Positions 1 to 64,000 of a stretch of 64,000 nucleotides of DNA are shown here, in pieces. Source of the DNA: Alphaproteobacteria bacterium (GTDB lineage: Bacteria > Pseudomonadota > Alphaproteobacteria > JAVJVX01); NCBI GenBank assembly GCA_040220875.1, contig JAVJVX010000005.1, positions 62,001 to 126,000 on the forward strand. Reading direction: 5' to 3'. Position 1 is the stretch's first letter, and the number at the start of each line of letters is the position of its first letter. Position numbers and translations under genes: made by a program. The notes below the pieces were generated by a model. It was not told where the DNA came from. It saw nothing but the letters and a program-made list of their open reading frames with translations, and ran no database searches.

Positions 1-341
1 TGCGCGTCGAGGATACTGGCGGTGTCTTCACTGCGGGACTGAAGCGGGGAGAGGCCCTCCGCATGCCGATCGCCCATCATGGCGGCAACTATTATGCCGA
101 TGACAATACGCTGCGCACGCTCGAGGGCGAGGGTCGTATCGCCTTCCGCTACAGCACGCCTTCAGGCGAAGTGACGGCGGCGGCCAACCCGAATGGCTCG
201 TTCGGCAATATCGCCGGCATCTATAACGAGCGGCGCAATATACTGGGCCTCATGCCGCACCCCGAGCGGCTCGCCGAGCCGGCGTTGGGGGGAACCGATG
301 GCAAGCGAATGCTGGACGGCCTCGTGGCGGCGCTGTCGTGA
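1..341 (+). CDS. purQ: Phosphoribosylformylglycinamidine synthase subunit PurQ, 3' part
   Basis: Glutaminase subunit of the FGAM synthase complex, which releases ammonia from glutamine for PurL in purine synthesis. The window opens inside the gene, so the start and the nucleophile Cys are missing. Visible are the conserved PIAHHGGNYY stretch and, near the end, MPHPER, which holds the catalytic His and Glu of the class I glutamine amidotransferase triad. The frame is open from the first complete codon at base 3 to the TGA. purL starts 13 bases downstream on the same strand, so the two are almost certainly co-transcribed. Confidence 0.95.
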   Translation, partial: RVEDTGGVFTAGLKRGEALRMPIAHHGGNYYADDNTLRTLEGEGRIAFRYSTPSGEVTAAANPNGSFGNIAGIYNERRNILGLMPHPERLAEPALGGTDGKRMLDGLVAALS

Positions 342-354
342 CCGGTGACAGGCG

Positions 355-2559
355 ATGACGGGGACCGTTACGAGCGCTGAAGTCACGCCCGAAATTGGGG
401 CGGAGCACGGGTTGAGCCACGACGAATATGCGGAAATGCTCCGCATCATGGGGCGCACCCCGAATCTCGTCGAGCTTGGCATTTTTTCCGTCATGTGGAG
501 CGAGCACTGCTCCTACAAGTCATCGAAGAAATGGCTCAAGACGCTCCCGACGGAGGCTCCCTGGGTCATTTGCGGACCCGGCGAGAACGCGGGCGTCATC
601 GATATCGGCGACGGTCAGGCGGCCATTTTCAAGATGGAATCCCACAATCACCCCTCCTTCATCGAGCCCTTTCAGGGCGCGGCGACGGGGGTGGGCGGCA
701 TCCTGCGTGACGTCTTCACCATGGGCGCCCGGCCGGTGGCCAACATGAACGCGCTCCGTTTCGGCGATGCGGGCGATGCCCGGACCCGCTATCTCGTCAA
801 CGGCGTGGTGGGCGGCATCGGCTTTTACGGCAACTGTATCGGCGTGCCAACGATCGGCGGGGAATGCGAGTTTCATCGTGCCTATAACGGCAACAATCTG
901 GTCAATGCCATGACCGTGGGTGTTGCCGATCGTGACCGGATCTTCTATTCCGCCGCCGCCGGACCGGGCAATCCGCTCGTTTATGTCGGCGCCAAAACGG
1001 GGCGGGACGGGATCCATGGCGCGACCATGGCCTCGGCCGAGTTCGACGACGAATCGGACGAAAAGCGCCCCACGGTCCAGGTGGGCGACCCGTTTACCGA
1101 AAAGCTGTTGCTGGAGGCGTGTCTGGAACTGATGGCCACCGACGCCATCGTCGCCATTCAGGATATGGGCGCTGCCGGCTTGACCTCCTCTTCCTTCGAG
1201 ATGGCCTCCAAGGGCGATCTTGGCGTGGAGCTCGATCTCGACCGCGTTCCCGTTCGTGAGACCGGCATGACGGCCTATGAAATCATGCTGTCTGAAAGCC
1301 AGGAACGCATGCTGATGGTACTCAAACCGGGCAAGGAGGACCTCGCCCGCCGGATCTTCCGGAAATGGGAACTGGACCTCGCCGTGATCGGCCATCTGAC
1401 CGAGACCGGACGCATGGTGATCCGCAAGGATGGCAGGATCGCGGCCGATCTGCCGATCCAGCCTCTTGCCGCCGCCTCGCCCGAATATGATCGCCCGTGG
1501 GAGGAAACGCCCGCTCAGGACGAAATCGCGGCCGACTCAATCGCGCCGCCGGAGGATCCCGGGGACGTCCTGCTCAGGCTTGTGGGCGGCCCGCACCTTT
1601 CCAGCCGGCGCTGGATCTGGGAACAGTACGATCATATGGTGGGGGCCGACACGATCGGCCGGCCGGGCGGCGACGCGGGCGTGGTTCGGGTGCACGGCAC
1701 CAACAAGGCACTCGCGATCACGACCGACTGCACGCCACGCTACTGCCAGGCCGACCCGCGCCTCGGCGGCGCGCAGGCAGTAGCCGAAACCTGGCGCAAC
1801 CTGACCGCCGTCGGCGCCACGCCGCTTGCAATCACCGATAACATGAATTTCGGCAATCCCGAAAAGCCACGCATCATGGGTCAGTTCAAGGGATGCATCG
1901 ACGGCATCCGCGAAGCCTGCGAAGCGCTCGAGTACCCCGTCGTTTCGGGCAATGTCTCGTTCTACAATGAGACCAACGGCGAGGCGATCCTCCCCACGCC
2001 GGCGATCGGCGGCGTGGGACTCCTCCCCGATCTGAGCAGACGGGTGGGCGCGGCATACGGGGCGGACGAGACCCTCGTGCTCGTTGGCGAGACGAAGGGA
2101 CATCTCGGACAAAGCCTGTATCTGCGCGACATCCTGGGCCGCGAGGAGGGTGCACCGCCGCCCGTCGACCTGTCGGCAGAAAAAAGGAACGGCGATTTCG
2201 TTCGCGCCGCCATCACGGACGGGCTCGTGACCGCGTGCCACGACCTCTCGGATGGCGGCTTCTTGTGCGCCCTGGCCGACATGGCCATCGCCGCCCGGCT
2301 CGGTGCGCGCATCGAACTGGCCAATTCGAACGTGCCGTTGGTCGCGCGGTTCTTTGGTGAGGACCAGGGGCGCTATCTGGTATCGGTAAAGACCACAGAG
2401 CCTTTAATGGCTTTGGCGAAAAAAGCAAAAGTCCCGGTTGAAATTGTCGGCCGGACGGGCGGGGCGACGTTGACACTCCCCGATCAATGCACCATATCCA
2501 TAGACAGGCTGATCGAGGCGTTCGAGACCTGGTTTCCCGCTTACATGAGCGGCAGCTAG
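355..2559 (+). CDS. purL: Phosphoribosylformylglycinamidine synthase subunit PurL
   Basis: Synthetase subunit that converts FGAR to FGAM using ATP and ammonia supplied by PurQ. At 734 residues it is the short PurL form that needs separate PurQ and PurS, not the 1300-residue fused enzyme. The N-terminal [11 protein letters not shown] motif and the MESHNHPS motif near residue 97 are typical. The second AIRS-like half begins around residue 390 with [16 protein letters not shown]. purS is not in view and should lie upstream of purQ. Start and length fit the family. Confidence 0.98.
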
Positions 2560-2591
2560 GCCCACGGCCTCGCCCATCACCGGAGTCTGCC

Positions 2592-2831
2592 ATGGCCATG
2601 GACATCGCCCAGCTGGAGCGACTGATCCGCGAGAACATCCCCGACGCCGAAGTCCAGATACAGGACCTCAAGGGCGACGGCGACCATTACGCGGCGCTGG
2701 TTGTCTCGCCCGTCTTCAAGGGCAAGAGCCGGGTACAACAGCACCAGATGGTCTACCAGGCGCTCCAGGGAAAAATGGGAAGCGAACTCCATGCGCTGGC
2801 CCTGCAAACTGCCGCGCCCGAAACGGCCTGA
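2592..2831 (+). CDS. bolA: BolA family protein
   Basis: BolA-like protein of 79 residues. It has the class II KH-like fold signature, including a QQHQMVYQAL helix whose His is the usual ligand for a shared [2Fe-2S] cluster, and the LHALAL end. The frame stays open upstream, but the ATG at 2592 gives the normal family start (MAMDIAQLERLI) and avoids overlap with purL. grxD follows 48 bases downstream. BolA and monothiol glutaredoxins are known to form heterodimers in iron-sulfur trafficking, and this adjacency is the common alphaproteobacterial arrangement. Confidence 0.93.
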   Translation: MAMDIAQLERLIRENIPDAEVQIQDLKGDGDHYAALVVSPVFKGKSRVQQHQMVYQALQGKMGSELHALALQTAAPETA

Positions 2832-2879
2832 ACTGAGGGTCGGGGCCGGCGCGCCCAGAAGGAAAGGAAGAGAATCTCC

Positions 2880-3215
2880 ATGACGCTGACGGTTCCCGAG
2901 TCGATCCAGAACGAAATCGCCGAGAACGACGTTGTGCTCTTCATGAAGGGCAACCCCGTCTTCCCCCAGTGCGGTTTTTCGGCGGCGGTCGTACAGATCC
3001 TGACAGTGCTGGGCGTCAAGTTTAAGGGCGTCGATGTGCTGGCCAATGATGAACTGCGCCAGGGTATCAAGGAATTCAGTACCTGGCCCACTATTCCCCA
3101 ACTTTACGTCAAGGGCGAATTCGTCGGCGGATGCGACATCATCCGCGAAATGTTTGAAACGGGCGAGCTGACCGAGCTTCTGACCACACGGGGCGTTGCG
3201 GTCGAACTCCAGTAA
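2880..3215 (+). CDS. grxD: Monothiol glutaredoxin, Grx4/GrxD family
   Basis: Monothiol glutaredoxin of 111 residues, the normal length for GrxD. The active-site CGFS motif lies at residues 31-34, and the glutathione-binding [19 protein letters not shown] segment follows. Such proteins carry glutathione-ligated [2Fe-2S] clusters for delivery to apoproteins, usually with BolA, which is encoded just upstream. A purine-rich AGGAAAGGAAGAG stretch before the ATG serves as ribosome binding site. It closes the purQ-purL-bolA-grxD run; the next gene is on the opposite strand. Confidence 0.97.
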
Positions 3216-3261
3216 CCGGGCAGCGTCGGCGGTTCGCGTGCCGCGCACCCCTTCCTTGCTT

Positions 3262-4146
3262 CTATCGGATGGCGATCCACATCATCGCGACAGCGATGAC
3301 AAGGAACGTCACGCCCATCGCGCTCTCCATCACACGCCTGGAGACACGCCCCTGTAGCCGGGGAGCCACCTGCCCGCCCAGGAGGACGCCCGGAATCGTA
3401 TAGCAGACGAGATCCCACGGCACGGCCGCCGCACCCCCCCGGAGGGCCAGTGCCGTCATCTGCGTGATCGAGGCAGCGAGAAGAACCAGAATAACGATCA
3501 CGACCGAAGTGGCCGCGGCGACCGGAAACGGGACGCGGTTCGCGCGCAGCAATTGCGGCATCACAACCTCGCCGATCCCGGTCGACAGTAACCCGGTGAG
3601 AAAACCGCCCAGCGCGGTGGCGTAGGCTCCCCGCCCCTGGCGCGGCACCGGGAAAGTGTAGACCGTGCCATCGCGCGACACGATGCGCCGGGTATCACGA
3701 AGCCGGCCTGCCGCCGCGCCCGAGCCGGCCAGCGCCTCGATTTCCTCCACGACGGGCTTTCGGTGGCGCAACATGACGATCGCGAGCACCACCATGAGGA
3801 GCGCATACCCGCCTCGCAACGCGTCGGAGTTCAGGAATTGCGCGGCGACGGCGCCGGCGATGGCCAGCGGCACTCCGACCCAGACGAAGGGTGGCACCGC
3901 CCGGAAATCGATCAGCCCACGCCGGACATATCCGAGAAAGCCGGAGAAGAAACCGAAGGTCGCCGTCAGCAGCGAAGCCCCGATCGCCGCCGCCGCGCTT
4001 TCGAGCGGATAGGCGGGCCCCAGAAGCGGAAAGACGACGAGAAAAATCGGGGTGAAGAGGGCCGATCCGCCGATGCCGGTCAGCATCGCCAGGTTCGCGA
4101 TGATGAAGGCGACCGGCAGCATGAACCAGTAGAGCGTGAAATCCAT
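3262..4146 (-). CDS. TauE/SafE family sulfite exporter-like membrane protein
   Basis: Polytopic inner-membrane protein of 294 residues. Two hydrophobic halves of about four membrane segments each are separated by a polar stretch near residues 125-170, as expected of the internally duplicated TauE/SafE fold. Conserved glycine-rich starts of each half are visible (LTGIGGSALFTP and GLLSTGIGEVVMP). Members export sulfite, sulfoacetate or other organosulfur anions, but the substrate cannot be read from the sequence and no sulfur genes lie nearby. It may be co-transcribed with the SDR genes upstream of it. Confidence 0.85.
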   Translation of the reverse strand: MDFTLYWFMLPVAFIIANLAMLTGIGGSALFTPIFLVVFPLLGPAYPLESAAAAIGASLLTATFGFFSGFLGYVRRGLIDFRAVPPFVWVGVPLAIAGAVAAQFLNSDALRGGYALLMVVLAIVMLRHRKPVVEEIEALAGSGAAAGRLRDTRRIVSRDGTVYTFPVPRQGRGAYATALGGFLTGLLSTGIGEVVMPQLLRANRVPFPVAAATSVVIVILVLLAASITQMTALALRGGAAAVPWDLVCYTIPGVLLGGQVAPRLQGRVSRRVMESAMGVTFLVIAVAMMWIAIR

Positions 4147-4173
4147 CGCTGCCCGGTCCGATCGCAGCCGTAC

Positions 4174-4932
4174 TCAGTCGGGACGCACGGCGGCGAAGCG
4201 GGCGAAATCCCTCTCCACCGCCTTCGGGTCCGCCCGCAGCCTGACGACCCCGGCGGAAGACCAGTCATCGGGAAAGATATCCTCTTCGCCCGCCTCGAAT
4301 CCCTCGATGATGCGGTCGGCCACCGCCGTCGGCGAGGCCGGCGCGAAGTCCGGCGCACCGGCAATCACGGTTGTGTCCACGGGGCCGGGAAACGCCTCGA
4401 CCACCGGAATCCCCTGCGGCGCGAGTTCCGCCCGAAGCGCCTGGGTGAAAGCGTGCAGCGCCGCCTTGGAGGCGCTGTAACTGCCAGCCGCCGGCAACGT
4501 CGCGAGCCCGGCGAAGGCGCCCACATTGATGATGCCCCCTCCCGTCTCGCGCAGGATCGGCGCGAAGGCCTGGCAGGTATGGACTGGCCCCCAGTAATTC
4601 ACCACCATCTCGCGCCGTGCCGCGTCGGGATCCGGCAGGGCCAGCGCCCCCTGCCAGCGGCAATAACCGGCATTGTTGATCAACAGGCCGAGATTGGTTG
4701 CCTTCGAGGCGAGTTCGTCGACCTGCGCGCGGTCGCCGACATCCAGTGGCACACGGTTGATCCGGATTTCGCCGCCTGCGTCGATGTCGGAGAAATCCGC
4801 CCTGGCGAGCGCTTCGGGCAGGTCGGCCGCATGCACGCGGGCGGCACCAAGCTCGATCACCGCGCGGATCAGTTCCGTTCCGATCGCGCCGGCGGCCCCC
4901 GTCACCAGGACCACTTTTCCCGCTACTTTCAT
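4174..4932 (-). CDS. Short-chain dehydrogenase/reductase (SDR), copy 1
   Basis: Classical SDR oxidoreductase of 252 residues. The Rossmann motif TGAAGAIG is near residues 11-18 and an HAADL stretch ends the second strand, where an acidic residue often favours NAD(H). INNAG is present, and the catalytic YSASK motif sits near residue 153. Substrate unknown. This is the first-listed of three adjacent SDR genes on the minus strand that share C-terminal DPK-x-VE-x(2)-L/F endings, suggesting tandem duplication followed by divergence. The ATG start is the only reasonable one. Confidence 0.88.
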   Translation of the reverse strand: MKVAGKVVLVTGAAGAIGTELIRAVIELGAARVHAADLPEALARADFSDIDAGGEIRINRVPLDVGDRAQVDELASKATNLGLLINNAGYCRWQGALALPDPDAARREMVVNYWGPVHTCQAFAPILRETGGGIINVGAFAGLATLPAAGSYSASKAALHAFTQALRAELAPQGIPVVEAFPGPVDTTVIAGAPDFAPASPTAVADRIIEGFEAGEEDIFPDDWSSAGVVRLRADPKAVERDFARFAAVRPD

Positions 4933-5002
4933 CGTGTTTCCCTATCCAACAGGGGCAGAAACGGCCCGTCGGACTCTGGCCGACTGCGGGCGACAGGCCC
5001 GC

Positions 5003-5725
5003 CTAGGAGGCGAAAAATTCCTCGGTCAACTGGCGCTCCACATCCTTGGGATCAGCGAAGTTGTTCTCCACGATCTCCCGCGCGAGCCGGGGCACGATAT
5101 ATTCCACATCGTCCTCGATCCCATCGAACACGGTGGCCGCCAGCTCCGCGGGAGGCAGTTTCTCGCCGCTCAAATCCTTGATCATCCGCGTGTCGACCGG
5201 ACCCGGATAGACCGAGACGACAAGCGTGCCCTGCCCCGCCAGCTCGCCGCGCAACGACTGGGTCATGGAATGCTCCGCCGCCTTGGAGACGCAATAAGTG
5301 GTCGCAAACGGAAACGTCATGAGGGCCGCGATGGACAGGATATTGACCAGCGCACCGCCACCATTGGCCTCAAGAACCGGGGCGAATGCCCGCGACATGG
5401 CCAACGACCCCCAGTAATTGACCGCCATCTCCTGTTCGAGACCTTCCCGCGCCCCGTCCTCAAAACTGTTTTTCCATTGAACGACCCCGGCATTATTGAT
5501 CAACAGGTTGACGTCCCCACATTCCGCGGCGGCAGCCTTGACATCCTGTTCCGACGTCACGTCGATCCGAACCGGCACGACCCGGTCGCGGGCCTCGATC
5601 TCCTCCAGGCGGCGACCGGCCGCATAAACCTTCTTCGCGCCGCGCGCCAGCAACTCGTCAACGAAGGCTTTGCCGATCCCCCGATTGGCGCCGGTTACCA
5701 GCGCCACACAGTTGTCAATCTTCAT
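5003..5725 (-). CDS. Short-chain dehydrogenase/reductase (SDR), copy 2
   Basis: SDR protein of 240 residues starting MKIDNCVALVTGANRGIG. The frame is open further upstream, but the ATG at 5725 places the cofactor motif TGANRGIG at its normal distance from the N terminus. LINNAG and the catalytic YCVSK motif are present. It lies between two paralogues and most resembles copy 3 (5763-6485) in its start, length and DPK-x-VE tail. Substrate unknown; the row could act on related alcohols or ketones, which is inference only. Confidence 0.88.
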   Translation of the reverse strand: MKIDNCVALVTGANRGIGKAFVDELLARGAKKVYAAGRRLEEIEARDRVVPVRIDVTSEQDVKAAAAECGDVNLLINNAGVVQWKNSFEDGAREGLEQEMAVNYWGSLAMSRAFAPVLEANGGGALVNILSIAALMTFPFATTYCVSKAAEHSMTQSLRGELAGQGTLVVSVYPGPVDTRMIKDLSGEKLPPAELAATVFDGIEDDVEYIVPRLAREIVENNFADPKDVERQLTEEFFAS

Positions 5726-5762
5726 GGCTGTCCTCTCCCGTGCCGGATCCTGCCACCCCTGA

Positions 5763-6485
5763 TCAGGGAAGCGCTTTCGCCAGGTCCTTTTCGACGCCCT
5801 TGGGGTCGGCCCTGAGCCCAGCCTCGATCTCGATGGCGTTCTCGCACACGACCACGTCCTCTTCCCCGACCTCGACGCCATCCAGAACGGTGCCCGCCAC
5901 TTCGGCCGGGGGCGTCTTGGGCGCATCTATGGCTTCTGCCATTCGGGTATCGGTCAGCCCGGGGAAGACGGACATGACCAGGACGTTATCCCGCGACAAC
6001 TCGGCCCGGATGCCGCGCGTCAAGGCCCATAGTGCCGCCTTGCTTGCCGAATAAGGGCCGATCATGGGCATGGCGACCTTGCCCACGATCGAGGAGATAT
6101 TCACGATGCCGGCGGGTGCGTTGCGCCGCAGGACGGGCGCGAAGGCCCGGCACATATCCCAGGTCCCCCACAGGTTGACGTCCATCTCATTCTTGTGATG
6201 GGCCTCGTCATAGCCGGTAATATAGCCTTGGGTGTAAAGCACGCCCGCGTTGTTGATCAGCAGGTTGACGTCATCGCACTGCGCCGCCGCCGCGCTGATC
6301 TGCGCCTGATCGGTGATATCGAGCCCGATTTTCTCGACCCGTTGGTCGGTGAAATCAAGCTGGTCGGGATGACGCGCGGCGGCATAAACCCTGGCCGCGC
6401 CCCGTGCCAGGAGCACCTCGACAAAAGCGTGTCCGATGCCGCGATTGGCCCCCGTCACGAGGGCGACCGACCCCTCGATCTTCAT
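5763..6485 (-). CDS. Short-chain dehydrogenase/reductase (SDR), copy 3
   Basis: SDR protein of 240 residues starting MKIEGSVALVTGANRGIG, with LINNAG and a catalytic YSASK motif. The ATG at 6485 is chosen over an in-frame ATG 60 bases upstream because it matches the sister gene and is preceded by a purine-rich GGGAGAGAAGC. It is the promoter-proximal member of the three-gene SDR row, and the TauE-like exporter follows the row. The three translations differ enough to rule out a recent duplication. Substrate unknown. Confidence 0.88.
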   Translation of the reverse strand: MKIEGSVALVTGANRGIGHAFVEVLLARGAARVYAAARHPDQLDFTDQRVEKIGLDITDQAQISAAAAQCDDVNLLINNAGVLYTQGYITGYDEAHHKNEMDVNLWGTWDMCRAFAPVLRRNAPAGIVNISSIVGKVAMPMIGPYSASKAALWALTRGIRAELSRDNVLVMSVFPGLTDTRMAEAIDAPKTPPAEVAGTVLDGVEVGEEDVVVCENAIEIEAGLRADPKGVEKDLAKALP

Positions 6486-6627
6486 GCTTCTCTCCCTGGC
6501 TAGGTGCGCGCGAACGGACCGGCTGGCCCGTTCTCGTGACGTCATTCTAACGAAGAGCCCCTCGCCTTGCTACCGGTGCTCGAACCCGGAGCACAGACGC
6601 CTGAACACTGACCGAATGCCCAAAATG

Positions 6628-6653
6628 AAAGCCGCCCCGTATGGGGCGGCTTT
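6628..6653 (-). terminator. Rho-independent terminator of rpsD
   Basis: An 11-bp perfect stem (AAAGCCGCCCC paired with GGGGCGGCTTT) around a 4-base loop. On the minus strand it is followed by CATTTTGG. It lies 70-95 bases past the rpsD stop. The A/T ends make it partly bidirectional, but there is no plus-strand gene before it. Confidence 0.85.
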
Positions 6654-6721
6654 CCGGATCTTCCCCCCGAAAGATCCGCGCGCCATCACCGTCAGACGGG
6701 CGGCGCGTAAAAATCGAACGC

Positions 6722-7339
6722 CTAGCGCGAATAGTACTCGATCACCAGATTCGGCTCCATCTGGACCGGGTAGGGCACTTCCTCTATGTCGGGGATCCGG
6801 ACATATGTTCCGGTCATCTTGTCGTAATCGACCTGAACATATTCCGGCACGTCGCGCTCGGCCGAGCCGACCGCCTCGAGCAGGACCGGGTTTTCCTTCA
6901 TTTTCGCCGTAATCTCGATGACATCGTTGGGAGAGACGGCGTAGGACGGAATCGTGACCCGCTGGCCGTTCACTTTCACGTGCCCGTGGCTGACGAACTG
7001 CCGCGCGGAAAACACCGTGGGCACGAATTTCATCCGATAGATCACGGCGTCCAGGCGTGCTTCCAGAAGCTGGATGAGACGCAGGCCCGTATCCCCACGA
7101 AGGCGTTCGGCCCTGGCGAAATACCGGCGGAACTGTTTTTCCGTGATATTGCCGTAATAGCCCTTCAGCTTCTGCTTCGCCATGAGCTGAAGGCCGAAGT
7201 CCGAAGGCTTCCGGCGACGGGCCTGGCCGTGCTGGCCGGGGCCATACTCGCGGCGATTGAAGGAGCTCTTCGGCCGGCCCCAGAGATTGACACCGAGACG
7301 GCGGTTGATCTTGTACTTTGACTGTTGCCGTTTCGACAT
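6722..7339 (-). CDS. rpsD: 30S ribosomal protein S4
   Basis: Primary 16S rRNA-binding protein of the small subunit, 205 residues from the chosen start [16 protein letters not shown]. An in-frame ATG four codons upstream (7351) is possible. The [10 protein letters not shown] stretch and the S4 RNA-binding domain ([11 protein letters not shown]...[19 protein letters not shown]) are clear. As is usual in alphaproteobacteria, it is a single-gene unit away from the ribosomal protein operons. It has its own consensus-like promoter (7412-7441) and a strong terminator. Confidence 0.98.
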
Positions 7340-7411
7340 CGGCTGGCTCATCGCCTTTCATGAGAGTGCCCGGCCGGAACGCGCCTTGCCGCCGGGCGAA
7401 AACAAAGGCGC

Positions 7412-7441
7412 GTAATACCCCAGCCCGCGGGCGCTTGTCAA
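7412..7441 (-). promoter_or_regulatory. Sigma-70-type promoter of rpsD
   Basis: Reading the minus strand, a perfect -35 TTGACA (7441-7436) and a -10 TATTAC (7417-7412) are separated by 18 bases. The -10 lies about 70 bases upstream of the rpsD start, leaving a leader that could hold S4 autoregulation; no specific structure was confirmed. Confidence 0.7.
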
Positions 7442-7452
7442 ATCCCCAAATG

Positions 7453-7466
7453 GGCCCCCGGGGGCC
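7453..7466. repeat. 14-bp perfect GC palindrome after trmJ
   Basis: GGCCCCCGGGGGCC, a perfect palindrome 27 bases past the trmJ stop and just upstream of the rpsD -35 box. It could form a short hairpin ending the cimA-trmJ transcript, but there is no T run and a usable loop shortens the stem to 5 bp. Role uncertain. Confidence 0.35.
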
Positions 7467-7492
7467 TGAAATTCATCTGATATAACAATGTT

Positions 7493-8320
7493 TTACTTTT
7501 CATCTTCGCGGGCCGGGGGAACGTCATCCTCGACACGGGCGCGGCCCAGGCGGGCAAGGCCCGCAATTATGCCCCGAAAGGTGCGCACTTCCGCATCGCT
7601 CATCCCGGCACGGGTCAGCATGGTCCGGATGTTGCGCACCGTGACGGGCCGCATCTCCGGCACGCGGAGGAACCCGCAGGCATCGAGCTCGGTTTCGAGA
7701 TGCGCCAGCATCGCCTCGAAATCCGCCTTCCTGGCTAGCTGGCGCGGCTGCGGCCCGGCGCCATCCCGCCGGCCGTCGGGATGACGCGAGCGGCCGCCTC
7801 CCTGCCGGCTTGCCTGAAACCATTCATAGGCGACGATCAGTACCGCCTGAGCCAGGTTGAGTGAGGCGAAATCCGGATTCAGTGGAATCTCGATGAGGGC
7901 ATCGGCGAGAACGAGGTCGTCGTTGACAAGTCCTGTCGCTTCCCGCCCAAAGAGGATGCCACTCCTCGCCCCCATCATGCCCGTCGCCACCAGCCGGCCG
8001 GCTGCCTCGCCGCCGTCCAGGATATCCTGTGCCGTATCACGCGGCCGCGCTGTCGTCGCCAACACGTAAGACAGATCTCCAACCGCATCCCTGGCCGAGG
8101 CGAACACGCTCGCACCGTCCAGCACAGAATCGGCACCGGCACAGACCTTGCGCGCCTTTTCGTTGGGCCAACCCTGGCGCGGCGCCACGAGCCGCAATTC
8201 GGTCAGGCCGCAATTGAGCATGGCGCGGGCGACGAATCCGATATTCTCGCCCAGTTGGGGCTCGACGAGGATGATCGCCGGCGCCACGGGGGCAGTCTGC
8301 TCCGGGGAGGTCGTGGCCAT
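7493..8320 (-). CDS. trmJ: TrmJ-like tRNA (cytidine/uridine-2'-O-)-methyltransferase
   Basis: SPOUT-class RNA 2'-O-methyltransferase of 275 residues. The N-terminal GENIGFVARAM motif, the knot segments GILFGREATGLVNDD and IPLNPDFASLNLAQAV, and the C-terminal helical extension that TrmJ uses for tRNA binding are all visible. TrmJ methylates position 32 in the anticodon loop. The gene lies 6 bases after cimA on the same strand, so both are likely co-transcribed. Other TrmH-family substrates cannot be excluded, but the length and C-terminal extension favour TrmJ. Confidence 0.88.
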   Translation of the reverse strand: MATTSPEQTAPVAPAIILVEPQLGENIGFVARAMLNCGLTELRLVAPRQGWPNEKARKVCAGADSVLDGASVFASARDAVGDLSYVLATTARPRDTAQDILDGGEAAGRLVATGMMGARSGILFGREATGLVNDDLVLADALIEIPLNPDFASLNLAQAVLIVAYEWFQASRQGGGRSRHPDGRRDGAGPQPRQLARKADFEAMLAHLETELDACGFLRVPEMRPVTVRNIRTMLTRAGMSDAEVRTFRGIIAGLARLGRARVEDDVPPAREDEK

Positions 8321-8326
8321 GCGCCG

Positions 8327-9928
8327 TCAGGCCGCCCGGGCCCCTGCCCCGTCGCGGAACAGCTTGTAGGTAATGCTGTCGTGAAGCGCGTTGTAGGACG
8401 CGTCGATCACGTTGGCCGAAACCCCCACCGTCGCCCAGCGCCGGCCGGCACGATCGGCGCTTTCGATCATCACACGCGTGACGGCCGCGGTACCGGATTC
8501 GGGTGTCAGGATCCGGACCTTGTAATCCACGAGCCGCATGTCTTCGAGTTCGGCATAAAAAGGCAGCAACGCCTTCTTGAGTGCAAAATCGAGTGCGTTG
8601 ACCGGGCCCACGCCTTCCGCCACGGTCATGAACTCTTCCCCGTTCACGTCCACCTTGACCGTCGCTTCGGACAAGGTGATCAGCGCCCCGTTGGCATTGG
8701 TCCGGCGCTCATCCATCACCCGAAACGAGTTAAGCTTGAAATATTGCGGCACGGTGCCCAGGGTCCGACGTGCGAGAAGCTCGAAACTGGCTTCGCCCCC
8801 ATCATAGGCATACCCCTCGTGCTCGCGGGATTTGACCAGGTCCACCAGATCGACCACCTTGGGGTCCTCCGGGTCGACCTCGAGCCCGATCTCGGCGAAG
8901 CGGCTGAGGATATTGGCCCGGCCGGCCTGGTCGGACACCACGATATTGCGCCGGTTGCCGACGCTTTCGGGCGGCACGTGCTCGTAGCACCGGGGATCCT
9001 TGAGGATGGCGGAAACATGCAGACCGCCTTTATGGGCGAAGGCCGATTCGCCGACATAGGCCGCGTTACGGCTGGGGGGCCGGTTGAGCCGGTCATCGAT
9101 CAGGCGCGAGACATGGGTCAGGAGTTTGAGGCGCTCGCGATCGACACCGGTTTCGAACCCCATCTTCAGCGTCAGATTGGCGATGACCGAAACCAGGTTG
9201 GCGTTGCCGCAGCGCTCACCCAGCCCGTTCATCGTCCCCTGCACCTGACGCACCCCCGCCCGGACGGCGGCGAGCGAATTGGCGACAGCGGTTTCGGTAT
9301 CGTTGTGACAGTGAATGCCGAGATGACTGCCGGGGACATGCCTGGTCACTTCGGTGACGATCGCGCTCACCTCCTCCGGCAGGGAGCCGCCATTGGTGTC
9401 GCACAGTACAATCCAGCGGGCACCTGCCTCGTAGGCGGCGGCGACACAGCGGAGCGCGTAGTCGGGATTGGCGCGATACCCGTCGAAGAAATGCTCGGCA
9501 TCGAACATAACCTCCTCGAGCCGTTCGGCACCGTGAGTGATACTGTCGCGAATCATCTGGATATTTTCGTCCAGCCCGGCACCGAGCGCGACCTCGACCT
9601 GAAAATCCCATGTCTTGCCGACGAGGCAGGCAACCTTTGCGCCCGCCCCCAACACCGCCGTCAGGCCCGGATCGTTGGCGGCACTCCGTCCGGAGCGGCG
9701 AGTCATGCCGAACGCCGCCAGCCGCGCCCGCACGAGCCTGGGCGGGTCGCGGAAGAACACGTCGTCGGTCGGGTTGGCGCCAGGCCAGCCACCCTCGATA
9801 TAGTCGACCCCCAGCTCGTCGAGATGACTTGCAATAGCCGATTTGTCGCCGGGGCCGAAATCGACGCCCTGGGTCTGGGCGCCGTCACGTAGCGTGCTGT
9901 CGTAAATATAGACGCGATTTTCTGTCAT
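8327..9928 (-). CDS. cimA: Citramalate synthase
   Basis: Condenses acetyl-CoA with pyruvate to (R)-citramalate, the first step of the threonine-independent route to isoleucine. The 533-residue protein has the HMGL-like catalytic barrel beginning DSTLRDGAQTQG (metal-binding Asp and catalytic Arg near residues 10-16). The HCHNDTETAVAN metal-ligand motif and a C-terminal LeuA-type regulatory domain from about residue 395 are also visible. CimA is favoured over 2-isopropylmalate synthase by the GWPGANPTDD motif and overall pattern. Long plus-strand frames opposite it are GC-driven shadows. Confidence 0.93.
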   Translation of the reverse strand: MTENRVYIYDSTLRDGAQTQGVDFGPGDKSAIASHLDELGVDYIEGGWPGANPTDDVFFRDPPRLVRARLAAFGMTRRSGRSAANDPGLTAVLGAGAKVACLVGKTWDFQVEVALGAGLDENIQMIRDSITHGAERLEEVMFDAEHFFDGYRANPDYALRCVAAAYEAGARWIVLCDTNGGSLPEEVSAIVTEVTRHVPGSHLGIHCHNDTETAVANSLAAVRAGVRQVQGTMNGLGERCGNANLVSVIANLTLKMGFETGVDRERLKLLTHVSRLIDDRLNRPPSRNAAYVGESAFAHKGGLHVSAILKDPRCYEHVPPESVGNRRNIVVSDQAGRANILSRFAEIGLEVDPEDPKVVDLVDLVKSREHEGYAYDGGEASFELLARRTLGTVPQYFKLNSFRVMDERRTNANGALITLSEATVKVDVNGEEFMTVAEGVGPVNALDFALKKALLPFYAELEDMRLVDYKVRILTPESGTAAVTRVMIESADRAGRRWATVGVSANVIDASYNALHDSITYKLFRDGAGARAA

Positions 9929-9988
9929 TTTTCCGGCCGTGGTCGAGTGCCTGCCCTGCCCGGGCCGCGCGCAGGTTGCCGCTTCCGA

Positions 9989-11347
9989 TCAGGCCACATG
10001 GCCCGACAGCCGGGCCCGCGTGCGATCATAGCCGATAAGGGGTAACAAATTCCGCAATTCCGGTCCATGTGCAACGCCGGTCAGCGCCACGCGCAGCGGC
10101 AAGAACAGGGAGCGACCCTTTCTGCCGGTCTCTTCCGACAGACGCGCGGTCCAGGCCTGCCAGGATTCTTGCGACCAGGTGCTGGCATGCCAGGGGGCGG
10201 CCGGCAACGCCGACACCGCGGCGGCACACAAGTCGGGATCCTCCATGACGGGGGTGATCTCGGCGAAACACACCCGCCACCAGGGCACCGCATCGGCCAT
10301 CGTGGTCAGGTTGGCCCGGACAGCAAGCCAGAACTCCTCGGGAACCGGGCCGCCGCCGACCTCTCTTTCGAGCCGTTCGCGCAGCTCGTCATCGAAGGGT
10401 CGCGCGTGCAGCAGCCGCGCGTTGAGCTGGACGAGTTCGTCCGGATCGAAGCGCGGCGACGCTGTCGAGAACGTCCCGAGATCGAAATCCGCGATCAGCG
10501 AGTCGAGGTCCGGGCGGGGCTCGATCGCGGCCGACGTTCCCATGAGCGCGAGATAGCTCGCCACCGTCATTGGCTCGATCCCGGTTTCACGCAGGGCGTT
10601 CAGGCTGAGGCTGTCGTCCCGCTTGGACAGGTTGCGCCCGCGCGCGTCGAGCAGCAACGGCAGATGCCCGAAGCTCGGGACCGCATTACCCAGCGCTTCA
10701 AAGATCTGGATCTGGGCCGCGGTGTTGGAGATATGATCGTCGCCACGCAGAATATGCGTGATCCCCATATCGGCGTCGTCCACACAGGATGACCAGGTGA
10801 AGAGCGGGCGGCCATCGCTACGGATCACCACCGGGTCGCTCAGGTCGCCCGCCTCGAAACGAAGCGGGCCGTGCACCATGTCCTGCCATTCGATAGTGCC
10901 GGGCGACAACTTGAAACGATAATGGGCCCGGCGGCCCTCCGCCTCGAACGCCTCGACCTCGGCCGTCGAAAGATGGAGTGCCGCGCGGTTGTAGATCGGC
11001 GGCTTGCCGGAAGCGAGAAGCCGCTTGCGCTGCAATTCGAGCTCTTCCGGGGATTCGAAACAGGGATACACCCGCCCCGCGGCGACAAGCCGGTCCAGGC
11101 ACTCGCGGTAAAGGTCGAGCCGTTCCGACTGATGGACCGGCCCCTCGAAATCAAGACCAAGCCAGTGAAGGTCCTCGACAATCGCCGTGGAAAACGCCGG
11201 GCGGGAGCGCTCGGCATCGGTATCGTCGAGACGCAGAAAGAACGTGCCCCCTTCCCGGCGTGCCAGCATCCAGTTGACCAGGGCAATCCGGGCGTTCCCC
11301 ACATGAAGCAGTCCGGTCGGGCTTGGCGCGAAACGCAGGCGCACCAT
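9989..11347 (-). CDS. gltX: Glutamyl-tRNA synthetase
   Basis: Class I aminoacyl-tRNA synthetase of about 452 residues that charges tRNA-Glu, and in many alphaproteobacteria also tRNA-Gln for later amidation. The N terminus has FAPSPTGLLHVGN, where HVGN is the HIGH-motif equivalent, and NLSKRDD is the KMSKS equivalent. The ATG at 11347 overlaps the nadE stop by one base (TGATG), so translation is coupled; a GTG one codon upstream is also possible. Alphaproteobacteria often carry two GltX paralogues, so a second may exist elsewhere. Confidence 0.95.
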   Translation of the reverse strand: MVRLRFAPSPTGLLHVGNARIALVNWMLARREGGTFFLRLDDTDAERSRPAFSTAIVEDLHWLGLDFEGPVHQSERLDLYRECLDRLVAAGRVYPCFESPEELELQRKRLLASGKPPIYNRAALHLSTAEVEAFEAEGRRAHYRFKLSPGTIEWQDMVHGPLRFEAGDLSDPVVIRSDGRPLFTWSSCVDDADMGITHILRGDDHISNTAAQIQIFEALGNAVPSFGHLPLLLDARGRNLSKRDDSLSLNALRETGIEPMTVASYLALMGTSAAIEPRPDLDSLIADFDLGTFSTASPRFDPDELVQLNARLLHARPFDDELRERLEREVGGGPVPEEFWLAVRANLTTMADAVPWWRVCFAEITPVMEDPDLCAAAVSALPAAPWHASTWSQESWQAWTARLSEETGRKGRSLFLPLRVALTGVAHGPELRNLLPLIGYDRTRARLSGHVA

Positions 11348-13032
11348 CACACCCCGCCGCGAAAGGCGTTGGTTATGGGGTAGCGCCGATCGCGGCCGAA
11401 AGACCGCGCGGTGACCTTGACGCCGGGCGGCGCCTGACGGCGCTTGTATTCGGCGTTTTCCAGCATGTGCCAGACCCGCAGCACTGTCGCGCGCTCGAAC
11501 CCGCCGGCGACAATGTCATCGAGCCCCGCGTCCTTCTCGATCAGCTCTTTCAGGATGGCGTCCAGCTCCTCATAAGGCGGCAGGCTGTCCTGATCGGTCT
11601 GATCGGGGCGCAATTCGGCCGACGGCGCCTTGGTGAACACGCGATCCGGAATGACGGCGCCGGCTGGCCCGAGGAATCCGGCCAGATGATGCGTATTGCG
11701 CCACCGGCCGAGCGCGTAAACGAGTGTCTTGTAGACATCCTTGAGCACCGCAAAGCCGCCGGCCATGTCGCCGTAAAGCGTCGCGTAGCCGACCGACATC
11801 TCGGACTTGTTGCCGGTCGATACCAGGAGATGCCCGAACTTGTTCGACAGCGCCATCAGCGTGATGCCCCGCGCGCGGGCCTGGATGTTTTCTTCCGTGA
11901 CATCCACAGCCTGACCCTCGAAAGCAGGAGCCAGCATCTCCGCGAAGGCACGCATGGCGGGCGCGATATCGATGGTATGATAATTGAGGCCAAGCAGCTC
12001 GGCCGAGCCAGCCGCGTCCTCGAGGCTTTCCTGGCTGGTATAGGGCGACGGCATCATCACACAGTGCACCCTGTCGGCACCAACCGCGTCCACCGCGATC
12101 GCGGCCGAGAGACCCGAATCGATACCGCCCGACAGTCCGATCAGCATGCTGGGAAAGCGATTCTTGCGCGCATAGTCGCGCAGGCCCAGAACGAGCGCCT
12201 GGTAGACCGCCGGCAGGGTGTCCTCGGCTTCGGCCTTCGCAGCACCGGCGCACTGCCAGCCCGCCCGCCCCCTAGGGCGTGTCCAGGTGATGGGGTCCCG
12301 TCGCTCGACCCAGCTCGGTGCGTGATAGGCGAGCGCGCCATCGCCATTGAGTGCGAATGAGGCGCCGTCGAAAACCAGCTCATCCTGGCCGCCTACCTGA
12401 TTGACGTATAAGAGGGGCAGGCCGGATTCCGCCACCCGGTCAGCGGCAAGCGCCAGACGCTGGCCACGCTTGCCCGCATCGAAGGGCGAACCGTTGATCA
12501 CAAGGAGAATTTCAGCACCCGATTTGGCGAGGCATTCCGCCACATCCGGGTACCACATATCCTCGCAGACCATGATGCCAAGCCGCGTGCCGCGAAATCT
12601 GACGGGCCCCGGCAGGGGGCCGGGCCGGAAGACGCGCACCTCGTCGAAGACGCCATAATTCGGCAGTTCGTGCTTGCAACGGACGGCACGAATCTCGCCA
12701 CCATCGAGCAGCAGCGCGGCGTTGTAGACGCCCGCCGGGACGCCCGGCTCGTCACCGTCTTCGAGGCGCCAGGGCGCACCCACGAGAAGGGCCGGACCGC
12801 CATCGCCGGTCTCGGCCGCCAGGGTCTCGGCCGCGCGGCGAACGGCCTCGAGGAAGGAGGGCTTGAGCACCAGATCTTCCGCCGGATACCCCGAGATCGC
12901 CAGCTCGCCCGCCACGATGAGATCGGCCGCGCCATGGTCCTCGCGGCAACGGCGCAACCCCGCGATATTGCCCTCCATATCCCCGACGAGCGGGTTTAGC
13001 TGGGCGGCAACAATGACGAGGCGATCCGACAT
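11347..13032 (-). CDS. nadE: Glutamine-dependent NAD+ synthetase
   Basis: Last step of NAD synthesis: amidation of nicotinate adenine dinucleotide using glutamine. The 561-residue protein has an N-terminal nitrilase-type glutaminase domain (residues 1 to about 265, with nucleophile Cys in GIMVCEDMWYPD). The C-terminal ATP-pyrophosphatase synthetase domain carries the P-loop SGGIDSG. STGNKSEMSVGYATLYGDMAGG is the conserved substrate-binding region. It sits between the DAHP synthase gene (28 bases upstream) and gltX (1-base overlap), so the three form one operon. Confidence 0.97.
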   Translation of the reverse strand: MSDRLVIVAAQLNPLVGDMEGNIAGLRRCREDHGAADLIVAGELAISGYPAEDLVLKPSFLEAVRRAAETLAAETGDGGPALLVGAPWRLEDGDEPGVPAGVYNAALLLDGGEIRAVRCKHELPNYGVFDEVRVFRPGPLPGPVRFRGTRLGIMVCEDMWYPDVAECLAKSGAEILLVINGSPFDAGKRGQRLALAADRVAESGLPLLYVNQVGGQDELVFDGASFALNGDGALAYHAPSWVERRDPITWTRPRGRAGWQCAGAAKAEAEDTLPAVYQALVLGLRDYARKNRFPSMLIGLSGGIDSGLSAAIAVDAVGADRVHCVMMPSPYTSQESLEDAAGSAELLGLNYHTIDIAPAMRAFAEMLAPAFEGQAVDVTEENIQARARGITLMALSNKFGHLLVSTGNKSEMSVGYATLYGDMAGGFAVLKDVYKTLVYALGRWRNTHHLAGFLGPAGAVIPDRVFTKAPSAELRPDQTDQDSLPPYEELDAILKELIEKDAGLDDIVAGGFERATVLRVWHMLENAEYKRRQAPPGVKVTARSFGRDRRYPITNAFRGGV

Positions 13033-13059
13033 GGCGGAAAAGGACCCGGCGCGGCGCGG

Positions 13060-14442
13060 TCAGGACGCCTGGCGCACGTCCCCCGTCCGGGCGACGCGCT
13101 CGGCCTTGAGCGCTTCGGACAGAAGGAAGGCCAGTTCCAGCGCCTGACTTGCGTTCAGTCGCGGATCGCAGTGCGTGTGGTAGCGGTCGGCCAGCCTCTG
13201 TTCGCTGATTTCCTGCGCGCCGCCGAGACATTCGGTCACGTCCTGACCGGTCATCTCGATATGAATACCCCCCGCATGGGTCCCCTCGGCGCGGTGGACG
13301 GCAAAGAAGCCCTTTACCTCGGCCATGACCGCATCGAAGCTCCGGGTCTTGTAGCCATTCGAGGACTTGATCGTGTTGCCGTGCATGGGATCGCAGGACC
13401 AGACGACATGGCGTCCCTCGCGCGCCACCGCGCGAACCAGCTTCGGCAGCGCTTCCTGAACCTTGTCGCGCCCCATGCGCGAGATCAGGGTGAGCCGACC
13501 CGGTTCGTTCGCGGGATTGAGTATGTCGATCAGACGCAGCAATTCGTCCGGCGCCAGATTCGGCCCGACTTTCACGCCAATGGGATTGGCGATGCCACGG
13601 CAGAATCCCACATGCGCGCCGTCAAGCTGGCGCGTCCGGTCACCGATCCAGACCATGTGGGCGGAGGTGTCGACCCAGTCGCCGGACGTGCTGTCCACCC
13701 GCGTGAGCGCCTCTTCGTAAGGCAGAAGCAGCGCCTCGTGAGACGTAAAGAACTCCGTCTCGCGGATCTGGGGCGCAGTTTCCGAGGTCAGGCCGCAAGC
13801 CGCCATGAAGGCCAGGGTTTCATTGATCCGGTCGGCCAGATCGGCGTATTTCTCGCCCTGGCTGCTCGCTTCGATGAAGCCGAGATTCCAGCGATGAACC
13901 TGATGAAGGTCCGCATAGCCGCCCTGGGCGAAGGCGCGCAGCAGGTTCAGCGTCGCCGCCGACTGGTTATAGGCCGTCACCAGCCGTTCGGGGTCGGGTC
14001 GCCGCGCCTCGGCGGTGAAGTCCATGGCATTGACCATGTCGCCGCGATAGCTCGGCAGTTCGAGGCCGTTCTGGGTCTCGGTCGGCTGCGAGCGCGGCTT
14101 GGCGAACTGCCCGGCGAGGCGCCCTACCTTGACCACCGGGCAACCCGCACCAAAGGTCAGCACCACCGCCATCTGCAGGAGGACACGGAAAGTATCGCGA
14201 ATATTGTCGGCGTTGAATTCGGCAATGCTTTCGGCGCAATCACCGCCCTGCAGCAAGAAAGCGTCGCCCCGCGCGACATCGCCGAGGAGCGCCTTGAGCC
14301 GGCGTGCCTCGCCCGCGAAAACCAGCGGAGGATAGGTCCTGAGCCGCGCCTCCACGCCCCTCAGGGCGGCCGCATCCGGGTAGTCCGGCTGCTGCAGGGC
14401 CGGCAGGTCGCGCCAAATCTGGGGTGTCCATTTCTGGGCCAT
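13060..14442 (-). CDS. aroG: Class II 3-deoxy-7-phosphoheptulonate synthase (DAHP synthase)
   Basis: Commits erythrose 4-phosphate and phosphoenolpyruvate to the shikimate pathway. The 460-residue sequence is of the plant/Mycobacterium-like class II type. It shows [10 protein letters not shown] near residue 65, [43 protein letters not shown] and [12 protein letters not shown], all conserved class II metal and PEP-binding stretches. It begins the aroG-nadE-gltX run. Feedback control cannot be judged. The gene symbol for class II enzymes varies between genomes. Confidence 0.95.
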
Positions 14443-14604
14443 GGGCTCGCTACCTTAATTCATCGGGCCGTCATCCGGCCAAAATTCGCCCGGCGGCCTG
14501 GCCGGGCCGGCGGTTCGGGCGCCCGAAACCGGGGGTATAGGCGGGATTGACCCGCTTTTCCAGCGTTAAAGCAGCCCGCGCGGCCGGGAGCGCCGGCCGC
14601 CGGC

Positions 14605-16011
14605 CTATCGGGCCGTTGCCGCGGGGGCCTCGATCTTCTGGCGCATGGTGACCAACTCCTCGGCCGAGGTCGGATGAATCCCCACTGTAGCGTCGAAATC
14701 CGCCTTTTTCGCCCCGCATTTGATGGCGACCGCGATCCCCTGCATGATCTCCGCCGCCTCCGGGCTCAGGATATGGCAGCCCACCACGCGGTCGGATTTG
14801 GGCTCGACCACGAGCTTCATGACCGACTTCTCCCCCCGGCCCGACAGAGTGTGCTTCAGCGCCCGGAAGCTGGAGCGATAGATATCGACCTCGCCATAGC
14901 GCTCCCGCGCCGCCGCCTCCGTCAGCCCGCAGGTGCCGATAGCGGGCTGGCTGAATACCGCGCTCGGCACGTTTTCATGGTTGGGCCTGATCGGGTTGTT
15001 GTTAAAGACCGTCTCGGCGAAGCAATGGCCCTCGCGAATGGCAACCGGCGTCAAATTGATCCGGTCGGTGACGTCGCCAACAGCATAAATATTATCTACA
15101 TTGGTGCGCGAAAATTCATCGACGGGGATCGCCCCGTTTTGATCCACCTTGACGCCCGCGCTTTCCAGTCCGAGATCCTGCGTCCGCGGCCGTCGCCCGA
15201 TCGCGAACAGCACCTGGTCCACCTCCACCGATTCGCCGCCCGTATCATCCCCGGCACCGCCCGTCAGGTGAACGCGGAGTCCCGACCCGGTCTTCTCGAT
15301 GCGCGAGACGACGGTATTGAAACGAAGATCCACGCCCTTCCGGCCCATTTCCTCGGCCAGCCCGGCGCGCATGTCGTCGTCGAACCCCCGGAGAAACAGG
15401 GGGCCGCGGTAGAGCTGGGTCACCTTCGCGCCAAGCCCGTTGAACACGCCGGCAAACTCGACCGCGATAAACCCGCCCCCGACGATGAGGATCCGCCTGG
15501 GAAACTCATTCAGATAAAAGACCTCATTTGACGATATGGCGTGCTCGACGCCCTCGATCTCCGGCATTTGCGGCCAGCCACCGACGGCCACCAGGATGTA
15601 TCTGGCGCGGTAGGCCGTGCCGTTCACCTCGACCGTGTGACGATCGAGGATTTTGGCCCGGCCATCGAAAATATCGGCTCCCGCCCCCCGGATGAGACGA
15701 TCATATATGCCATTGAGACGCAGGATTTCCGCGTCCTTGTTTTCGATCAGTCGCGACCAGTCGAACTGCCGCGCACCCACCGTCCAGCCGAAGCCGGCTG
15801 CGTCCTCGAAATCCTCCGCGAAATGCGAGGCATAGACGAAAAGCTTCTTGGGGATGCAGCCCACATTGACGCAAGTACCACCCAGATACATGTCTTCAGC
15901 CACGGCAACTCGGGCGCCAAAGCCCGCGGCAATGCGCGAGGCGCGCGTACCACCCGAGCCGCCCCCGATCACGAAAAGATCGTAGTCGTAGCTTTGGGAA
16001 TCCTGCGTCAT
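14605..16011 (-). CDS. gor: Glutathione-disulfide reductase
   Basis: FAD/NADPH enzyme that keeps glutathione reduced in the cytoplasm. The 468-residue sequence has the FAD GGGSGGTRASRIAA motif near residue 16. The redox-active CVNVGC is at Cys47/Cys52, the NAD(P)-binding GGGFIAVEFAG segment is near residue 180, and a C-terminal HPTSAEELVTMR holds the proton-relay His. IPKKLFVYAS after the second Cys is typical of glutathione reductase rather than lipoamide dehydrogenase. Glutathione-dependent fghA/frmA and grxD elsewhere in the window fit a glutathione-using cell. Confidence 0.95.
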   Translation of the reverse strand: MTQDSQSYDYDLFVIGGGSGGTRASRIAAGFGARVAVAEDMYLGGTCVNVGCIPKKLFVYASHFAEDFEDAAGFGWTVGARQFDWSRLIENKDAEILRLNGIYDRLIRGAGADIFDGRAKILDRHTVEVNGTAYRARYILVAVGGWPQMPEIEGVEHAISSNEVFYLNEFPRRILIVGGGFIAVEFAGVFNGLGAKVTQLYRGPLFLRGFDDDMRAGLAEEMGRKGVDLRFNTVVSRIEKTGSGLRVHLTGGAGDDTGGESVEVDQVLFAIGRRPRTQDLGLESAGVKVDQNGAIPVDEFSRTNVDNIYAVGDVTDRINLTPVAIREGHCFAETVFNNNPIRPNHENVPSAVFSQPAIGTCGLTEAAARERYGEVDIYRSSFRALKHTLSGRGEKSVMKLVVEPKSDRVVGCHILSPEAAEIMQGIAVAIKCGAKKADFDATVGIHPTSAEELVTMRQKIEAPAATAR

Positions 16012-16102
16012 TCGTTCAACCTTTCAACCGGCCCGGGCCCCGCCCGGCGGGGACGCGCCGGACTATATCGCAGCGCAGTGCTGGCGGAAAGCGGAGGCCG
16101 GG

Positions 16103-16804
16103 TCAGAGAATCCGCTTCTGTCCTGACAGAACCTGGCGCGTCTTGGAGCGGAACTCGCGCAGGTACAGCACGGCCACGACCCAGGCGGTAACCAGCATGA
16201 AAAGGATCGGGTTGAGAAACCAGCTGAGCCCGGCGATCCCGAAATAATAGGCGCGAATTCCACCATTCAGGTGATTGGCGGCGAGCGCAATCAGCCCGGC
16301 GCCGATATGAGCGTAGTCATCGACGGTCTTGTCATCCGAATTGGCGGGCGGGGCCGCGCCGAGGAAGATCGAGAGATAATTGAACTGCCGCAGGGCCCAG
16401 GTGAACTTGAAGAACCCGTAAACGAAGGCGGTCACCAGGATCATCAGCTTCATATCCACCTCCGCTCGTGTCGTCGGCACGGCGAAGGGGAGCTCGGTCA
16501 CGGTTTCCACCACCTTGTGGCTGACTCCCAGGACGGCGATCAGACCGCCGATGATGAAAATCGTGGTCGAGGCGAGAAAAGTGACGCTGCGCATGATGTT
16601 GCCCGCGCCCATCAGGTCGCCCATGCGCATGTCGCGCCGGACCATGGCCCGCATCCAGTCGAGCCTGTAACCGGCAAGAAGTTGCATGAGGTTGCGCCCC
16701 GTCTCGCGGTCGCGGTCGGCGTAGAGGGAATAGCCGAGCCAGGCGGCGAGGAACCAGAGAAGGGCGATCCCGTCCTGAAGAGAAAATTCGTCGAGAAATT
16801 CCAT
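16103..16804 (-). CDS. DUF599 family membrane protein
   Basis: Inner-membrane protein of 233 residues with about four hydrophobic segments (near 12-28, 70-92, 125-145 and 190-215). It shows the GAGNIMRSVTFLASTTIFIIGG pattern typical of DUF599 in proteobacteria. Function is unknown for the family. The N-terminal soluble stretch after the first segment contains a basic, Met-rich MVRRDMRMGDLMG. It begins 15 bases after the glmS stop and is probably translated from the glmU-glmS message. Confidence 0.85.
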   Translation of the reverse strand: MEFLDEFSLQDGIALLWFLAAWLGYSLYADRDRETGRNLMQLLAGYRLDWMRAMVRRDMRMGDLMGAGNIMRSVTFLASTTIFIIGGLIAVLGVSHKVVETVTELPFAVPTTRAEVDMKLMILVTAFVYGFFKFTWALRQFNYLSIFLGAAPPANSDDKTVDDYAHIGAGLIALAANHLNGGIRAYYFGIAGLSWFLNPILFMLVTAWVVAVLYLREFRSKTRQVLSGQKRIL

Positions 16805-16819
16805 CGCCGTCCCCCCGGT

Positions 16820-18643
16820 CTATTCCACGGTCACCGATTTGGCGAGATTGCGCGGCTGGTCCACATCCGTGCCCTTGGCAACGGCGACATGGTAGGCGAG
16901 CAACTGGACGGGAATGGCGTAGAGAATGGGGGCCACCAGCGGATCGACGGCGGGCAGCGCGATGGCGGTGATATGGTCCTGACCCAGCCGCGCCACCCCG
17001 TCCGCATCGCTCAGAAAAATCACCCGGCCGCCACGGGCGACGACTTCATGCATGTTGGAGGCGGTTTTCTCGAAGAGCGGGTCCGAGGGCGCGATCACGA
17101 TGACCGGCACGCCATCGTCGATCAGCGCGATGGGACCGTGCTTCATCTCGCCCGCGGCATAGCCTTCGGCGTGGATATAGGAGATTTCCTTGAGCTTGAG
17201 CGCGCCCTCGAGCGCGATGGGAAATCCCGTGCCTCGACCCAGATACAGAACGTCCCGATGATCCTTGATTTCCTCGGCCAGCGCCTTCAGCCGCTCATCG
17301 TGATTGAGCACGTCGGCCGCGCGGGCCGGCACCTCGATCAGCGCCGCCGTCAGGGCCTGGGCGCGCTCGGCCGTAAGCGTGCCTCGCGCCAGCCCCGCCC
17401 CGATCGCGAGACAGGCCAGCACGGTCAATTGCGTCGTGAAGGCCTTGGTCGAGGCAACGCCGATCTCGGGCCCGGCATAGGTCTGGAGCAGGAAATCCGC
17501 TTCCCGCGCCATCGAACTCTCCGGCACATTCACCACCGCGCCCACCACCTGGCCCTGAGTCCGCGCGTAGCGCAGCGCTGCCAGCGTGTCGGCCGTTTCC
17601 CCCGATTGCGAGATAAAGAGCGCCAGCCCCCGCGCGTCCATGGGCGCTTCGCGGTAGCGGAACTCGGAGGCGATCTCGACCTCGACGGGGAGGCGCGCGA
17701 GCTGCTCGAACCAGTAGCGCGCCGTCAGGGCGGCGTAGAAGGAGGTGCCGCAAGCCACCATGGTCAGACGCGAAATATCCCTGAAATCGAAGGGCAGATC
17801 CGGGAGGTGAATGGTGCGATTGTGCGGATCGATCAGCGCGTTCAGCGTATCGCCGATGACAGCGGGCTGTTCGTAGATTTCCTTGAGCATGAAGTGGGGA
17901 TAGTTGCCCCGGCCGGCGGCGGCACCGGAATTCGCCGTAAGCTTGATCTCGCGCGTCACCTCGCGGCCATCGCGATCCCACATGGTTACCCCCGCCCCGG
18001 TGATCTCGCACATATCGCCTTCTTCGAGATAGCTGAGGCGCTGTGTGAACGGCGCCAGCGCCAGGGCGTCCGATCCTAGATACATCGCATCCTGCCCGTA
18101 CCCCACAGCGAGCGGACTGCCCAGCCGGGCGCCGATCATGAGATCGTGCTCGCCAGCGAAAATGATCGCCAGCGCAAAGGCACCTGTCAGGCGTTCCAGC
18201 ACCCGGCTGACGGCCTGGCGCGGGGCGAGGCCCTCGGTCAGATAGAAGGTGATGAGCTGAACCACGACTTCGCTGTCGGTCTCCGTCTCGAACCGGTGGC
18301 CCTTGCCCTCGAGCTCGCGGCGGAGTTCCATGAAGTTTTCTATGATCCCGTTATGGACGAGGGCCACGCGATCGGTGGCGTGGGGATGGGCGTTGGTTTC
18401 GTTGGGTGCACCATGGGTTGCCCAACGGGTATGACCGATGCCGATGACACCGTTCAACGGCGTCTTTTCGAGCCGCTTCTCGAGATTGGTTATTTTACCC
18501 TCAGCCCGGCACCGGGTGATTTGGCCATTGGTCAGGGTGGCGATACCGGCCGAATCATACCCCCGGTATTCGAGCCGCTTGAGCGCCGAGACGAGATGGG
18601 GCGCCACATCCTCGCGCGCGATAATACCGATTATGCCGCACAT
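16820..18643 (-). CDS. glmS: Glutamine-fructose-6-phosphate transaminase (isomerizing)
   Basis: Makes glucosamine 6-phosphate from fructose 6-phosphate and glutamine, the entry to cell-wall amino sugars. At 607 residues it has the normal length. Cys2 in MCGIIG is the glutaminase nucleophile. Two SIS sugar-isomerase domains follow (about residues 285-420 and 455-595), and the protein ends DQPRNLAKSVTVE, the invariant C terminus. glmU lies 26 bases upstream on the same strand, so precursor and UDP-GlcNAc steps are co-expressed. No glmS ribozyme was recognised in the short gap. Confidence 0.98.
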   Translation of the reverse strand: MCGIIGIIAREDVAPHLVSALKRLEYRGYDSAGIATLTNGQITRCRAEGKITNLEKRLEKTPLNGVIGIGHTRWATHGAPNETNAHPHATDRVALVHNGIIENFMELRRELEGKGHRFETETDSEVVVQLITFYLTEGLAPRQAVSRVLERLTGAFALAIIFAGEHDLMIGARLGSPLAVGYGQDAMYLGSDALALAPFTQRLSYLEEGDMCEITGAGVTMWDRDGREVTREIKLTANSGAAAGRGNYPHFMLKEIYEQPAVIGDTLNALIDPHNRTIHLPDLPFDFRDISRLTMVACGTSFYAALTARYWFEQLARLPVEVEIASEFRYREAPMDARGLALFISQSGETADTLAALRYARTQGQVVGAVVNVPESSMAREADFLLQTYAGPEIGVASTKAFTTQLTVLACLAIGAGLARGTLTAERAQALTAALIEVPARAADVLNHDERLKALAEEIKDHRDVLYLGRGTGFPIALEGALKLKEISYIHAEGYAAGEMKHGPIALIDDGVPVIVIAPSDPLFEKTASNMHEVVARGGRVIFLSDADGVARLGQDHITAIALPAVDPLVAPILYAIPVQLLAYHVAVAKGTDVDQPRNLAKSVTVE

Positions 18644-18669
18644 ACGGGCCTGCCGCTCCTATACTATTA

Positions 18670-20040
18670 CTATTCCGTCTCGCCACCGCGGTTACCGCCG
18701 CGGCCGGCCGCTCTCTCGGCGCGGATCTGCCGGGCCTTGTCGGGAAAGGTCTTCTGCTGGCCGCGCGCCACCGCGAGCGCGTCATCGGGAACATCCTTCG
18801 TCACCACGCTGCCCGCCCCCACGATGGTGTTTCGGCCGATCGTGACCGGCGCCACCAGAGCCGTGTTCGAGCCGATGAAAGCGCCCGCGCCGATGACCGT
18901 TTTCGATTTGCCGAACCCGTCATAATTGCAGGTGATGGTGCCGGCCCCGATATTGGCGTTTGCGCCGATTTCGGCATCGCCGATATAGCTGAGATGATTG
19001 GCCTTGGCGCCGGCCTGTAATTCCGCGTTCTTGACCTCGACGAAATTGCCGACCCGCGCGCCCTGGCCAATGACGGCGCCCGGCCGCAAGCGGGCGTAGG
19101 GCCCGATGACCGCTCCCGCCGCCACGCGCGCGCCCTCCAGATGGCTGAAGGCCCGGATTCGCGCCCCCTCGGCCACCGACACGCCGGGGCCGAAGACCAC
19201 ATGGGGTTCGACCGAGACGTCGGCCGCGAGCTCGGTGTCGAAGCTGAAGAAAACGCTCGCCGGGTCGGTCAGCGTCACCCCGTCTGACAAGCACTCTCCC
19301 CGCCGCCGCCATTGCCAGACGCTCTCCACCAGGGCGAGATCGGCGCGCGAATTGACACCGAGCAGTTCTTCGGGGTCCTCCGCCATCACCACGCGGCAAG
19401 TCCGGCCCGCGGCGCGGGCGATGGCGACAAGATCGGTCAGGTAATATTCGCCCTTGGCATTGTCGTCCGACAATTTCGCGAGATAGTCGAACAGCACGGA
19501 CCCGTCGAAGGCCATCACGCCCGAGTTGCAAAGTCTGATCCGGGCTTCCTCGGGGCTGGCATCCTTCGCCTCGATGATGGCATGGAGCCCACCATCGTCG
19601 CCGGTCACCAGCCGGCCATAGGCGCCGGGCTCGTCGAGTTCCATTCCGAGCACGGCCACCGCGCAGGATTCGTCGCCGCGCAAGGTCGCAACCAGATTTT
19701 CCAGCGTCCTTGGCATCAGGAGCGGCGTGTCGCCAAACAGCACCAGTACCTCGCCCCGGAAGCCGTCCAGGAAATCTCGGGCTGCCAGAACCGCGTGGCC
19801 GGTTCCGCGCGGCGAGTCCTGGATGACCGAGCCCGCCGGCGCGGCGGCGGCGCGCACATCGCTCATATGAGCCGCTGTCACCACCGCCAGGCGCTCGGGT
19901 GCGAGCGCCTGCGCTGTCGCCAGCACATGGGCGATCAAGGACGCGCCGGCGATCTCGTGAAGAACCTTCGGCCGACCGGATTTCATCCGCGTGCCGGCGC
20001 CGGCGGCCAAGACAAGAACGGCGAGTGAGGATGCCGCCAT
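18670..20040 (-). CDS. glmU: Bifunctional UDP-N-acetylglucosamine pyrophosphorylase / glucosamine-1-phosphate N-acetyltransferase
   Basis: Completes UDP-GlcNAc synthesis from GlcN-1-P. The 456-residue protein has an N-terminal nucleotidyltransferase domain with LAAGAGTRMKS and PKVLHEI, and the FGDTPL metal/nucleotide site. From about residue 250 a left-handed beta-helix of hexapeptide repeats follows, including ANHLSYIGDAEIG and GAGTITCNYDGFGK, conserved in the acetyltransferase active site. It pairs with glmS immediately downstream. Confidence 0.97.
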   Translation of the reverse strand: MAASSLAVLVLAAGAGTRMKSGRPKVLHEIAGASLIAHVLATAQALAPERLAVVTAAHMSDVRAAAAPAGSVIQDSPRGTGHAVLAARDFLDGFRGEVLVLFGDTPLLMPRTLENLVATLRGDESCAVAVLGMELDEPGAYGRLVTGDDGGLHAIIEAKDASPEEARIRLCNSGVMAFDGSVLFDYLAKLSDDNAKGEYYLTDLVAIARAAGRTCRVVMAEDPEELLGVNSRADLALVESVWQWRRRGECLSDGVTLTDPASVFFSFDTELAADVSVEPHVVFGPGVSVAEGARIRAFSHLEGARVAAGAVIGPYARLRPGAVIGQGARVGNFVEVKNAELQAGAKANHLSYIGDAEIGANANIGAGTITCNYDGFGKSKTVIGAGAFIGSNTALVAPVTIGRNTIVGAGSVVTKDVPDDALAVARGQQKTFPDKARQIRAERAAGRGGNRGGETE

Positions 20041-20177
20041 CAGGATTCCTATTCAGAAGACGAGGCCGCGGGACGAGACCATGAGACAGGGTTACGGGCC
20101 ATCTAAGGCCCTGACACACTTAGCAAAGGAGATCGGAAAGGAAAAGGGAAAGGCACCTGCCGGCAGCGGGCCGGTGG

Positions 20178-21140
20178 TCAGAACAGGCCGAGAAAACTGC
20201 CCTCTATCTCCACCGGCAGGTCGCGGTAATACTGCCCGCTGGCGACCCGGACGAGATGGATTTCCACCAGCCCGTGGCGACCCTCGTATTCGATCTTGAG
20301 CGGCACCGGCGGTACGGCTTCGAGAATCTTGCCCATCCAGACGCGGCCGTCCAACGGATAGCGCCCCTTGACGTCGGGGCTGCGCCAGAAGCCGGTGATC
20401 TGATTCATCTGAAGTCGGCAGGGCTTGACGTCGGTCGCATTCAATTGCTCGATCCCGGGCCGCTCAAGCGGGGCTGGCGGCGCCTCGTCAAAAACGAGGT
20501 CGTAGCGCCGACGCCCGTCATAGACCGGGACCGTCAGCTTGCAGCTCTGTGTGTCATCCAGAAACTCGACCGCGGCCAGAACACCGCTCATCGGGTCGAC
20601 TGTGTTGCGGATCATCTCCGGCGGCACCTCGTCGCGCTCGTCCAGATAGGCCGGCGGTACCGCATTCGTCGTCACATTGCCTTCACCGTCATAAGAGAGA
20701 TAGACGGTGCGGCTCTTGTTTTTCCAGAAACTGTTGGTGCGATGGTTCTGCGGGCGCAGGCGATCGGACTCGACCAGCCCCGTCGACAGCGCGTTCATCC
20801 GCCATGAGTAGAGCGCCCCGATGACACCGATGGTCTCGGCCGCGGTCTCCATCTGATAGGCCTGATCGGCAAGTTCGATATCTGCCGCGAACGAGAGCGC
20901 ATAAACGCCCGAGACGGTGATTTCGTAACGTAGCGAGATATTGCGGCTGTCGCCTGTCAGTTCTCCGGCACGCAGTCCGGGAAGGTCGCCGTCGAGATCG
21001 AGGAACGTCGTGGCGAGGCCTGTACCGGCCGATGCGAAAATCAGGCAGAGGGTCGCGAGCACGACCCGCCCTCTGGCGCGGCAGACGCCACGCCCGTTGT
21101 CTTTCGTGCCACCAGTTTTCTGGTGTTCCGGCCGCCGCAT
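20178..21140 (-). CDS. DUF3108 domain-containing secreted/periplasmic protein
   Basis: Protein of 320 residues with a likely signal peptide whose hydrophobic core is VVLATLCLIFASAGTGLA around residues 26-43; the N-region is unusually long and basic. The mature part matches the DUF3108 pattern: ISLRYEITVSGVYALSFAAD at the front, a central NPVDPMSG-like TVDPMSGVLA, then YDGRRRYDLVF. DUF3108 is a beta-rich family of unknown function, probably periplasmic. The gene is isolated from glmU by about 140 bases. Confidence 0.82.
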   Translation of the reverse strand: MRRPEHQKTGGTKDNGRGVCRARGRVVLATLCLIFASAGTGLATTFLDLDGDLPGLRAGELTGDSRNISLRYEITVSGVYALSFAADIELADQAYQMETAAETIGVIGALYSWRMNALSTGLVESDRLRPQNHRTNSFWKNKSRTVYLSYDGEGNVTTNAVPPAYLDERDEVPPEMIRNTVDPMSGVLAAVEFLDDTQSCKLTVPVYDGRRRYDLVFDEAPPAPLERPGIEQLNATDVKPCRLQMNQITGFWRSPDVKGRYPLDGRVWMGKILEAVPPVPLKIEYEGRHGLVEIHLVRVASGQYYRDLPVEIEGSFLGLF

Positions 21141-21233
21141 GGGCGACAGCGCCTCCCGCGCGTTCTCTTGCAGTTTCTTTTCCGCCAGCGGAGCTTAGCC
21201 TATTTCGTCCCGCCAGGCCAACAGCCCCCGGCG

Positions 21234-23135
21234 CTAGAGCCCGGTCAGGTAGCTGGCGGCGTGGAAAGTCACGAAAGCCGCCAGATAGGCCAGCGCAAAG
21301 AGATAAGCCGCCATGAACAGAGGCCAGCGCCAGCTATTGGTCTCGCGCCGCGTCACGGCGAGGGTCGAGAGGCATTGGGGCGCAAACACGTACCAGGCGA
21401 GAAAGGCAAGTGCCGTGGGCAGGCTCCAGGCCGTCCGAAGCGTGGCCGCCAGGCTTTCAACTACCGCGCCGTCGGGGCCACTCAGCGCGTAGACGGTCCC
21501 CAGCGCGGCGACGGCTACTTCGCGCGCCGCCATGCCGGGGACGAGGGCGATGGAAATTTCCCAATTGAAGCCGATGGGCGCGAACACCGTGTGCAACGCC
21601 TGGCCGATCTGGCCCGCGAAACTGTAAAAGATGGCCGGATCCGTCGCGCCGGGCGGCGGTGCCGGAAAGGAGGCGAGCCCCCAGAGGACGACCATCACCG
21701 TGAGAATGATCTTACCTACCCTGACGAGGAAGATTCGCGCCCGCTCCCACAGGCCGAGGGCGAGGTCGCGCAGGCCCGGAATCTGATATTTGGGGAGTTC
21801 CATGAGAAGCGCCTGTGGCTGGCCGCGCGTCACGGTGCGCTTCAGCACGGCGGCGACGGCGAGTGCGCTGACGATCCCCGCGATATAGAGCGTGAACATG
21901 ACGAGCCCCTGCAGGCCGATGCCGCCCCAGACGGTCTCGCTGGGGATGAAGGCGGCGATGATCAGGGTGTAGACCGGCAGCCGGGCCGAGCAGGTCATGA
22001 GCGGCGCCACCAGGATCGTGGTAAGACGGTCGCGCGGGTGGGCGATCGTGCGTGCAGCCATGATGCCGGGGATGGCGCAGGCGAAGCTCGAGAGAAGCGG
22101 AATGAAGGCCCGGCCATTGAGACCGACCGCGGCCATCAGGCGATCCATGATGAAGGCCGCGCGCGCCATGTAGCCTGTCGCTTCAAGCACGAGGATGAAG
22201 GCGAACAGGATCAGAATCTGCGGCAGGAAGATCACCACGCTGCCGGCGCCGGCCAGAACACCGTCCACAATCAGGCTCTGGAGATAGCCGGCTGGCAGGG
22301 TGGCTGCGGTGATCCCCTGCAGGGCGACGATGCCGTCGTCGATCCAGGTCATCGGTGTCTCTGCCCAGGCAAAGACTGCCTGGAACATGAAAAACAAGAG
22401 CGCAAACAGGAGGAGCGGCCCGATGAGCCGGTGCAGCACCACAGTGTCAGCAAGGCGGGTCAGCCGGTGTTCGATCCCTTCCGAGAGCGTGACCCGTTCG
22501 GCCAGAGCGCGCGCCTCACGCTGCAGTGACGGCAGATCGGCCGGGCTGGGCGGCTTCCCCGGCGGGGGAACGGCGCGGACCGCCAGCTCGGCGGCGCTCG
22601 CCGCCAGTTGATCGAGAAGCGCGCCGACGCCAGCCTTGCGCACTGCCACGGTGGGGACCACCGGCAGGCCCAACTCGCGCGACAGTTCGGCCGCATCGAT
22701 ATCGATCCGGTCGCGTTCCGCCAGATCGGCCATGTTCAGCGCAATGACGAGCGGCACGCCCAGTTGCTTCAGTTCGAGCACGAAACGCAGGTGGCGGCGC
22801 AGGTTGGTCGAATCGACAACGCAAAGAATGAGATCGGGCCGGGCTTCGCCCGGCTGATCACCCAGGATGACGTTCCGCGCGATCTGTTCGTCCGGGCTTT
22901 TCGGATCGAGGCTGTAGGTGCCGGGCAGGTCGACGGCTTCCACCTGGATGGGTGCGCCCGATTCGGCCTTCAGGGTGAACGCGCCGGCGCGGCGCTCCAC
23001 GGTCACACCCGGATAATTGCCGACTTTCTGGCGCGCGCCCGTCAGCGTGTTGAACAGGGCCGACTTGCCGCTGTTGGGATTGCCCACCAGCGCCAGACGC
23101 AGAGGCCGGATATCGGGTTGCGGATCAGTCTTCAT
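21234..23135 (-). CDS. feoB: Ferrous iron transporter FeoB
   Basis: Inner-membrane Fe(II) uptake protein with an N-terminal GTPase domain: G1 GNPNSGKS at residues 18-25, G2 in PGVTVER, G3 DLPGTYS, G4 NMAD. About eight membrane segments follow from residue 240, with a Gate motif region around SFACAIPGIMAARTI. At 633 residues it is shorter than the E. coli form (about 770), yet both ends look complete. The start overlaps the end of feoA by 11 bases, indicating translational coupling. A Fur-like box upstream of feoA suggests iron repression of both. Confidence 0.96.
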   Translation of the reverse strand: MKTDPQPDIRPLRLALVGNPNSGKSALFNTLTGARQKVGNYPGVTVERRAGAFTLKAESGAPIQVEAVDLPGTYSLDPKSPDEQIARNVILGDQPGEARPDLILCVVDSTNLRRHLRFVLELKQLGVPLVIALNMADLAERDRIDIDAAELSRELGLPVVPTVAVRKAGVGALLDQLAASAAELAVRAVPPPGKPPSPADLPSLQREARALAERVTLSEGIEHRLTRLADTVVLHRLIGPLLLFALLFFMFQAVFAWAETPMTWIDDGIVALQGITAATLPAGYLQSLIVDGVLAGAGSVVIFLPQILILFAFILVLEATGYMARAAFIMDRLMAAVGLNGRAFIPLLSSFACAIPGIMAARTIAHPRDRLTTILVAPLMTCSARLPVYTLIIAAFIPSETVWGGIGLQGLVMFTLYIAGIVSALAVAAVLKRTVTRGQPQALLMELPKYQIPGLRDLALGLWERARIFLVRVGKIILTVMVVLWGLASFPAPPPGATDPAIFYSFAGQIGQALHTVFAPIGFNWEISIALVPGMAAREVAVAALGTVYALSGPDGAVVESLAATLRTAWSLPTALAFLAWYVFAPQCLSTLAVTRRETNSWRWPLFMAAYLFALAYLAAFVTFHAASYLTGL

Positions 23136-23391
23136 CGAGGCTTACCAGTATCGAGGCTGCCTCCACGCGGCGAAGCGCGACGCGGACGTCGTCGATCTTG
23201 ACCGCGATCGGGTCATGGCCGAACGGGCTTTCATGCAAGACCACAATGCGCGCATCCTCGATAAATCCCATTTCGCGCAGGCGATTAGCGACCTCGGCGC
23301 GCGCCGCGTCGAGCAGGATCGCGGCAATGCGCCCCCGGGCGCCCGGCCTCAGATCGGCGAGACAAACCGTATTTTCGCTCAGGGTCGCCAA
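23125..23391 (-). CDS. feoA: Ferrous iron transport protein FeoA
   Basis: Small SH3-like cytoplasmic protein (88 residues) that supports FeoB. It shows the typical CLADLRPGARGRIAAI start and the ANRLREMGFIEDARI core. The frame is open upstream to an ATG at 23520, but that would add 43 residues of unlikely sequence across the promoter and Fur box. A TTG at 23391 preceded by AGGAGGG with a 4-base gap is the better start. The stop overlaps feoB. Confidence 0.9.
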   Translation of the reverse strand: MATLSENTVCLADLRPGARGRIAAILLDAARAEVANRLREMGFIEDARIVVLHESPFGHDPIAVKIDDVRVALRRVEAASILVSLDED

Positions 23392-23395
23392 ATGT

Positions 23396-23402
23396 CCCTC
23401 CT
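23396..23402 (-). promoter_or_regulatory. Ribosome binding site deciding the feoA TTG start
   Basis: Minus strand AGGAGGG, ending 4 bases before TTG at 23391. No comparable site precedes the upstream ATG of the same frame. Confidence 0.75.
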
Positions 23403-23477
23403 GCGGGCTCGCGCGGGAGCCCGCTTTCCCCGGCTTCACCCGGGATCTGCCTGATCCAGCATATCTCGGGCCACTCT

Positions 23478-23496
23478 GAAAATGAAAATCATTTGC
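23478..23496. promoter_or_regulatory. Fur-like operator of feoAB
   Basis: Minus strand GCAAATGATTTTCATTTTC matches the 19-base Fur consensus GATAATGATAATCATTATC at 14 positions, including the two central ATGAT/TCATT halves. It lies about 90 bases before the feoA start, where it would cover the promoter. Alphaproteobacterial regulators (Fur, Mur, Irr) bind varied sites, so the exact regulator is uncertain. Confidence 0.65.
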
Positions 23497-23627
23497 AGTC
23501 TGGCGCCGACCGAGAGGCATATCACATCGGGCGCCGGCACACAGCCCTATTTCAGGAGGTCAAAGGCCGCTTTTCGGGGTCTGGCGGGATCGGACGGCAA
23601 CGGGCGGCCGCCCCGGACGGCGATTTC

Positions 23628-23657
23628 TTGACAGGGGAAAATCCGCCCCCTTATATG
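23628..23657 (+). promoter_or_regulatory. Promoter of tRNA-Val
   Basis: Perfect -35 TTGACA (23628-23633), then 18 bases, then TATATG (23652-23657); TTATAT at 17 bases is the alternative. The -10 ends about 40 bases before the mature tRNA. Confidence 0.7.
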
Positions 23658-23697
23658 CGGACCCCAGCCCGCCCCTGGCAGCGCGCGACACCGGGCC

Positions 23698-23772
23698 GGG
23701 CGCGTAGCTCAGCGGGAGAGCGCTCGCCTCACACGCGAGAGGTCGCTGGTTCAATCCCAGCCGCGCCCACCA
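23698..23772 (+). tRNA. tRNA-Val (anticodon CAC)
   Basis: Full cloverleaf: 7-bp acceptor stem GGGCGCG/CGCGCCC, anticodon arm CTCGC-CTCACAC-GCGAG giving anticodon CAC, and T arm GCTGG-TTCAATC-CCAGC. The CCA is encoded. It reads GUG codons. Confidence 0.97.
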
Positions 23773-23862
23773 TCTCCCCGCCACCTGGCCAGGTTGCTTG
23801 GCCGAGTGACCCGGCCAGGCCGCCGCGCGGCGCGCTGTCCGGCCGGCTGATATGCGCGGGGA

Positions 23863-25653
23863 CTAATAATAGGCGCGCAGGGTGAAGAAGACCCGCGGGT
23901 CGTCACCAGCGCTGCCCTCGGCGAAGACCGGCCGGGTCAATGGCTGGGCGCCCTCCACCGTGGCGTAAAGATGGGCGCCGAGCCCCAGGCGCAGGCCGGC
24001 CCCCGCGGATGCCATCGACTGCCGCCCGAGCCCGCCTTTGAGCCAGGTCGCGCCGACATCATAGAACCCGTAAAAGGTCACGCCCGTGAGATAAGGCTCC
24101 CAGGCGGGTGCGTCCAGTTGCAGCTCGACCTCGGTTCCAACGCCGTCATCGCCGAGAATTTCCGACGGGTCGTAGGCGCGGCCAAAACGGCTGCCGCCAA
24201 ATCCCGCGAGTTCCGATTCCAGCAGGCGATGGGCCGCCCACTGGCCGCGCGCCGCCCAGTAAAGGCCGACACGCTCCCAGAACCGCTGGTAACGGGACAG
24301 GAACACCGTCGCCTTGGTGAAATCCGACCGTCCCCGAAAGCGGCTCAGATTGAGGCCGTCACGGCCAGAGGCGCCGAAGGCGTCGAGGCCCTGACTGATT
24401 TCGAAACTGGCGCTGAGATCTGCGTCCCACGGATCGCGCGTCCCGTAATACAGGCCAAGCCCGAGGACACGGTGATGGTCCTTGAACAGACGCAGCTCTT
24501 CGAAGCGCTCGCTGTCGGTATCGCGATAGGTGAACCGGCCATTGAAATAAAGGTTTTCCGACCGGGAGCGAATGATCGGGTAGGAAAGGCCGAGCTCGAA
24601 CCGAAGGCTGACATTTTCCACGCCGAGATTTTCCAGTGTAAAACCCGGCTCACTGTCGCCGTGGCTGGCGGCGAAGCTCGCCACCAGCCCGTCGCCGCCC
24701 AGGGGCTGGCGGTAGAAGAGACTGGCAAACCGGAGCTCTTCGGTCTGGGTTACCGTAACGTAGCGCACATCGACACTCTCGTAGAAACCCAGCGGCGAGT
24801 TCAGCGTCACCCCGCCCCAAAGCTGAAAGCGCCCGTTGAAGCGGGTTCCCCGATTGTCGAACTGCACGAAGCCGGAACTGTCGCGATGTTCCATCAGCAG
24901 CACGAGGTTAAAGGCCCCCTCGCCTGTTTCCGATGGTTCGACGAGCGGCCGGACCGTAGCGCCCGCCAGGTCGGAAACGAGCAGCACGGCGCGCTCCAGC
25001 TCGCGATTGCCAATGGGCGCCCTGCCGGTGATTGCCCTGAGGTAGGATTCGATCAGCGCGGCCGAGCCCTCGACCTGGCCCTCGATCACGATATTGTCGA
25101 TATATCCCTCGATCGCGCGGAGCGTGACGCTACCGGCCACGGGATCGGTGTCCTGCAGCGCACCCCGGCTGAGCGAATAGCCTTTTTCACGGTAGAGCCG
25201 TGTCAGCGCCGCCAAAGCCTCATTGAGGCGCGCGGGCGTAAGTTCTCTGCCAACCAGCAAATCCGCCAACATCTCGCGATCTGCATCGGTCAAAATACTG
25301 GCGCCCTGGATTTGGAGCGACTTGACCGTGAAGCCGAGCGCCGTGTCCGGCACCCCCGGCGCCGGCCCGGTCGGCGCCATGTCCGGGCCGGTGGGCATCG
25401 GTCGGGTCGGTTCGACCGCGAAGCGCTTGTCGATCTGGCCGGGTGAGGCAGAGTTGACCGCCTGCTGCGCCATGGCCGGGACCGCCTCGAGGAGGGCGAG
25501 GCAGAGAGCGAGAGCCAGGCCACAGACCCGGCGGGCCGCCCGACCCGGCGGTTTTTCGGGACTTTTCCGGCCGGGGCCGCCGGGCAGAGAAAAGGTCTTA
25601 CCGAAAAACCGCAGAAAAACGCGCCCTACACGGCCATGCGCACGGTTAACCAT
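23863..25653 (-). CDS. TpsB/FhaC/ShlB-type outer-membrane transporter with POTRA domain
   Basis: Outer-membrane partner of a two-partner secretion system, 596 residues. After a signal peptide (hydrophobic LALALCLALLEAVPAMA near residues 45-61, behind a long basic N-region) comes a POTRA_2-like domain (about 110-250: LQIQGASILTDADREML, then RLYREKGYSLSRGAL and RAIEGYIDNIVIEG). A 16-strand-barrel region runs to the end, finishing FFTLRAYY with a terminal aromatic. The ATG is preceded by GGGGGGAAT. It is divergent from the FecR-domain protein, the obvious candidate cargo; no classic TpsA with a haemagglutination domain is nearby. Confidence 0.85.
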   Translation of the reverse strand: MVNRAHGRVGRVFLRFFGKTFSLPGGPGRKSPEKPPGRAARRVCGLALALCLALLEAVPAMAQQAVNSASPGQIDKRFAVEPTRPMPTGPDMAPTGPAPGVPDTALGFTVKSLQIQGASILTDADREMLADLLVGRELTPARLNEALAALTRLYREKGYSLSRGALQDTDPVAGSVTLRAIEGYIDNIVIEGQVEGSAALIESYLRAITGRAPIGNRELERAVLLVSDLAGATVRPLVEPSETGEGAFNLVLLMEHRDSSGFVQFDNRGTRFNGRFQLWGGVTLNSPLGFYESVDVRYVTVTQTEELRFASLFYRQPLGGDGLVASFAASHGDSEPGFTLENLGVENVSLRFELGLSYPIIRSRSENLYFNGRFTYRDTDSERFEELRLFKDHHRVLGLGLYYGTRDPWDADLSASFEISQGLDAFGASGRDGLNLSRFRGRSDFTKATVFLSRYQRFWERVGLYWAARGQWAAHRLLESELAGFGGSRFGRAYDPSEILGDDGVGTEVELQLDAPAWEPYLTGVTFYGFYDVGATWLKGGLGRQSMASAGAGLRLGLGAHLYATVEGAQPLTRPVFAEGSAGDDPRVFFTLRAYY

Positions 25654-26000
25654 ATTCCCCCCAAAATTGGCGCGCCCGGGCCAAGCCTCCGTCCCGGTCT
25701 TTAACCGCGCCGGCCCCCCGACCGGGCCGCCAGCCTAGTCGCCGGCCCCTGACAAAGGGTTAACCACGAGTCCCCTTTTCCGTGGCGCCGCGCCGCGCCC
25801 AAATCTTAAGGCCGGGATTTATATAAAATTTTAGATAAATGAATATTAAATAAGTAAATACTTTTCGTAAACTAGTAATAAAAATACGAATTATTTTATT
25901 TTGACTGCATAGCGTGTTTTCCCCTTTTTTGGTGGAGCGGTCGGACCCGGCGCGGCCTGGCCAGACCGAGTACTGCCAGACCGAGTACTGGAGGAAAACG
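25654..26000. other. Divergent intergenic region with AT-rich island
   Basis: A gene-free stretch of 347 bases between the transporter and the FecR-domain protein. Positions 25816-25911 are strikingly AT-rich compared with everything around, with an imperfect inverted repeat AATAAAA/TTTTATT (25877-25883 and 25894-25900). Near the FecR gene lies a perfect 15-bp tandem duplication. It probably carries both divergent promoters, but no single -35/-10 pair stands out. Confidence 0.6.
25961..25990 (+). repeat. 15-bp perfect tandem duplication before the FecR-domain gene
   Basis: CCAGACCGAGTACTG occurs twice head to tail, ending at the start of the GGAGG ribosome binding site (25990-25994). It would lie in the 5' leader. 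Confidence 0.85.
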
Positions 26001-27644
26001 ATGCGGTTCCTTTGCCGAGATCAGAACACCGGTTCCCGCGCCATCCTGCGGGATGGCGCCGGGCACCTGCGGATGGCGCTCGCCACCGCCTGGCTGGTGG
26101 CTCTGCTGGTGGCCGGCCAGACGGCTCTCGCGGCCGATCCCGCCTGGCAGGTCCAGAGCGTCGACGGCACAGGGACGATCACGCGCGCCGACGGCGTGCG
26201 CCTGGCGCTGGAGCCGGGCGCGGTCCTTGGCGGCGGCGATGAAATTGCGACCGATGCCGATACCCGGGCCGTGCTCACCCACGGCACCTCCAGGATCACC
26301 CTCAGCCCCCGGACAAAGCTTACTCTGCCCAAGACAGCCGAGGCCGGCACCGCGTACCGGATCGTGCAAAGCATCGGGTCCGCAATCTACAAGGTGAAGC
26401 AGCGCGCGGCCGAGCTCAAGGATTTCGGCGTCGAGACGCCCTTTCTCGCCGCCGTGGTGAAAGGCACGACCTTTCGCGTCGACGCGGCGAGCGACAATGC
26501 CAGTGTTCGCGTAACCGAAGGCCTCGTGGCCGTGGCCTCGCCCCTGACGACCGGCAATGGTCTGTTGAGCGCCGGCGATGTGGCCCGAATCCACAACTCG
26601 CCAGGCGCGACACTCCAGATCGAGCGCCAGGATGCCACAAACCCGCCAGCCGGCGGCACCGCGGCCGGCCAACTGGCCGACAAGGACGGCGACGACAATG
26701 ACGACACGGCGGCCAAGGAGAAGGTCGGCGCCGGGCAGGCCGTGTCGGCCGCGGAGAAGAAGGGCAAGGACGCGGCCGCTTCCGGCTCCAGGATCAAGAT
26801 CCGGAACAATGGCCGGACAATTCGCGCCGTGAGCGAGAAATACTCCCACGCCGCCACGATCCTGATGAACGCCAAGCCGGGAGACATTTTCCCCGGCGAG
26901 TTCAGCCTCGCGGCCTTCGTCGACGCGGGCGACGGGCGCAAGACCGGCGAACGGCGGGCGGGCGACCGCGCCGGCGCCCGCGGAACCGGCACGAATGGCC
27001 TCGGACATGGCCCTAAAAACGGCCTCGGAACGGGCGGCATTAAGGGCTCGGAAAGCGGTGTCGGGCAGGCTGTATCCGTTGGCCAGGGCACCAGCGGCCT
27101 CGGTTCCGGCGGCAATGCCGGCGGCAACGGCAACGGCGGGGGCAATGGCAATGGCAATGGCAATGTCGGTGGCCTTGGCGGCGGAAACAGCAACGCCGGC
27201 GGCAACGGCCTGGGTGCCGGCAACGGCGCCGGCAATGGCAATGGCAACGTCGGCCTTGGCGGCGGAAACAGCAACGCCGGCGGCAACGGCCTGGGTGCGG
27301 GCAACAGCGCCGGCAATGGCAATGGCAATGGCAATGTCGGTGGCCTTGGCAGCGGAAACAGCAACGCCGGCGGCAACGGCCTGGGTGCTGGCAACGGCCT
27401 GGGTGCCGGCAACGGCGCCGGCAATGGCAACGGCAACGGCAACGTCGGCGGCCTTGGCGGCGGAAACAGCAACGCCGGCGGCAACGCGCAGACTGGCTTC
27501 AATGGCCATGGCAACAGCAACAGCAATGGCAATGGCGGCCTCGGCAACCCGGGAGGTGGCCCGGGAGGTGGCAATAGCAACCCCGGCAATGGCAACGGTG
27601 GCGGGGGCAACGGTGGCAATGGCAATGGCAATGGCAAGGGCTGA
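26001..27644 (+). CDS. Secreted FecR-domain protein with Gly/Asn-rich repeat tail
   Basis: Exported protein of 547 residues; the ATG at 26001 follows GGAGGAAAACG. A signal peptide (MALATAWLVALLVAGQTALA, about residues 25-44) precedes a FecR-like domain (about 45-190). That domain has a VETPFLAAVVKGTTF core and ends in VRVTEGLVAVASPL, typical of FecR domains in secreted proteins rather than the anti-sigma FecR itself. A charged linker with repeated Asp, Lys and Ala follows, then from about residue 330 a tail almost wholly of Gly, Asn, Ala and Leu in near-repeats of about 30 residues. No TPS haemagglutination motif was seen. It may be the cargo of the divergent TpsB-like protein; this is inference. 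Confidence 0.82.
   Translation: MRFLCRDQNTGSRAILRDGAGHLRMALATAWLVALLVAGQTALAADPAWQVQSVDGTGTITRADGVRLALEPGAVLGGGDEIATDADTRAVLTHGTSRITLSPRTKLTLPKTAEAGTAYRIVQSIGSAIYKVKQRAAELKDFGVETPFLAAVVKGTTFRVDAASDNASVRVTEGLVAVASPLTTGNGLLSAGDVARIHNSPGATLQIERQDATNPPAGGTAAGQLADKDGDDNDDTAAKEKVGAGQAVSAAEKKGKDAAASGSRIKIRNNGRTIRAVSEKYSHAATILMNAKPGDIFPGEFSLAAFVDAGDGRKTGERRAGDRAGARGTGTNGLGHGPKNGLGTGGIKGSESGVGQAVSVGQGTSGLGSGGNAGGNGNGGGNGNGNGNVGGLGGGNSNAGGNGLGAGNGAGNGNGNVGLGGGNSNAGGNGLGAGNSAGNGNGNGNVGGLGSGNSNAGGNGLGAGNGLGAGNGAGNGNGNGNVGGLGGGNSNAGGNAQTGFNGHGNSNSNGNGGLGNPGGGPGGGNSNPGNGNGGGGNGGNGNGNGKG
27162..27500 (+). repeat. Coding tandem repeats in the FecR-domain protein
   Basis: Four successive near-copies begin at 27162, 27246, 27333 and 27441, with spacings of 84, 87 and 108 bases. 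Each starts N-V-G-(G)-L-G-x-G-N-S-N-A-G-G-N and the third carries an extra NGLGAG insertion. All length changes are multiples of three. Degenerate GN repeats continue to the stop. Confidence 0.88.
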
Positions 27645-27698
27645 GCCCAGCGCCGGGCCGGCCTTGCCAGAATTCACCGCTCTTTCCCGGGACATCAC

Positions 27699-30512
27699 AT
27701 GACCCGAATGCGCAGGCGCAGCCCGGATGCCGGGCAGCAGGGCTGGACGCTGCACAAAGGCGGCCTTGCCGTTTTTGCCCTCTGTCTCGGCCTCGAGATA
27801 TTCGGCCTGTTTCGACCGGTTGACCGGATCTACCAGGAATTCCTTTTCGCCGCGGCCAATCGGCCGGCGTCGGGTGACCTCGTTGTCGTCGGCATCGACA
27901 GTAAGAGCCTCGGCGAGATGGCCGTATGGCCCTGGCCTCGCAGTGTTCACGCCGAACTGGTCCGCCGCTTGGATGCCGCCGGCGCCGTGCGCATCGGGCT
28001 CGACATCGATTTCAGCTCACCCTCGCGCGAGAATGAAGACGCCGCCCTGGCCGCGGCCCTGGCCGAGGCGGAAGCCCAGATCGTCCTCCCGGGCCACCGC
28101 CAGACACGCTGGGCAAGCGATAGCCTGATCGACCTGACATACACGAAGCCGCTACCGGCCCTGATGGCTCACGCCAGCCTGGCCACTGTTTCCATCATGC
28201 CCGACGCCGACGGGCGGGTCCTCGCGATCCAACCCTTTGAGACCTGGCCCTCCGGGCTGGTCCCGTCCTTTCCGGTAGCATTGGCCGGCCGGCTGATCCT
28301 CGACCCCGCGCCGCTCGGGATCGACTTTTCGATTGATCACGGCACGCTGCCGCGGCTGTCCTATGCCGATGTGCTCAATGGTAATTTCGAGCCGGCCCAG
28401 ATTGCCGGCAAGACGGTCATCGTCGGTGCCACCGCCATCGAGCTGGGTGACCGCATCCCGGTGCCGCGCTGGAAAGTTATCCCGGGCCCCGAATTTCAGG
28501 CCATCGCACTGGAAACGATCCTCCAGAACCGGGTGCTGGCGACGGTCCCCTTTGCCGCCTACGCGATTTTCCTGCTTCTCGTCGCGCTTGCCTTCTCGGC
28601 CATCTTCCAGCGTGTGCGCGGGTCGACTGCCATCGTCGTCTCGATCGCCGCCATCGCGGTCCTCCTGACCGGCAGCGCGTTTCTTTATCTTGGCGCCAGC
28701 ACCCTGACGCCGCAGGCGGCGGTCATCGCCGAAATTTTCCTGGTCATGGGATTTGCCTTTGCGGGACGGGTGGACTGGCAGAGCGTCAAGCTCATGGCGC
28801 AATCGGTGGCTCTTACGAAGAGCCGAAACTTCGCCCGCGAGGTCGTCGATGCCAGTCTGGACGCGATCATCGTGCTGAACGAGGATCTGCGGCTCGAAAC
28901 CCTTAATCCTGCCGCCATTCAACTGCTCGGGCTCGAAAACCGGGAATTTCGCGGCAATCACGTGAGCACGATCTTCCCCAATTTCGGGGCTGTCCGCCTG
29001 GCGCCCGGCGAACGGTTCTCGGGACGGCGGATCTCGGTGGCGCAGCGGGCGGACGGCAGCCAGGTTTCGGTGGAATTGGCGATCCAGCCGGCCGAGATGG
29101 AGCAGGGCCGGCGGTATGTCGCCTTCGCCCGGGACATTACGGAGCGGCTGAAGCGCGAGGCGCAGCTCGAACATCAGGCCCTGCACGACGCCCTTACGGA
29201 TCTACCCAACCGGACCTTCTTGTTTCAGCGCATGGGAACGGTCCGCGAGATGACCGACGAAGAGAGCGGAAGCTTCGCGGTCCTGTTGCTCGACCTTGAC
29301 CGCTTCAAGGAAGTCAATGACACACTCGGCCATCATGTGGGAGACGTCCTCCTGCGCATGGTCTGCGACAGGCTGAGTGACACGTTGAGCCGGGACGACG
29401 TTCTGGCCCGCATCGGGGGCGACGAATTTGCGGTACTTCTGCCCGGTGCGAACGAAGTTCGGGCAGCCGCGGTGGCCAAGACGGTCGGCGCGGCGCTGGA
29501 TGCGCCTTTCGAGTGCGAGGGTTACACATTGACCGTAGGGGTCAGCGTCGGAATCACCCTTTACCCGCAGCACGGAAATCTGCCTTCTGAGCTGTTGCGG
29601 AAAGCCGATGTCGCGATGTACCTCGCGAAAGAACTGCGCCACCCTTACGAGTTCTACGATCCCGATCGGGACAGGAACAGCGTTCGCAACCTGACCCTGA
29701 TGGGCGAGCTGCGATCGGCCCTGGAGCAGGACCAGCTCGACCTGCATTACCAGCCCAAGATTTCTCTTGAAAACGACAGGATTTACGGCGTCGAGGCGCT
29801 GCTGCGCTGGACTCACCCGCGACTCGGCTTCATTGCGCCTGACGAGTTCATCGGCATGGCCGAACAATCCGGCCTGATCGATCAGTTGACCGACTGGGTT
29901 CTGATGCGCGCGCTTCGTGATCTCGAGCAGTTCGATGAAACGGCAGCGCCGCTCAACATGGCCATCAACTTGTCCACGCGAAGCCTCCTCGATATCGGCC
30001 TGCCGAAACGTATTCGGAACGCGCTGACAAAATGCAATGTGGATGCCGGCCGGATCACGCTTGAAATCACCGAAAGCGCGATCATGCAAGACCCGGCCTC
30101 GTCGCGCCGCGTGATCGAGGAGCTGGACCGGTTGGGAGTGAGGCTGGCGATCGACGATTTCGGGACGGGGTATTCATCGCTTGCCTATCTGAAGCAACTT
30201 CCGGTCGATGAGATCAAAATCGACAAGTCCTTCGTCCTCGACATGGAAACCAACGAAAACGACCGCGTGATCGTCAAATCCACTGTGGAGCTCGCCCACA
30301 ACCTGGGGCTGGCGGCGGTCGCCGAAGGCATCGAGACGGCCGGCGTCGTGGACACGCTCAAGAGCTGGGGATGCGACATCGGACAGGGTTATTTTTACAG
30401 CAAGGCGCTCGGTGTGGCCGATCTCCTGGCCTGGAACCGGGCACGGGCCAACGGCGCCGACGACGGGACGCCCGATTCCGGCGACGCCGTACCGTTCCTG
30501 CGGACCGCCTAG
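27699..30512 (+). CDS. CHASE2-PAS-GGDEF-EAL cyclic-di-GMP enzyme
   Basis: Membrane-bound signalling protein of 937 residues. An N-terminal membrane segment (about 22-40) leads to a periplasmic CHASE2 sensor domain (about 45-275), followed by about three membrane helices (285-360). A PAS domain (about 385-490) comes next, then a diguanylate cyclase domain with intact GGDEF at residues 573-577. The phosphodiesterase domain has EAL at 699-701, DDFGTGYSSLAYL and KIDKSFV. Both catalytic halves look complete, so net activity cannot be predicted. It lies 54 bases after the FecR-domain gene on the same strand, so the sensor probably serves that surface system. Confidence 0.93.
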   Translation: MTRMRRRSPDAGQQGWTLHKGGLAVFALCLGLEIFGLFRPVDRIYQEFLFAAANRPASGDLVVVGIDSKSLGEMAVWPWPRSVHAELVRRLDAAGAVRIGLDIDFSSPSRENEDAALAAALAEAEAQIVLPGHRQTRWASDSLIDLTYTKPLPALMAHASLATVSIMPDADGRVLAIQPFETWPSGLVPSFPVALAGRLILDPAPLGIDFSIDHGTLPRLSYADVLNGNFEPAQIAGKTVIVGATAIELGDRIPVPRWKVIPGPEFQAIALETILQNRVLATVPFAAYAIFLLLVALAFSAIFQRVRGSTAIVVSIAAIAVLLTGSAFLYLGASTLTPQAAVIAEIFLVMGFAFAGRVDWQSVKLMAQSVALTKSRNFAREVVDASLDAIIVLNEDLRLETLNPAAIQLLGLENREFRGNHVSTIFPNFGAVRLAPGERFSGRRISVAQRADGSQVSVELAIQPAEMEQGRRYVAFARDITERLKREAQLEHQALHDALTDLPNRTFLFQRMGTVREMTDEESGSFAVLLLDLDRFKEVNDTLGHHVGDVLLRMVCDRLSDTLSRDDVLARIGGDEFAVLLPGANEVRAAAVAKTVGAALDAPFECEGYTLTVGVSVGITLYPQHGNLPSELLRKADVAMYLAKELRHPYEFYDPDRDRNSVRNLTLMGELRSALEQDQLDLHYQPKISLENDRIYGVEALLRWTHPRLGFIAPDEFIGMAEQSGLIDQLTDWVLMRALRDLEQFDETAAPLNMAINLSTRSLLDIGLPKRIRNALTKCNVDAGRITLEITESAIMQDPASSRRVIEELDRLGVRLAIDDFGTGYSSLAYLKQLPVDEIKIDKSFVLDMETNENDRVIVKSTVELAHNLGLAAVAEGIETAGVVDTLKSWGCDIGQGYFYSKALGVADLLAWNRARANGADDGTPDSGDAVPFLRTA

Positions 30513-30528
30513 AAATCCTGCCCGTCCG

Positions 30529-31239
30529 TCAGGCCGCCGCGCGCAGGGCCGGCCCGACCGGCTCCAGCACGCCGGGATCATCATGAGCCGGTCGGTTGAC
30601 CCGGCGGGAAACCGGAACAGCCTCGAGCAGCTCATCGGCGAGAAAATGATCCCTCAGGATCGCGGCCGGTGCTTTCGCGTCGGGATCGAGCCAACGCGCC
30701 CCGCCCGCCTCATCCAGCATCACCGGCATGCGGTGGTGGAACCGGGCGAGAAACGGGCTTGCCGGAGCGGTCACGATCGTGAAGCTCCGCAGGCCCTGGC
30801 CATCCGGCCCGGTCCATGCTTCCCAGAGCCCGGCGAAGGCGAAAACGCTGCGGTCCGCCCGGCGGATCAGAAGCGGCTCCTTGCCGGCATCGCCCCCGGC
30901 CGGGGATGCCTCGCTCACGCGCCACTCAAAGAACCCATCCGCCGGGACAAGACAGCGCCGCTTCCTGTAGGCCTGGCGAAAAGCGGGTTTTTCCGACAGG
31001 GTTTCAATCCGGGCATTGATCATCCGGGCGCCGATCGCCGCATCCTTCGCCCAGCCTGGGACGAGGCCCCAACGCATCATGCGAAATTCGCGCTGCCCGC
31101 CCTGAGCGAGGCCGATCACCGGCGCATCCTGCGTGGGGGCCAGGTTATAGCGCGGGTAAAGATTGGGCACCGGTCCCGAAACGCCGAAGTACCGGCGCAC
31201 CGCGTCCACCGGCGCTGTCAGGGTATAGCGTCCGCACAT
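30529..31239 (-). CDS. SOS-response-associated peptidase, HMCES/YedK family
   Basis: Protein of 236 residues that shields abasic sites in single-stranded DNA by a covalent thiazolidine link through Cys2. The start MCGRYTL at 31239 is chosen because Cys2 must become the N-terminal residue; an ATG four codons upstream in frame would abolish this. Conserved NARIETL, CLVPADGFFEW and HHRMPVMLD motifs carry the active-site Asn, Glu and His. It is divergent from the Sua5 gene with a gap of under 80 bases; no LexA box was recognised. Confidence 0.92.
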   Translation of the reverse strand: MCGRYTLTAPVDAVRRYFGVSGPVPNLYPRYNLAPTQDAPVIGLAQGGQREFRMMRWGLVPGWAKDAAIGARMINARIETLSEKPAFRQAYRKRRCLVPADGFFEWRVSEASPAGGDAGKEPLLIRRADRSVFAFAGLWEAWTGPDGQGLRSFTIVTAPASPFLARFHHRMPVMLDEAGGARWLDPDAKAPAAILRDHFLADELLEAVPVSRRVNRPAHDDPGVLEPVGPALRAAA

Positions 31240-31315
31240 GGCTCCTCTCATGCTGCGCGCGGGGCTTCACGTCTCTTCTATTGCAGCCGCCGGGGCAGCG
31301 CCATACAAGAACTGC

Positions 31316-32335
31316 ATGACTCCCCGTCCCCACAGGATCAAGACTGGCGAGCCGCCGATTCTTTTCGCCGATAATGCCGCGTTGGACCGCGCGGCCGAAC
31401 TGCTCGCGGCCGGCCAACTCGTCGCCTTCCCGACCGAAACCGTCTACGGGCTTGGCGCCGACGCTACCCGGGACGCAGCCGTGGCCCGGATCTTCGCAGC
31501 CAAGGACCGTCCCAGCTTCAACCCACTCATCATCCACGTGCCGGACGCGGCCGAAGCCGGAAAATTCGTCCGCCTGGACGGGGACGCACGGAAGCTCGCC
31601 GCCGCCTTCTGGCCGGGCGCCCTGACACTCGTCCTGCCCCGTGTGCCGTCCTGCCCCGTCAGCCTCCTGGCCAGCGCGGGTCTCGACACACTCGCCATCC
31701 GCGCCCCCGCCCACCCGGTGGCCAGGGCGCTGCTGGAACGGGTGCCGCACCCGATCGCCGCGCCCAGCGCCAACCCCTCCGGACAGCTCAGCCCGACCCG
31801 GGCCGAGCATGTGGCGGCCGGGCTGGACGGCCGGGTCTCGCTGATCCTGGATGGCGGGCCAAGCGAGATTGGCCTCGAATCGACGGTCCTCGACCTGTCG
31901 GGCGACCGGCCGGTCCTGCTCCGCCCCGGGGCAATCACCCGCGAGGCCCTCGAGGCGGTCCTGAAAATCCCCGTGGCGCTTCCGGAGCCCGGCGGGCCCG
32001 ATGCTTCGAGCCCCCGCCGGTCGCCAGGCCTGCTGGCGCGGCATTATGCCCCGCGGACGCCGCTCCGCCTCGAGGCCACGGAGGCCGGTCCTGACGAAGC
32101 GCTCCTCGCCTTCGGCCCGCTCGACCCGGCAACGCCCGGCGGCAAGGCCCAGCGCAACCTGAGCCCGTCGGGTGACATGGAGGAGGCTGCCAGCAACCTG
32201 TTTGCCATGTTAAGAGAACTGGATGCGGCAGGCGCCAGCCGGATCGCCGTCATGCCCGTGCCCCGTCGCGGACTGGGCCTGGCGATCAACGACCGGCTCG
32301 CGCGGGGCGCCATGCCGGACCCGGCCAGGGGCTGA
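31316..32335 (+). CDS. sua5: L-threonylcarbamoyladenylate synthase, Sua5 type
   Basis: Makes the threonylcarbamoyl-AMP used for the t6A37 modification of ANN-decoding tRNAs. The 339-residue protein has an N-terminal YrdC/TsaC domain (FPTETVYGLGADA, KDRPSFNPLIIHV, SANPSGQLSPT) and a C-terminal Sua5 domain after a PRRSPGLLARHYAPRTPL linker, so it is the two-domain form. The ATG at 31316 gives the normal N terminus; an upstream in-frame ATG at 31238 would run into the divergent gene. Confidence 0.93.
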   Translation: MTPRPHRIKTGEPPILFADNAALDRAAELLAAGQLVAFPTETVYGLGADATRDAAVARIFAAKDRPSFNPLIIHVPDAAEAGKFVRLDGDARKLAAAFWPGALTLVLPRVPSCPVSLLASAGLDTLAIRAPAHPVARALLERVPHPIAAPSANPSGQLSPTRAEHVAAGLDGRVSLILDGGPSEIGLESTVLDLSGDRPVLLRPGAITREALEAVLKIPVALPEPGGPDASSPRRSPGLLARHYAPRTPLRLEATEAGPDEALLAFGPLDPATPGGKAQRNLSPSGDMEEAASNLFAMLRELDAAGASRIAVMPVPRRGLGLAINDRLARGAMPDPARG

Positions 32336-32359
32336 CTGGCCGCGACCTGGGGAGCGAGA

Positions 32360-33778
32360 ATGACGGATATGGACGCACTGGCCGGCCGCCTTTCCGACCG
32401 CCTCGGCCCCCGAGGGATCATTCGCGAACCGGCCTTGCTCGAGCGCTATCTGAGTGAGCAGCGCGGGCGCTATGAAAGCGTGGCGCCTTTCGTGGCGCGG
32501 CCGGCAACCGCCGACGAGGTGGCGGAGACCGTCTTCATCTGTGCCGAGGCCCGGTGCGCCGTCATTCCCCAGGGCGGCAATACCGGCCTGGTCGGCGGCG
32601 CCGTCGTCACGCGCGACCGGCCGGGCATCCTCCTTAGCCTCGAACGGCTGCGCCATGTGCGTGAGATTGATACCGTCGGCGATACCATGACGGTGGAGGC
32701 GGGCTGCATTCTCGCCGACATCCAGGAAGCGGCGCGGGAACACGACCGGCTTTTCCCGCTGTCGCTCGGGGCCGAAGGCAGTTGCCAGATCGGCGGCAAT
32801 CTCTCGACCAATGCCGGCGGCACGAATGTGCTGCGCTACGGCAACGCACGCGACCTGGTGCTCGGCCTCGAAGTGGTCCTGGCCGACGGCCGCATCTGGC
32901 ACGGGCTCCGCAAACTGCGCAAGGACAATACCGGCTATGATCTCAAACAGCTTTTTCTCGGCTCCGAGGGCACGCTCGGCATCATCACCGCGGCGACACT
33001 CCGCCTCTTTCCGCTGCCCCGGCAACGTGCGACGGCGATTGCCGCCGTACGGGATGTCCCGGCCGCGCTCGCGCTCCTCGGGCTGACACGCGCGCGGGCG
33101 GGCGGCGCGCTGACGGGCTTCGAATATATCGCGGGGCCGGCGCTTGAGATGGTGCTGGCACACGTGCCGGGCACCCGGGCGCCGCTGGCCGAACGGCACG
33201 CGCATTACGTCCTCATCGAGCTCGCGTCCGAGGACGCCGAGACCTCGCTTCGGGAACGACTGGAAAATATCCTTGGCGATGCTTTCGAGCGTGAGTTCGT
33301 GACCGATGCGGCCCTGGCACAGAGCGAGACCCAGTCGGAACAGTTCTGGCGCCTGCGCGAGACCATTCCCGAAGCCCAGAAGCCCGAGGGCGCGAGTATC
33401 AAGCATGATATTTCCGTGCCGATCGACCGCATCGACACCTTCATCCGCGAGGCGCTGGAGCGGGCGGCGGCGCTGGCGCCGGGCGTACGCCCCGTCGTCT
33501 TCGGTCATCTTGGCGACGGCAATATTCATTTCAACCTGAGCCAGCCCGTCGGGGCCGTGGCGGCGGATTTCCTGGCACGCTGGGACGAGGTGAACGAAGC
33601 CATCGACGCCATTGCGGTCGGCCTGGGCGGCAGCTTCAGCGCCGAGCACGGCGTCGGACTGACCAAACGGCGGGCGCTGGACCGGCATAAATCGGAACTC
33701 GAAATCGAGCTTATGGGCCGCCTCAAGGCCGCCCTTGATCCGGCCGGCCTCTTGAATCCCGGAAAGATCTTTGATTAA
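32360..33778 (+). CDS. FAD-binding oxidoreductase, GlcD / D-2-hydroxyglutarate dehydrogenase type
   Basis: Flavoenzyme of 472 residues in the vanillyl-alcohol-oxidase fold. PQGGNTGLVGGAV near residue 75 is the FAD pyrophosphate loop, and NAGGTNVLRYGNARDLVLG is conserved. The C-terminal domain has FGHLGDGNIHFN (metal-binding His) and SAEHGVG. The pattern is closest to D-2-hydroxyglutarate or D-lactate dehydrogenases. The substrate cannot be fixed without comparison. It starts 24 bases after sua5 and is probably in the same operon. Confidence 0.88.
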   Translation: MTDMDALAGRLSDRLGPRGIIREPALLERYLSEQRGRYESVAPFVARPATADEVAETVFICAEARCAVIPQGGNTGLVGGAVVTRDRPGILLSLERLRHVREIDTVGDTMTVEAGCILADIQEAAREHDRLFPLSLGAEGSCQIGGNLSTNAGGTNVLRYGNARDLVLGLEVVLADGRIWHGLRKLRKDNTGYDLKQLFLGSEGTLGIITAATLRLFPLPRQRATAIAAVRDVPAALALLGLTRARAGGALTGFEYIAGPALEMVLAHVPGTRAPLAERHAHYVLIELASEDAETSLRERLENILGDAFEREFVTDAALAQSETQSEQFWRLRETIPEAQKPEGASIKHDISVPIDRIDTFIREALERAAALAPGVRPVVFGHLGDGNIHFNLSQPVGAVAADFLARWDEVNEAIDAIAVGLGGSFSAEHGVGLTKRRALDRHKSELEIELMGRLKAALDPAGLLNPGKIFD

Positions 33779-33862
33779 CAGTGCGTTGTCCCGCCGGCAC
33801 CGGGACGCCGACTGTCACAAAAAAGCCTCTATTTGGCTTGCATTGGCGGGTCAATTCGTCCA

Positions 33863-33878
33863 AAAACGGGGCCGTTTT
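33863..33878 (+). terminator. Probable Rho-independent terminator after the FAD dehydrogenase
   Basis: AAAACGG/CCGTTTT, a 7-bp inverted repeat about 85 bases past the stop, followed by CCCC rather than a longer T run. A smaller hairpin AAGCC/GGCTT (33823-33839) precedes it. Either could separate this gene from speD. Confidence 0.5.
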
Positions 33879-33920
33879 CCCCGGGGCGCCAATCATTTCC
33901 CCAGTCATGGAGACGCCGAA

Positions 33921-34472
33921 TTGGCAAAGAGCACCAACGTCGCCAAATTGCGCGAAGAGAACAAGAGCACCGCGCCTCGGACTGGCACCTTGAACGCCGT
34001 AGCAACCTCTTCTCCGGCGTCCGCTGTGCCTGATCAGCACGCCGTCATCGATCACGGGCCGGACTATTTCATCACCCGTGACGGGCTCAAATTCGCGGGC
34101 GCGCATGTGCTTGCGGATTTCTGGGGCGCCACCCATCTGAGCGACCTCGACTACATCGAAGCGGCGCTGCGCAGCGCCGTCTCGGCCGCGAAGGCAACCC
34201 TGCTGCACATCCATTTGCACCATTTCGGTGATGGCTCCGGCGTTTCGGGCGTCGCCGTGCTGGCGGAATCCCATATCTCGATCCACACCTGGCCGGAACG
34301 CGAATTCGCCGCTATCGACGTGTTCATGTGCGGCGGCTGCGATCCGCTCAAGGCAATCGCCGTGCTGCAGGAACAACTTGGCCCGCGCACGATGCAGATT
34401 TCCGACCAGAAACGCGGGGTCATCGGCCTGGCCGGGCCGCGCCCCGTAACAGACCCCGACCCGATCCGTTGA
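33921..34472 (+). CDS. speD: S-adenosylmethionine decarboxylase proenzyme
   Basis: Supplies decarboxylated AdoMet for spermidine synthesis. The self-cleavage site is LAESHISIH, with Ser117 (from the chosen start) becoming the pyruvoyl group. TWPE and DVFMCGGCDP are also conserved. The only ATG in the frame (33771) overlaps the preceding gene and adds 50 unlikely residues. A TTG at 33921 with GGAG 8 bases upstream is preferred, giving 183 residues including a non-conserved N-terminal extension; a later start is possible. The stop overlaps the speE start. Confidence 0.9.
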   Translation: MAKSTNVAKLREENKSTAPRTGTLNAVATSSPASAVPDQHAVIDHGPDYFITRDGLKFAGAHVLADFWGATHLSDLDYIEAALRSAVSAAKATLLHIHLHHFGDGSGVSGVAVLAESHISIHTWPEREFAAIDVFMCGGCDPLKAIAVLQEQLGPRTMQISDQKRGVIGLAGPRPVTDPDPIR

Positions 34473-35332
34473 CGCCGTCCCCGCGCTGGTACGACGAGAC
34501 CCTTTACGACGATGTGCGGCAGGGTTTTGTCGCCGACAGGGTCCTGTACGAGGGCGAAACCGGATTCCAGAAGATCCGCATCATCGAGAACAGCCGGCTG
34601 GGCCGCGTCCTGTTTCTGGATGACATCGTCCAGACAACCGAGGCGGATGAACACATCTATCACGAGATGATGGTACACGTGCCGCTGTTTGCCCACGGGC
34701 GGGCGCGGCGGGTTCTGATCATCGGTGGCGGCGATGGCGGCATCCTTGAAGAAGTGCTCAAGCATGACGTCGAGAAGGCCGTCATGGTGGAGCTGGACGG
34801 TGGCGTGGTCGACATATGCCGGACCTACCTGCCGGGCATTTCCAACAATGCATTCGACGATCCGCGAACCGAGCTGATTATCGGCGACGGCGCCAGATAT
34901 GTCGCCGAAAGTGCCGGCGAATTCGACGTCATCATCAGCGATTCGACGGATCCGATCGGGCCGGCGGAAGTGCTGTTCGGCGAGACCTTTTACGGCAACT
35001 GCCGGAAACGCCTCAGCCCCGGGGGCATCATGGTGGCGCAGAACGGGGTACCGTTCTTTCAGGGCGACGAGGTGACGACCAGCTATCGCCGCCTTCACCC
35101 GCTATTCGCCGACGTCACCTTCTATCTCGCGCCGGTGCCCACCTATTACGGTGGCGCCATGACCCTGGCCTGGGCAGCCCTCGACGCCGGTGCCCGCAAT
35201 TGGGACCAGGCGGAACTGGCAGCCCGGATCGACGCGCAGGGCCTTGATCTCCGCTACTATAACGCGGACATCCACCGTGCCTGTTTTGCGCTGCCGGAGG
35301 GCATCCGGCGCCTGATGCGTCTGACGGACTGA
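34469..35332 (+). CDS. speE: Polyamine aminopropyltransferase (spermidine synthase)
   Basis: Transfers the aminopropyl group from decarboxylated AdoMet to putrescine. From the TTG at 34469 the protein has 287 residues, the family norm, and begins LTPSPRWYDETLYDD. The AdoMet site GGGDGGILEEVLKH and the catalytic DSTDPIGPAEVLF are intact, as is PTYYGGAMTLAWA. No ATG lies near the true N terminus. TTG overlaps the speD stop in TTGA, so speD-speE translation is coupled. Confidence 0.95.
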   Translation: MTPSPRWYDETLYDDVRQGFVADRVLYEGETGFQKIRIIENSRLGRVLFLDDIVQTTEADEHIYHEMMVHVPLFAHGRARRVLIIGGGDGGILEEVLKHDVEKAVMVELDGGVVDICRTYLPGISNNAFDDPRTELIIGDGARYVAESAGEFDVIISDSTDPIGPAEVLFGETFYGNCRKRLSPGGIMVAQNGVPFFQGDEVTTSYRRLHPLFADVTFYLAPVPTYYGGAMTLAWAALDAGARNWDQAELAARIDAQGLDLRYYNADIHRACFALPEGIRRLMRLTD

Positions 35333-35447
35333 TCGTCACATCACCGTGATCGGGCGAACCGCGGCATTGTCCCGGGCCCCACGATTTCGTCACAATTGAC
35401 CCTCAGGGTGGCCCGTCCCCCCTCTCCCAACAGCAAAGGAGGCTATC

Positions 35448-36092
35448 GTGTTCCCCCCCACGACAAAGCATCCCCGCTCTCTCCTCATGCTCTTTGCCGC
35501 CGCCACGCTGGTGGCAGGCTCGGCCTCGGCCGGCTCGATCCTGCTGCCCGAACCGCCGGAACAGGCGGAGACCGATGTCTCCCCGCGTTATACGGTGGCC
35601 GAATTCGCCATCGCCGCCGTGGGCAAGGACGTCAAGACCCGGATCCTCGGCAATCCCTTCGACGCGCCCAAGGAAAAACTGGACGCGGCAGTCATCGAAC
35701 ATATGCAGCTCGGAAATTGGGATTACCCGCGCGACATTCGCCCGGACACGACGCTGGGCCGGAAGATCAAATTCTCTCAGGAGCCGACCGGCGTAAGCCG
35801 GGATGATTACGATTTGGCGATCTTCTTCAACCTGAACGAGGATGTGCCGGTGGAATCTCTCTGTCAGCGCGACGGCAATCTGCCGGCCTATGGCGACGGG
35901 CCACAAAAGATCAATGTCGCCTTTTGCCGCGAGAGCACCGTCATCGGCGCCAGCCATATGTCGCTGGCGGACATCTCCGGGCTGGAAGACGAGGATTTCG
36001 AGCGCAAGATCGTTGCCGCCATGCGCGCGGTCTTTCCGCAGCAAATGTTCCGCGATTTCCAGCGTTCCACCATCCGCCCGCACATGAGGTAG
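35448..36092 (+). CDS. Secreted protein of unknown function
   Basis: Protein of 214 residues with a signal peptide: basic start, then SLLMLFAAATLVAGSASA ending near residue 28. The start is GTG, with AAAGGAGG 5 bases upstream. The mature part is mixed and soluble-looking, with two Cys (CQRDGN and AFCRES, about 35 residues apart) that could form a disulfide after export. No domain was recognised. It stands alone between speE and the convergent fghA. Confidence 0.75.
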   Translation: MFPPTTKHPRSLLMLFAAATLVAGSASAGSILLPEPPEQAETDVSPRYTVAEFAIAAVGKDVKTRILGNPFDAPKEKLDAAVIEHMQLGNWDYPRDIRPDTTLGRKIKFSQEPTGVSRDDYDLAIFFNLNEDVPVESLCQRDGNLPAYGDGPQKINVAFCRESTVIGASHMSLADISGLEDEDFERKIVAAMRAVFPQQMFRDFQRSTIRPHMR

Positions 36093-36118
36093 AAAACGGC
36101 CGGCGCAGCGGGCGCCCT

Positions 36119-36967
36119 CTAGCGTGACAGGGCCACGTGGTGATGCGCCAGGTGGTCGGCGATGAAGGTCTGGATGAAATAATAGCTGTGGTCGTAGCCC
36201 GGCTGGCGACGCAACTGGAGCGCCTGGCCCGTTGCCCGCGCGGCGGCCTCGAAAAGTTCGGGACGGAGTTGCGCCCCCAGAAACTGATCATCCATGCCCT
36301 GATCGATAAGGATCGTGCCGGGAAAGGTTGCCTCCCCAAGCAGCTCGGTCGCGTCATAGGCACGCCAGGCAGCCTGATTCTGACCCAGATAGCCGGAAAA
36401 GGCCTTCTGCCCCCAAGGCACCTGCATCGGCGCCACGATGGGGGCGAAGGCGGAAACCGACCTGAAGCGATCGGCATTCTTGAGCGCGATCGTAAGCGCC
36501 CCATGCCCCCCCATGGAATGGCCGAAGATACCCTGCCGGGCCTCGTCGGCGGGGAAATGGCCGAAGATGATGTCGCTCAGCTCCTGCGTGACGTAGCTGT
36601 ACATGTTGTAATTTCTTGACCAGGGCAATTCCGTGGCATCGAGATAAAAGCCGGCTGCAGCGCCGAAATCCCAGTCGTCATCCTCGCCCGGGATGCCCGC
36701 GCCACGCGGGCTGGTATCGGGAGCCACCAGCATGAGCCCGTATTCGGCTGCAAGGCGCTGCGCGCCGGCCTTGATCATGAAGGTTTCTTCTGTGCAGGTG
36801 AGGCCGGCCAGATAAAACACCACCGGCACGCGCCGCTCGCGGGCCTGCGGCGGCTGGTAGACGGCAAACCGCATGTCCGTTCCACAGACAGATGACGGAT
36901 GGCGGTAGAAACCGGCGATGCCGCCAAAACACTTCTGTTCGCTGATCGTCTCGGGGGCTTCGGGCAT
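36119..36967 (-). CDS. fghA: S-formylglutathione hydrolase
   Basis: Esterase that splits S-formylglutathione to formate and glutathione in formaldehyde detoxification. The 282-residue protein has the alpha/beta-hydrolase nucleophile elbow GHSMGG with Ser151, plus Asp227 in DQGMDDQFL and His260 in GYDHSYYF completing the triad. FYLAGLTCTEETFM forms the oxyanion region. It follows the matching dehydrogenase frmA by 74 bases on the same strand. Confidence 0.96.
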   Translation of the reverse strand: MPEAPETISEQKCFGGIAGFYRHPSSVCGTDMRFAVYQPPQARERRVPVVFYLAGLTCTEETFMIKAGAQRLAAEYGLMLVAPDTSPRGAGIPGEDDDWDFGAAAGFYLDATELPWSRNYNMYSYVTQELSDIIFGHFPADEARQGIFGHSMGGHGALTIALKNADRFRSVSAFAPIVAPMQVPWGQKAFSGYLGQNQAAWRAYDATELLGEATFPGTILIDQGMDDQFLGAQLRPELFEAAARATGQALQLRRQPGYDHSYYFIQTFIADHLAHHHVALSR

Positions 36968-37041
36968 CTTGTCCTTCCAGATAAGGAAACGGCGAAGCCC
37001 AGCAAGTACGAGGGGCTTCGCCGTTCGCTAGTTCGGGCTGA

Positions 37042-38151
<1,110 letters not shown>

Positions 38152-38277
38152 GATGCTCCTTCCGTCTTTCGCCTTCCCTCACTCGCCGCGTCGCCGCGGC
38201 CCCGGGTACGCGGGCACCATACTGACCCCACCATGGCGTTGTCGATAGGCCTTCTGGACGGGAGAGCCGGGGGAAGG

Positions 38278-41200
38278 CTAGGCGCGATCGGTCAGCCCGT
38301 CGGACGGGACATCGACAAGTCTGAGAGACGGCGAGTTGACCGTGCGATGGGCGGGAAAGGTCAAGGTCACCGTCGTCCCCCGGCCCTCCTCGGACTGGAT
38401 GTGAAACTGGCCGTCATGAAGTTGCATCAGTCGGTTGGAAAGCGGCAGACCAAGCCCGGTCCCCTCGTGCCGCCGGGCGAGCCCCGTGTCGATCTGCGAA
38501 AATGGCTCGAGAGAGACCGGGATGTCTTCCGGCTTCATGCCGATGCCGGTATCGCTGACTGTAATCCGGATGGCGCCGGCCTCGGTCAGCGTCGCCGCGA
38601 GGGTGATCACGCCGCCCGCATCGGTGAATTTTACCGCGTTCGACAACAGGTTTATGAGAATCTGGGACACCTTGCGACGGTCGGCGCTGAGCTTGGGCAA
38701 CCCCTCGGCGATCTCGGTGCGGAACTGCAATTCATCCGCGCGCAGGTTTCGCGACGCCATACGCAGACAGCCTGCCGCGATTTCATCGATCCGGAATGTT
38801 TCGAGATCGAGCTCAAGCCGCCCGGCTTCGGCCTTGGACAGATCGAGGATATCGTTGATCACTGACAGGAGGTGCGAGCCGCTATCGTAGATATCCTTCG
38901 CATAGGAGCAGTAGCGTTCCTCGAGCGGCCCAAGCGTGGCTTCCTTCATGATTTCCGAAAACCCGATGATGGCATTCAGCGGAGTCCGCAATTCGTGACT
39001 CATATTGGCAAGGAATTCCGATTTGGCTCGATTGGCCTGCTCTGCCTTCGCCTTTGATTCCGAAAGCTGCTCATTGGACCGGCGAAGCTGGTCGGAATAT
39101 TCCTCGAGCTGCTTCGCCTGTGCCTCGATGGCTTCGCTCTGCCGGATGCGTTCGGTGATTTCGGTGGCCATGCCGCCCACCGCGTAGGCATTCCCCTGCG
39201 AATCGGTAAGCGGGAATTTGACCGCCGCGAACACACGCTCCTGGCCGCCGAGAGTGACCCGCTCTTCATAGGATTTCGCCTTTTGCGTCGCGAGAACCTC
39301 GCGGTCGTGCAGACGAAGGTCTTCCAGAAATTCTGCCTGTTCAAAGAGGTCCTGTTCCGTGCGGCCAATCGCGTCTTCCACCCGGATGCCGAAAATATCC
39401 TCCCAGCGATCGTTCACGAGAAGGTAACGGCCCTCGATATCCTTCATGAAGACCAGGGCCGGCACGTTCTCCAATATGGCACGGAAACGCATTTCGCTTT
39501 CTTCCAGCGCCTGCTCCGCCTCCAGACGCTCGGTCATATCCTGGACGATGCCACGAAGGATGCCGGATTTGTCTCTCCCGGTCTGCGCGAACTCGCATTC
39601 CGAGTAGACGTGACGGACCGCCCCGCCCGGGAGCAGGATGCGGGATTGTTGAGAGCATCCTTTCTTTTCCCGAATCGCCTGATCATAGGTCTCGACAAAT
39701 GCCGCCCTGTCCTCGGGATGGACGCAGGCCGAGATGGTCTTGAAACTCAACTCGAATTCACCCTCGCGACGGCCGAATATCTTGTACATCTCGTCCGACC
39801 AGACGACCACGTCGTTCGTCATATCCCATTCCCAGCTTCCCAGACGGCTGATCCGCTGAGCGTGGGCGAGGCGGGCCTCGCTCAGCTCCAGCGCTCTCTG
39901 GGCCTGGTTGCGCTCGGTAATATCCTGACCCGTGGAGATGACGAACTCGACCCCTCCGTCCTTATCGAAAAGCGTGGTATTGGAAAACTCGATCAGCCGC
40001 AGCTCGCCAGCCTTGGTCCGCCAGTAATTCTGCGCGTGATTCCGGGGCCGGCCCTGGGTCAGGTCGGCGAGAACCCGGCGGACCGTTTCCTCGCTTTCCG
40101 CCGGGATCAGCAAGTCAAGCGGTGAAACCCCGACGACTTCGGCAGCCGTGTATCCGGTCAGCCGCTCGCAAGCCGGGTTCCAGCGGAGAATCCGGCCCTT
40201 GGAGTCGAGTACGGTCACCAGCGCCGCCTGCGCGTCCAGAAGTGCTGACACGAAATTTCGCTCGCGCGCCAATGCCGCGTTGGCCTGGCGCTCTTCGCTT
40301 ACATCGCGCGTGATGACATAGAGTTCGTCCCCGGCCGGGTTCGCCGATACACGCCAGTGAAGACAGCGGTAGGCACCGACCGCATTCCGGCAACGAATCT
40401 CGAGAGAGGACACTCGCGCCCCCTGCGCCGGCGCGGCGAGCGATTCAAGATAGACGCGCTGATCATCGGGATGGACAAGATCGCCAAACGGCTGCCCGAC
40501 CAGCTTGTCGGGCGAAAGACCGAGCACCTCCCGGACACGCGGGTTGGTCCATTTCACGGTACCATCGGTGCGGAGGATCAGCACCATGACGGCGGCAGCA
40601 TTGAACAGCGTGCGAAATGTCTCGTTTTCCTGGTTTGACTGAATGAGTTCGTCAACCAGGGCAGCATTTTCGAACCCGGCCTGAAGTCCGCCCCCGACGG
40701 TGGCGTTCAGGCTGCGCGCCGCCCAGAAAATTGCCAGGGCGAACAGTGCCATGAGCCCCGACATGGTTTGCAGGGCGGGGTTGTCCTGAAGCGCCAGGAC
40801 GACGGTGGGCGGCACGATCGCCGGCACGGCGAAGACCAGGAACGCGGGGAGATGAATAGAGTGCGTTGCCAGGGCGCCGGCCACGAGCCCGGCCAGGATA
40901 ACGAAGATATATGCACGGACCAGCGGGTCGTCCGGCACGAGGAGGTAGGCGCCGCCGATGCCCCAAACCGCCCCCGACAGGCCGGCTCCGGCAAGATACA
41001 GGCGTTCCCAATGACGCGCGCGCGGCGCAGCCAGCGTCTTGCGGTGATAGGCCAGCGCGAGGCCCGCCCGCGCCAGGCTCAGCAGCGCGAGCAGAGCCGC
41101 CCAGATCAGGACTGGCCCCCGTTCGATCTGACCCCAGGTCAGGAACACTGCGGCGATGCCGCAGCCGAGGTTCGCCGCCAGGGCGGCAAACGCGCCGGAG

Positions 41201-41307
41201 AATAGCCCGTCGACCTTGGCGTCGTGCAGGAGATCGACCAGGTTGACAGCCGGCGGAGCGCTTTTGTCCAGCGCAAGGCGTTCAGGCAAGGATTGAAATT
41301 CGATCAT
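38278..41307 (-). CDS. Membrane-bound multi-PAS sensor histidine kinase
   Basis: Sensor kinase of 1009 residues. An N-terminal block of about six membrane segments (40-205) is followed by four PAS domains (about 230-345, 350-475, 480-605 and 610-730), most ending in DITER-type PAC motifs. A short coiled coil and a HisKA domain with phospho-acceptor His771 in MSHELRTPLN come next. The HATPase domain has NLLSNAVKFTD, DTGIGMKPED and GTGLGLPL. No receiver domain and no response regulator gene lies next to it, so its partner is elsewhere. Signal unknown. Confidence 0.93.
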   Translation of the reverse strand: MIEFQSLPERLALDKSAPPAVNLVDLLHDAKVDGLFSGAFAALAANLGCGIAAVFLTWGQIERGPVLIWAALLALLSLARAGLALAYHRKTLAAPRARHWERLYLAGAGLSGAVWGIGGAYLLVPDDPLVRAYIFVILAGLVAGALATHSIHLPAFLVFAVPAIVPPTVVLALQDNPALQTMSGLMALFALAIFWAARSLNATVGGGLQAGFENAALVDELIQSNQENETFRTLFNAAAVMVLILRTDGTVKWTNPRVREVLGLSPDKLVGQPFGDLVHPDDQRVYLESLAAPAQGARVSSLEIRCRNAVGAYRCLHWRVSANPAGDELYVITRDVSEERQANAALARERNFVSALLDAQAALVTVLDSKGRILRWNPACERLTGYTAAEVVGVSPLDLLIPAESEETVRRVLADLTQGRPRNHAQNYWRTKAGELRLIEFSNTTLFDKDGGVEFVISTGQDITERNQAQRALELSEARLAHAQRISRLGSWEWDMTNDVVVWSDEMYKIFGRREGEFELSFKTISACVHPEDRAAFVETYDQAIREKKGCSQQSRILLPGGAVRHVYSECEFAQTGRDKSGILRGIVQDMTERLEAEQALEESEMRFRAILENVPALVFMKDIEGRYLLVNDRWEDIFGIRVEDAIGRTEQDLFEQAEFLEDLRLHDREVLATQKAKSYEERVTLGGQERVFAAVKFPLTDSQGNAYAVGGMATEITERIRQSEAIEAQAKQLEEYSDQLRRSNEQLSESKAKAEQANRAKSEFLANMSHELRTPLNAIIGFSEIMKEATLGPLEERYCSYAKDIYDSGSHLLSVINDILDLSKAEAGRLELDLETFRIDEIAAGCLRMASRNLRADELQFRTEIAEGLPKLSADRRKVSQILINLLSNAVKFTDAGGVITLAATLTEAGAIRITVSDTGIGMKPEDIPVSLEPFSQIDTGLARRHEGTGLGLPLSNRLMQLHDGQFHIQSEEGRGTTVTLTFPAHRTVNSPSLRLVDVPSDGLTDRA

Positions 41308-41524
41308 GGTTTACCGGACACCGGCCATGGCAGCGTCCCCCGTCTTGACCGCATCGGGCCGCGCCCGGTGCTGATGCCCCGCATCCAGCTTCCGGGATTA
41401 GGCTTAAGAAAGGCTTTCCCACGACCCTTCGGGCGGGCAATTGGCCGGATCGCCCGACCCGCGCCACCCGGTCACAGGGTTAATATCTGATCCTGCCCGG
41501 CACGGGCGGGGCGGGCGGCGCCAC

Positions 41525-42169
41525 CTAGCCCGGCACTCCGCGGCCGAGGGATTGGTAGCTCAGGAACCGCGGACCCGGAATATAGCTTTCTTCGAGCGAT
41601 CCGATACGGAAGCCGCCGGCCCGCACCAGTTCCGCGATGGGCCGGTTCAGATTGCACCCGCCCGCGATCTTGCCCCAGGGCCGGTTGAGCCGGTCCTGCC
41701 AGCGTCGCACCGCCGGATCGGGCGCCCGCCCATGTTCGCAGAACAGGAGCTGACCACCCGGCGCCAATACTCGCGCCATGCCGCGAAGCGCCCGTTCCAC
41801 ATCCGGAATGGTGCAAAGCGTATAGGTCACCAGAACCGTATCGACCGAGCCGGCCTCGAGCGGAATTTCTTCGGCCTCGAGCGAAAGGAAGGACACCTCC
41901 ATGCCGAGCGCAGCCGCGCGGCTCTCGGCCTGCCGGCGCATACTTTCAGCCGGCTCGAGCCCCCAGAGCCTGTCCACCCGGGCCCGGTCATAGAACGGCA
42001 GGTTGAGGCCGGATCCGATGCCGATCTCGAGCACGCGACCGGCCGCGGCCGGGACGATCTTTCGACGCTGGGCAGCAATATCTTCCGTGCCGCACGCCAG
42101 GTTGATGAGACGTGGCAGCACGTGGCGCTCATAGGCCCGGCCAAAAATGCCGCTCTCGTTATTCTTCAT
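41525..42169 (-). CDS. Class I SAM-dependent methyltransferase
   Basis: Methyltransferase of 214 residues with motif I VLEIGIGSGLNLPFY near residue 45, the acidic LEPAESM, and the post-motif LAPGGQLLFCEHG. The pattern resembles UbiE/phospholipid-type or small-molecule methyltransferases, and the substrate is unknown. The frame extends upstream to 42385 but enters low-complexity sequence. The ATG at 42169, preceded by GGGGGACTGCT, is the better start. It stands alone. Confidence 0.85.
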   Translation of the reverse strand: MKNNESGIFGRAYERHVLPRLINLACGTEDIAAQRRKIVPAAAGRVLEIGIGSGLNLPFYDRARVDRLWGLEPAESMRRQAESRAAALGMEVSFLSLEAEEIPLEAGSVDTVLVTYTLCTIPDVERALRGMARVLAPGGQLLFCEHGRAPDPAVRRWQDRLNRPWGKIAGGCNLNRPIAELVRAGGFRIGSLEESYIPGPRFLSYQSLGRGVPG

Positions 42170-42615
42170 AGCAGTCCCCCTTTTTTTTGGACGAGCCTCG
42201 TCCGCCGGACTCCATCTTTGGTTTTTGGCGTCCTTTTCCCCGCGGCGCTGTGTCCGGCGTACGGTGCGGCAACGCAATTTCCGGGCGTCGGCGCCGGCTC
42301 GTTCCCGTACAGCGCCCGACCATCGCAGATTGGGCGCGTTAACTATGCCGGGTTCTGAAAAAAATTTCGGCCTATTATTAACCATACGGCCGCCGCTGCG
42401 TGGCCGGTTTCCGGGGTCGAGAAAAAATCTCTAAAATTTTCAACAACTAAGCTCAAAATCCCGGATTAAATTCCTTTGCAAGGCAGGAAAAATTTTTCGA
42501 GAGTCTGCCGGAAACACGCGGCAATCCGGGCCCGGGCTAACGGGTCTGCTTGGAAAATGCGAACAGCACAGGACAGATACGGTCCGGCGCGACCGGGAGA
42601 ACGAGGGACAGAGCC
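42170..42615. other. Divergent intergenic region, 42.2-42.6 kb
   Basis: A gene-free stretch of 446 bases between the methyltransferase and the next plus-strand gene. It contains a T8 tract just upstream of the methyltransferase start (about 42179-42188), AT-rich patches near 42357-42385 and 42420-42475, and a palindromic GAAAAATTTTTC near 42486. Promoters for both genes are expected here, but none matches consensus well enough to call. Confidence 0.5.
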
Positions 42616-43110
42616 ATGTCGTTCAATGCGGTGACGAACGGGGAGGAAATCCTCTATGACATCGATGCCCTGAGCCAAGGCAGCTGGGTGTCGAAAATGA
42701 CCACGGCCGATCGCGAGGAAGCCCTCAGCGAAGCCGGTCGGCTGAGTAAAAAGGGCCGCTATGCAGGGGTTCGCGTCCGGGCCGAACGGTACGACCCGAA
42801 GAAGGAGCTCTTCGTCTCGGAAATGATTTACCAGCGCACTCACAACAGCCCCGCGCGGACCGGTCAAAGCCGGAGTCAAAACCCGGTCCGGGGTCCGGGC
42901 GACCTGGCCCCGGCAGCCCGGCGCCGGCCGGACCCGGGGCTGGCGCGGGAAGCCCGGCGCAGGGCCTACCGGCAGGCCTCTCGCCCCGGAGTCAGGGCGT
43001 CCGACTGGGCGCTTGCCGGACGCGCTGGCCTCGCCATTGGCGTCATCATTATCGGCGCGGCCGTCCTCATGGCACTGCACCAGGTCGCCAACGGCCGGCT
43101 GGGCTTCTGA
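42616..43110 (+). CDS. Unknown protein with C-terminal membrane anchor
   Basis: Protein of 164 residues that I do not recognise. The first 75 residues (MSFNAVTNGEEILYDIDALS onward) look like a compact soluble domain with alternating beta and charged helix segments. The middle (about 80-130) is Arg/Pro-rich and likely disordered. Residues about 137-155 form one membrane helix (LAIGVIIIGAAVLMAL). A GAGGG ribosome site precedes the ATG at 42616, whereas the frame's upstream ATG lacks one. Likely tail-anchored with the soluble domain in the cytoplasm. Confidence 0.7.
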   Translation: MSFNAVTNGEEILYDIDALSQGSWVSKMTTADREEALSEAGRLSKKGRYAGVRVRAERYDPKKELFVSEMIYQRTHNSPARTGQSRSQNPVRGPGDLAPAARRRPDPGLAREARRRAYRQASRPGVRASDWALAGRAGLAIGVIIIGAAVLMALHQVANGRLGF

Positions 43111-43292
43111 TTTCACGTTGGAGCGGCTCGACAGGCGGCGCTGAACCTGCCTCACACGAAGGGCGCGAGACCGGAACGGAACGTCCTTCCCAGCGTCGAC
43201 ACGATGATCCGGTGGCCCGCCAGGTAGGCCCGGCCGCCGGATCTTTTCTTGTCCGGAGTTTGGGTATGCAGTGTCCCTGCACGGGCGGGAAA

Positions 43293-43368
<76 letters not shown>

Positions 43369-43409
43369 GCCCGATGGCCGCGCGGGGCGCGGGCCGTGGA
43401 AGGAAGGCC

Positions 43410-43438
43410 GTTTTAGGGGAACTCCCGCCCCCTGTCCA
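43410..43438 (-). promoter_or_regulatory. Probable promoter of tRNA-Phe
   Basis: Minus-strand TGGACA (43438-43433), a 17-base spacer and TAAAAC (43415-43410), about 40 bases before the tRNA. Read-through from yacG is also possible. Confidence 0.5.
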
Positions 43439-43496
43439 GAGACCGGGCAGCGCGATATCCGCCCCGAAACGGTCGGTCGCCGGCGGGCGTGCCCGC

Positions 43497-43760
43497 CTAG
43501 TGGCCCTCTCGGTCTCGACCCCCGTCATCCGCGAGGTCGAGCCCGCCCGGCTGCTCCCAGTCTTCCGGGCCGGGACGCTCCTCGGTCTCGATCCGGTACC
43601 CGCCTGAAAGCCAGCGGTGCAAGTCCAGGTCGGCGCACCTGCCGGAACAGAAGGGGCGATTCCTGGGCCGGGCCGGTTGGCCGCAAATGGGACAAGGCGG
43701 GGCTGTGCGGTCATTCGCCGCCTGTCCCGGTGCTTCCGTCGTCTTCCCGCCTTTCGCCAT
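43497..43760 (-). CDS. yacG: DNA gyrase inhibitor YacG, zinc-binding
   Basis: Small protein of 87 residues that binds GyrB and inhibits gyrase in E. coli. The zinc site is C-P-I-C at residues 23-26 and C-x3-C in PFCSGRC, followed by the family signature ADLDLHRWLSGGYRI. A disordered acidic tail follows. It begins 10 bases after the RNase G gene in the usual alphaproteobacterial order infA-maf-rng-yacG. Confidence 0.93.
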   Translation of the reverse strand: MAKGGKTTEAPGQAANDRTAPPCPICGQPARPRNRPFCSGRCADLDLHRWLSGGYRIETEERPGPEDWEQPGGLDLADDGGRDREGH

Positions 43761-43770
43761 GGCCGGCCTT

Positions 43771-45201
43771 TCAGCGTGTGATGTCGATGCGGTTGTGTGG
43801 CCAGTCGGCGCCGCCCGCGACCAGCCGGGCGCCGCTGCGGGCGGCCACGGCCGACCAGGACGACCTTAGCTTTCCCTCAAGGCACAGGCAAATTTTGGCC
43901 GCCGCCGTCACCCGTGGCGGTCTGCCCGGATCGGCCGCCGTCTCGGCAAGCACGCGGCGCATGAGCGCGAAGGCCAGGCTTTCATCGCGGATCCGCCAGC
44001 CGCCCGGACCCGTCCTCTCCCGGCAGGCCATTTGTTCGAGCAACGACAGGCGCGCCCGTTCCGCCGTCATTTCGAACAGCCCGGCCCGGGTAAACCCATG
44101 CAGCCGCACGGACAGGCCCGCGGCCGCGCATTCTTCCTGCATGGCAGCAAAAAGCGCCGCGCGCGCGGCCTTGCTGGAAAGCCTGAGGAAATCGATGACG
44201 ATCAGGCCGCCCAGCCCGCGGCAGGCCGTCTCACGCATGACTGCCGCCGCCGCCTCCCGGTTGATGGTGGCAGCGGTTCCCGCGGCGCGCCCCCGGTCGA
44301 GATCGATCGTCACACCGAGTGCGGTCTCGTCGATCTCGAGCGCTGCTCCCGAAGCCAGCGATACCCGGGGCGCCAGGGCAGCATCGAAAATATCGGCCAG
44401 CCGGGCGCCATCATTGGGCCCGCCGGCCTGGGGGGCGAAGCCAAGGGCGCGCGCCTTCTTGCCGGCGCCCACGAGGTCTCCCGCCGGGGCCGGGCCGACC
44501 AGGGTAAGCGGACGAACACCGCCCGTCCGGGCCAGGATGTCACGAAAAACACGCTCGGCCGCCGGCGGGCTGGCGATAAGCCGGCCCGGCGCACCCCCGC
44601 GTCCGGCCTCGCCCATGGCCGCCTGCCAACGGGCGACCAGATCGCCGGCTTCGCCCCGGAGCGTGGGCAGATCGGCCGCGAAGCCGGCCAAACGCAGGGT
44701 GAAGCCGCCTTCCACACTTGCGAGCGCGAGGCCGGCCCTGAGGTCGGCGAGGCGCGCGAGCCCGTCTTTCACGCCCGCTACACCCGCCACGGCTGCGAGC
44801 CGGCGTGACAGCCGATCGCCGGTTTCGGCCGGCGCATAGGCCAGAAACATGCCGGCCAGGACGATCCGGGGCGAGAATTCGGCCGCCTTGCCATGTCGGG
44901 GCGGACGGGTGGCCTGAAGCACGACCGTCTGGCTGACGGAAAGATCGGGCACCGCCCGAAGCGCGTTTTCAGGGAGAAAACCCGCGCCATCCGGGCCCAG
45001 GTCGAGAAACCCGCCCAGCCCAGGGACGATTTTTTCCACCCGCGCGCGGTAGATATCGCCCGGCACGATGTCACCGGTATCGCGCTCGAGCAAAATCGCG
45101 ATCGCCCGCCCGTCCTCGTCGAGGATCGCGGCCCGGCTCTCGCCAGGGAGGTTCTCCATCAGAATGGACCGGGCGGCGTCCGGCCTGGCGGGGGCGAGCA
45201 T
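43771..45201 (-). CDS. rng: Ribonuclease E/G family protein (RNase G-like)
   Basis: Endoribonuclease-family protein of about 476 residues. An S1-like segment lies near the start (GDIYRARVEKIVPGLGGFLDL). The two catalytic metal-binding Asp are present, in VTIDLDRG and GGLIVIDFLRL. The zinc-link Cys pair (CPxC) that dimerises RNase E/G is not present; the equivalent region reads MACRERTGPGGW with a single Cys. The ATG at 45201 follows the maf stop after one base (TGAAATG). An ATG eight codons earlier overlaps maf. Probably works in RNA maturation, though activity is less certain than usual. Confidence 0.87.
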   Translation of the reverse strand: MLAPARPDAARSILMENLPGESRAAILDEDGRAIAILLERDTGDIVPGDIYRARVEKIVPGLGGFLDLGPDGAGFLPENALRAVPDLSVSQTVVLQATRPPRHGKAAEFSPRIVLAGMFLAYAPAETGDRLSRRLAAVAGVAGVKDGLARLADLRAGLALASVEGGFTLRLAGFAADLPTLRGEAGDLVARWQAAMGEAGRGGAPGRLIASPPAAERVFRDILARTGGVRPLTLVGPAPAGDLVGAGKKARALGFAPQAGGPNDGARLADIFDAALAPRVSLASGAALEIDETALGVTIDLDRGRAAGTAATINREAAAAVMRETACRGLGGLIVIDFLRLSSKAARAALFAAMQEECAAAGLSVRLHGFTRAGLFEMTAERARLSLLEQMACRERTGPGGWRIRDESLAFALMRRVLAETAADPGRPPRVTAAAKICLCLEGKLRSSWSAVAARSGARLVAGGADWPHNRIDITR

Positions 45202-45202
45202 T

Positions 45203-45859
45203 TCAGACCGGCCAGAAACCGACACTGCGGAGAAGCCGGGCGGCGTGAAAGAGATCGAGCCCGACGACGTTCGAATAAGAGCCGTTGATCTGGCGTACGA
45301 AAGCGCCGGCGCGGCTCTGGATCGCGTACCCGCCGGCCTTGCCCTGCCACTCGCCGGACTCGAGATACCACTCGATCTCTGCCGGCGCGAGACGCTTGAA
45401 GGAAACCACCGTTGTCACGAGACGTTCGCGCTCGCGGCCCGAGGCGTCGATCAGACACATGCCGCCGAGCACCCGGTGGCGCCGCCCCGACAGCAGGGCC
45501 AGACATCGCCGGGCGTCATCGCGATCTTCGGCTTTGGGCAGAACGCGCCGGCCAAGCGCCACGACCGTATCGGCTGCGAGAACGCATTTTCCCGGCCGGT
45601 GGGCGGCGACGGCCTGCGCCTTCTGGCGCGCGAGCCGGCGCGCAAGATCGCGCGGCAATTCGTCCCGGCCGGGCGCTTCGTCGATTTCGGCGGGCAGGAC
45701 TTCGCCCGGGACGATGCCGATCTGGGCCAGCAGGTCCCGCCGGCGGGGAGAGGCAGAAGCCAGCACGAGCTCGGCGGCCGTGGAGCGCCGGTCCGGCGCG
45801 GCCGTCTCCGTCGCGGAATTACTTGAAACGGTAGGTGATCCGGCCCTTGGTGAGGTCAT
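45203..45859 (-). CDS. maf: Maf family nucleotide pyrophosphatase
   Basis: House-cleaning nucleotide pyrophosphatase acting on non-canonical or modified NTPs. The 218-residue form has the [16 protein letters not shown] signature, the catalytic-base region [15 protein letters not shown], and the C-terminal [13 protein letters not shown] and [12 protein letters not shown]. The ATG at 45859 overlaps the end of infA by 41 bases and adds about 28 residues before the conserved part. A GTG just before LASASPRR is a possible shorter start. Coupled to the RNase gene after it. Confidence 0.92.
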
Positions 45860-46037
45860 AGGGCGTCATTTCAACGGTGACTTTGTCACCAGCGAGAACA
45901 CGAATGCGGTTTTTTCTCATCTTGCCCGATGTGTGGGCGAGGATTTCGTGGCCGTTTTCCAGCTTTACGCGAAACATCGCGTTCGGCAGCAACTCCAGCA
46001 CCTCTCCGGAAAACTCCAGAAGTTCTTCTTTAGCCAT
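45819..46037 (-). CDS. infA: Translation initiation factor IF-1
   Basis: S1/OB-fold factor of 72 residues that binds the ribosomal A site during initiation. The sequence [19 protein letters not shown] to [10 protein letters not shown] is the textbook full length. The frame extends upstream, but the ATG at 46037 is fixed by conservation. It is transcribed with maf and RNase G, and an AT-rich stretch at 46140-46180 before it could hold a promoter. Confidence 0.98.
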
Positions 46038-46177
46038 ACAATACCCGTTCTTGCGACCTTTTCTTGTGTTTGCAGGACGCCGGCGCGCTCCCGGCATCCG
46101 GCGGGGGGACTATACATGAACTCCGCCCGAAAGCACCGCTCGAGAGACGTCAATTTTTCCTATTTAACTTCAAATAG

Positions 46178-46621
46178 TTAGGCCCGTTTTGAGATCAAAT
46201 CGGGAAATCGCGCCTTGATCCTTTCCGTCAGCAGGCGACGCACGTCGCGGAACGCCTCCATGCGCGAATCGCGGTTTCCCCCCACCAGCATGGGATCGGG
46301 GATATCCCAGAACTCGACCTCCGTCGCGGAATGGCGCGTCACCTCCAGCGCCCGTTCGTGCGCCTCCGGCGAAAGGGTGATGATCAGATCGGCCGAGCCA
46401 TCCTCGAGATCATCGAAGGTCTTGGGCTTGTGTGTGGAAAGATTGATCCCGATTTCCTTCATCGCGGCCACGGCAAACTCGTTGCGCTCGGCCGCAAGAA
46501 CACCGATCGAATCGACATAAGCGGCAAACTCGATCAGAGATTTCATCAGCGCCTCGGCCATTGGTGAGCGCACGGCATTGCTGGTACAGGCGAAAAGTAT
46601 GGCGCTGGGGCGGCTGGTCAT
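46178..46621 (-). CDS. Low-molecular-weight protein-tyrosine phosphatase / arsenate-reductase-like protein
   Basis: Phosphatase-fold protein of 147 residues with the P-loop CTSNAVRS (Cys12 to Arg18, C-x5-R) and a general-acid Asp in DIPDPM near residue 109. The middle has the NLSTHKPKTFDDL stretch. Arsenate reductases share this fold, but their extra Cys are not visible, so phosphatase activity is more likely. It starts 5 bases after the UPF0262 stop. The order hisD-UPF0262-phosphatase-infA is conserved in alphaproteobacteria. Confidence 0.88.
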   Translation of the reverse strand: MTSRPSAILFACTSNAVRSPMAEALMKSLIEFAAYVDSIGVLAAERNEFAVAAMKEIGINLSTHKPKTFDDLEDGSADLIITLSPEAHERALEVTRHSATEVEFWDIPDPMLVGGNRDSRMEAFRDVRRLLTERIKARFPDLISKRA

Positions 46622-46626
46622 GGCGG

Positions 46627-47157
46627 CTATCCCCGAACGTGCAACACGCACAGCAGCGTGAAAAGACGCCGGGCCGTGTCGAAATCGAGTTCTATCCGCT
46701 CGGCCAGTGTTTCGCGAAGCTGCTCCGAGCCTTCGTTGTGAAGCGACCGCCGGCCCATATCGATCGCTTCGATCTGCGAGGGTGGAGCCGTCTTGATCGC
46801 GGAATAATAGCTCTCGCACACAAGGAAGTAGTCCTTCACCACCTGGCGCAGCGGCTTCAACGACAGGGAGAACCTGGACACGGGCTGACCCTCCTGGTCG
46901 CTGACATCGAACACAAGACGGTTATCTTCGAGCGAAAGCACAAGATTGTACGGCCCGCCCTCATGGCCTTTGGGCGAGAAATGATTCTGCTCGAGGATAT
47001 CGAAGATCGCGACAGCGCGTTCATGTTCGACCTCCGGCGTGCGCCGGATGAAGACGCGTTCATCCAGTTCGAGACGCTGGATGCGCTGGCGCGATTCGCC
47101 GAACCCCGCCGCGGGCAGCCGTTTCGTCGCAATGCGCTTTCCCGCGTCATTCGCCAT
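46627..47157 (-). CDS. UPF0262 family protein
   Basis: Conserved alphaproteobacterial protein of unknown function, 176 residues. Recognised by [20 protein letters not shown], then [23 protein letters not shown] and [13 protein letters not shown]. No catalytic motif is evident. The ATG at 47157 overlaps the end of hisD by 11 bases, indicating coupling, and the phosphatase gene follows after 5 bases. It has no known link to histidine synthesis despite the fixed position. Confidence 0.9.
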
Positions 47158-48451
47158 CCGACGCGTCCAGCCGAACCCGCACGGATTCCGCATGAGCACC
47201 CAGCCCCTCGGCTTCTGCCAGGATGACGGCCGCCGGGCCGATCTTGCGCAGCCCCCGGGGCAGACAACGGACGACCGAGGTGCGTTTCATAAAGTCGAGA
47301 ACGCCCAGGCCCGACGCGAAGCGGGCCGCCCGCGATGTCGGCAGGACATGATTGGGGCCGGCGACGTAATCACCGATGGCTTCGGGCGTATGATAACCCA
47401 TGAAGATGGCGCCGGCGTTGTGAACGCGCGACGCAATCGTTTCGGGATCGGCCACGGCAAGCTCAAGGTGCTCGGGCGCGAGGCGGTCGATGAGGCGCGG
47501 CGCCTCGTCGAAATCGCGGACCACGATCACGACACCGAAATCCAGCCAGCTCGCCCGCGCGATCTCGGCGCGCGGCAACTTGTCGAGCCAGGACTCGACG
47601 GCCGCCTCGACCGCCAGTGCGTAATCGCGGTCGTCGGTCAGCAGGATGGCCTGAGCCAGCGGGTCGTGTTCCGCCTGACTGAGAAGGTCCACCGCCGTCC
47701 ATTCGGGATCATTGCCGCGGTCGGCGACCACGAGAATTTCCGACGGACCGGCGATAAGGTCGATGCCTACCTGTCCGAAAACCTGACGTTTGGCCGAAGC
47801 CACATAGGCATTTCCCGGCCCGACGATCTTGTCGACCGGCGCAATCGATTCCGTCCCGTAAGCGAGCGCGGCCACCGCCTGCGCACCCCCGATGCGATAA
47901 ATCTCGTGAACGCCCACACGATCGGCCGCGGCCATGACCAGCGGGTTGAGTTCGCCTCCCGGAGTCGGCACGACCATCACGAGGCGCGTCACCCCCGCGA
48001 CGATAGCGGGCAGTGCATTCATCAGAACAGAGCTTGGATAGGCGGCCCGCCCGCCCGGAACATAAAGGCCGACCGCCTCGACCGGGCGCCAGCGCGCGCC
48101 CAGCTCGACTCCGCTGTCATCAGTGTACCGGTCGTCCTGCGGAAGCTGCCGGGCGTGAAAAGTCTCGATCCGCCGGGCTGCGAGGTCGAGGGCGTCGAGT
48201 GTTTTGGCCGGCACGCGGGCGCAAGCTCGGGCGATGTCTGCCGCGCCGACGCGAAGTGCATCCGCGGTGAGCTCGAAACGGTCGAATTCCCGCGTCAGGC
48301 GCACCAGCGCCTTGTCGCCTTCGCGGCGGACATCCCGGATGATGCGGCCGACGGTATCATCCACCGCCTCATCCTGATCGCGGCGAACAGAGATGATTTC
48401 GGCGAACCGGTCCTCGAAATCCGGATCAACGGTCGACAACCTATGCGCCAT
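47147..48451 (-). CDS. hisD: Histidinol dehydrogenase
   Basis: Last two steps of histidine synthesis: histidinol to histidine with two NAD+. The 434-residue zinc enzyme shows [20 protein letters not shown], the [22 protein letters not shown] signature in two parts, and [16 protein letters not shown] with a zinc-ligand His. Near the C terminus is PEHLEL and a NHVLPT stretch holding another catalytic His. The start overlaps hisG by 11 bases. Confidence 0.98.
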
Positions 48452-49112
48452 TGATAGCCTCGCTGAATTTATTTATCCACTCGCCCACATCCGGGCGGGT
48501 CTTGAGGGCGGTGCGATTGACAATAAGCCGGGAGGAGACGTCCGCGATATGCTCGATCTCAATCAGATTATTGGCCTTGAGGGTATTGCCGGTGGAGACG
48601 AGATCGACGATCCGCTGGCAAAGCCCGAGGCTGGGGGCGAGTTCCATCGCGCCGTTCAGCTTGATGCATTCGGCCTGTACGCCACGCGCGGCGAAATGGC
48701 GCCGGGTGATCTCGGGATACTTGGTCGCGACCCGAACGTGGCTCCAGAGCGCCGGGTCGTCGCCGGCCACCATCTCGGCCGGCTCGGCCACCGCCAGCCG
48801 GCAGCGCCCGACCCCCAGATCTAGGGGCGCATACAGATCGGAATAGTCGAATTCCATCAGGACATCACTGCCGGCCACGCCGAGTTGGGCGGCGCCGAAG
48901 GCAACGAAAGTGGCGACGTCGAAGCTGCGCACCCGGATGATCTCCAGCTTGTCCAGATTGGTCGCAAATCTGAGCAGCCGGCTCTCGGGATCGTCGAAGG
49001 CGGGCTCGGGCTCGATCCCGGCCCGGCGCACCACGGGCATGACCTCGCTCAGAATGCGGCCCTTGGGCAGGGCCAGCACAAGCTTGTCGGTCGAATTTGC
49101 GTTGTCCGGCAC
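48441..49112 (-). CDS. hisG: ATP phosphoribosyltransferase, short form
   Basis: First step of histidine synthesis, joining ATP and PRPP. At 223 residues it is the short catalytic form, which needs the HisZ regulatory subunit encoded elsewhere. [10 protein letters not shown] opens the protein, and [17 protein letters not shown] is the PRPP loop region. hisZ was not found in the window. It begins the hisG-hisD-UPF0262 coupled run. Confidence 0.96.
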
Positions 49113-49253
49113 GAAGCCTCCCTGATCTGCACCTGTTCCCGACTGGGCGCCCGTCCAGGGGCCGTCCGGGCGGCGGGCCGCCCGTTTATCACGAAGTCGG
49201 GCGGGATGGCCACCTTAACCGGGCAAGGCCCGGCCGGGGACGGAAAATCGCTT

Positions 49254-49727
49254 TCAGCCGTGCCACGGCCGCCATCTGGTGGGCCACGGATCAGCCAGGT
49301 CCTCCAGCTCGCAGGACAGGGCGGACAGGGTCAGCCGCAGGCTTGCCCCGCCGGCAAAGGTCAGGCGCAGCACGAGGGTGCCATCGTCCGCGCCGGCCGG
49401 CCGGTTCTCCAGGGAAAGGGCGAGGAGTTCGAGAAACCCGCCCTTTGCCGCCTCTTCCAGCGCGCGGCGCTGAACCGACCGGACGTGGTGGACGGCGAAA
49501 CCGGACAGCACCCGCGCGAAGCGGGGCCGGGCATGCAAGCCCCGGCTGAGCGGACCGTACCGGAGGTTTTCCCAACAGAACCGGCTTGCCGTCAGGGCGA
49601 ACAGCCCCTCTTCCGGCACATAGGCGATGTCGGCCAGGGCCACCACCGCGTCCTGCAGCAGCAGCGACAAGGTCTCGATATCCGCCTTGTCCCGGGCGCG
49701 CAGTCTGAGAGGAGCCTCGGTGGTCAT
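49254..49727 (-). CDS. DUF2948 family protein
   Basis: Protein of 157 residues from the ATG at 49727 (MTTEAPLRLRARDKADIETL). It shows the DUF2948 pattern: LLQDAVVALADIAYVPEE, then RFCWEN, HHVRSVQRRAL, and a Trp-rich end DPWPTRWRPWH. The family has no known function and is largely alphaproteobacterial. It starts 4 bases after the murA stop, so expression is tied to cell-wall synthesis. Confidence 0.88.
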   Translation of the reverse strand: MTTEAPLRLRARDKADIETLSLLLQDAVVALADIAYVPEEGLFALTASRFCWENLRYGPLSRGLHARPRFARVLSGFAVHHVRSVQRRALEEAAKGGFLELLALSLENRPAGADDGTLVLRLTFAGGASLRLTLSALSCELEDLADPWPTRWRPWHG

Positions 49728-49731
49728 GACC

Positions 49732-51012
49732 CTATTTGATCCGCTCGATCCTCGCCCCGCAAGCGGACAGTTTCTCCTCGATCCGTTCATATCCACGGTC
49801 CAGATGATAGACCCGGTTGACAATCGTCTCGCCGTCGGCCGCGAGCCCCGCCAGCACCAGCGACACCGAGGCCCTCAGATCGGTCGCCATTACCGGCGCG
49901 CCGGTCAGGCGCGGCACGCCGCGAATGATCGCGGAAGCCCCGTGGACGTGGATATTCGCCCCCATGCGACACAGCTCGGGCACATGCATGAAGCGGTTCT
50001 CGAAAATCGTCTCCGTCAGCATGGACGCGCCATCCGCCAGGGTCATGACCGCCATGATTTGCGCCTGCAGGTCGGTCGGAAAACCGGGATAGGGTTCCGT
50101 CATGATATCGATACCATGAAGCGAGCCGTTGTCCCGGGACACGCGAAGTCCCCGATCGGTCGGCGTGATCGAGATTCCCGCTTCGCGCAGCATGGTGATC
50201 CCTGTCTCCAGCAGGTCGGCCCGGGCGCCCACCAGCTCGAGGTCCCCGCCGGTAATGGCCGCGGCCAGGGCGTAGGTACCGGTTTCGATGCGGTCGGCCA
50301 GGACCGGATGGGCCGCGCCGTGCAGTCGGGGCATGCCGGTGATTTTCAGGCTGTCCGTGCCAATTCCCTCGATCCGCGCGCCCATCGCGACGAGGCAGCT
50401 CGCAAGATCGCCGACCTCGGGCTCGCGTGCCGCGTTGATCAGCTCGGTCACGCCATCAGCTAGGCTGGCCGCCATCAGGAGGTTTTCCGTCGCGCCGACC
50501 GAGACGACGGGAAAGGTCACCTGCGCGCCCTTGAGCCCCTTTGGGGCGCGGGCATGGATATAGCCGCCCGCAAGCTCGATCTCGGCGCCGAGCGCCTGCA
50601 GCCCCTTGAGGTGCAGATCCACGGGCCGGGTCCCGATGGCGCAGCCCCCCGGCAGGGAGACCCTGGCCTCGCCGGCGCGGGCCAGCAGCGGGCCGAGTAC
50701 GAGGACGGAGGCGCGCATCTTGCGCACAAGCTCGTAAGGCGCCTCGGTGGAGGTGATCTTCCCGGCTTTGAGCGAGAGAACGCGGCCGCCATGACCGTTT
50801 TCATGTTCACCATTCATGGAGATCTCAACCCCGTGCTGGACCAGCAGATTGGCCAGGGTTGAGATATCCGCGAGGTGCGGCAGGTTCGCGAGGGTCAGGG
50901 TCTCGTCGGTAAGCAGGCTGGCCGCCATGAGCGGCAGGGCGGCGTTCTTGGCGCCGGAAATCTCGACGCTGCCCCTGAGCGGTACCCCGCCTTCAATGCG
51001 AATGCGATCCAT
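49732..51012 (-). CDS. murA: UDP-N-acetylglucosamine 1-carboxyvinyltransferase
   Basis: First committed peptidoglycan step: transfer of enolpyruvate from PEP to UDP-GlcNAc. The 426-residue protein has the active-site loop [14 protein letters not shown] with Cys124, the fosfomycin target, and begins with the [13 protein letters not shown] substrate site. It lies 12 bases after dcd and 4 bases before the DUF2948 gene. Confidence 0.98.
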
Positions 51013-51024
51013 CGGCCGGCCGCG

Positions 51025-51579
51025 TCAGAGTTTTGGCAGGGTCACGCCGCGCTGGCCCATGTATTTTCCGGCCCTGTCCGCATAGGAAACGTCGCACGGC
51101 GCATCGCCCTTGAGAAAGATGAACTGGCAGGCGCCCTCGTTGGCGTAGATCTTGGCGGGCAGAGGCGTTGTGTTGGAGAACTCCAGTGTCACATGGCCCT
51201 CCCACTCGGGCTCGAGCGGCGTGACGTTGACGATGATCCCGCAGCGGGCATAGGTGGATTTACCGAGGCAGATGACGATGACATCGCGCGGTATGCGGAA
51301 ATACTCGACCGTTCGCGCCAGCGCAAAGCTGTTGGGTGGAATGATGCAGACGTCGCCCGGCCGATCCACGAAACTCTTGGTCGAGAAATCCTTGGGGTCG
51401 ACCACCGCCGAATCGACATTGGTGAAGACCTTGAACTCGCTCGAGACGCGGGCGTCATAACCAAAGGACGAAAGCCCGTAGGAGATCACGCCCTCGCGTT
51501 TCAGGGTTTCGGAAAATGGCTCGATCATGCCGTTTCCAAGCGCGTTCTCCCGAATCCAGCGATCAGGCATGACGGCCAT
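51025..51579 (-). CDS. dcd: dCTP deaminase
   Basis: Deaminates dCTP to dUTP on the way to dTMP. The 184-residue protein shows [15 protein letters not shown], the nucleotide-binding [18 protein letters not shown] and the catalytic Glu in [11 protein letters not shown]. The ATG at 51579 is preceded by a strong GGAGGAGGGGG, which supports it over an ATG three codons later. It opens the dcd-murA-DUF2948 run. Confidence 0.97.
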
Positions 51580-51735
51580 GAATGTCCCCCTCCTCCGGTG
51601 ATCGGTGCCGCGGTCCCGGCGCGACCGGCATTGTTCTACTGGAACCGGGAGACCCCCTCAAGCATGGCGTGGCAAGCCCCGCCGGCCGGGCCCGGACTCC
51701 CGTCCCGGGCCCCGACTCCCGTCCCAGGCCCCGTC

Positions 51736-51960
51736 TCAGTCTCCGCTCGGCTCGTCCTCCGCCGCCACTCCGCCCGACTCGCGCACCCGGATCTGGGCCT
51801 TGCGCCGGTGCAGATTGTCGCGAAGCCGATCCGCGAGGCGCGCCTCGCGCTGCTTTTTGGCCGCCGCAGCCTTTTCGGACAGGCGCGGCCGCGACGGTTT
51901 CTGCCGCGCGGGCGCGGCCCTCTCGGGTCTGGACGGGCGGTTTCGGGGTGGGTTGGTCAT
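51736..51960 (-). CDS. Small basic protein of unknown function
   Basis: Protein of 74 residues, very rich in Arg, Lys, Ala and Pro. A disordered N-terminal third (RPERAAPARQK) leads to a helical segment LADRLRDNLHRRKAQIR. Short basic proteins with a similar L-R-x-N-L-x-R-R-K-A-Q core occur in other alphaproteobacteria, from memory, without known function. It could bind nucleic acid or be a ribosome-linked peptide, which is speculation. It lies about 150 bases upstream of dcd on the same strand. Confidence 0.65.
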   Translation of the reverse strand: MTNPPRNRPSRPERAAPARQKPSRPRLSEKAAAAKKQREARLADRLRDNLHRRKAQIRVRESGGVAAEDEPSGD

Positions 51961-52078
51961 GTTTCCGCGTCGAACGGGCGGGCCGCGCTTTGCGGCCTCG
52001 CGCCAACATCAGTCTCGCGGAGAACTTACAGAAAGCGGAGGCTCCCGGCAAACGGGTCGCCGGGAGCCTCCTGTGAGG

Positions 52079-53314
52079 TCAGGATGCTGCCTGTTTGCCT
52101 TCTCGGATCATGCGCATTATGGCGTTCAGCGAATGCCGGCAGGTGATCTCGGTATCGGCGAAATTGATCTCCTTGAGGGAGCCCGAGCGCATTCCTGCCT
52201 GGGAACCTTCGCTTGTCGCGATGTCCTCACGGAAGGCGTCGCGCAGCAATGCGATCGACTGCTCCTGCGCAATCAACTGAGAGGCATTCTGAGCCGGAAA
52301 GAAGTGAAGCTCCGATTCCCAGCGTGTGGTGTTGGCGTCAATCGGCCAGAATTCGTGAATGAAAAAGAATCCGGCAGACGTGTCGAGCAGCCAGTTCGGG
52401 AAGACCCCGTTGATATCGAAAGAGTAATAGGGATCGTCATCCGGATTGATTCCGGGCAGCTTCCGGCGCGCGGCCTCCGCCCCCTGACTGAGGGAATCAC
52501 CGATCTGAACGGCGAAAACCTCCGACGGCTTGGGCGTGTAATCCGGGTTGTAGGAGAAAGATGCGGCCCGGTTCTTTTCATAAAGCTCAAGATGATAGGG
52601 TCGGCACGTCGGATTACGGGCACCGGTAAAATACACGCCGATCGTGCCGGCATGCACCGTGTCCACGTGATAGCCTTCCTGGAAAGCGTCCAGGAAAAGT
52701 TTCCAGTTGGCTTTCAGCGTCGCGCCCCAGTGCCCGACTTCCACCATTTGTTCGGCCGGGAATTCGTCCAGCTTTTCGGCGAGGGGGCTGAGTTGCTGGC
52801 GGAGCGCTTCCTTCGGCTTTTCGGCAAAATTGATGAAGATAAAGCCGTTCCAGACCTCGCAATGAATCGCGTCGAGGTTCAGCTTGCTTTTATCGAGTGT
52901 GTGGAACTGCGATTCGTCGGGGATATGCTTGATCTTCCCTTCGGTGTCGTAGACCCAGCCGCGGAAGCGGCAAGTGAAGAATTTGCAGTTGCCATGATCG
53001 CCGTTACTGACATTGGTGCCCCGGTGCCGGCAGACATCGTAGAAGGCACGGATGACGCCATCGCGCCCGCGCACAATGATGGCGGACTTGTCCAGGCATT
53101 CCACTCGCTTGACGAAGAAATCGCCAGGATTGGGAATGCGCTCCACCCGCCCGGCCAGGAGCCAGACCTTGGAGAAGATATGCTCGCATTCGTCGGCGAG
53201 GAAATCCTCGGAAACAAAGGGCTCGATCGGGACGGGTCCGGTCCCCAGTTCCGGAAAACGGTCGGCGTTGAGCCGCTCCGTGGTGGTCAGATCGTATTTT
53301 TCGACGGCACTCAT
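52079..53314 (-). CDS. Rieske ring-hydroxylating oxygenase, alpha subunit, with altered cluster ligand
   Basis: Rieske non-heme iron oxygenase of 411 residues. The Rieske site begins C95-R-H97, but the second half reads C115-R-F-R118-G-W: the second His ligand (normally C-x2-H) is Arg. The catalytic iron triad is intact (His216, His221, Asp364), as is bridging Asp209 in LDAFQEGYH. The C-terminal domain looks normal. No ferredoxin or reductase gene is adjacent. A small conserved partner lies 20 bases upstream. Substrate unknown. With one ligand lost the cluster may be altered or absent, or the base call may be wrong. Confidence 0.88.
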   Translation of the reverse strand: MSAVEKYDLTTTERLNADRFPELGTGPVPIEPFVSEDFLADECEHIFSKVWLLAGRVERIPNPGDFFVKRVECLDKSAIIVRGRDGVIRAFYDVCRHRGTNVSNGDHGNCKFFTCRFRGWVYDTEGKIKHIPDESQFHTLDKSKLNLDAIHCEVWNGFIFINFAEKPKEALRQQLSPLAEKLDEFPAEQMVEVGHWGATLKANWKLFLDAFQEGYHVDTVHAGTIGVYFTGARNPTCRPYHLELYEKNRAASFSYNPDYTPKPSEVFAVQIGDSLSQGAEAARRKLPGINPDDDPYYSFDINGVFPNWLLDTSAGFFFIHEFWPIDANTTRWESELHFFPAQNASQLIAQEQSIALLRDAFREDIATSEGSQAGMRSGSLKEINFADTEITCRHSLNAIMRMIREGKQAAS

Positions 53315-53334
53315 GGGCTATCTCCCTAAACCTG

Positions 53335-53688
53335 TTATTGCGCCACGACGGCATAGCGCCGCTTCACGGGCAGAACCTCGAATTTCTCGAATTCCACCGA
53401 GTTCGGCACGTCGGGCTGGTCGTAGAAATCGATCGCCGGCGCCACTTCCATCTGCATCAGGGCCAGTTCCAGAAGGTTGGCCTGCAGACGCGGCATTTCC
53501 ATCAGCGGGAAGTCGTCGAGATAGGCGGCAATTTCAGCCATTCGCGGCATCATGATGTCGTAAAACTCGCGCAGCTTCGCCTGATCCTGGTGGACCCGGT
53601 AGTGGTTGCGCTCTCTCTCGGTCGGAAGCACCCATTCCGGCACGAAATGTTCGAGGTCCTCGAACCCCTCAGGCAGTTTTTGCCCCAT
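53335..53688 (-). CDS. Conserved small protein preceding the Rieske oxygenase
   Basis: Protein of 117 residues, acidic and largely helical by eye. It starts MGQKLPEGFEDLEHFVPEW, then LPTERERN and a helix EFYDIMMPRMAEIAAYLDDF, followed by LLELALMQMEVAPAIDFY. I recall similar proteins beside Rieske genes in other proteobacteria, without assigned function. There are no cofactor motifs or Cys. The 20-base spacing indicates co-expression, so it may be an accessory or chaperone for the oxygenase. Confidence 0.78.
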   Translation of the reverse strand: MGQKLPEGFEDLEHFVPEWVLPTERERNHYRVHQDQAKLREFYDIMMPRMAEIAAYLDDFPLMEMPRLQANLLELALMQMEVAPAIDFYDQPDVPNSVEFEKFEVLPVKRRYAVVAQ

Positions 53689-53929
53689 CCCCGGTTCTCC
53701 TTTTTCGCGGCAGGTCTGGCCGACGATCCTACGGGCCCGCGCGCTGTTAGCTCACCCCCCGAAAGGATGGGTTTACGCGGCGCCCGGCGGCCGTTCCCCT
53801 GTCCGCGCCGGCCTGGCCGGCGCGCGACGGCCACAAAGTAGCACGCCGAAGTCGGCCGTCACCAGCGCCGGATTTCGGGGGATCGCCGGATTTCCAGCGG
53901 ATTCTGGCCATAAAGGGACTGAAAACACG

Positions 53930-53959
53930 CTGGCAATCCGCGATTTGGGCCGATATACC
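53930..53959 (+). promoter_or_regulatory. Probable promoter of tRNA-Thr
   Basis: CTGGCA (53930-53935), an 18-base spacer and TATACC (53954-53959), with the tRNA starting 11 bases past the -10. Each box has 4 of 6 consensus bases. Confidence 0.4.
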
Positions 53960-53969
53960 TTGCCCCGGC

Positions 53970-54044
53970 GCTGCCGTAGCTCAGGGGTAGAGCACTCCCT
54001 TGGTAAGGGAGAGGCCGAGAGTTCAAATCTCTCCGGCAGCACCA
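53970..54044 (+). tRNA. tRNA-Thr (anticodon GGT)
   Basis: Acceptor GCTGCCG/CGGCAGC, anticodon arm CTCCC-TTGGTAA-GGGAG giving GGT, T arm GAGAG-TTCAAAT-CTCTC and an encoded CCA. Seventy-five bases. No integrase or duplicated 3' end was seen, so it is not an obvious island boundary. Confidence 0.97.
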
Positions 54045-54080
54045 TCCGTCGGGCCCGGCCGGGTCCATGCCGGGCCGGGG

Positions 54081-54476
54081 CTATTCCACCGGCGGGCCAC
54101 CCTGGTCGTACCAGGTCTTCAGATCGAAATACTCCCGCCAGGCCGCGATCCGGCCCTCGCCGTCGAATTCGAACAGGCCGACGATCGGCAGGGCCACCCT
54201 GGCGGTGCCGAAATCGAAATGATCGACGCGCTCGGTCACGACCCGCCCGCCAGCGGCGAAGATATCCAGAATTTCAAACCGGATCGATTGCACCGCGCTG
54301 AAGATGCCGCCGATAAAACCGCGGATCTCCTCCCGGCCCTTGAGCGGCTTCAGGGGCAAGTTGTGGTAAAGGGCGTCCGGGGCGAAGGCGTCGAGGATGG
54401 CATCGAGGTTCTTTTCCTCCCATGCCTTGCAGAAGTCGCGGACGATCTTCTCAAGCTCTTTCGCGCGGTCGCTCAT
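54081..54476 (-). CDS. Limonene-1,2-epoxide hydrolase-like protein (NTF2-like fold)
   Basis: Protein of 131 residues in the NTF2/SnoaL-like fold. The pattern NLPLKPLKGREEIRGFI, then TERVDHFDFG and AAWREYFDL resembles limonene-epoxide hydrolase, whose Arg-Asp-Asp triad would map to the Arg and Asp of TERVDHF and the last Asp. The true substrate may be an unrelated small molecule. It lies between the Rieske gene and the DUF1329 genes, all on the minus strand. Confidence 0.78.
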   Translation of the reverse strand: MSDRAKELEKIVRDFCKAWEEKNLDAILDAFAPDALYHNLPLKPLKGREEIRGFIGGIFSAVQSIRFEILDIFAAGGRVVTERVDHFDFGTARVALPIVGLFEFDGEGRIAAWREYFDLKTWYDQGGPPVE

Positions 54477-54513
54477 TTATCCGTTCCGGCCATTAGCCGC
54501 CCGTAGCCGCGGC

Positions 54514-55833
54514 CTAGCGCCCAATCGTCTCCATTGCCGCCAGGCTCACGTCACCCTCGTCAAAGGGCACGTTAAAGAGAAGCTCCGGCCCCGTCAGATA
54601 AACCGTCGCGTGATTTCGCTGATAATCGATCATATTATCGAAAACATCGAAAACCACAGACCCTTTCGGATCGTCTTCCGTCGGAAACTGCCGGGCGCCG
54701 ATGGTTTGAATTTTCCACAGTTCACCGCTCTTGTCGGCAATGACATTAAAGAGCGGAGCGTAGGACTGCTTGTCGATGTGCAGCAGCCGGCTGCCATAGG
54801 GATGGTCCTCGGGCGGGTAGGCCTTGAGCACGTAGACGTCCCGCGGTTCCCAATGGTCCTGCAGGTTCCAGTAGGGCGGCTTGTCCACGTCAATCCCGGG
54901 GTACGATTCGGTCGGCGTCCCACCATCCATGCGCCAGAGCTCGGTTTTACTGTTTGCGACGGCGAGGATCGTCCTCTCCCCCACCAGTTCAAACCCGTCA
55001 TACCAGGTAGGATATGCCGAGAATCCGGCGAAGTCATCGGCGATAAGATCGGTGCTGCCGATCGCGTCCCGCCAGGACGAACCGGCAAGCCGCCGCGTCC
55101 GGCGCACCTCGCGCACATAGGCCCAGGTGTCGTCGAACTTGCCGGTATCATAGATGATGTTGAAGGTACCGACGCCCTTGATGTCCTGCGGCGCCATGGC
55201 GAACAGCATTGTCTTGGCGAATACATCGCCGTCCCCACGTGCCGGTGAGCCGCCCGCGCGCAGCAGGCCCTTCATCGCGTAGCGCCGGTACAGCCAGTTC
55301 TGCACCCGTTCGAGACCGCTGCCACCATTGATCAGGAGGAAGACAGTGTAGGGCTGGGACACCGTGTCCCCCCAGTTGCGCCCGCGCGCCACGTTCCAGA
55401 TGATTTTGAGAGCCGCCTGGGGATCGTCCCCGCTCACATCGGGAAAGGGGATGCCCGCCGTCCAGCCCGAGATTTCGCCAGTCTCGGGATCAAGCACAAC
55501 ATCCTTCGAATAGCGCCGGGTCGACTCGGCAAAGCGCGGATCCACGTCGTGCGGCCGTGGATCGGCAAGCGTCAGCGTGAGCCCGTACTCGCGAATCTGC
55601 CAGAGCAGGCGTTCGGGCAGCAGGTCGCGCAGGGCTTGTCCGTGGAATCGCCGATCGAGGGAAGCCTCGACATTTTCCGGCCCGATGCGGTCACCCGCGC
55701 ACAGATCGCCTCCGGCGCAGGCCGCACGCGCCGGCCCCGCCCCAAACAAGGTCAGGCAAACCGCGAACAGACATACGGACAGGGCGGCGGGGCCGAAAAA
55801 CCGCGTCAGCGGCACGGATGTGAATAAGGGCAT
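54514..55833 (-). CDS. DUF1329 domain-containing exported protein, copy 1
   Basis: Exported protein of 439 residues with a signal peptide (LSVCLFAVCLTLFGAGPARA, ending near residue 37). The mature part fits DUF1329: IWNVARGRNWGDTVSQPY, RRYAMKGLL, YVREVRRTRRLAGSSW, and a C-terminal YQRNHATVYLT. DUF1329 proteins have a LolB-like beta-sheet fold and in Pseudomonas often accompany RND-type transporters for hydrophobic compounds. The transporter is not in the window. A paralogue lies 99 bases upstream. Confidence 0.87.
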   Translation of the reverse strand: MPLFTSVPLTRFFGPAALSVCLFAVCLTLFGAGPARAACAGGDLCAGDRIGPENVEASLDRRFHGQALRDLLPERLLWQIREYGLTLTLADPRPHDVDPRFAESTRRYSKDVVLDPETGEISGWTAGIPFPDVSGDDPQAALKIIWNVARGRNWGDTVSQPYTVFLLINGGSGLERVQNWLYRRYAMKGLLRAGGSPARGDGDVFAKTMLFAMAPQDIKGVGTFNIIYDTGKFDDTWAYVREVRRTRRLAGSSWRDAIGSTDLIADDFAGFSAYPTWYDGFELVGERTILAVANSKTELWRMDGGTPTESYPGIDVDKPPYWNLQDHWEPRDVYVLKAYPPEDHPYGSRLLHIDKQSYAPLFNVIADKSGELWKIQTIGARQFPTEDDPKGSVVFDVFDNMIDYQRNHATVYLTGPELLFNVPFDEGDVSLAAMETIGR

Positions 55834-55932
55834 GCCCGGACAGCTCCAGTAGGGTGACAGTTACCTCTCATTTATAGCCTGAAGCTGCGGCGAAGCGAAA
55901 CCGGCGGAAATCCGGCCCTGCCGGGTCTTCCG

Positions 55933-57231
55933 TCAGCGCCCCATCGCTTCCAGCGCGGGCAGGCTGATATCCTCTTCCTTCAACGGCGCATTCAGGGTGA
56001 GGTCCGAAGTCACCACAAAAGCAGTCGCATGATTGCGCTCGAAATCGATCATGGTCGCTGCCACATCGATATTGCCGAACTGGTCGGGCTTGTCCGCCAA
56101 TGGCCACGGTCGGAACGCGAAAGTCTGCGTTTTGAAATGTTCGCCGTTCTTCGCGAAGATGAAGTTCCCGTAGCTGTTCCAGGTCTTGGCATCCACGTAC
56201 ATGATTTTTTTCAGATACGGGTGCTCTTCCGGCGGGATGGCCTCGACCACATGAACAGCGCGCGGCTCCCAGGTTTCGCGAAAATTCCAGTAGGGTGGCG
56301 ACGTCACGTCGAGAGTTGGAAACTCCGCACGGCGCGTGCTGGCGGAGGTATCCCAGACCGGCACGGCAGCATGGGCGATCCCGAGAATGGTCGTGCGACC
56401 GAGATAGTTATAGGATTCGTACCAGGCGGGATACGCACCAAAAGTCAGCAGATCATCCGTCAGCCAGTCCGTGCCTCCGACCGCATCCATCCACGATGCG
56501 CCGGTCAGCCGCCTTGTCCGGCGGACCTCGCGGACATAGGCCCAGACGTCGTTGTACTGGCCGTTGTCGTAATGCACCGTGAAGGTGCCGAGCCCCTTGA
56601 TGTCCTGCGGCGCGATCGAAAACAGAAGCTCCTTGTCGAAAATCGTGCCATCGCCCAGAACCGGCCCGCGCGGGCTGGCCACAAGGCCTTTCATGGCGAA
56701 ACGCCGGTATCCCCAGTGCTGCACCCGCTCGATCCCGCTGGCGCCGTCGATCAGGATGAAGGCAAAGACCGGCTGGTCCAGCGTATCGCCCCGGTCACGC
56801 CCGCGCACCACGTTCCAGATCACCTTGGCCGCCGCATGGGGATCTGTTTCCGGATCGATCTCGGGAAACGGCACGCCGGCCTTCCAGCCGGTCACATCGT
56901 TGGTCTCCGGATGGAAGACCACATCGCCGGCATGGCGCGCCGTCGCGGCCTCGAACCGATCATGGCGGGGATAGGGCCGGGGCCGCGCCAGCGTCAGGGT
57001 CAGGCCCGTCTCGCGAATTTCCCGCTGGCGCTGGGGCGGGATCAGATCGGCGAGGCGGTAGCCCTCGAAGGTCTTTTCCAGATTGGCGTCAAGCGTGTCG
57101 GCCGAAACGACAAAGCCCGGGCACAGCCGGTCGCCGGCGCAACTTTCCCCGAGCGCTGTGGCGCTTCCCCCGCCTGCCAGGACGGAAACGAGGGCAAGCG
57201 GCCCGGCCAGGGCCTTCAGACATGACTTCAT
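55933..57231 (-). CDS. DUF1329 domain-containing exported protein, copy 2
   Basis: Exported protein of 432 residues from the ATG at 57231; signal peptide ALAGPLALVSVLAGGGSATA. It shares the whole architecture of the copy next to it: IWNVVRGRDRGDTLDQPV, RRFAMKGLV, YVREVRRTRRLTGASW, FERNHATAFVV and an end in LPALEAMGR. Each copy has a short Cys-containing segment after the signal peptide (CAGDRLCPG here), a likely disulfide. The duplication is old, as the copies differ throughout. Confidence 0.87.
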   Translation of the reverse strand: MKSCLKALAGPLALVSVLAGGGSATALGESCAGDRLCPGFVVSADTLDANLEKTFEGYRLADLIPPQRQREIRETGLTLTLARPRPYPRHDRFEAATARHAGDVVFHPETNDVTGWKAGVPFPEIDPETDPHAAAKVIWNVVRGRDRGDTLDQPVFAFILIDGASGIERVQHWGYRRFAMKGLVASPRGPVLGDGTIFDKELLFSIAPQDIKGLGTFTVHYDNGQYNDVWAYVREVRRTRRLTGASWMDAVGGTDWLTDDLLTFGAYPAWYESYNYLGRTTILGIAHAAVPVWDTSASTRRAEFPTLDVTSPPYWNFRETWEPRAVHVVEAIPPEEHPYLKKIMYVDAKTWNSYGNFIFAKNGEHFKTQTFAFRPWPLADKPDQFGNIDVAATMIDFERNHATAFVVTSDLTLNAPLKEEDISLPALEAMGR

Positions 57232-57244
57232 TGTGGCTCCCGCG

Positions 57245-57991
57245 TCAGAATTCGGCCAGCAGACGGCCGAATCCGGGAATCCTATCATCTATGCCGTTCT
57301 GGCGCAGGGCATACCAGTAGGTCGCGGTATTGATGGCAACGACCGGCTTGTCGAACCAGAATTCGGCCTTCGCCGCGACAGCCGCCATGGCCAGGTTGGT
57401 GCCCACCTGCACCAGGGCGTCCACATCGGGCCCGTTCAGCTCGATCAATGCGTCGCGCAGCTGCTGCGGGGAGACCTGAGCGATCTGGCTCGGGCTCGCA
57501 CATTTGAGCCCCTTGAGCCGAACCACATCATAGCCGCTTTCGCTGAAGAACCGGATTACGTTCCTGTCGGCCACCGGCATATAGGGGGTCACCACCGCGA
57601 TCCGGCGAATCCCGCCATACGCCTCAAGGGCAGCGCGGCAACCGTCGGAGCCCATCGCCACCTTCACGCCGGCCGTGTCCTCGAGCTTCCTGTGCAGCTT
57701 CTGGCTGCCCTCGGTCCCGTCCCAGAAGGTTTCCGCAGACATGCCCATGATCACGTAGTCGGGGTGGCAGGTCATGACGGATTCGATGGCGTCGGTCACG
57801 GCCGCCCGGATGTTATTGAGCATTACCATGAAGCTCTCGTCATCCGTCACCTTCGTATCGGGAATGACGGCGCGCGAAAAATGGTTGGTCACGCCGGGTG
57901 GGCGCATGTCGTCATACTCGGGCTGGACGGAGGTGTTGGTGGACGGCGCAATCACCCCGAACGTCTTACGAAAGCCAAGACTGTCGGTCAT
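57245..57991 (-). CDS. Asp/Glu racemase superfamily protein (maleate isomerase / arylmalonate decarboxylase type)
   Basis: Protein of 248 residues resembling maleate cis-trans isomerases and arylmalonate decarboxylases: GVIAPSTNTSVQPEYDD at the front, VIMGMSAETFWDG, then VVTPYMPVADRNV and VQVGTNLAMAAVA. Aligned from memory, both catalytic-Cys positions are changed: Ser85 in MGMSAE, and Gly197 where isomerases have Cys before TNL. It may therefore use a different mechanism, or bind a substrate without the usual chemistry. The stop lies 13 bases before the DUF1329 copy 2 start, and the RutA-like gene is 46 bases upstream. Confidence 0.82.
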   Translation of the reverse strand: MTDSLGFRKTFGVIAPSTNTSVQPEYDDMRPPGVTNHFSRAVIPDTKVTDDESFMVMLNNIRAAVTDAIESVMTCHPDYVIMGMSAETFWDGTEGSQKLHRKLEDTAGVKVAMGSDGCRAALEAYGGIRRIAVVTPYMPVADRNVIRFFSESGYDVVRLKGLKCASPSQIAQVSPQQLRDALIELNGPDVDALVQVGTNLAMAAVAAKAEFWFDKPVVAINTATYWYALRQNGIDDRIPGFGRLLAEF

Positions 57992-58037
57992 CGGATCCCT
58001 TCCCTCGTCATTCGAAACACCCGGCCCCGGGGTCTGC

Positions 58038-59129
58038 CTATTGGGCGGCTGTGGTCTTCATGTTTTCCGGCTTCCGGGACTCCAGCCGCGGCAGGATGTG
58101 ATCCCGGAAATTGTCGAGATCGCCGATAAAATCGGGAAAGGCAAACATCGTCGCATCGATATGTGCTTCGTCGTAAATCCGGTCCAGATAATCGGCGACC
58201 GTCTTGTACGAGCCCACGAGCGTTGGCAGTCCCATGAACATCGATTTGCGCTTGAGGCTTTCCGACATACCTTCCGATTCGTCGAGTTCCGCCTGGCTGA
58301 CGAGATTCCGCAACGCTCCCTCGTCCGCCCCGGCCACGATATGAGCGAATCGCTTGTGCGCATCCTCGTCGGTCTCGGCAGCAATGACGTTAAAGAGGCC
58401 GATCGTCCCCACCCTGCGGCCCAGCCTGCGCGCCTCTTTCTGCAATTCGGTGGTGATACCGTGGAAGGTGCGAATATCGCTTTCGATGTCATGGGTATTG
58501 CCGCCCGCGATCACGAAATTCCGGTCTCCCTTGGCGGCCGTGAAGTCAATCCCCTTCTTCGACTGGCCGGCGCAGACCAGCGGAATATAGGTGGAGGGCA
58601 TCGGTTTTATTTCCGCATTGTCGAGTTGGAAAAACTGGCCCTTGAAATCGCACCGGCCGGTTTCCCAGAGGTCCCGCAATACCGTCACATACTCGCTTGC
58701 ATAGTCGTAGCGCTTCTCGAAATGGCTGTCTCCGGGCCATAGCCCCATCTGCTTGAACTCATCCTTGTACCAGCCCGAGACGATGTTGAGTCCGAACCGG
58801 CCGGGGCACACGGCCTCGATCGTTACCGCCATCCGCGCGGCGACTGCGGGATGTAACGAAAGATTGGTGACCGACGGGATGAGCTTGATTCTGGAGGTAA
58901 GCGGCGCGAGCGATGCCGTCAGGGTAAAACTGTCGAGCGAGTAATCCCAGTATTCCGTCTCTCCCCCGAACCCCCGGAACTTCACCATCGACAGGGCGAA
59001 GTCGAAGCCCATTGCTTCGCAGCGCAGGGTTACGTCCCGGTTCAACTCCCAGGTTGGCCAGGTCTCCGGCACGTTTTTCGAGACAATGAACCCGCCTTTC
59101 GCGATCGGCAGGAAAATTCCGATTTCCAT
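58038..59129 (-). CDS. RutA-like FMN-dependent monooxygenase (LLM class)
   Basis: Flavin monooxygenase of 363 residues, closely patterned on RutA, which opens the uracil ring in the Rut pathway. Matching stretches are FALSMVKFRGFGG, DYSLDSFTLTASLA, SGWYKDEFKQMGLWPG, RYDYASEYVTVLRDLW and PLVCAGQSKKG. None of rutB-rutG is adjacent; instead an Asp/Glu racemase-family gene follows. The substrate may be another N-heterocycle or amide. FMN reductase would have to come from elsewhere. Confidence 0.85.
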   Translation of the reverse strand: MEIGIFLPIAKGGFIVSKNVPETWPTWELNRDVTLRCEAMGFDFALSMVKFRGFGGETEYWDYSLDSFTLTASLAPLTSRIKLIPSVTNLSLHPAVAARMAVTIEAVCPGRFGLNIVSGWYKDEFKQMGLWPGDSHFEKRYDYASEYVTVLRDLWETGRCDFKGQFFQLDNAEIKPMPSTYIPLVCAGQSKKGIDFTAAKGDRNFVIAGGNTHDIESDIRTFHGITTELQKEARRLGRRVGTIGLFNVIAAETDEDAHKRFAHIVAGADEGALRNLVSQAELDESEGMSESLKRKSMFMGLPTLVGSYKTVADYLDRIYDEAHIDATMFAFPDFIGDLDNFRDHILPRLESRKPENMKTTAAQ

Positions 59130-59190
59130 GAAGCCCCTCCCCGTCGGCCGAAGGACGCATCATCCCGCCATCCGCCGCCATGTCTTGCGC

Positions 59191-59219
59191 TTGTATAAAT
59201 ACGTATAATTTTGTATCAT
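59191..59219 (+). promoter_or_regulatory. Candidate promoter/operator in the divergent RutA-XRE gap
   Basis: TTGTAT (59191-59196), 17 bases, then TATCAT (59214-59219), about 44 bases before the XRE start. The spacer contains the palindrome ATACGTAT. The patch is AT-rich and lies between divergent genes, so it may be an autoregulatory site. Confidence 0.45.
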
Positions 59220-59262
59220 GCATTTTCTACATTCCGGCCGTCAATAGAGGTTTCGTACGATC

Positions 59263-59931
59263 ATGGCCAGCGGCGATCACAAGGCGCTCCGCGAGTTCCG
59301 GGAGCAGCTCGGCATGACCCAGGCGGCTTTCGGCGAGTTGATGGGCGCCAAGCCCGCCTCCGTCTCGCACTGGGAAACGGGCCGGCGTCCCTTGCCTGCC
59401 CATATCGCCCGCCGGCTCGACGGGATCCGGCGCGAGCTCGAGGCCAGCCCCGGCGAAGGGGGCGATTCGGGCCGTCCACGAACGGTCGTGATCGGCGAGG
59501 TGCGCATGTCGGATGGACAGCTTTCGCCCTTTCCCTGGGACGCACCCATCGTCACCGTCCCCTCGCCCCCGATCGATACCGTCAGGGATATGCGCGCGGT
59601 GATCCTGCGTGACGAGGGAGACAACGTTGAGATCAACGGCTGGATCGCCTTCTTCGAGCTTTCCCACAGGCTGCAGAAAAACGGGCTGTCGATTATCAAG
59701 CTGGCGGATGGGCAGAGCTTTTGCGGCTTTCTTCGCGACCAGGATGACGGGCTGGCGGTTGAAAGCTTTTTCGGCAAGCTGCGCGCGACCGGCGTCGAGG
59801 TGGACTCCTGTTATCCGGTGCTCTGGATGAAAGCGCCCGAGGGCGAAACTGAAAACAGCGGTGACGAGGAGGCGGAAGCAGACCCGGCCGCTTCGCCCCG
59901 TCAGTCAAACAGCGCGTCGATATCGTCCTGA
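59263..59931 (+). CDS. XRE-family transcriptional regulator with C-terminal domain
   Basis: Regulator of 222 residues. The N-terminal helix-turn-helix (about residues 8-50) contains GMTQAAFGELMGAKPASVSHWETGRR. The C-terminal domain (about 75-190) has no family I can name; it is beta-rich and includes SFCGFLRDQDDGLAVESFFG. It is divergent from the RutA-like gene and probably controls it and itself. Its 3' end overlaps the convergent next gene by 31 bases. Confidence 0.82.
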   Translation: MASGDHKALREFREQLGMTQAAFGELMGAKPASVSHWETGRRPLPAHIARRLDGIRRELEASPGEGGDSGRPRTVVIGEVRMSDGQLSPFPWDAPIVTVPSPPIDTVRDMRAVILRDEGDNVEINGWIAFFELSHRLQKNGLSIIKLADGQSFCGFLRDQDDGLAVESFFGKLRATGVEVDSCYPVLWMKAPEGETENSGDEEAEADPAASPRQSNSASISS

Positions 59932-60497
59932 TTGAGCGCCGGTCCGCTTCCGGACGCGGCTTTCTGCGTTTCGCCGACAGCGAGGTCCCGGTCGCGAAGA
60001 TCACCGTGGATGATGGCGCTCGCCCGGTCCACGAGGCCCTGCAACTCGCGGGTTCCCGTGCGCGCTGCCTCCGCCACGACCGTGACCTCGCCGCCATCGA
60101 CAAGTCTGGCGAGCTGCCCGACATGGTACATGACCGCGGTTTCGAGATCGGCGACCACCTGATCAAACGGCTTGCGAAAGCATGCCGGCGCCACCGCATA
60201 GGCTTCTATCGCGACAGGGCCGTCGGACAATCCGCTATTGCGAAAATGACTGACATAATCCACGGGTTTCCAGGCGCGCGCGTCCTCGAGACATTCCGGC
60301 ATTTCCGGAATCAGCTCGAGCAGCATGATGATTTCGTTGAAATGGTTCAGATAATCGGTCGCCAGAAAGGTCTCGGCGTGAACATTTGTCTCCACGAGGC
60401 GCGGCGCCAGCCGGGCGCGCGCGGGCGCGTCGCTGTCCTGGACAACCTCCGTTTCCTCGATCTGCCCTGCCGTCTGATCCCGCACCGCCTTCACCAT
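59901..60497 (-). CDS. Protein of unknown function ending in a FliM-like CheY-binding motif
   Basis: Protein of 198 residues, mostly helical by eye, with a central region DYLNHFNEIIMLLELIPEMPE and HVGQLARLVDGG. The last residues, LNQDDIDALFD (188-198), closely match the LSQxEIDALL peptide at the N terminus of FliM that binds phospho-CheY; CheZ also ends in a CheY-binding peptide. The CheZ catalytic FQDLTGQ motif is absent, so it is not an ordinary CheZ. No flagellar or chemotaxis gene is adjacent. It converges on and overlaps the XRE gene by 31 bases. Confidence 0.72.
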   Translation of the reverse strand: MVKAVRDQTAGQIEETEVVQDSDAPARARLAPRLVETNVHAETFLATDYLNHFNEIIMLLELIPEMPECLEDARAWKPVDYVSHFRNSGLSDGPVAIEAYAVAPACFRKPFDQVVADLETAVMYHVGQLARLVDGGEVTVVAEAARTGTRELQGLVDRASAIIHGDLRDRDLAVGETQKAASGSGPALNQDDIDALFD

Positions 60498-60920
60498 CCC
60501 GCCCCGTTACCAGCTGCACGCTAGGCGGACAGCGTTTACAGGGACTTAAAGTTTGCGCCCAAAACGGCCCCGATCCGCGATTTTTTGTCCCGATTTTTGC
60601 CTCGACCCGCAATCGTATGCCGCCGGCCAGATATCCTCACCAGCCGTCGCGATGAATGTCCACAAGGGCCGGAATTTGTTCCCACCGCCGGCGCCCGAAT
60701 CCGCATTCCGTCGCCGCGGCGAAATCGTCCACAAAATTCTTGTCGGTCCCGATCTGCTCCGGCACTGGTCGCGCCTGGTATGGATCCGGCGCCGACCTGG
60801 CGTCATGCGCAACAAAACATTTCCATGACATTTCCATAACGGCCGATAGACTGCCGCCCTCTGGCCAGCCCGGACCCAACCGTGGCGGGACAACGAGATC
60901 CGATCAGGGGGTGAAGGGCG
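60498..60920. other. Divergent intergenic region, 60.5-60.9 kb
   Basis: A gene-free stretch of 423 bases. It contains a direct repeat ACATTTCCAT at 60817-60826 and 60828-60837, an 11-base period close to one helical turn, about 85 bases before the kinase-like gene. An A/T-richer run lies at 60570-60600. No clear promoter or RNA gene was seen. Confidence 0.5.
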
Positions 60921-61712
60921 GTGCAATCGTTCGACGGAATATTCGAGACGATTTTCTGGATTCTGATCGCGGCCAATATGGCGGCCCAGCTATCTGTGCA
61001 GAGCCTGACAGGGCTGATGGTCACCCATTGGGGGATACGGGTGAACTACACCCGTAAAATCAATCATTTCTGTCTTTTCTTTTTTCCCATGGCGCTGTCC
61101 GTCGGCCTGGAGTTCCGTGACGATCTCGGCACCTTCATCGTCAAGAGTGTCCTGGCCGTTGGCCTGCTTGCGGTTTACGTCGAGCCGATGCGTCGGAAGA
61201 TCGGCTGGATCGCCTTGATGTTCCGCTCCTACGACCGGCCCGAGGACAGGCCTTACACCCTGTTATGGCTGTCGACCCAGATCGCGGTCGCCTGTGTTGT
61301 CGCACTCGTCCTGATGGCCCTGATGCTGGACACCGGCTATCCCGAGCTGTTTCTGATCGCGATCATCGTCAACGGGCTGGGGGACGGCCTGGCCGAGCCC
61401 GTCGGCGTCCGGTTCGGGCGACATAAATTCCGGACACGGGCGCTCTTTTCCGACCGCACCTATACCCGCAGCCTGGAAGGCAGCGCCTGCGTTTTTCTGA
61501 GCGGGTTTCTGGCGGTCTGGCTTTATCAGGCCGGCGCGCAATCGGGGCAGTTCATCGGCGCGCCCCTGACCCAGGCGCAGCTTTGGCTGGCCTATGCCAC
61601 GCTCCCCGTCGCCATGACCCTGGCCGAGGCGTATTCGCCCCATACCTGGGATTCGCCCTTCCTGTTCCTTGTCGGCGGCGGCCTGCCACTCCTGATCGTG
61701 ACCCTGGTCTGA
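60921..61712 (+). CDS. Phytol/dolichol kinase-like integral membrane protein
   Basis: Membrane protein of 263 residues with about seven hydrophobic segments. It carries the signature of CTP-dependent polyprenol, phytol and dolichol kinases and related cytidylyltransferases: NGLGDGLAEPVGVRFGRHKF (151-170) and YTRSLEGS (181-188), then LAEAYSPHTWDSPF late in the protein. The closest experimentally known type would be phytol kinase, which salvages phytol or isoprenols. The start is a GTG with GAAGGGCG just before it. No isoprenoid or photosynthesis genes are nearby. Confidence 0.78.
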   Translation: MQSFDGIFETIFWILIAANMAAQLSVQSLTGLMVTHWGIRVNYTRKINHFCLFFFPMALSVGLEFRDDLGTFIVKSVLAVGLLAVYVEPMRRKIGWIALMFRSYDRPEDRPYTLLWLSTQIAVACVVALVLMALMLDTGYPELFLIAIIVNGLGDGLAEPVGVRFGRHKFRTRALFSDRTYTRSLEGSACVFLSGFLAVWLYQAGAQSGQFIGAPLTQAQLWLAYATLPVAMTLAEAYSPHTWDSPFLFLVGGGLPLLIVTLV

Positions 61713-61720
61713 AGACACAC

Positions 61721-62032
61721 CTAGGCCGCGGGGGCCGCGGGGGCCGCGGGGGACGCGGGGGACGCGGGGGCCGCGGGGGTGGCGCCATCCTCTGACTGAG
61801 CGGGCGGGATCGCCGGGGCGGAAAGCCGGCGGCTGCATTCCGGCGCGGCCAGAGTCGGCTCGCAAGTGACCGTTTCTTCCACCGCGGGCGTGGCATAACT
61901 GGCCATGCCGGCCGCGCGGATGCGCTCGCCCGATTGGGCATAGGCCTTGACCTCGGGCAGGGCGGTACAGCCCGTCCCGGCAAGGCCAAGCGCGAGCGCC
62001 CCGGCCATCAGAAATTTTTGCAATCCGTCCAT
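61721..62032 (-). CDS. Small putative lipoprotein with Pro-Ala repeat tail
   Basis: Protein of 103 residues. The first 21 residues form a signal peptide (LMAGALALGLAGTG) ending at Cys22, a possible lipid-attachment site, although the residues before it are not an ideal lipobox. The mature middle has two more Cys (VTCEPTL and PECSRR) that could pair. The end is a run of Pro-Ala-Ala/Ser triplets encoded by 9-bp repeats. Function unknown. It converges on the kinase-like gene with an 8-base gap. Confidence 0.6.
   Translation of the reverse strand: MDGLQKFLMAGALALGLAGTGCTALPEVKAYAQSGERIRAAGMASYATPAVEETVTCEPTLAAPECSRRLSAPAIPPAQSEDGATPAAPASPASPAAPAAPAA
61725..61778. repeat. Six tandem 9-bp repeats at the lipoprotein 3' end
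   Basis: GCCGCGGGG repeated six times on the plus strand, with units 4 and 5 reading GACGCGGGG. They code for Pro-Ala-Ala or Pro-Ala-Ser on the minus strand. Copy number is likely to vary by slippage without breaking the frame. Confidence 0.9.
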
Positions 62033-62117
62033 CCTTGTCGCGTCCCGGTTGGCGATGCGCCGGCCAGACTACGACCAACCCCTTAGGGAATGGTTAGGGG
62101 AATAATCGCCAGCCGGA

Positions 62118-63128
62118 TCAGGCGTTTACGTCGATCACCGTGCGCCCGCGCACCCTGCCCTGGATGATTTCCTCGGCCAAGTCCGGCACCGCCGCAAGCG
62201 GCGCCATCTCGATCATGGCGTCAAGCTTGTCGAGCGGCAGCTCCCGGGCGAGCCGGTCCCAGGCGACGCGGCGTTCCTCGGGGCGCGCGAGGGGCGTATC
62301 GACGCCCAAGAGGTTGATGCCCCGAAACAGGAACGGCAGCACCGTGGTGTGCAGTTCCCGCCCGCCGGCCAGCCCGATGGACGCGACGCTGCCCCGGCTC
62401 TTCAGCGCGAGCAGGATGTTGGCCAGCGTGGCACCGCCGACATTATCGATGGCGCCGGCCCAGCGTTCGGCCAGCATGGGCTTGTCCGTGGGCGCCGACA
62501 ACTCGGCGCGGTCGATGACGTCGCGCGCGCCGAGATCCCTGAGATACGAATCCTGATCGCGCCGGCCCGTCGAGGCCACCACATCGTAGCCAAGATTGGC
62601 CAATATCGCGGTAGCGAGGCTGCCAACCCCGCCGGCGGCTCCAGTGACCAGAACCTCGCCCTGGTCGGGTGCCAGTCCCATGCGCTCCATCCCCATGATC
62701 CCCATCATCGCGGCCAGCCCGGCTGTGCCGATCGCCATGGCCCGAATGGGATTGAGGGACAAGGGCAGCGGTGTGATCCAGTCACTTCGGACGCGTGCCA
62801 TCTGTGCGAACCCGCCCCAGTGGCGCTCGCCAATGCCCCAGCCGGTCACGATGACGTGCTGGCCGGGCGACAGGGTGGCCTCGGCGCTATCGACCACTTC
62901 GCCGACGAGATCGATTCCGGGAACCAGCGGGTACGGCCCGGCGCGCGGCCCGAAGCGGCCCGTGGTGATCATCCCGTCCTTGTAATTCAGGCTGGAGAAA
63001 AGCACCCGCAGGGTCACGTCGCCCTCCGGCAAGCGTTCGACCGGCAATTCGGTCAAGGCAGACGAATATGTCGCGTCCTTCCCCTCTCCGGTCTGGGAGA
63101 CCAGCACGGCCTTGAACGAATCACTCAT
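62118..63128 (-). CDS. acuI: Acrylyl-CoA reductase / YhdH family MDR oxidoreductase
   Basis: Medium-chain NADPH-dependent reductase of 336 residues, lacking zinc ligands. FSSLNYKDGMITTGRFG near residue 45, VPGIDLVGEVVDS, WGIGERHWGGFAQMARV, and the Rossmann VLVTGAAGGVGSLATAIL are family hallmarks. AcuI reduces acryloyl-CoA to propionyl-CoA, for example in DMSP breakdown, and E. coli YhdH is of the same family. No other DMSP gene is visible, so general detoxification of acryloyl-CoA is as likely. Confidence 0.9.
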   Translation of the reverse strand: MSDSFKAVLVSQTGEGKDATYSSALTELPVERLPEGDVTLRVLFSSLNYKDGMITTGRFGPRAGPYPLVPGIDLVGEVVDSAEATLSPGQHVIVTGWGIGERHWGGFAQMARVRSDWITPLPLSLNPIRAMAIGTAGLAAMMGIMGMERMGLAPDQGEVLVTGAAGGVGSLATAILANLGYDVVASTGRRDQDSYLRDLGARDVIDRAELSAPTDKPMLAERWAGAIDNVGGATLANILLALKSRGSVASIGLAGGRELHTTVLPFLFRGINLLGVDTPLARPEERRVAWDRLARELPLDKLDAMIEMAPLAAVPDLAEEIIQGRVRGRTVIDVNA

Positions 63129-63154
63129 GGTCTTCTCCTCAGGTCAATCTGGCG

Positions 63155-64000
63155 CTACAGGCACTCGGTGAAACGCACCGCCTCGCCCCGCGGCTTGCCC
63201 GTCAGTTCGTCGTCGATCATCACGCTGGAGCCGCGAATAACCGTGCGCACCGGCCATCCCGTGACTGTCTTGCCGTCAAAAGGCGTCCAGCCGCATTTGC
63301 TGGCCATATCGGCGTCGCGGATTTCGCGCTGCGCCTTCAGGTCCACAAGGGTGAGATCCGCATCATAGCCGACGGCGATCCGGCCCTTGCGCGCGATGTT
63401 GTAGATCCGGGCCGGGCCGGCGGATGTCAGGTCGACAAAGCGCTCCAGCGTCAGCCGGCCTTCCGCCACGTGATTGAGCATGACCGGGACCAGGGTCTGC
63501 ACACCCGGCATGCCCGCCGGACTGCCCGGATAGGGCCTGGCCTTTTCCTCTCGCGTATGCGGGGCATGGTCCGAGCCGATGACATCCACGATCCCCTGTT
63601 CGACGCCCTGCCACAGCCCGGCGCGGTGGGCGCCATCCCGGATCGGCGGGTTCATCTGCGCCAGGGCGCCCAGACGTTCGTAGCAGTCAGGCGCCTCCAG
63701 CGTGAGATGCTGGGGCGTGACCTCGACCGTGGCGATATCCTTGAAGCCCGACAGGAGCCGGATTTCATCCGCCGTCGTGATATGGAGCACGTGGACACGC
63801 CGGCGGGCATTCGCGGCCATGAACAGAACGCGCTCGGTGGCGCGTATGGCGGTCTGCTCGTCGCGCCAGACCGGATGAAACCGGGGGTGCCCGCCTTCCT
63901 TCGCGAGGTGAGCGCGCTCGCGCAGGCGGTCCTCGTCCTCGGCATGAATGGCGACGCGCCGGGTGCCGTTGGCCAGCGCGCGGGCGAGGATTTCCGGATC
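63155..64000 (-). CDS. pyrC: Dihydroorotase, 3' part
   Basis: Amidohydrolase of the class I dihydroorotase type, which closes carbamoyl aspartate to dihydroorotate in pyrimidine synthesis. The gene runs off the window; the open frame to base 64000 gives 281 C-terminal residues. Visible are AIHAEDEDRLRER, VHVLHITTADE, EVTPQHLTL with metal-ligand His, AQMNPPIRD, and the catalytic Asp in DVIGSDHAPHTREEK. Other cyclic amidohydrolases are less likely. It lies 26 bases upstream of acuI on the same strand. Confidence 0.9.
   Translation of the reverse strand, partial: DPEILARALANGTRRVAIHAEDEDRLRERAHLAKEGGHPRFHPVWRDEQTAIRATERVLFMAANARRRVHVLHITTADEIRLLSGFKDIATVEVTPQHLTLEAPDCYERLGALAQMNPPIRDGAHRAGLWQGVEQGIVDVIGSDHAPHTREEKARPYPGSPAGMPGVQTLVPVMLNHVAEGRLTLERFVDLTSAGPARIYNIARKGRIAVGYDADLTLVDLKAQREIRDADMASKCGWTPFDGKTVTGWPVRTVIRGSSVMIDDELTGKPRGEAVRFTECL

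Follow-up and report, generated by a model that had tools for sequence, protein, structure and literature searches.

What does a TpsB-type outer-membrane protein do when the gene beside it encodes a FecR-domain protein instead of a TpsA exoprotein? This question is raised by a locus in an alphaproteobacterial contig, of which a stretch of 64,000 nucleotides (hereafter, the window) was analysed. Here, a gene for a TpsB-type protein is divergent from a gene for a secreted FecR-domain protein, and a CHASE2 sensor gene follows the latter. An earlier, sequence-only reading had proposed the FecR protein as the cargo of TpsB, in a non-classical two-partner secretion system under c-di-GMP control.

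The three genes and their products

Pfam searches, structural models and coordinates bore out the gene content described in the sequence-only reading: an FhaC/ShlB-like TpsB, a divergent FecR protein with a Gly/Asn tail and a CHASE2-PAS-GGDEF-EAL protein, with exactly 54 bases between the stop codon of the FecR gene and the start of the CHASE2 gene (Table 1). Unrelated genes flank the set on both sides, namely tRNA-Val and feoAB beyond TpsB and an SRAP gene beyond the sensor. In the entire host genome (2.54 Mb, 99% complete), domain searches found one ShlB-type protein and one FecR domain. No ECF sigma factor was present among the scanned neighbours of the window FecR gene (Pfam).

Table 1. 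Features of the TpsB-FecR-CHASE2 locus (positions within the window)
Feature	Position	Strand	Basis or remark
TpsB-type (ShlB/FhaC/CdiB family) outer-membrane protein gene	23863-25653	-	ORF of 596 aa; Pfam, AlphaFold, Foldseek
Divergent intergenic region, TpsB/FecR	25654-26000	.	deep A+T-rich patch at ~25800-25910; presumed divergent promoters
FecR-domain protein gene	26001-27644	+	signal peptide (~residues 1-45), FecR domain, low-complexity Gly/Asn tail
FecR domain, conserved core of the FecR protein	26142-26588	+	purpose-built HMM (E 2e-60); alignment of 43 relatives
Gly/Asn-rich repeat tail of the FecR protein	27093-27641	+	tandem repeats; tail composition across 42 relatives
CHASE2-PAS-GGDEF-EAL inner-membrane sensor gene	27699-30512	+	937 aa; Pfam; motifs

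The window TpsB was matched by the Pfam families ShlB (E 7e-24) and POTRA_2 (E 1e-13). Its layout comprises a signal peptide, a short helix, a Pro-rich linker, two POTRAs and a 16-strand barrel, and the AlphaFold model (mean pLDDT 83) contained both POTRAs and the complete barrel. This model matched CdiB (6wim, Foldseek E 9e-34) and also FhaC, and the profile agreed. The start codon is uncertain because the signal peptide begins about 40 residues into the ORF (region 25653-25540), and the annotated ORF start may be too early. The protein retains the residues found in TPS-linked TpsBs too, among them the loop-6 motif around R492.

The ORF of the FecR gene was listed from a GTG at 25914, and translation is likely to start at the ATG at 26001, which lies behind a GGAGG. 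Its product carries a signal peptide, a single FecR domain (PF04773, E 1.5e-8) and the Gly/Asn tail, whose tandem repeats have periods of 81 and 108 bp; a cytoplasmic anti-sigma segment is absent. Pfam found no LysM domain on this protein, no response regulator gene upstream of it and no TPR in the window proteins. The AlphaFold model of the FecR domain (mean pLDDT 81.5) resembled the periplasmic cell-surface signalling domain of PupR (6ovk, Foldseek E 2e-6, Z 16.4) and an anti-sigma factor (4m0n, Z 16.7). The next structural match was a cell-surface anchoring domain (5ix9, Z 6.9), a resemblance that may reflect only a common arrangement, and neither a TPS domain nor a TPS-like beta-helix occurred among the listed matches. 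In all FecR relatives examined, a signal peptide precedes the FecR domain (about 145 residues), and a low-complexity tail follows unless the contig ends first. The tails are 110-590 residues long and mostly Gly/Asn-rich, with Pro/Glu- or Asp-rich composition in some TpsB-linked members.

As for the sensor, its CHASE2, PAS, GGDEF and EAL domains all scored far above the Pfam cut-offs, and the catalytic motifs of GGDEF and EAL were present on inspection. The protein is thus predicted to make and/or break c-di-GMP.

Within the intergenic region, a tandem 15-bp repeat, GCCAGACCGAGTACT, was observed at 25960-25990, immediately 5' of the ribosome-binding site of the FecR gene. The A+T-rich patch listed in Table 1 has counterparts elsewhere: in nearly all of the 42 FecR-linked sets described below, the 100-mer of lowest G+C content in the locus lies between TpsB and FecR, and the patch is deeper in FecR-linked sets than upstream of other TpsBs (p 0.007).

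Conservation of the three-gene set

We surveyed 96 genomes of the same class, picked as relatives and each from a different listed family. TpsB relatives were present in 22 of them, and the arrangement TpsB ← → FecR → CHASE2 was found in four (that of the window, G009, G012 and G093), so that FecR-linked proteins made up 4 of the 29 TpsB places in this survey. A stretch of G093 (L174:2392-5406) holds an ORF of 1005 aa with a FecR domain close to its start, and no match to CHASE2 or TpsB occurred in the fetched sequence. A wider scan, in which an alignment of these four FecR-linked TpsBs was run against 84,980 species, yielded 71 loci, which were typed with purpose-built profiles for TpsB, FecR, CHASE2 and TPS. 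Over all fetched loci, 43 TpsBs adjoin a FecR gene, 43 of 43 divergently, and 39 have CHASE2 in reach, contig ends accounting for the other four.

After removal of near-copies, a FecR domain within 2.5 kb, always divergent, accompanied 42 of 97 TpsBs (window included), a proportion that is not a natural frequency because the scan was seeded with FecR-linked TpsBs. CHASE2 was within reach in 38 of these 42 sets, and the other four are on contigs that end before it. The set thus recurs in the same geometry around 41 TpsBs besides that of the window and never with a TPS neighbour. It is spread across the Alphaproteobacteria (Sphingomonadaceae, Parvularculaceae, Hyphomicrobiales, Rhodospirillales and others), with hosts including Sphingomonas, Novosphingobium, Sphingorhabdus, Marinicaulis, Parvularcula, Hwanghaeella, Methyloligella and Desertibaculum, and it was also found on a Bosea plasmid.

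The window alone offers gene order only, and three unrelated neighbours could in principle stand in this order by chance. However, an identical geometry in 42 of 42 cases, many of them with less than 35% TpsB identity, in several orders and families and on a plasmid, makes the chance of a meaningless gene order negligible. The earlier proposal that the three genes belong together was therefore upheld by this fixed arrangement.

Many FecR-linked TpsBs are less than 35% identical to the window TpsB, which shares at most 38% identity with any other. Together with the long branches of the tree, such low identities indicate an old association. On the maximum-likelihood tree of TpsB, the FecR label required three changes, compared with 31.7 in shuffles, and the FecR-linked TpsBs were separate from the TPS-linked ones. 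The window TpsB belongs to a group of 31 rows (SH-aLRT 97), 30 of which are FecR-linked while the remaining one is at a contig edge. When all FecR-linked TpsBs were held as one clade, the lnL was 7.8 higher than that of the free search (p-AU 0.63); a single origin of these proteins is thus compatible with the sequences and mildly favoured by them. Partial correlations of distances, with the third protein controlled, were 0.48 for FecR-TpsB, 0.27 for FecR-CHASE2 and 0.51 for TpsB-CHASE2. These values agree with a unit of three, may also stem from shared ancestry, and do not separate a relay, export or a mixed form of the two.

One locus (L094:3299-10737) contains two tandem TpsB-FecR pairs, only one of which adjoins CHASE2, so these two genes can be duplicated together as a unit.

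The output of the CHASE2 protein varies among the sets. Of 38 sets, 25 have a histidine kinase, seven an EAL with no GGDEF recognised and four, including the window, GGDEF plus EAL; two were cut short or split. Output domains are thus swapped while FecR and CHASE2 stay, and the conserved feature is CHASE2 adjoining FecR, not c-di-GMP. The c-di-GMP control suggested by the sequence-only reading fits the GGDEF-EAL sensor of the window, but it was ruled out as the common output by the kinases of the majority.

Candidate partners of the TpsB protein

No TpsA with a haemagglutination domain had been noticed beside the locus, and this absence extends to the entire genome of the window, in which PF05860 (TPS/FHA domain) had no match. 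As the same search was positive in 16 of 22 relatives, the null result is sound, and a hidden TpsA in this genome was rejected. Neither a TpsA gene elsewhere in the genome nor a lack of conservation of the three genes, the two findings that the sequence-only reading had named as contrary to it, emerged when both were examined. Profile searches detected no TPS neighbour of TpsB in any FecR-linked set. Among the 36 other genomes with the set, some of which are incomplete assemblies, PF05860 was absent from 27, and about 20 of these PF05860-less genomes have a single ShlB. No TPS protein was found anywhere in G093, and both G009 and G012 possess, alongside the FecR-linked TpsB, a second TpsB next to a true TPS protein.

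It might be supposed that a TpsA, classical or divergent, is encoded elsewhere and uses the window TpsB, the FecR-CHASE2 pair being a separate sensor kept alongside. A true TPS pair does occur in 9 of the 36 genomes with the set, as well as in G009 and G012, and TPS proteins may lack a recognisable PF05860 domain. However, existing TpsAs usually adjoin their own TpsB, the domain is missing from the window genome and from three quarters of the others (27 of 36), and the FecR-linked TpsBs are phylogenetically apart from those linked to TPS proteins. A distant TpsA is, in our opinion, quite improbable.

An all-against-all comparison of the sequences within 9 kb on either side of the sets revealed no fourth conserved gene. 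All that it returned were paralogues of the kinase domain, a split EAL and ORFs that are probably antisense, and a fourth gene as the true cargo was discarded. With neither a conserved fourth gene nor a TPS protein, TpsB has no local candidate partner other than the FecR protein, and this part of the earlier proposal stands.

Whether the FecR protein is cargo is a different matter. In a non-classical two-partner secretion system, TpsB would export the whole FecR protein to the surface, and CHASE2 would merely regulate or monitor the process. In favour of such export, the FecR gene alone is conserved as a neighbour of what looks like an intact exporter, most genomes with the set have no TPS protein, a beta-rich domain comes straight after the signal peptide, as it does in TpsA proteins, the tails are repetitive, and the second TpsB-FecR pair of L094 has no CHASE2 of its own. 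On the other hand, the FecR fold matches periplasmic signalling domains, with no TPS domain among the matches, and FecR-CHASE2 pairs with the same tail occur with no TpsB detected, either in the genome (G086) or adjoining (Rhizobium plasmids). The FecR domain is also fused to a barrel in NsrA of Sinorhizobium meliloti and to LysM in Burkholderia, and both arrangements keep FecR in the periplasm. In addition, TPS-type TpsBs usually have PGA[AS]xL near the end of POTRA2, and A/S/T at a position where most FecR-type proteins have an aromatic residue or His, without PGA; the alignment is gapped there, and a class difference is suggested as a lead. Export of FecR by TpsB was weakened by these observations and we regard it as unlikely, although it keeps some credit, given a TpsB with the look of a functional exporter and a tail that could well serve as a surface segment.

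The FecR-CHASE2 pairs without TpsB bear on the history of the set as well. They were found in G001, G086 and G087, where the TpsB search of the genome returned nothing, and on Rhizobium plasmids without an adjoining TpsB; the FecR proteins of G086 and Rhizobium sp. BG4 bear Gly/Asn- or Gly/Ser/Asn-rich tails. Such pairs show that FecR-CHASE2 is the core of the system and TpsB an added part. Two further ideas were abandoned. The Gly/Asn tail is not a general signature of export by TpsB, since the same tail is present in G086, for which the TpsB search was negative, and some TpsB-linked tails differ. FecR domains as adhesin retention modules in the giant ORFs of G001 were also rejected, the FecR HMM having found nothing in two fetched stretches.

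CHASE2 cyclases adjoin other TpsBs too, in a second lineage. In two loci of the Azospirillum type (L069 and L171), a secreted protein of about 235 aa, a CHASE2-adenylate cyclase and TpsB are encoded in one row, which in L069 continues with a TPS/FHA protein after TpsB. A relationship of the 235-aa protein to FecR was rejected, as hhalign gave nothing (probability 0.1%). In L115 and L116, TpsB is divergent from a TPR-CHAT protein, an ORF of about 240 aa and a CHASE2-adenylate cyclase; L108, L114, L118, L119, L126 and L162 have a similar layout, and a TPS protein follows TpsB in L115 and L119. In L144 (7524-9599 and 9791-11503), a CHASE2-adenylate cyclase is directly divergent from a classical TpsB/TpsA pair.

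A proposed relay and its relation to known systems

We consider it reasonably probable that the three proteins form a relay that runs from TpsB at the cell surface through a periplasmic FecR, placed between POTRA and CHASE2, to c-di-GMP as the output in this organism. This proposal builds on the gene set and its conservation, the folds, a TpsB subfamily compatible with a single origin, the lack of any further candidate for the cargo and the FecR domain of NsrA. We infer the contacts between the proteins, which way the signal runs, what triggers it and what the Gly/Asn tail does. The TpsB-family barrel in the outer membrane would be the surface-facing part. The periplasmic FecR protein would dock on the POTRA side of the barrel and contact the CHASE2 domain that the inner-membrane sensor exposes to the periplasm. 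A ligand or occupancy at the barrel, or a FecR tail that can no longer pass, might alter the FecR-CHASE2 contact and thereby switch the cytoplasmic output, which would be GGDEF-EAL and hence c-di-GMP here and a histidine kinase in most relatives.

The tail might be threaded through TpsB or held in it as the moving part, which is a guess. A tentative version of the relay, which we would not yet call probable, is that TpsB is an exporter turned outer-membrane sensor, with the disordered tail in or through it and the FecR domain on the POTRAs, and that CHASE2 reads occupancy or blockage of the channel. Against the relay, sequence and model show that TpsB keeps all general features of an active exporter, which a mere receptor could do without, and low-complexity tails of the lengths given above would suit a surface-exposed segment.

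If the relay is true, the input of CHASE2 in these sets is a FecR protein reporting on an outer-membrane TpsB, and the three genes offer a simple system, found in soil and marine Alphaproteobacteria, for passing surface information to c-di-GMP or a kinase. Many genes named 'hemolysin secretion/activation protein' in these bacteria would then lie outside toxin or adhesin secretion. The tail-threading version, if true, would add a new class to the known forms of trans-envelope signalling and account for what CHASE2 senses in these bacteria.

Several known systems share parts of this design. In the RcsF-BamA/OmpA stress-sensing system of Escherichia coli, a periplasmic sensor is held in an outer-membrane barrel and reports to the inner membrane, which would be analogous to the relay proposed here; TpsB and BamA are both of the Omp85 type, and RcsF is a lipoprotein with a fold unlike FecR. 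Two-partner secretion (type Vb; FhaC/FhaB, CdiB/CdiA) has in common with the window set the complete TpsB fold and its conserved residues. However, the window genome has no TPS-domain exoprotein, and in its place stands a small protein with a FecR domain and a different fold. The FecA-FecR-FecI and PupB-PupR-PupI systems share the periplasmic FecR fold and, on the proposed reading, a relay through the periplasm and an outer-membrane transporter that doubles as a surface sensor. In these systems, the FecR-type domain receives the signal from the transporter. The window set differs from them in having TpsB in place of a TonB-dependent receptor, no ECF sigma factor and no anti-sigma domain, the output residing in the CHASE2 protein.

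In the literature searched, which covered few subscription papers, no publication was found that combines a FecR domain with two-partner secretion, or CHASE2 with FhaC or with two-partner secretion. The combination of TpsB and FecR retrieved only publications that, judged by title and abstract, seemed unrelated. The TpsB-FecR-CHASE2 module appears to be undescribed in this literature.

CHASE2 itself is a common sensor domain whose ligand has been described as unknown (PMC5192318). In the BiofilmReg operon of Burkholderia and P. aeruginosa, a FecR gene is followed by a CHASE2 sensor gene in the same direction, as in the window; the Burkholderia LysM-FecR protein and CHASE2 kinase form an operon, and a regulator mutant lost biofilm production (PMC5192318). 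Unlike the window set, this operon has LysM on the FecR protein, a response regulator upstream and no gene for an outer-membrane barrel. CHASE2 cyclases of Campylobacterota have likewise been reported to cluster with a FecR-domain outer-membrane protein (PMC9239204).

Functionally, the closest precedent is NsrA-CyaK. Perception of a plant-derived signal by S. meliloti requires the outer-membrane protein NsrA, which acts together with the CHASE2 cyclases CyaK and CyaD1/D2 (PMC7529298, PMC13001267). On pSymB, a 1227-aa ORF preceding a CHASE2 cyclase gene has a FecR domain (E 2e-15) and TPR repeats and no Pfam match to ShlB or POTRA. The record is unannotated, and we assigned this ORF to NsrA by its position, size and neighbour and by its fit to the barrel reported at residues 600-1200 (PMC7529298). 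As in the window, an outer-membrane beta-barrel, a FecR domain and an inner-membrane CHASE2 transducer are encoded side by side, with a nucleotide second messenger as the output. The two systems differ in that FecR, TPR and barrel form one polypeptide in NsrA, whereas FecR and the TpsB barrel are separate in the window set, and in that the output is cAMP from an adenylate cyclase there, and c-di-GMP through GGDEF-EAL or, in most relatives, a histidine kinase here. The best reading of the module is a variant of FecR/CHASE2-based trans-envelope signalling, namely a split, TpsB-based version of the NsrA-CyaK relay.
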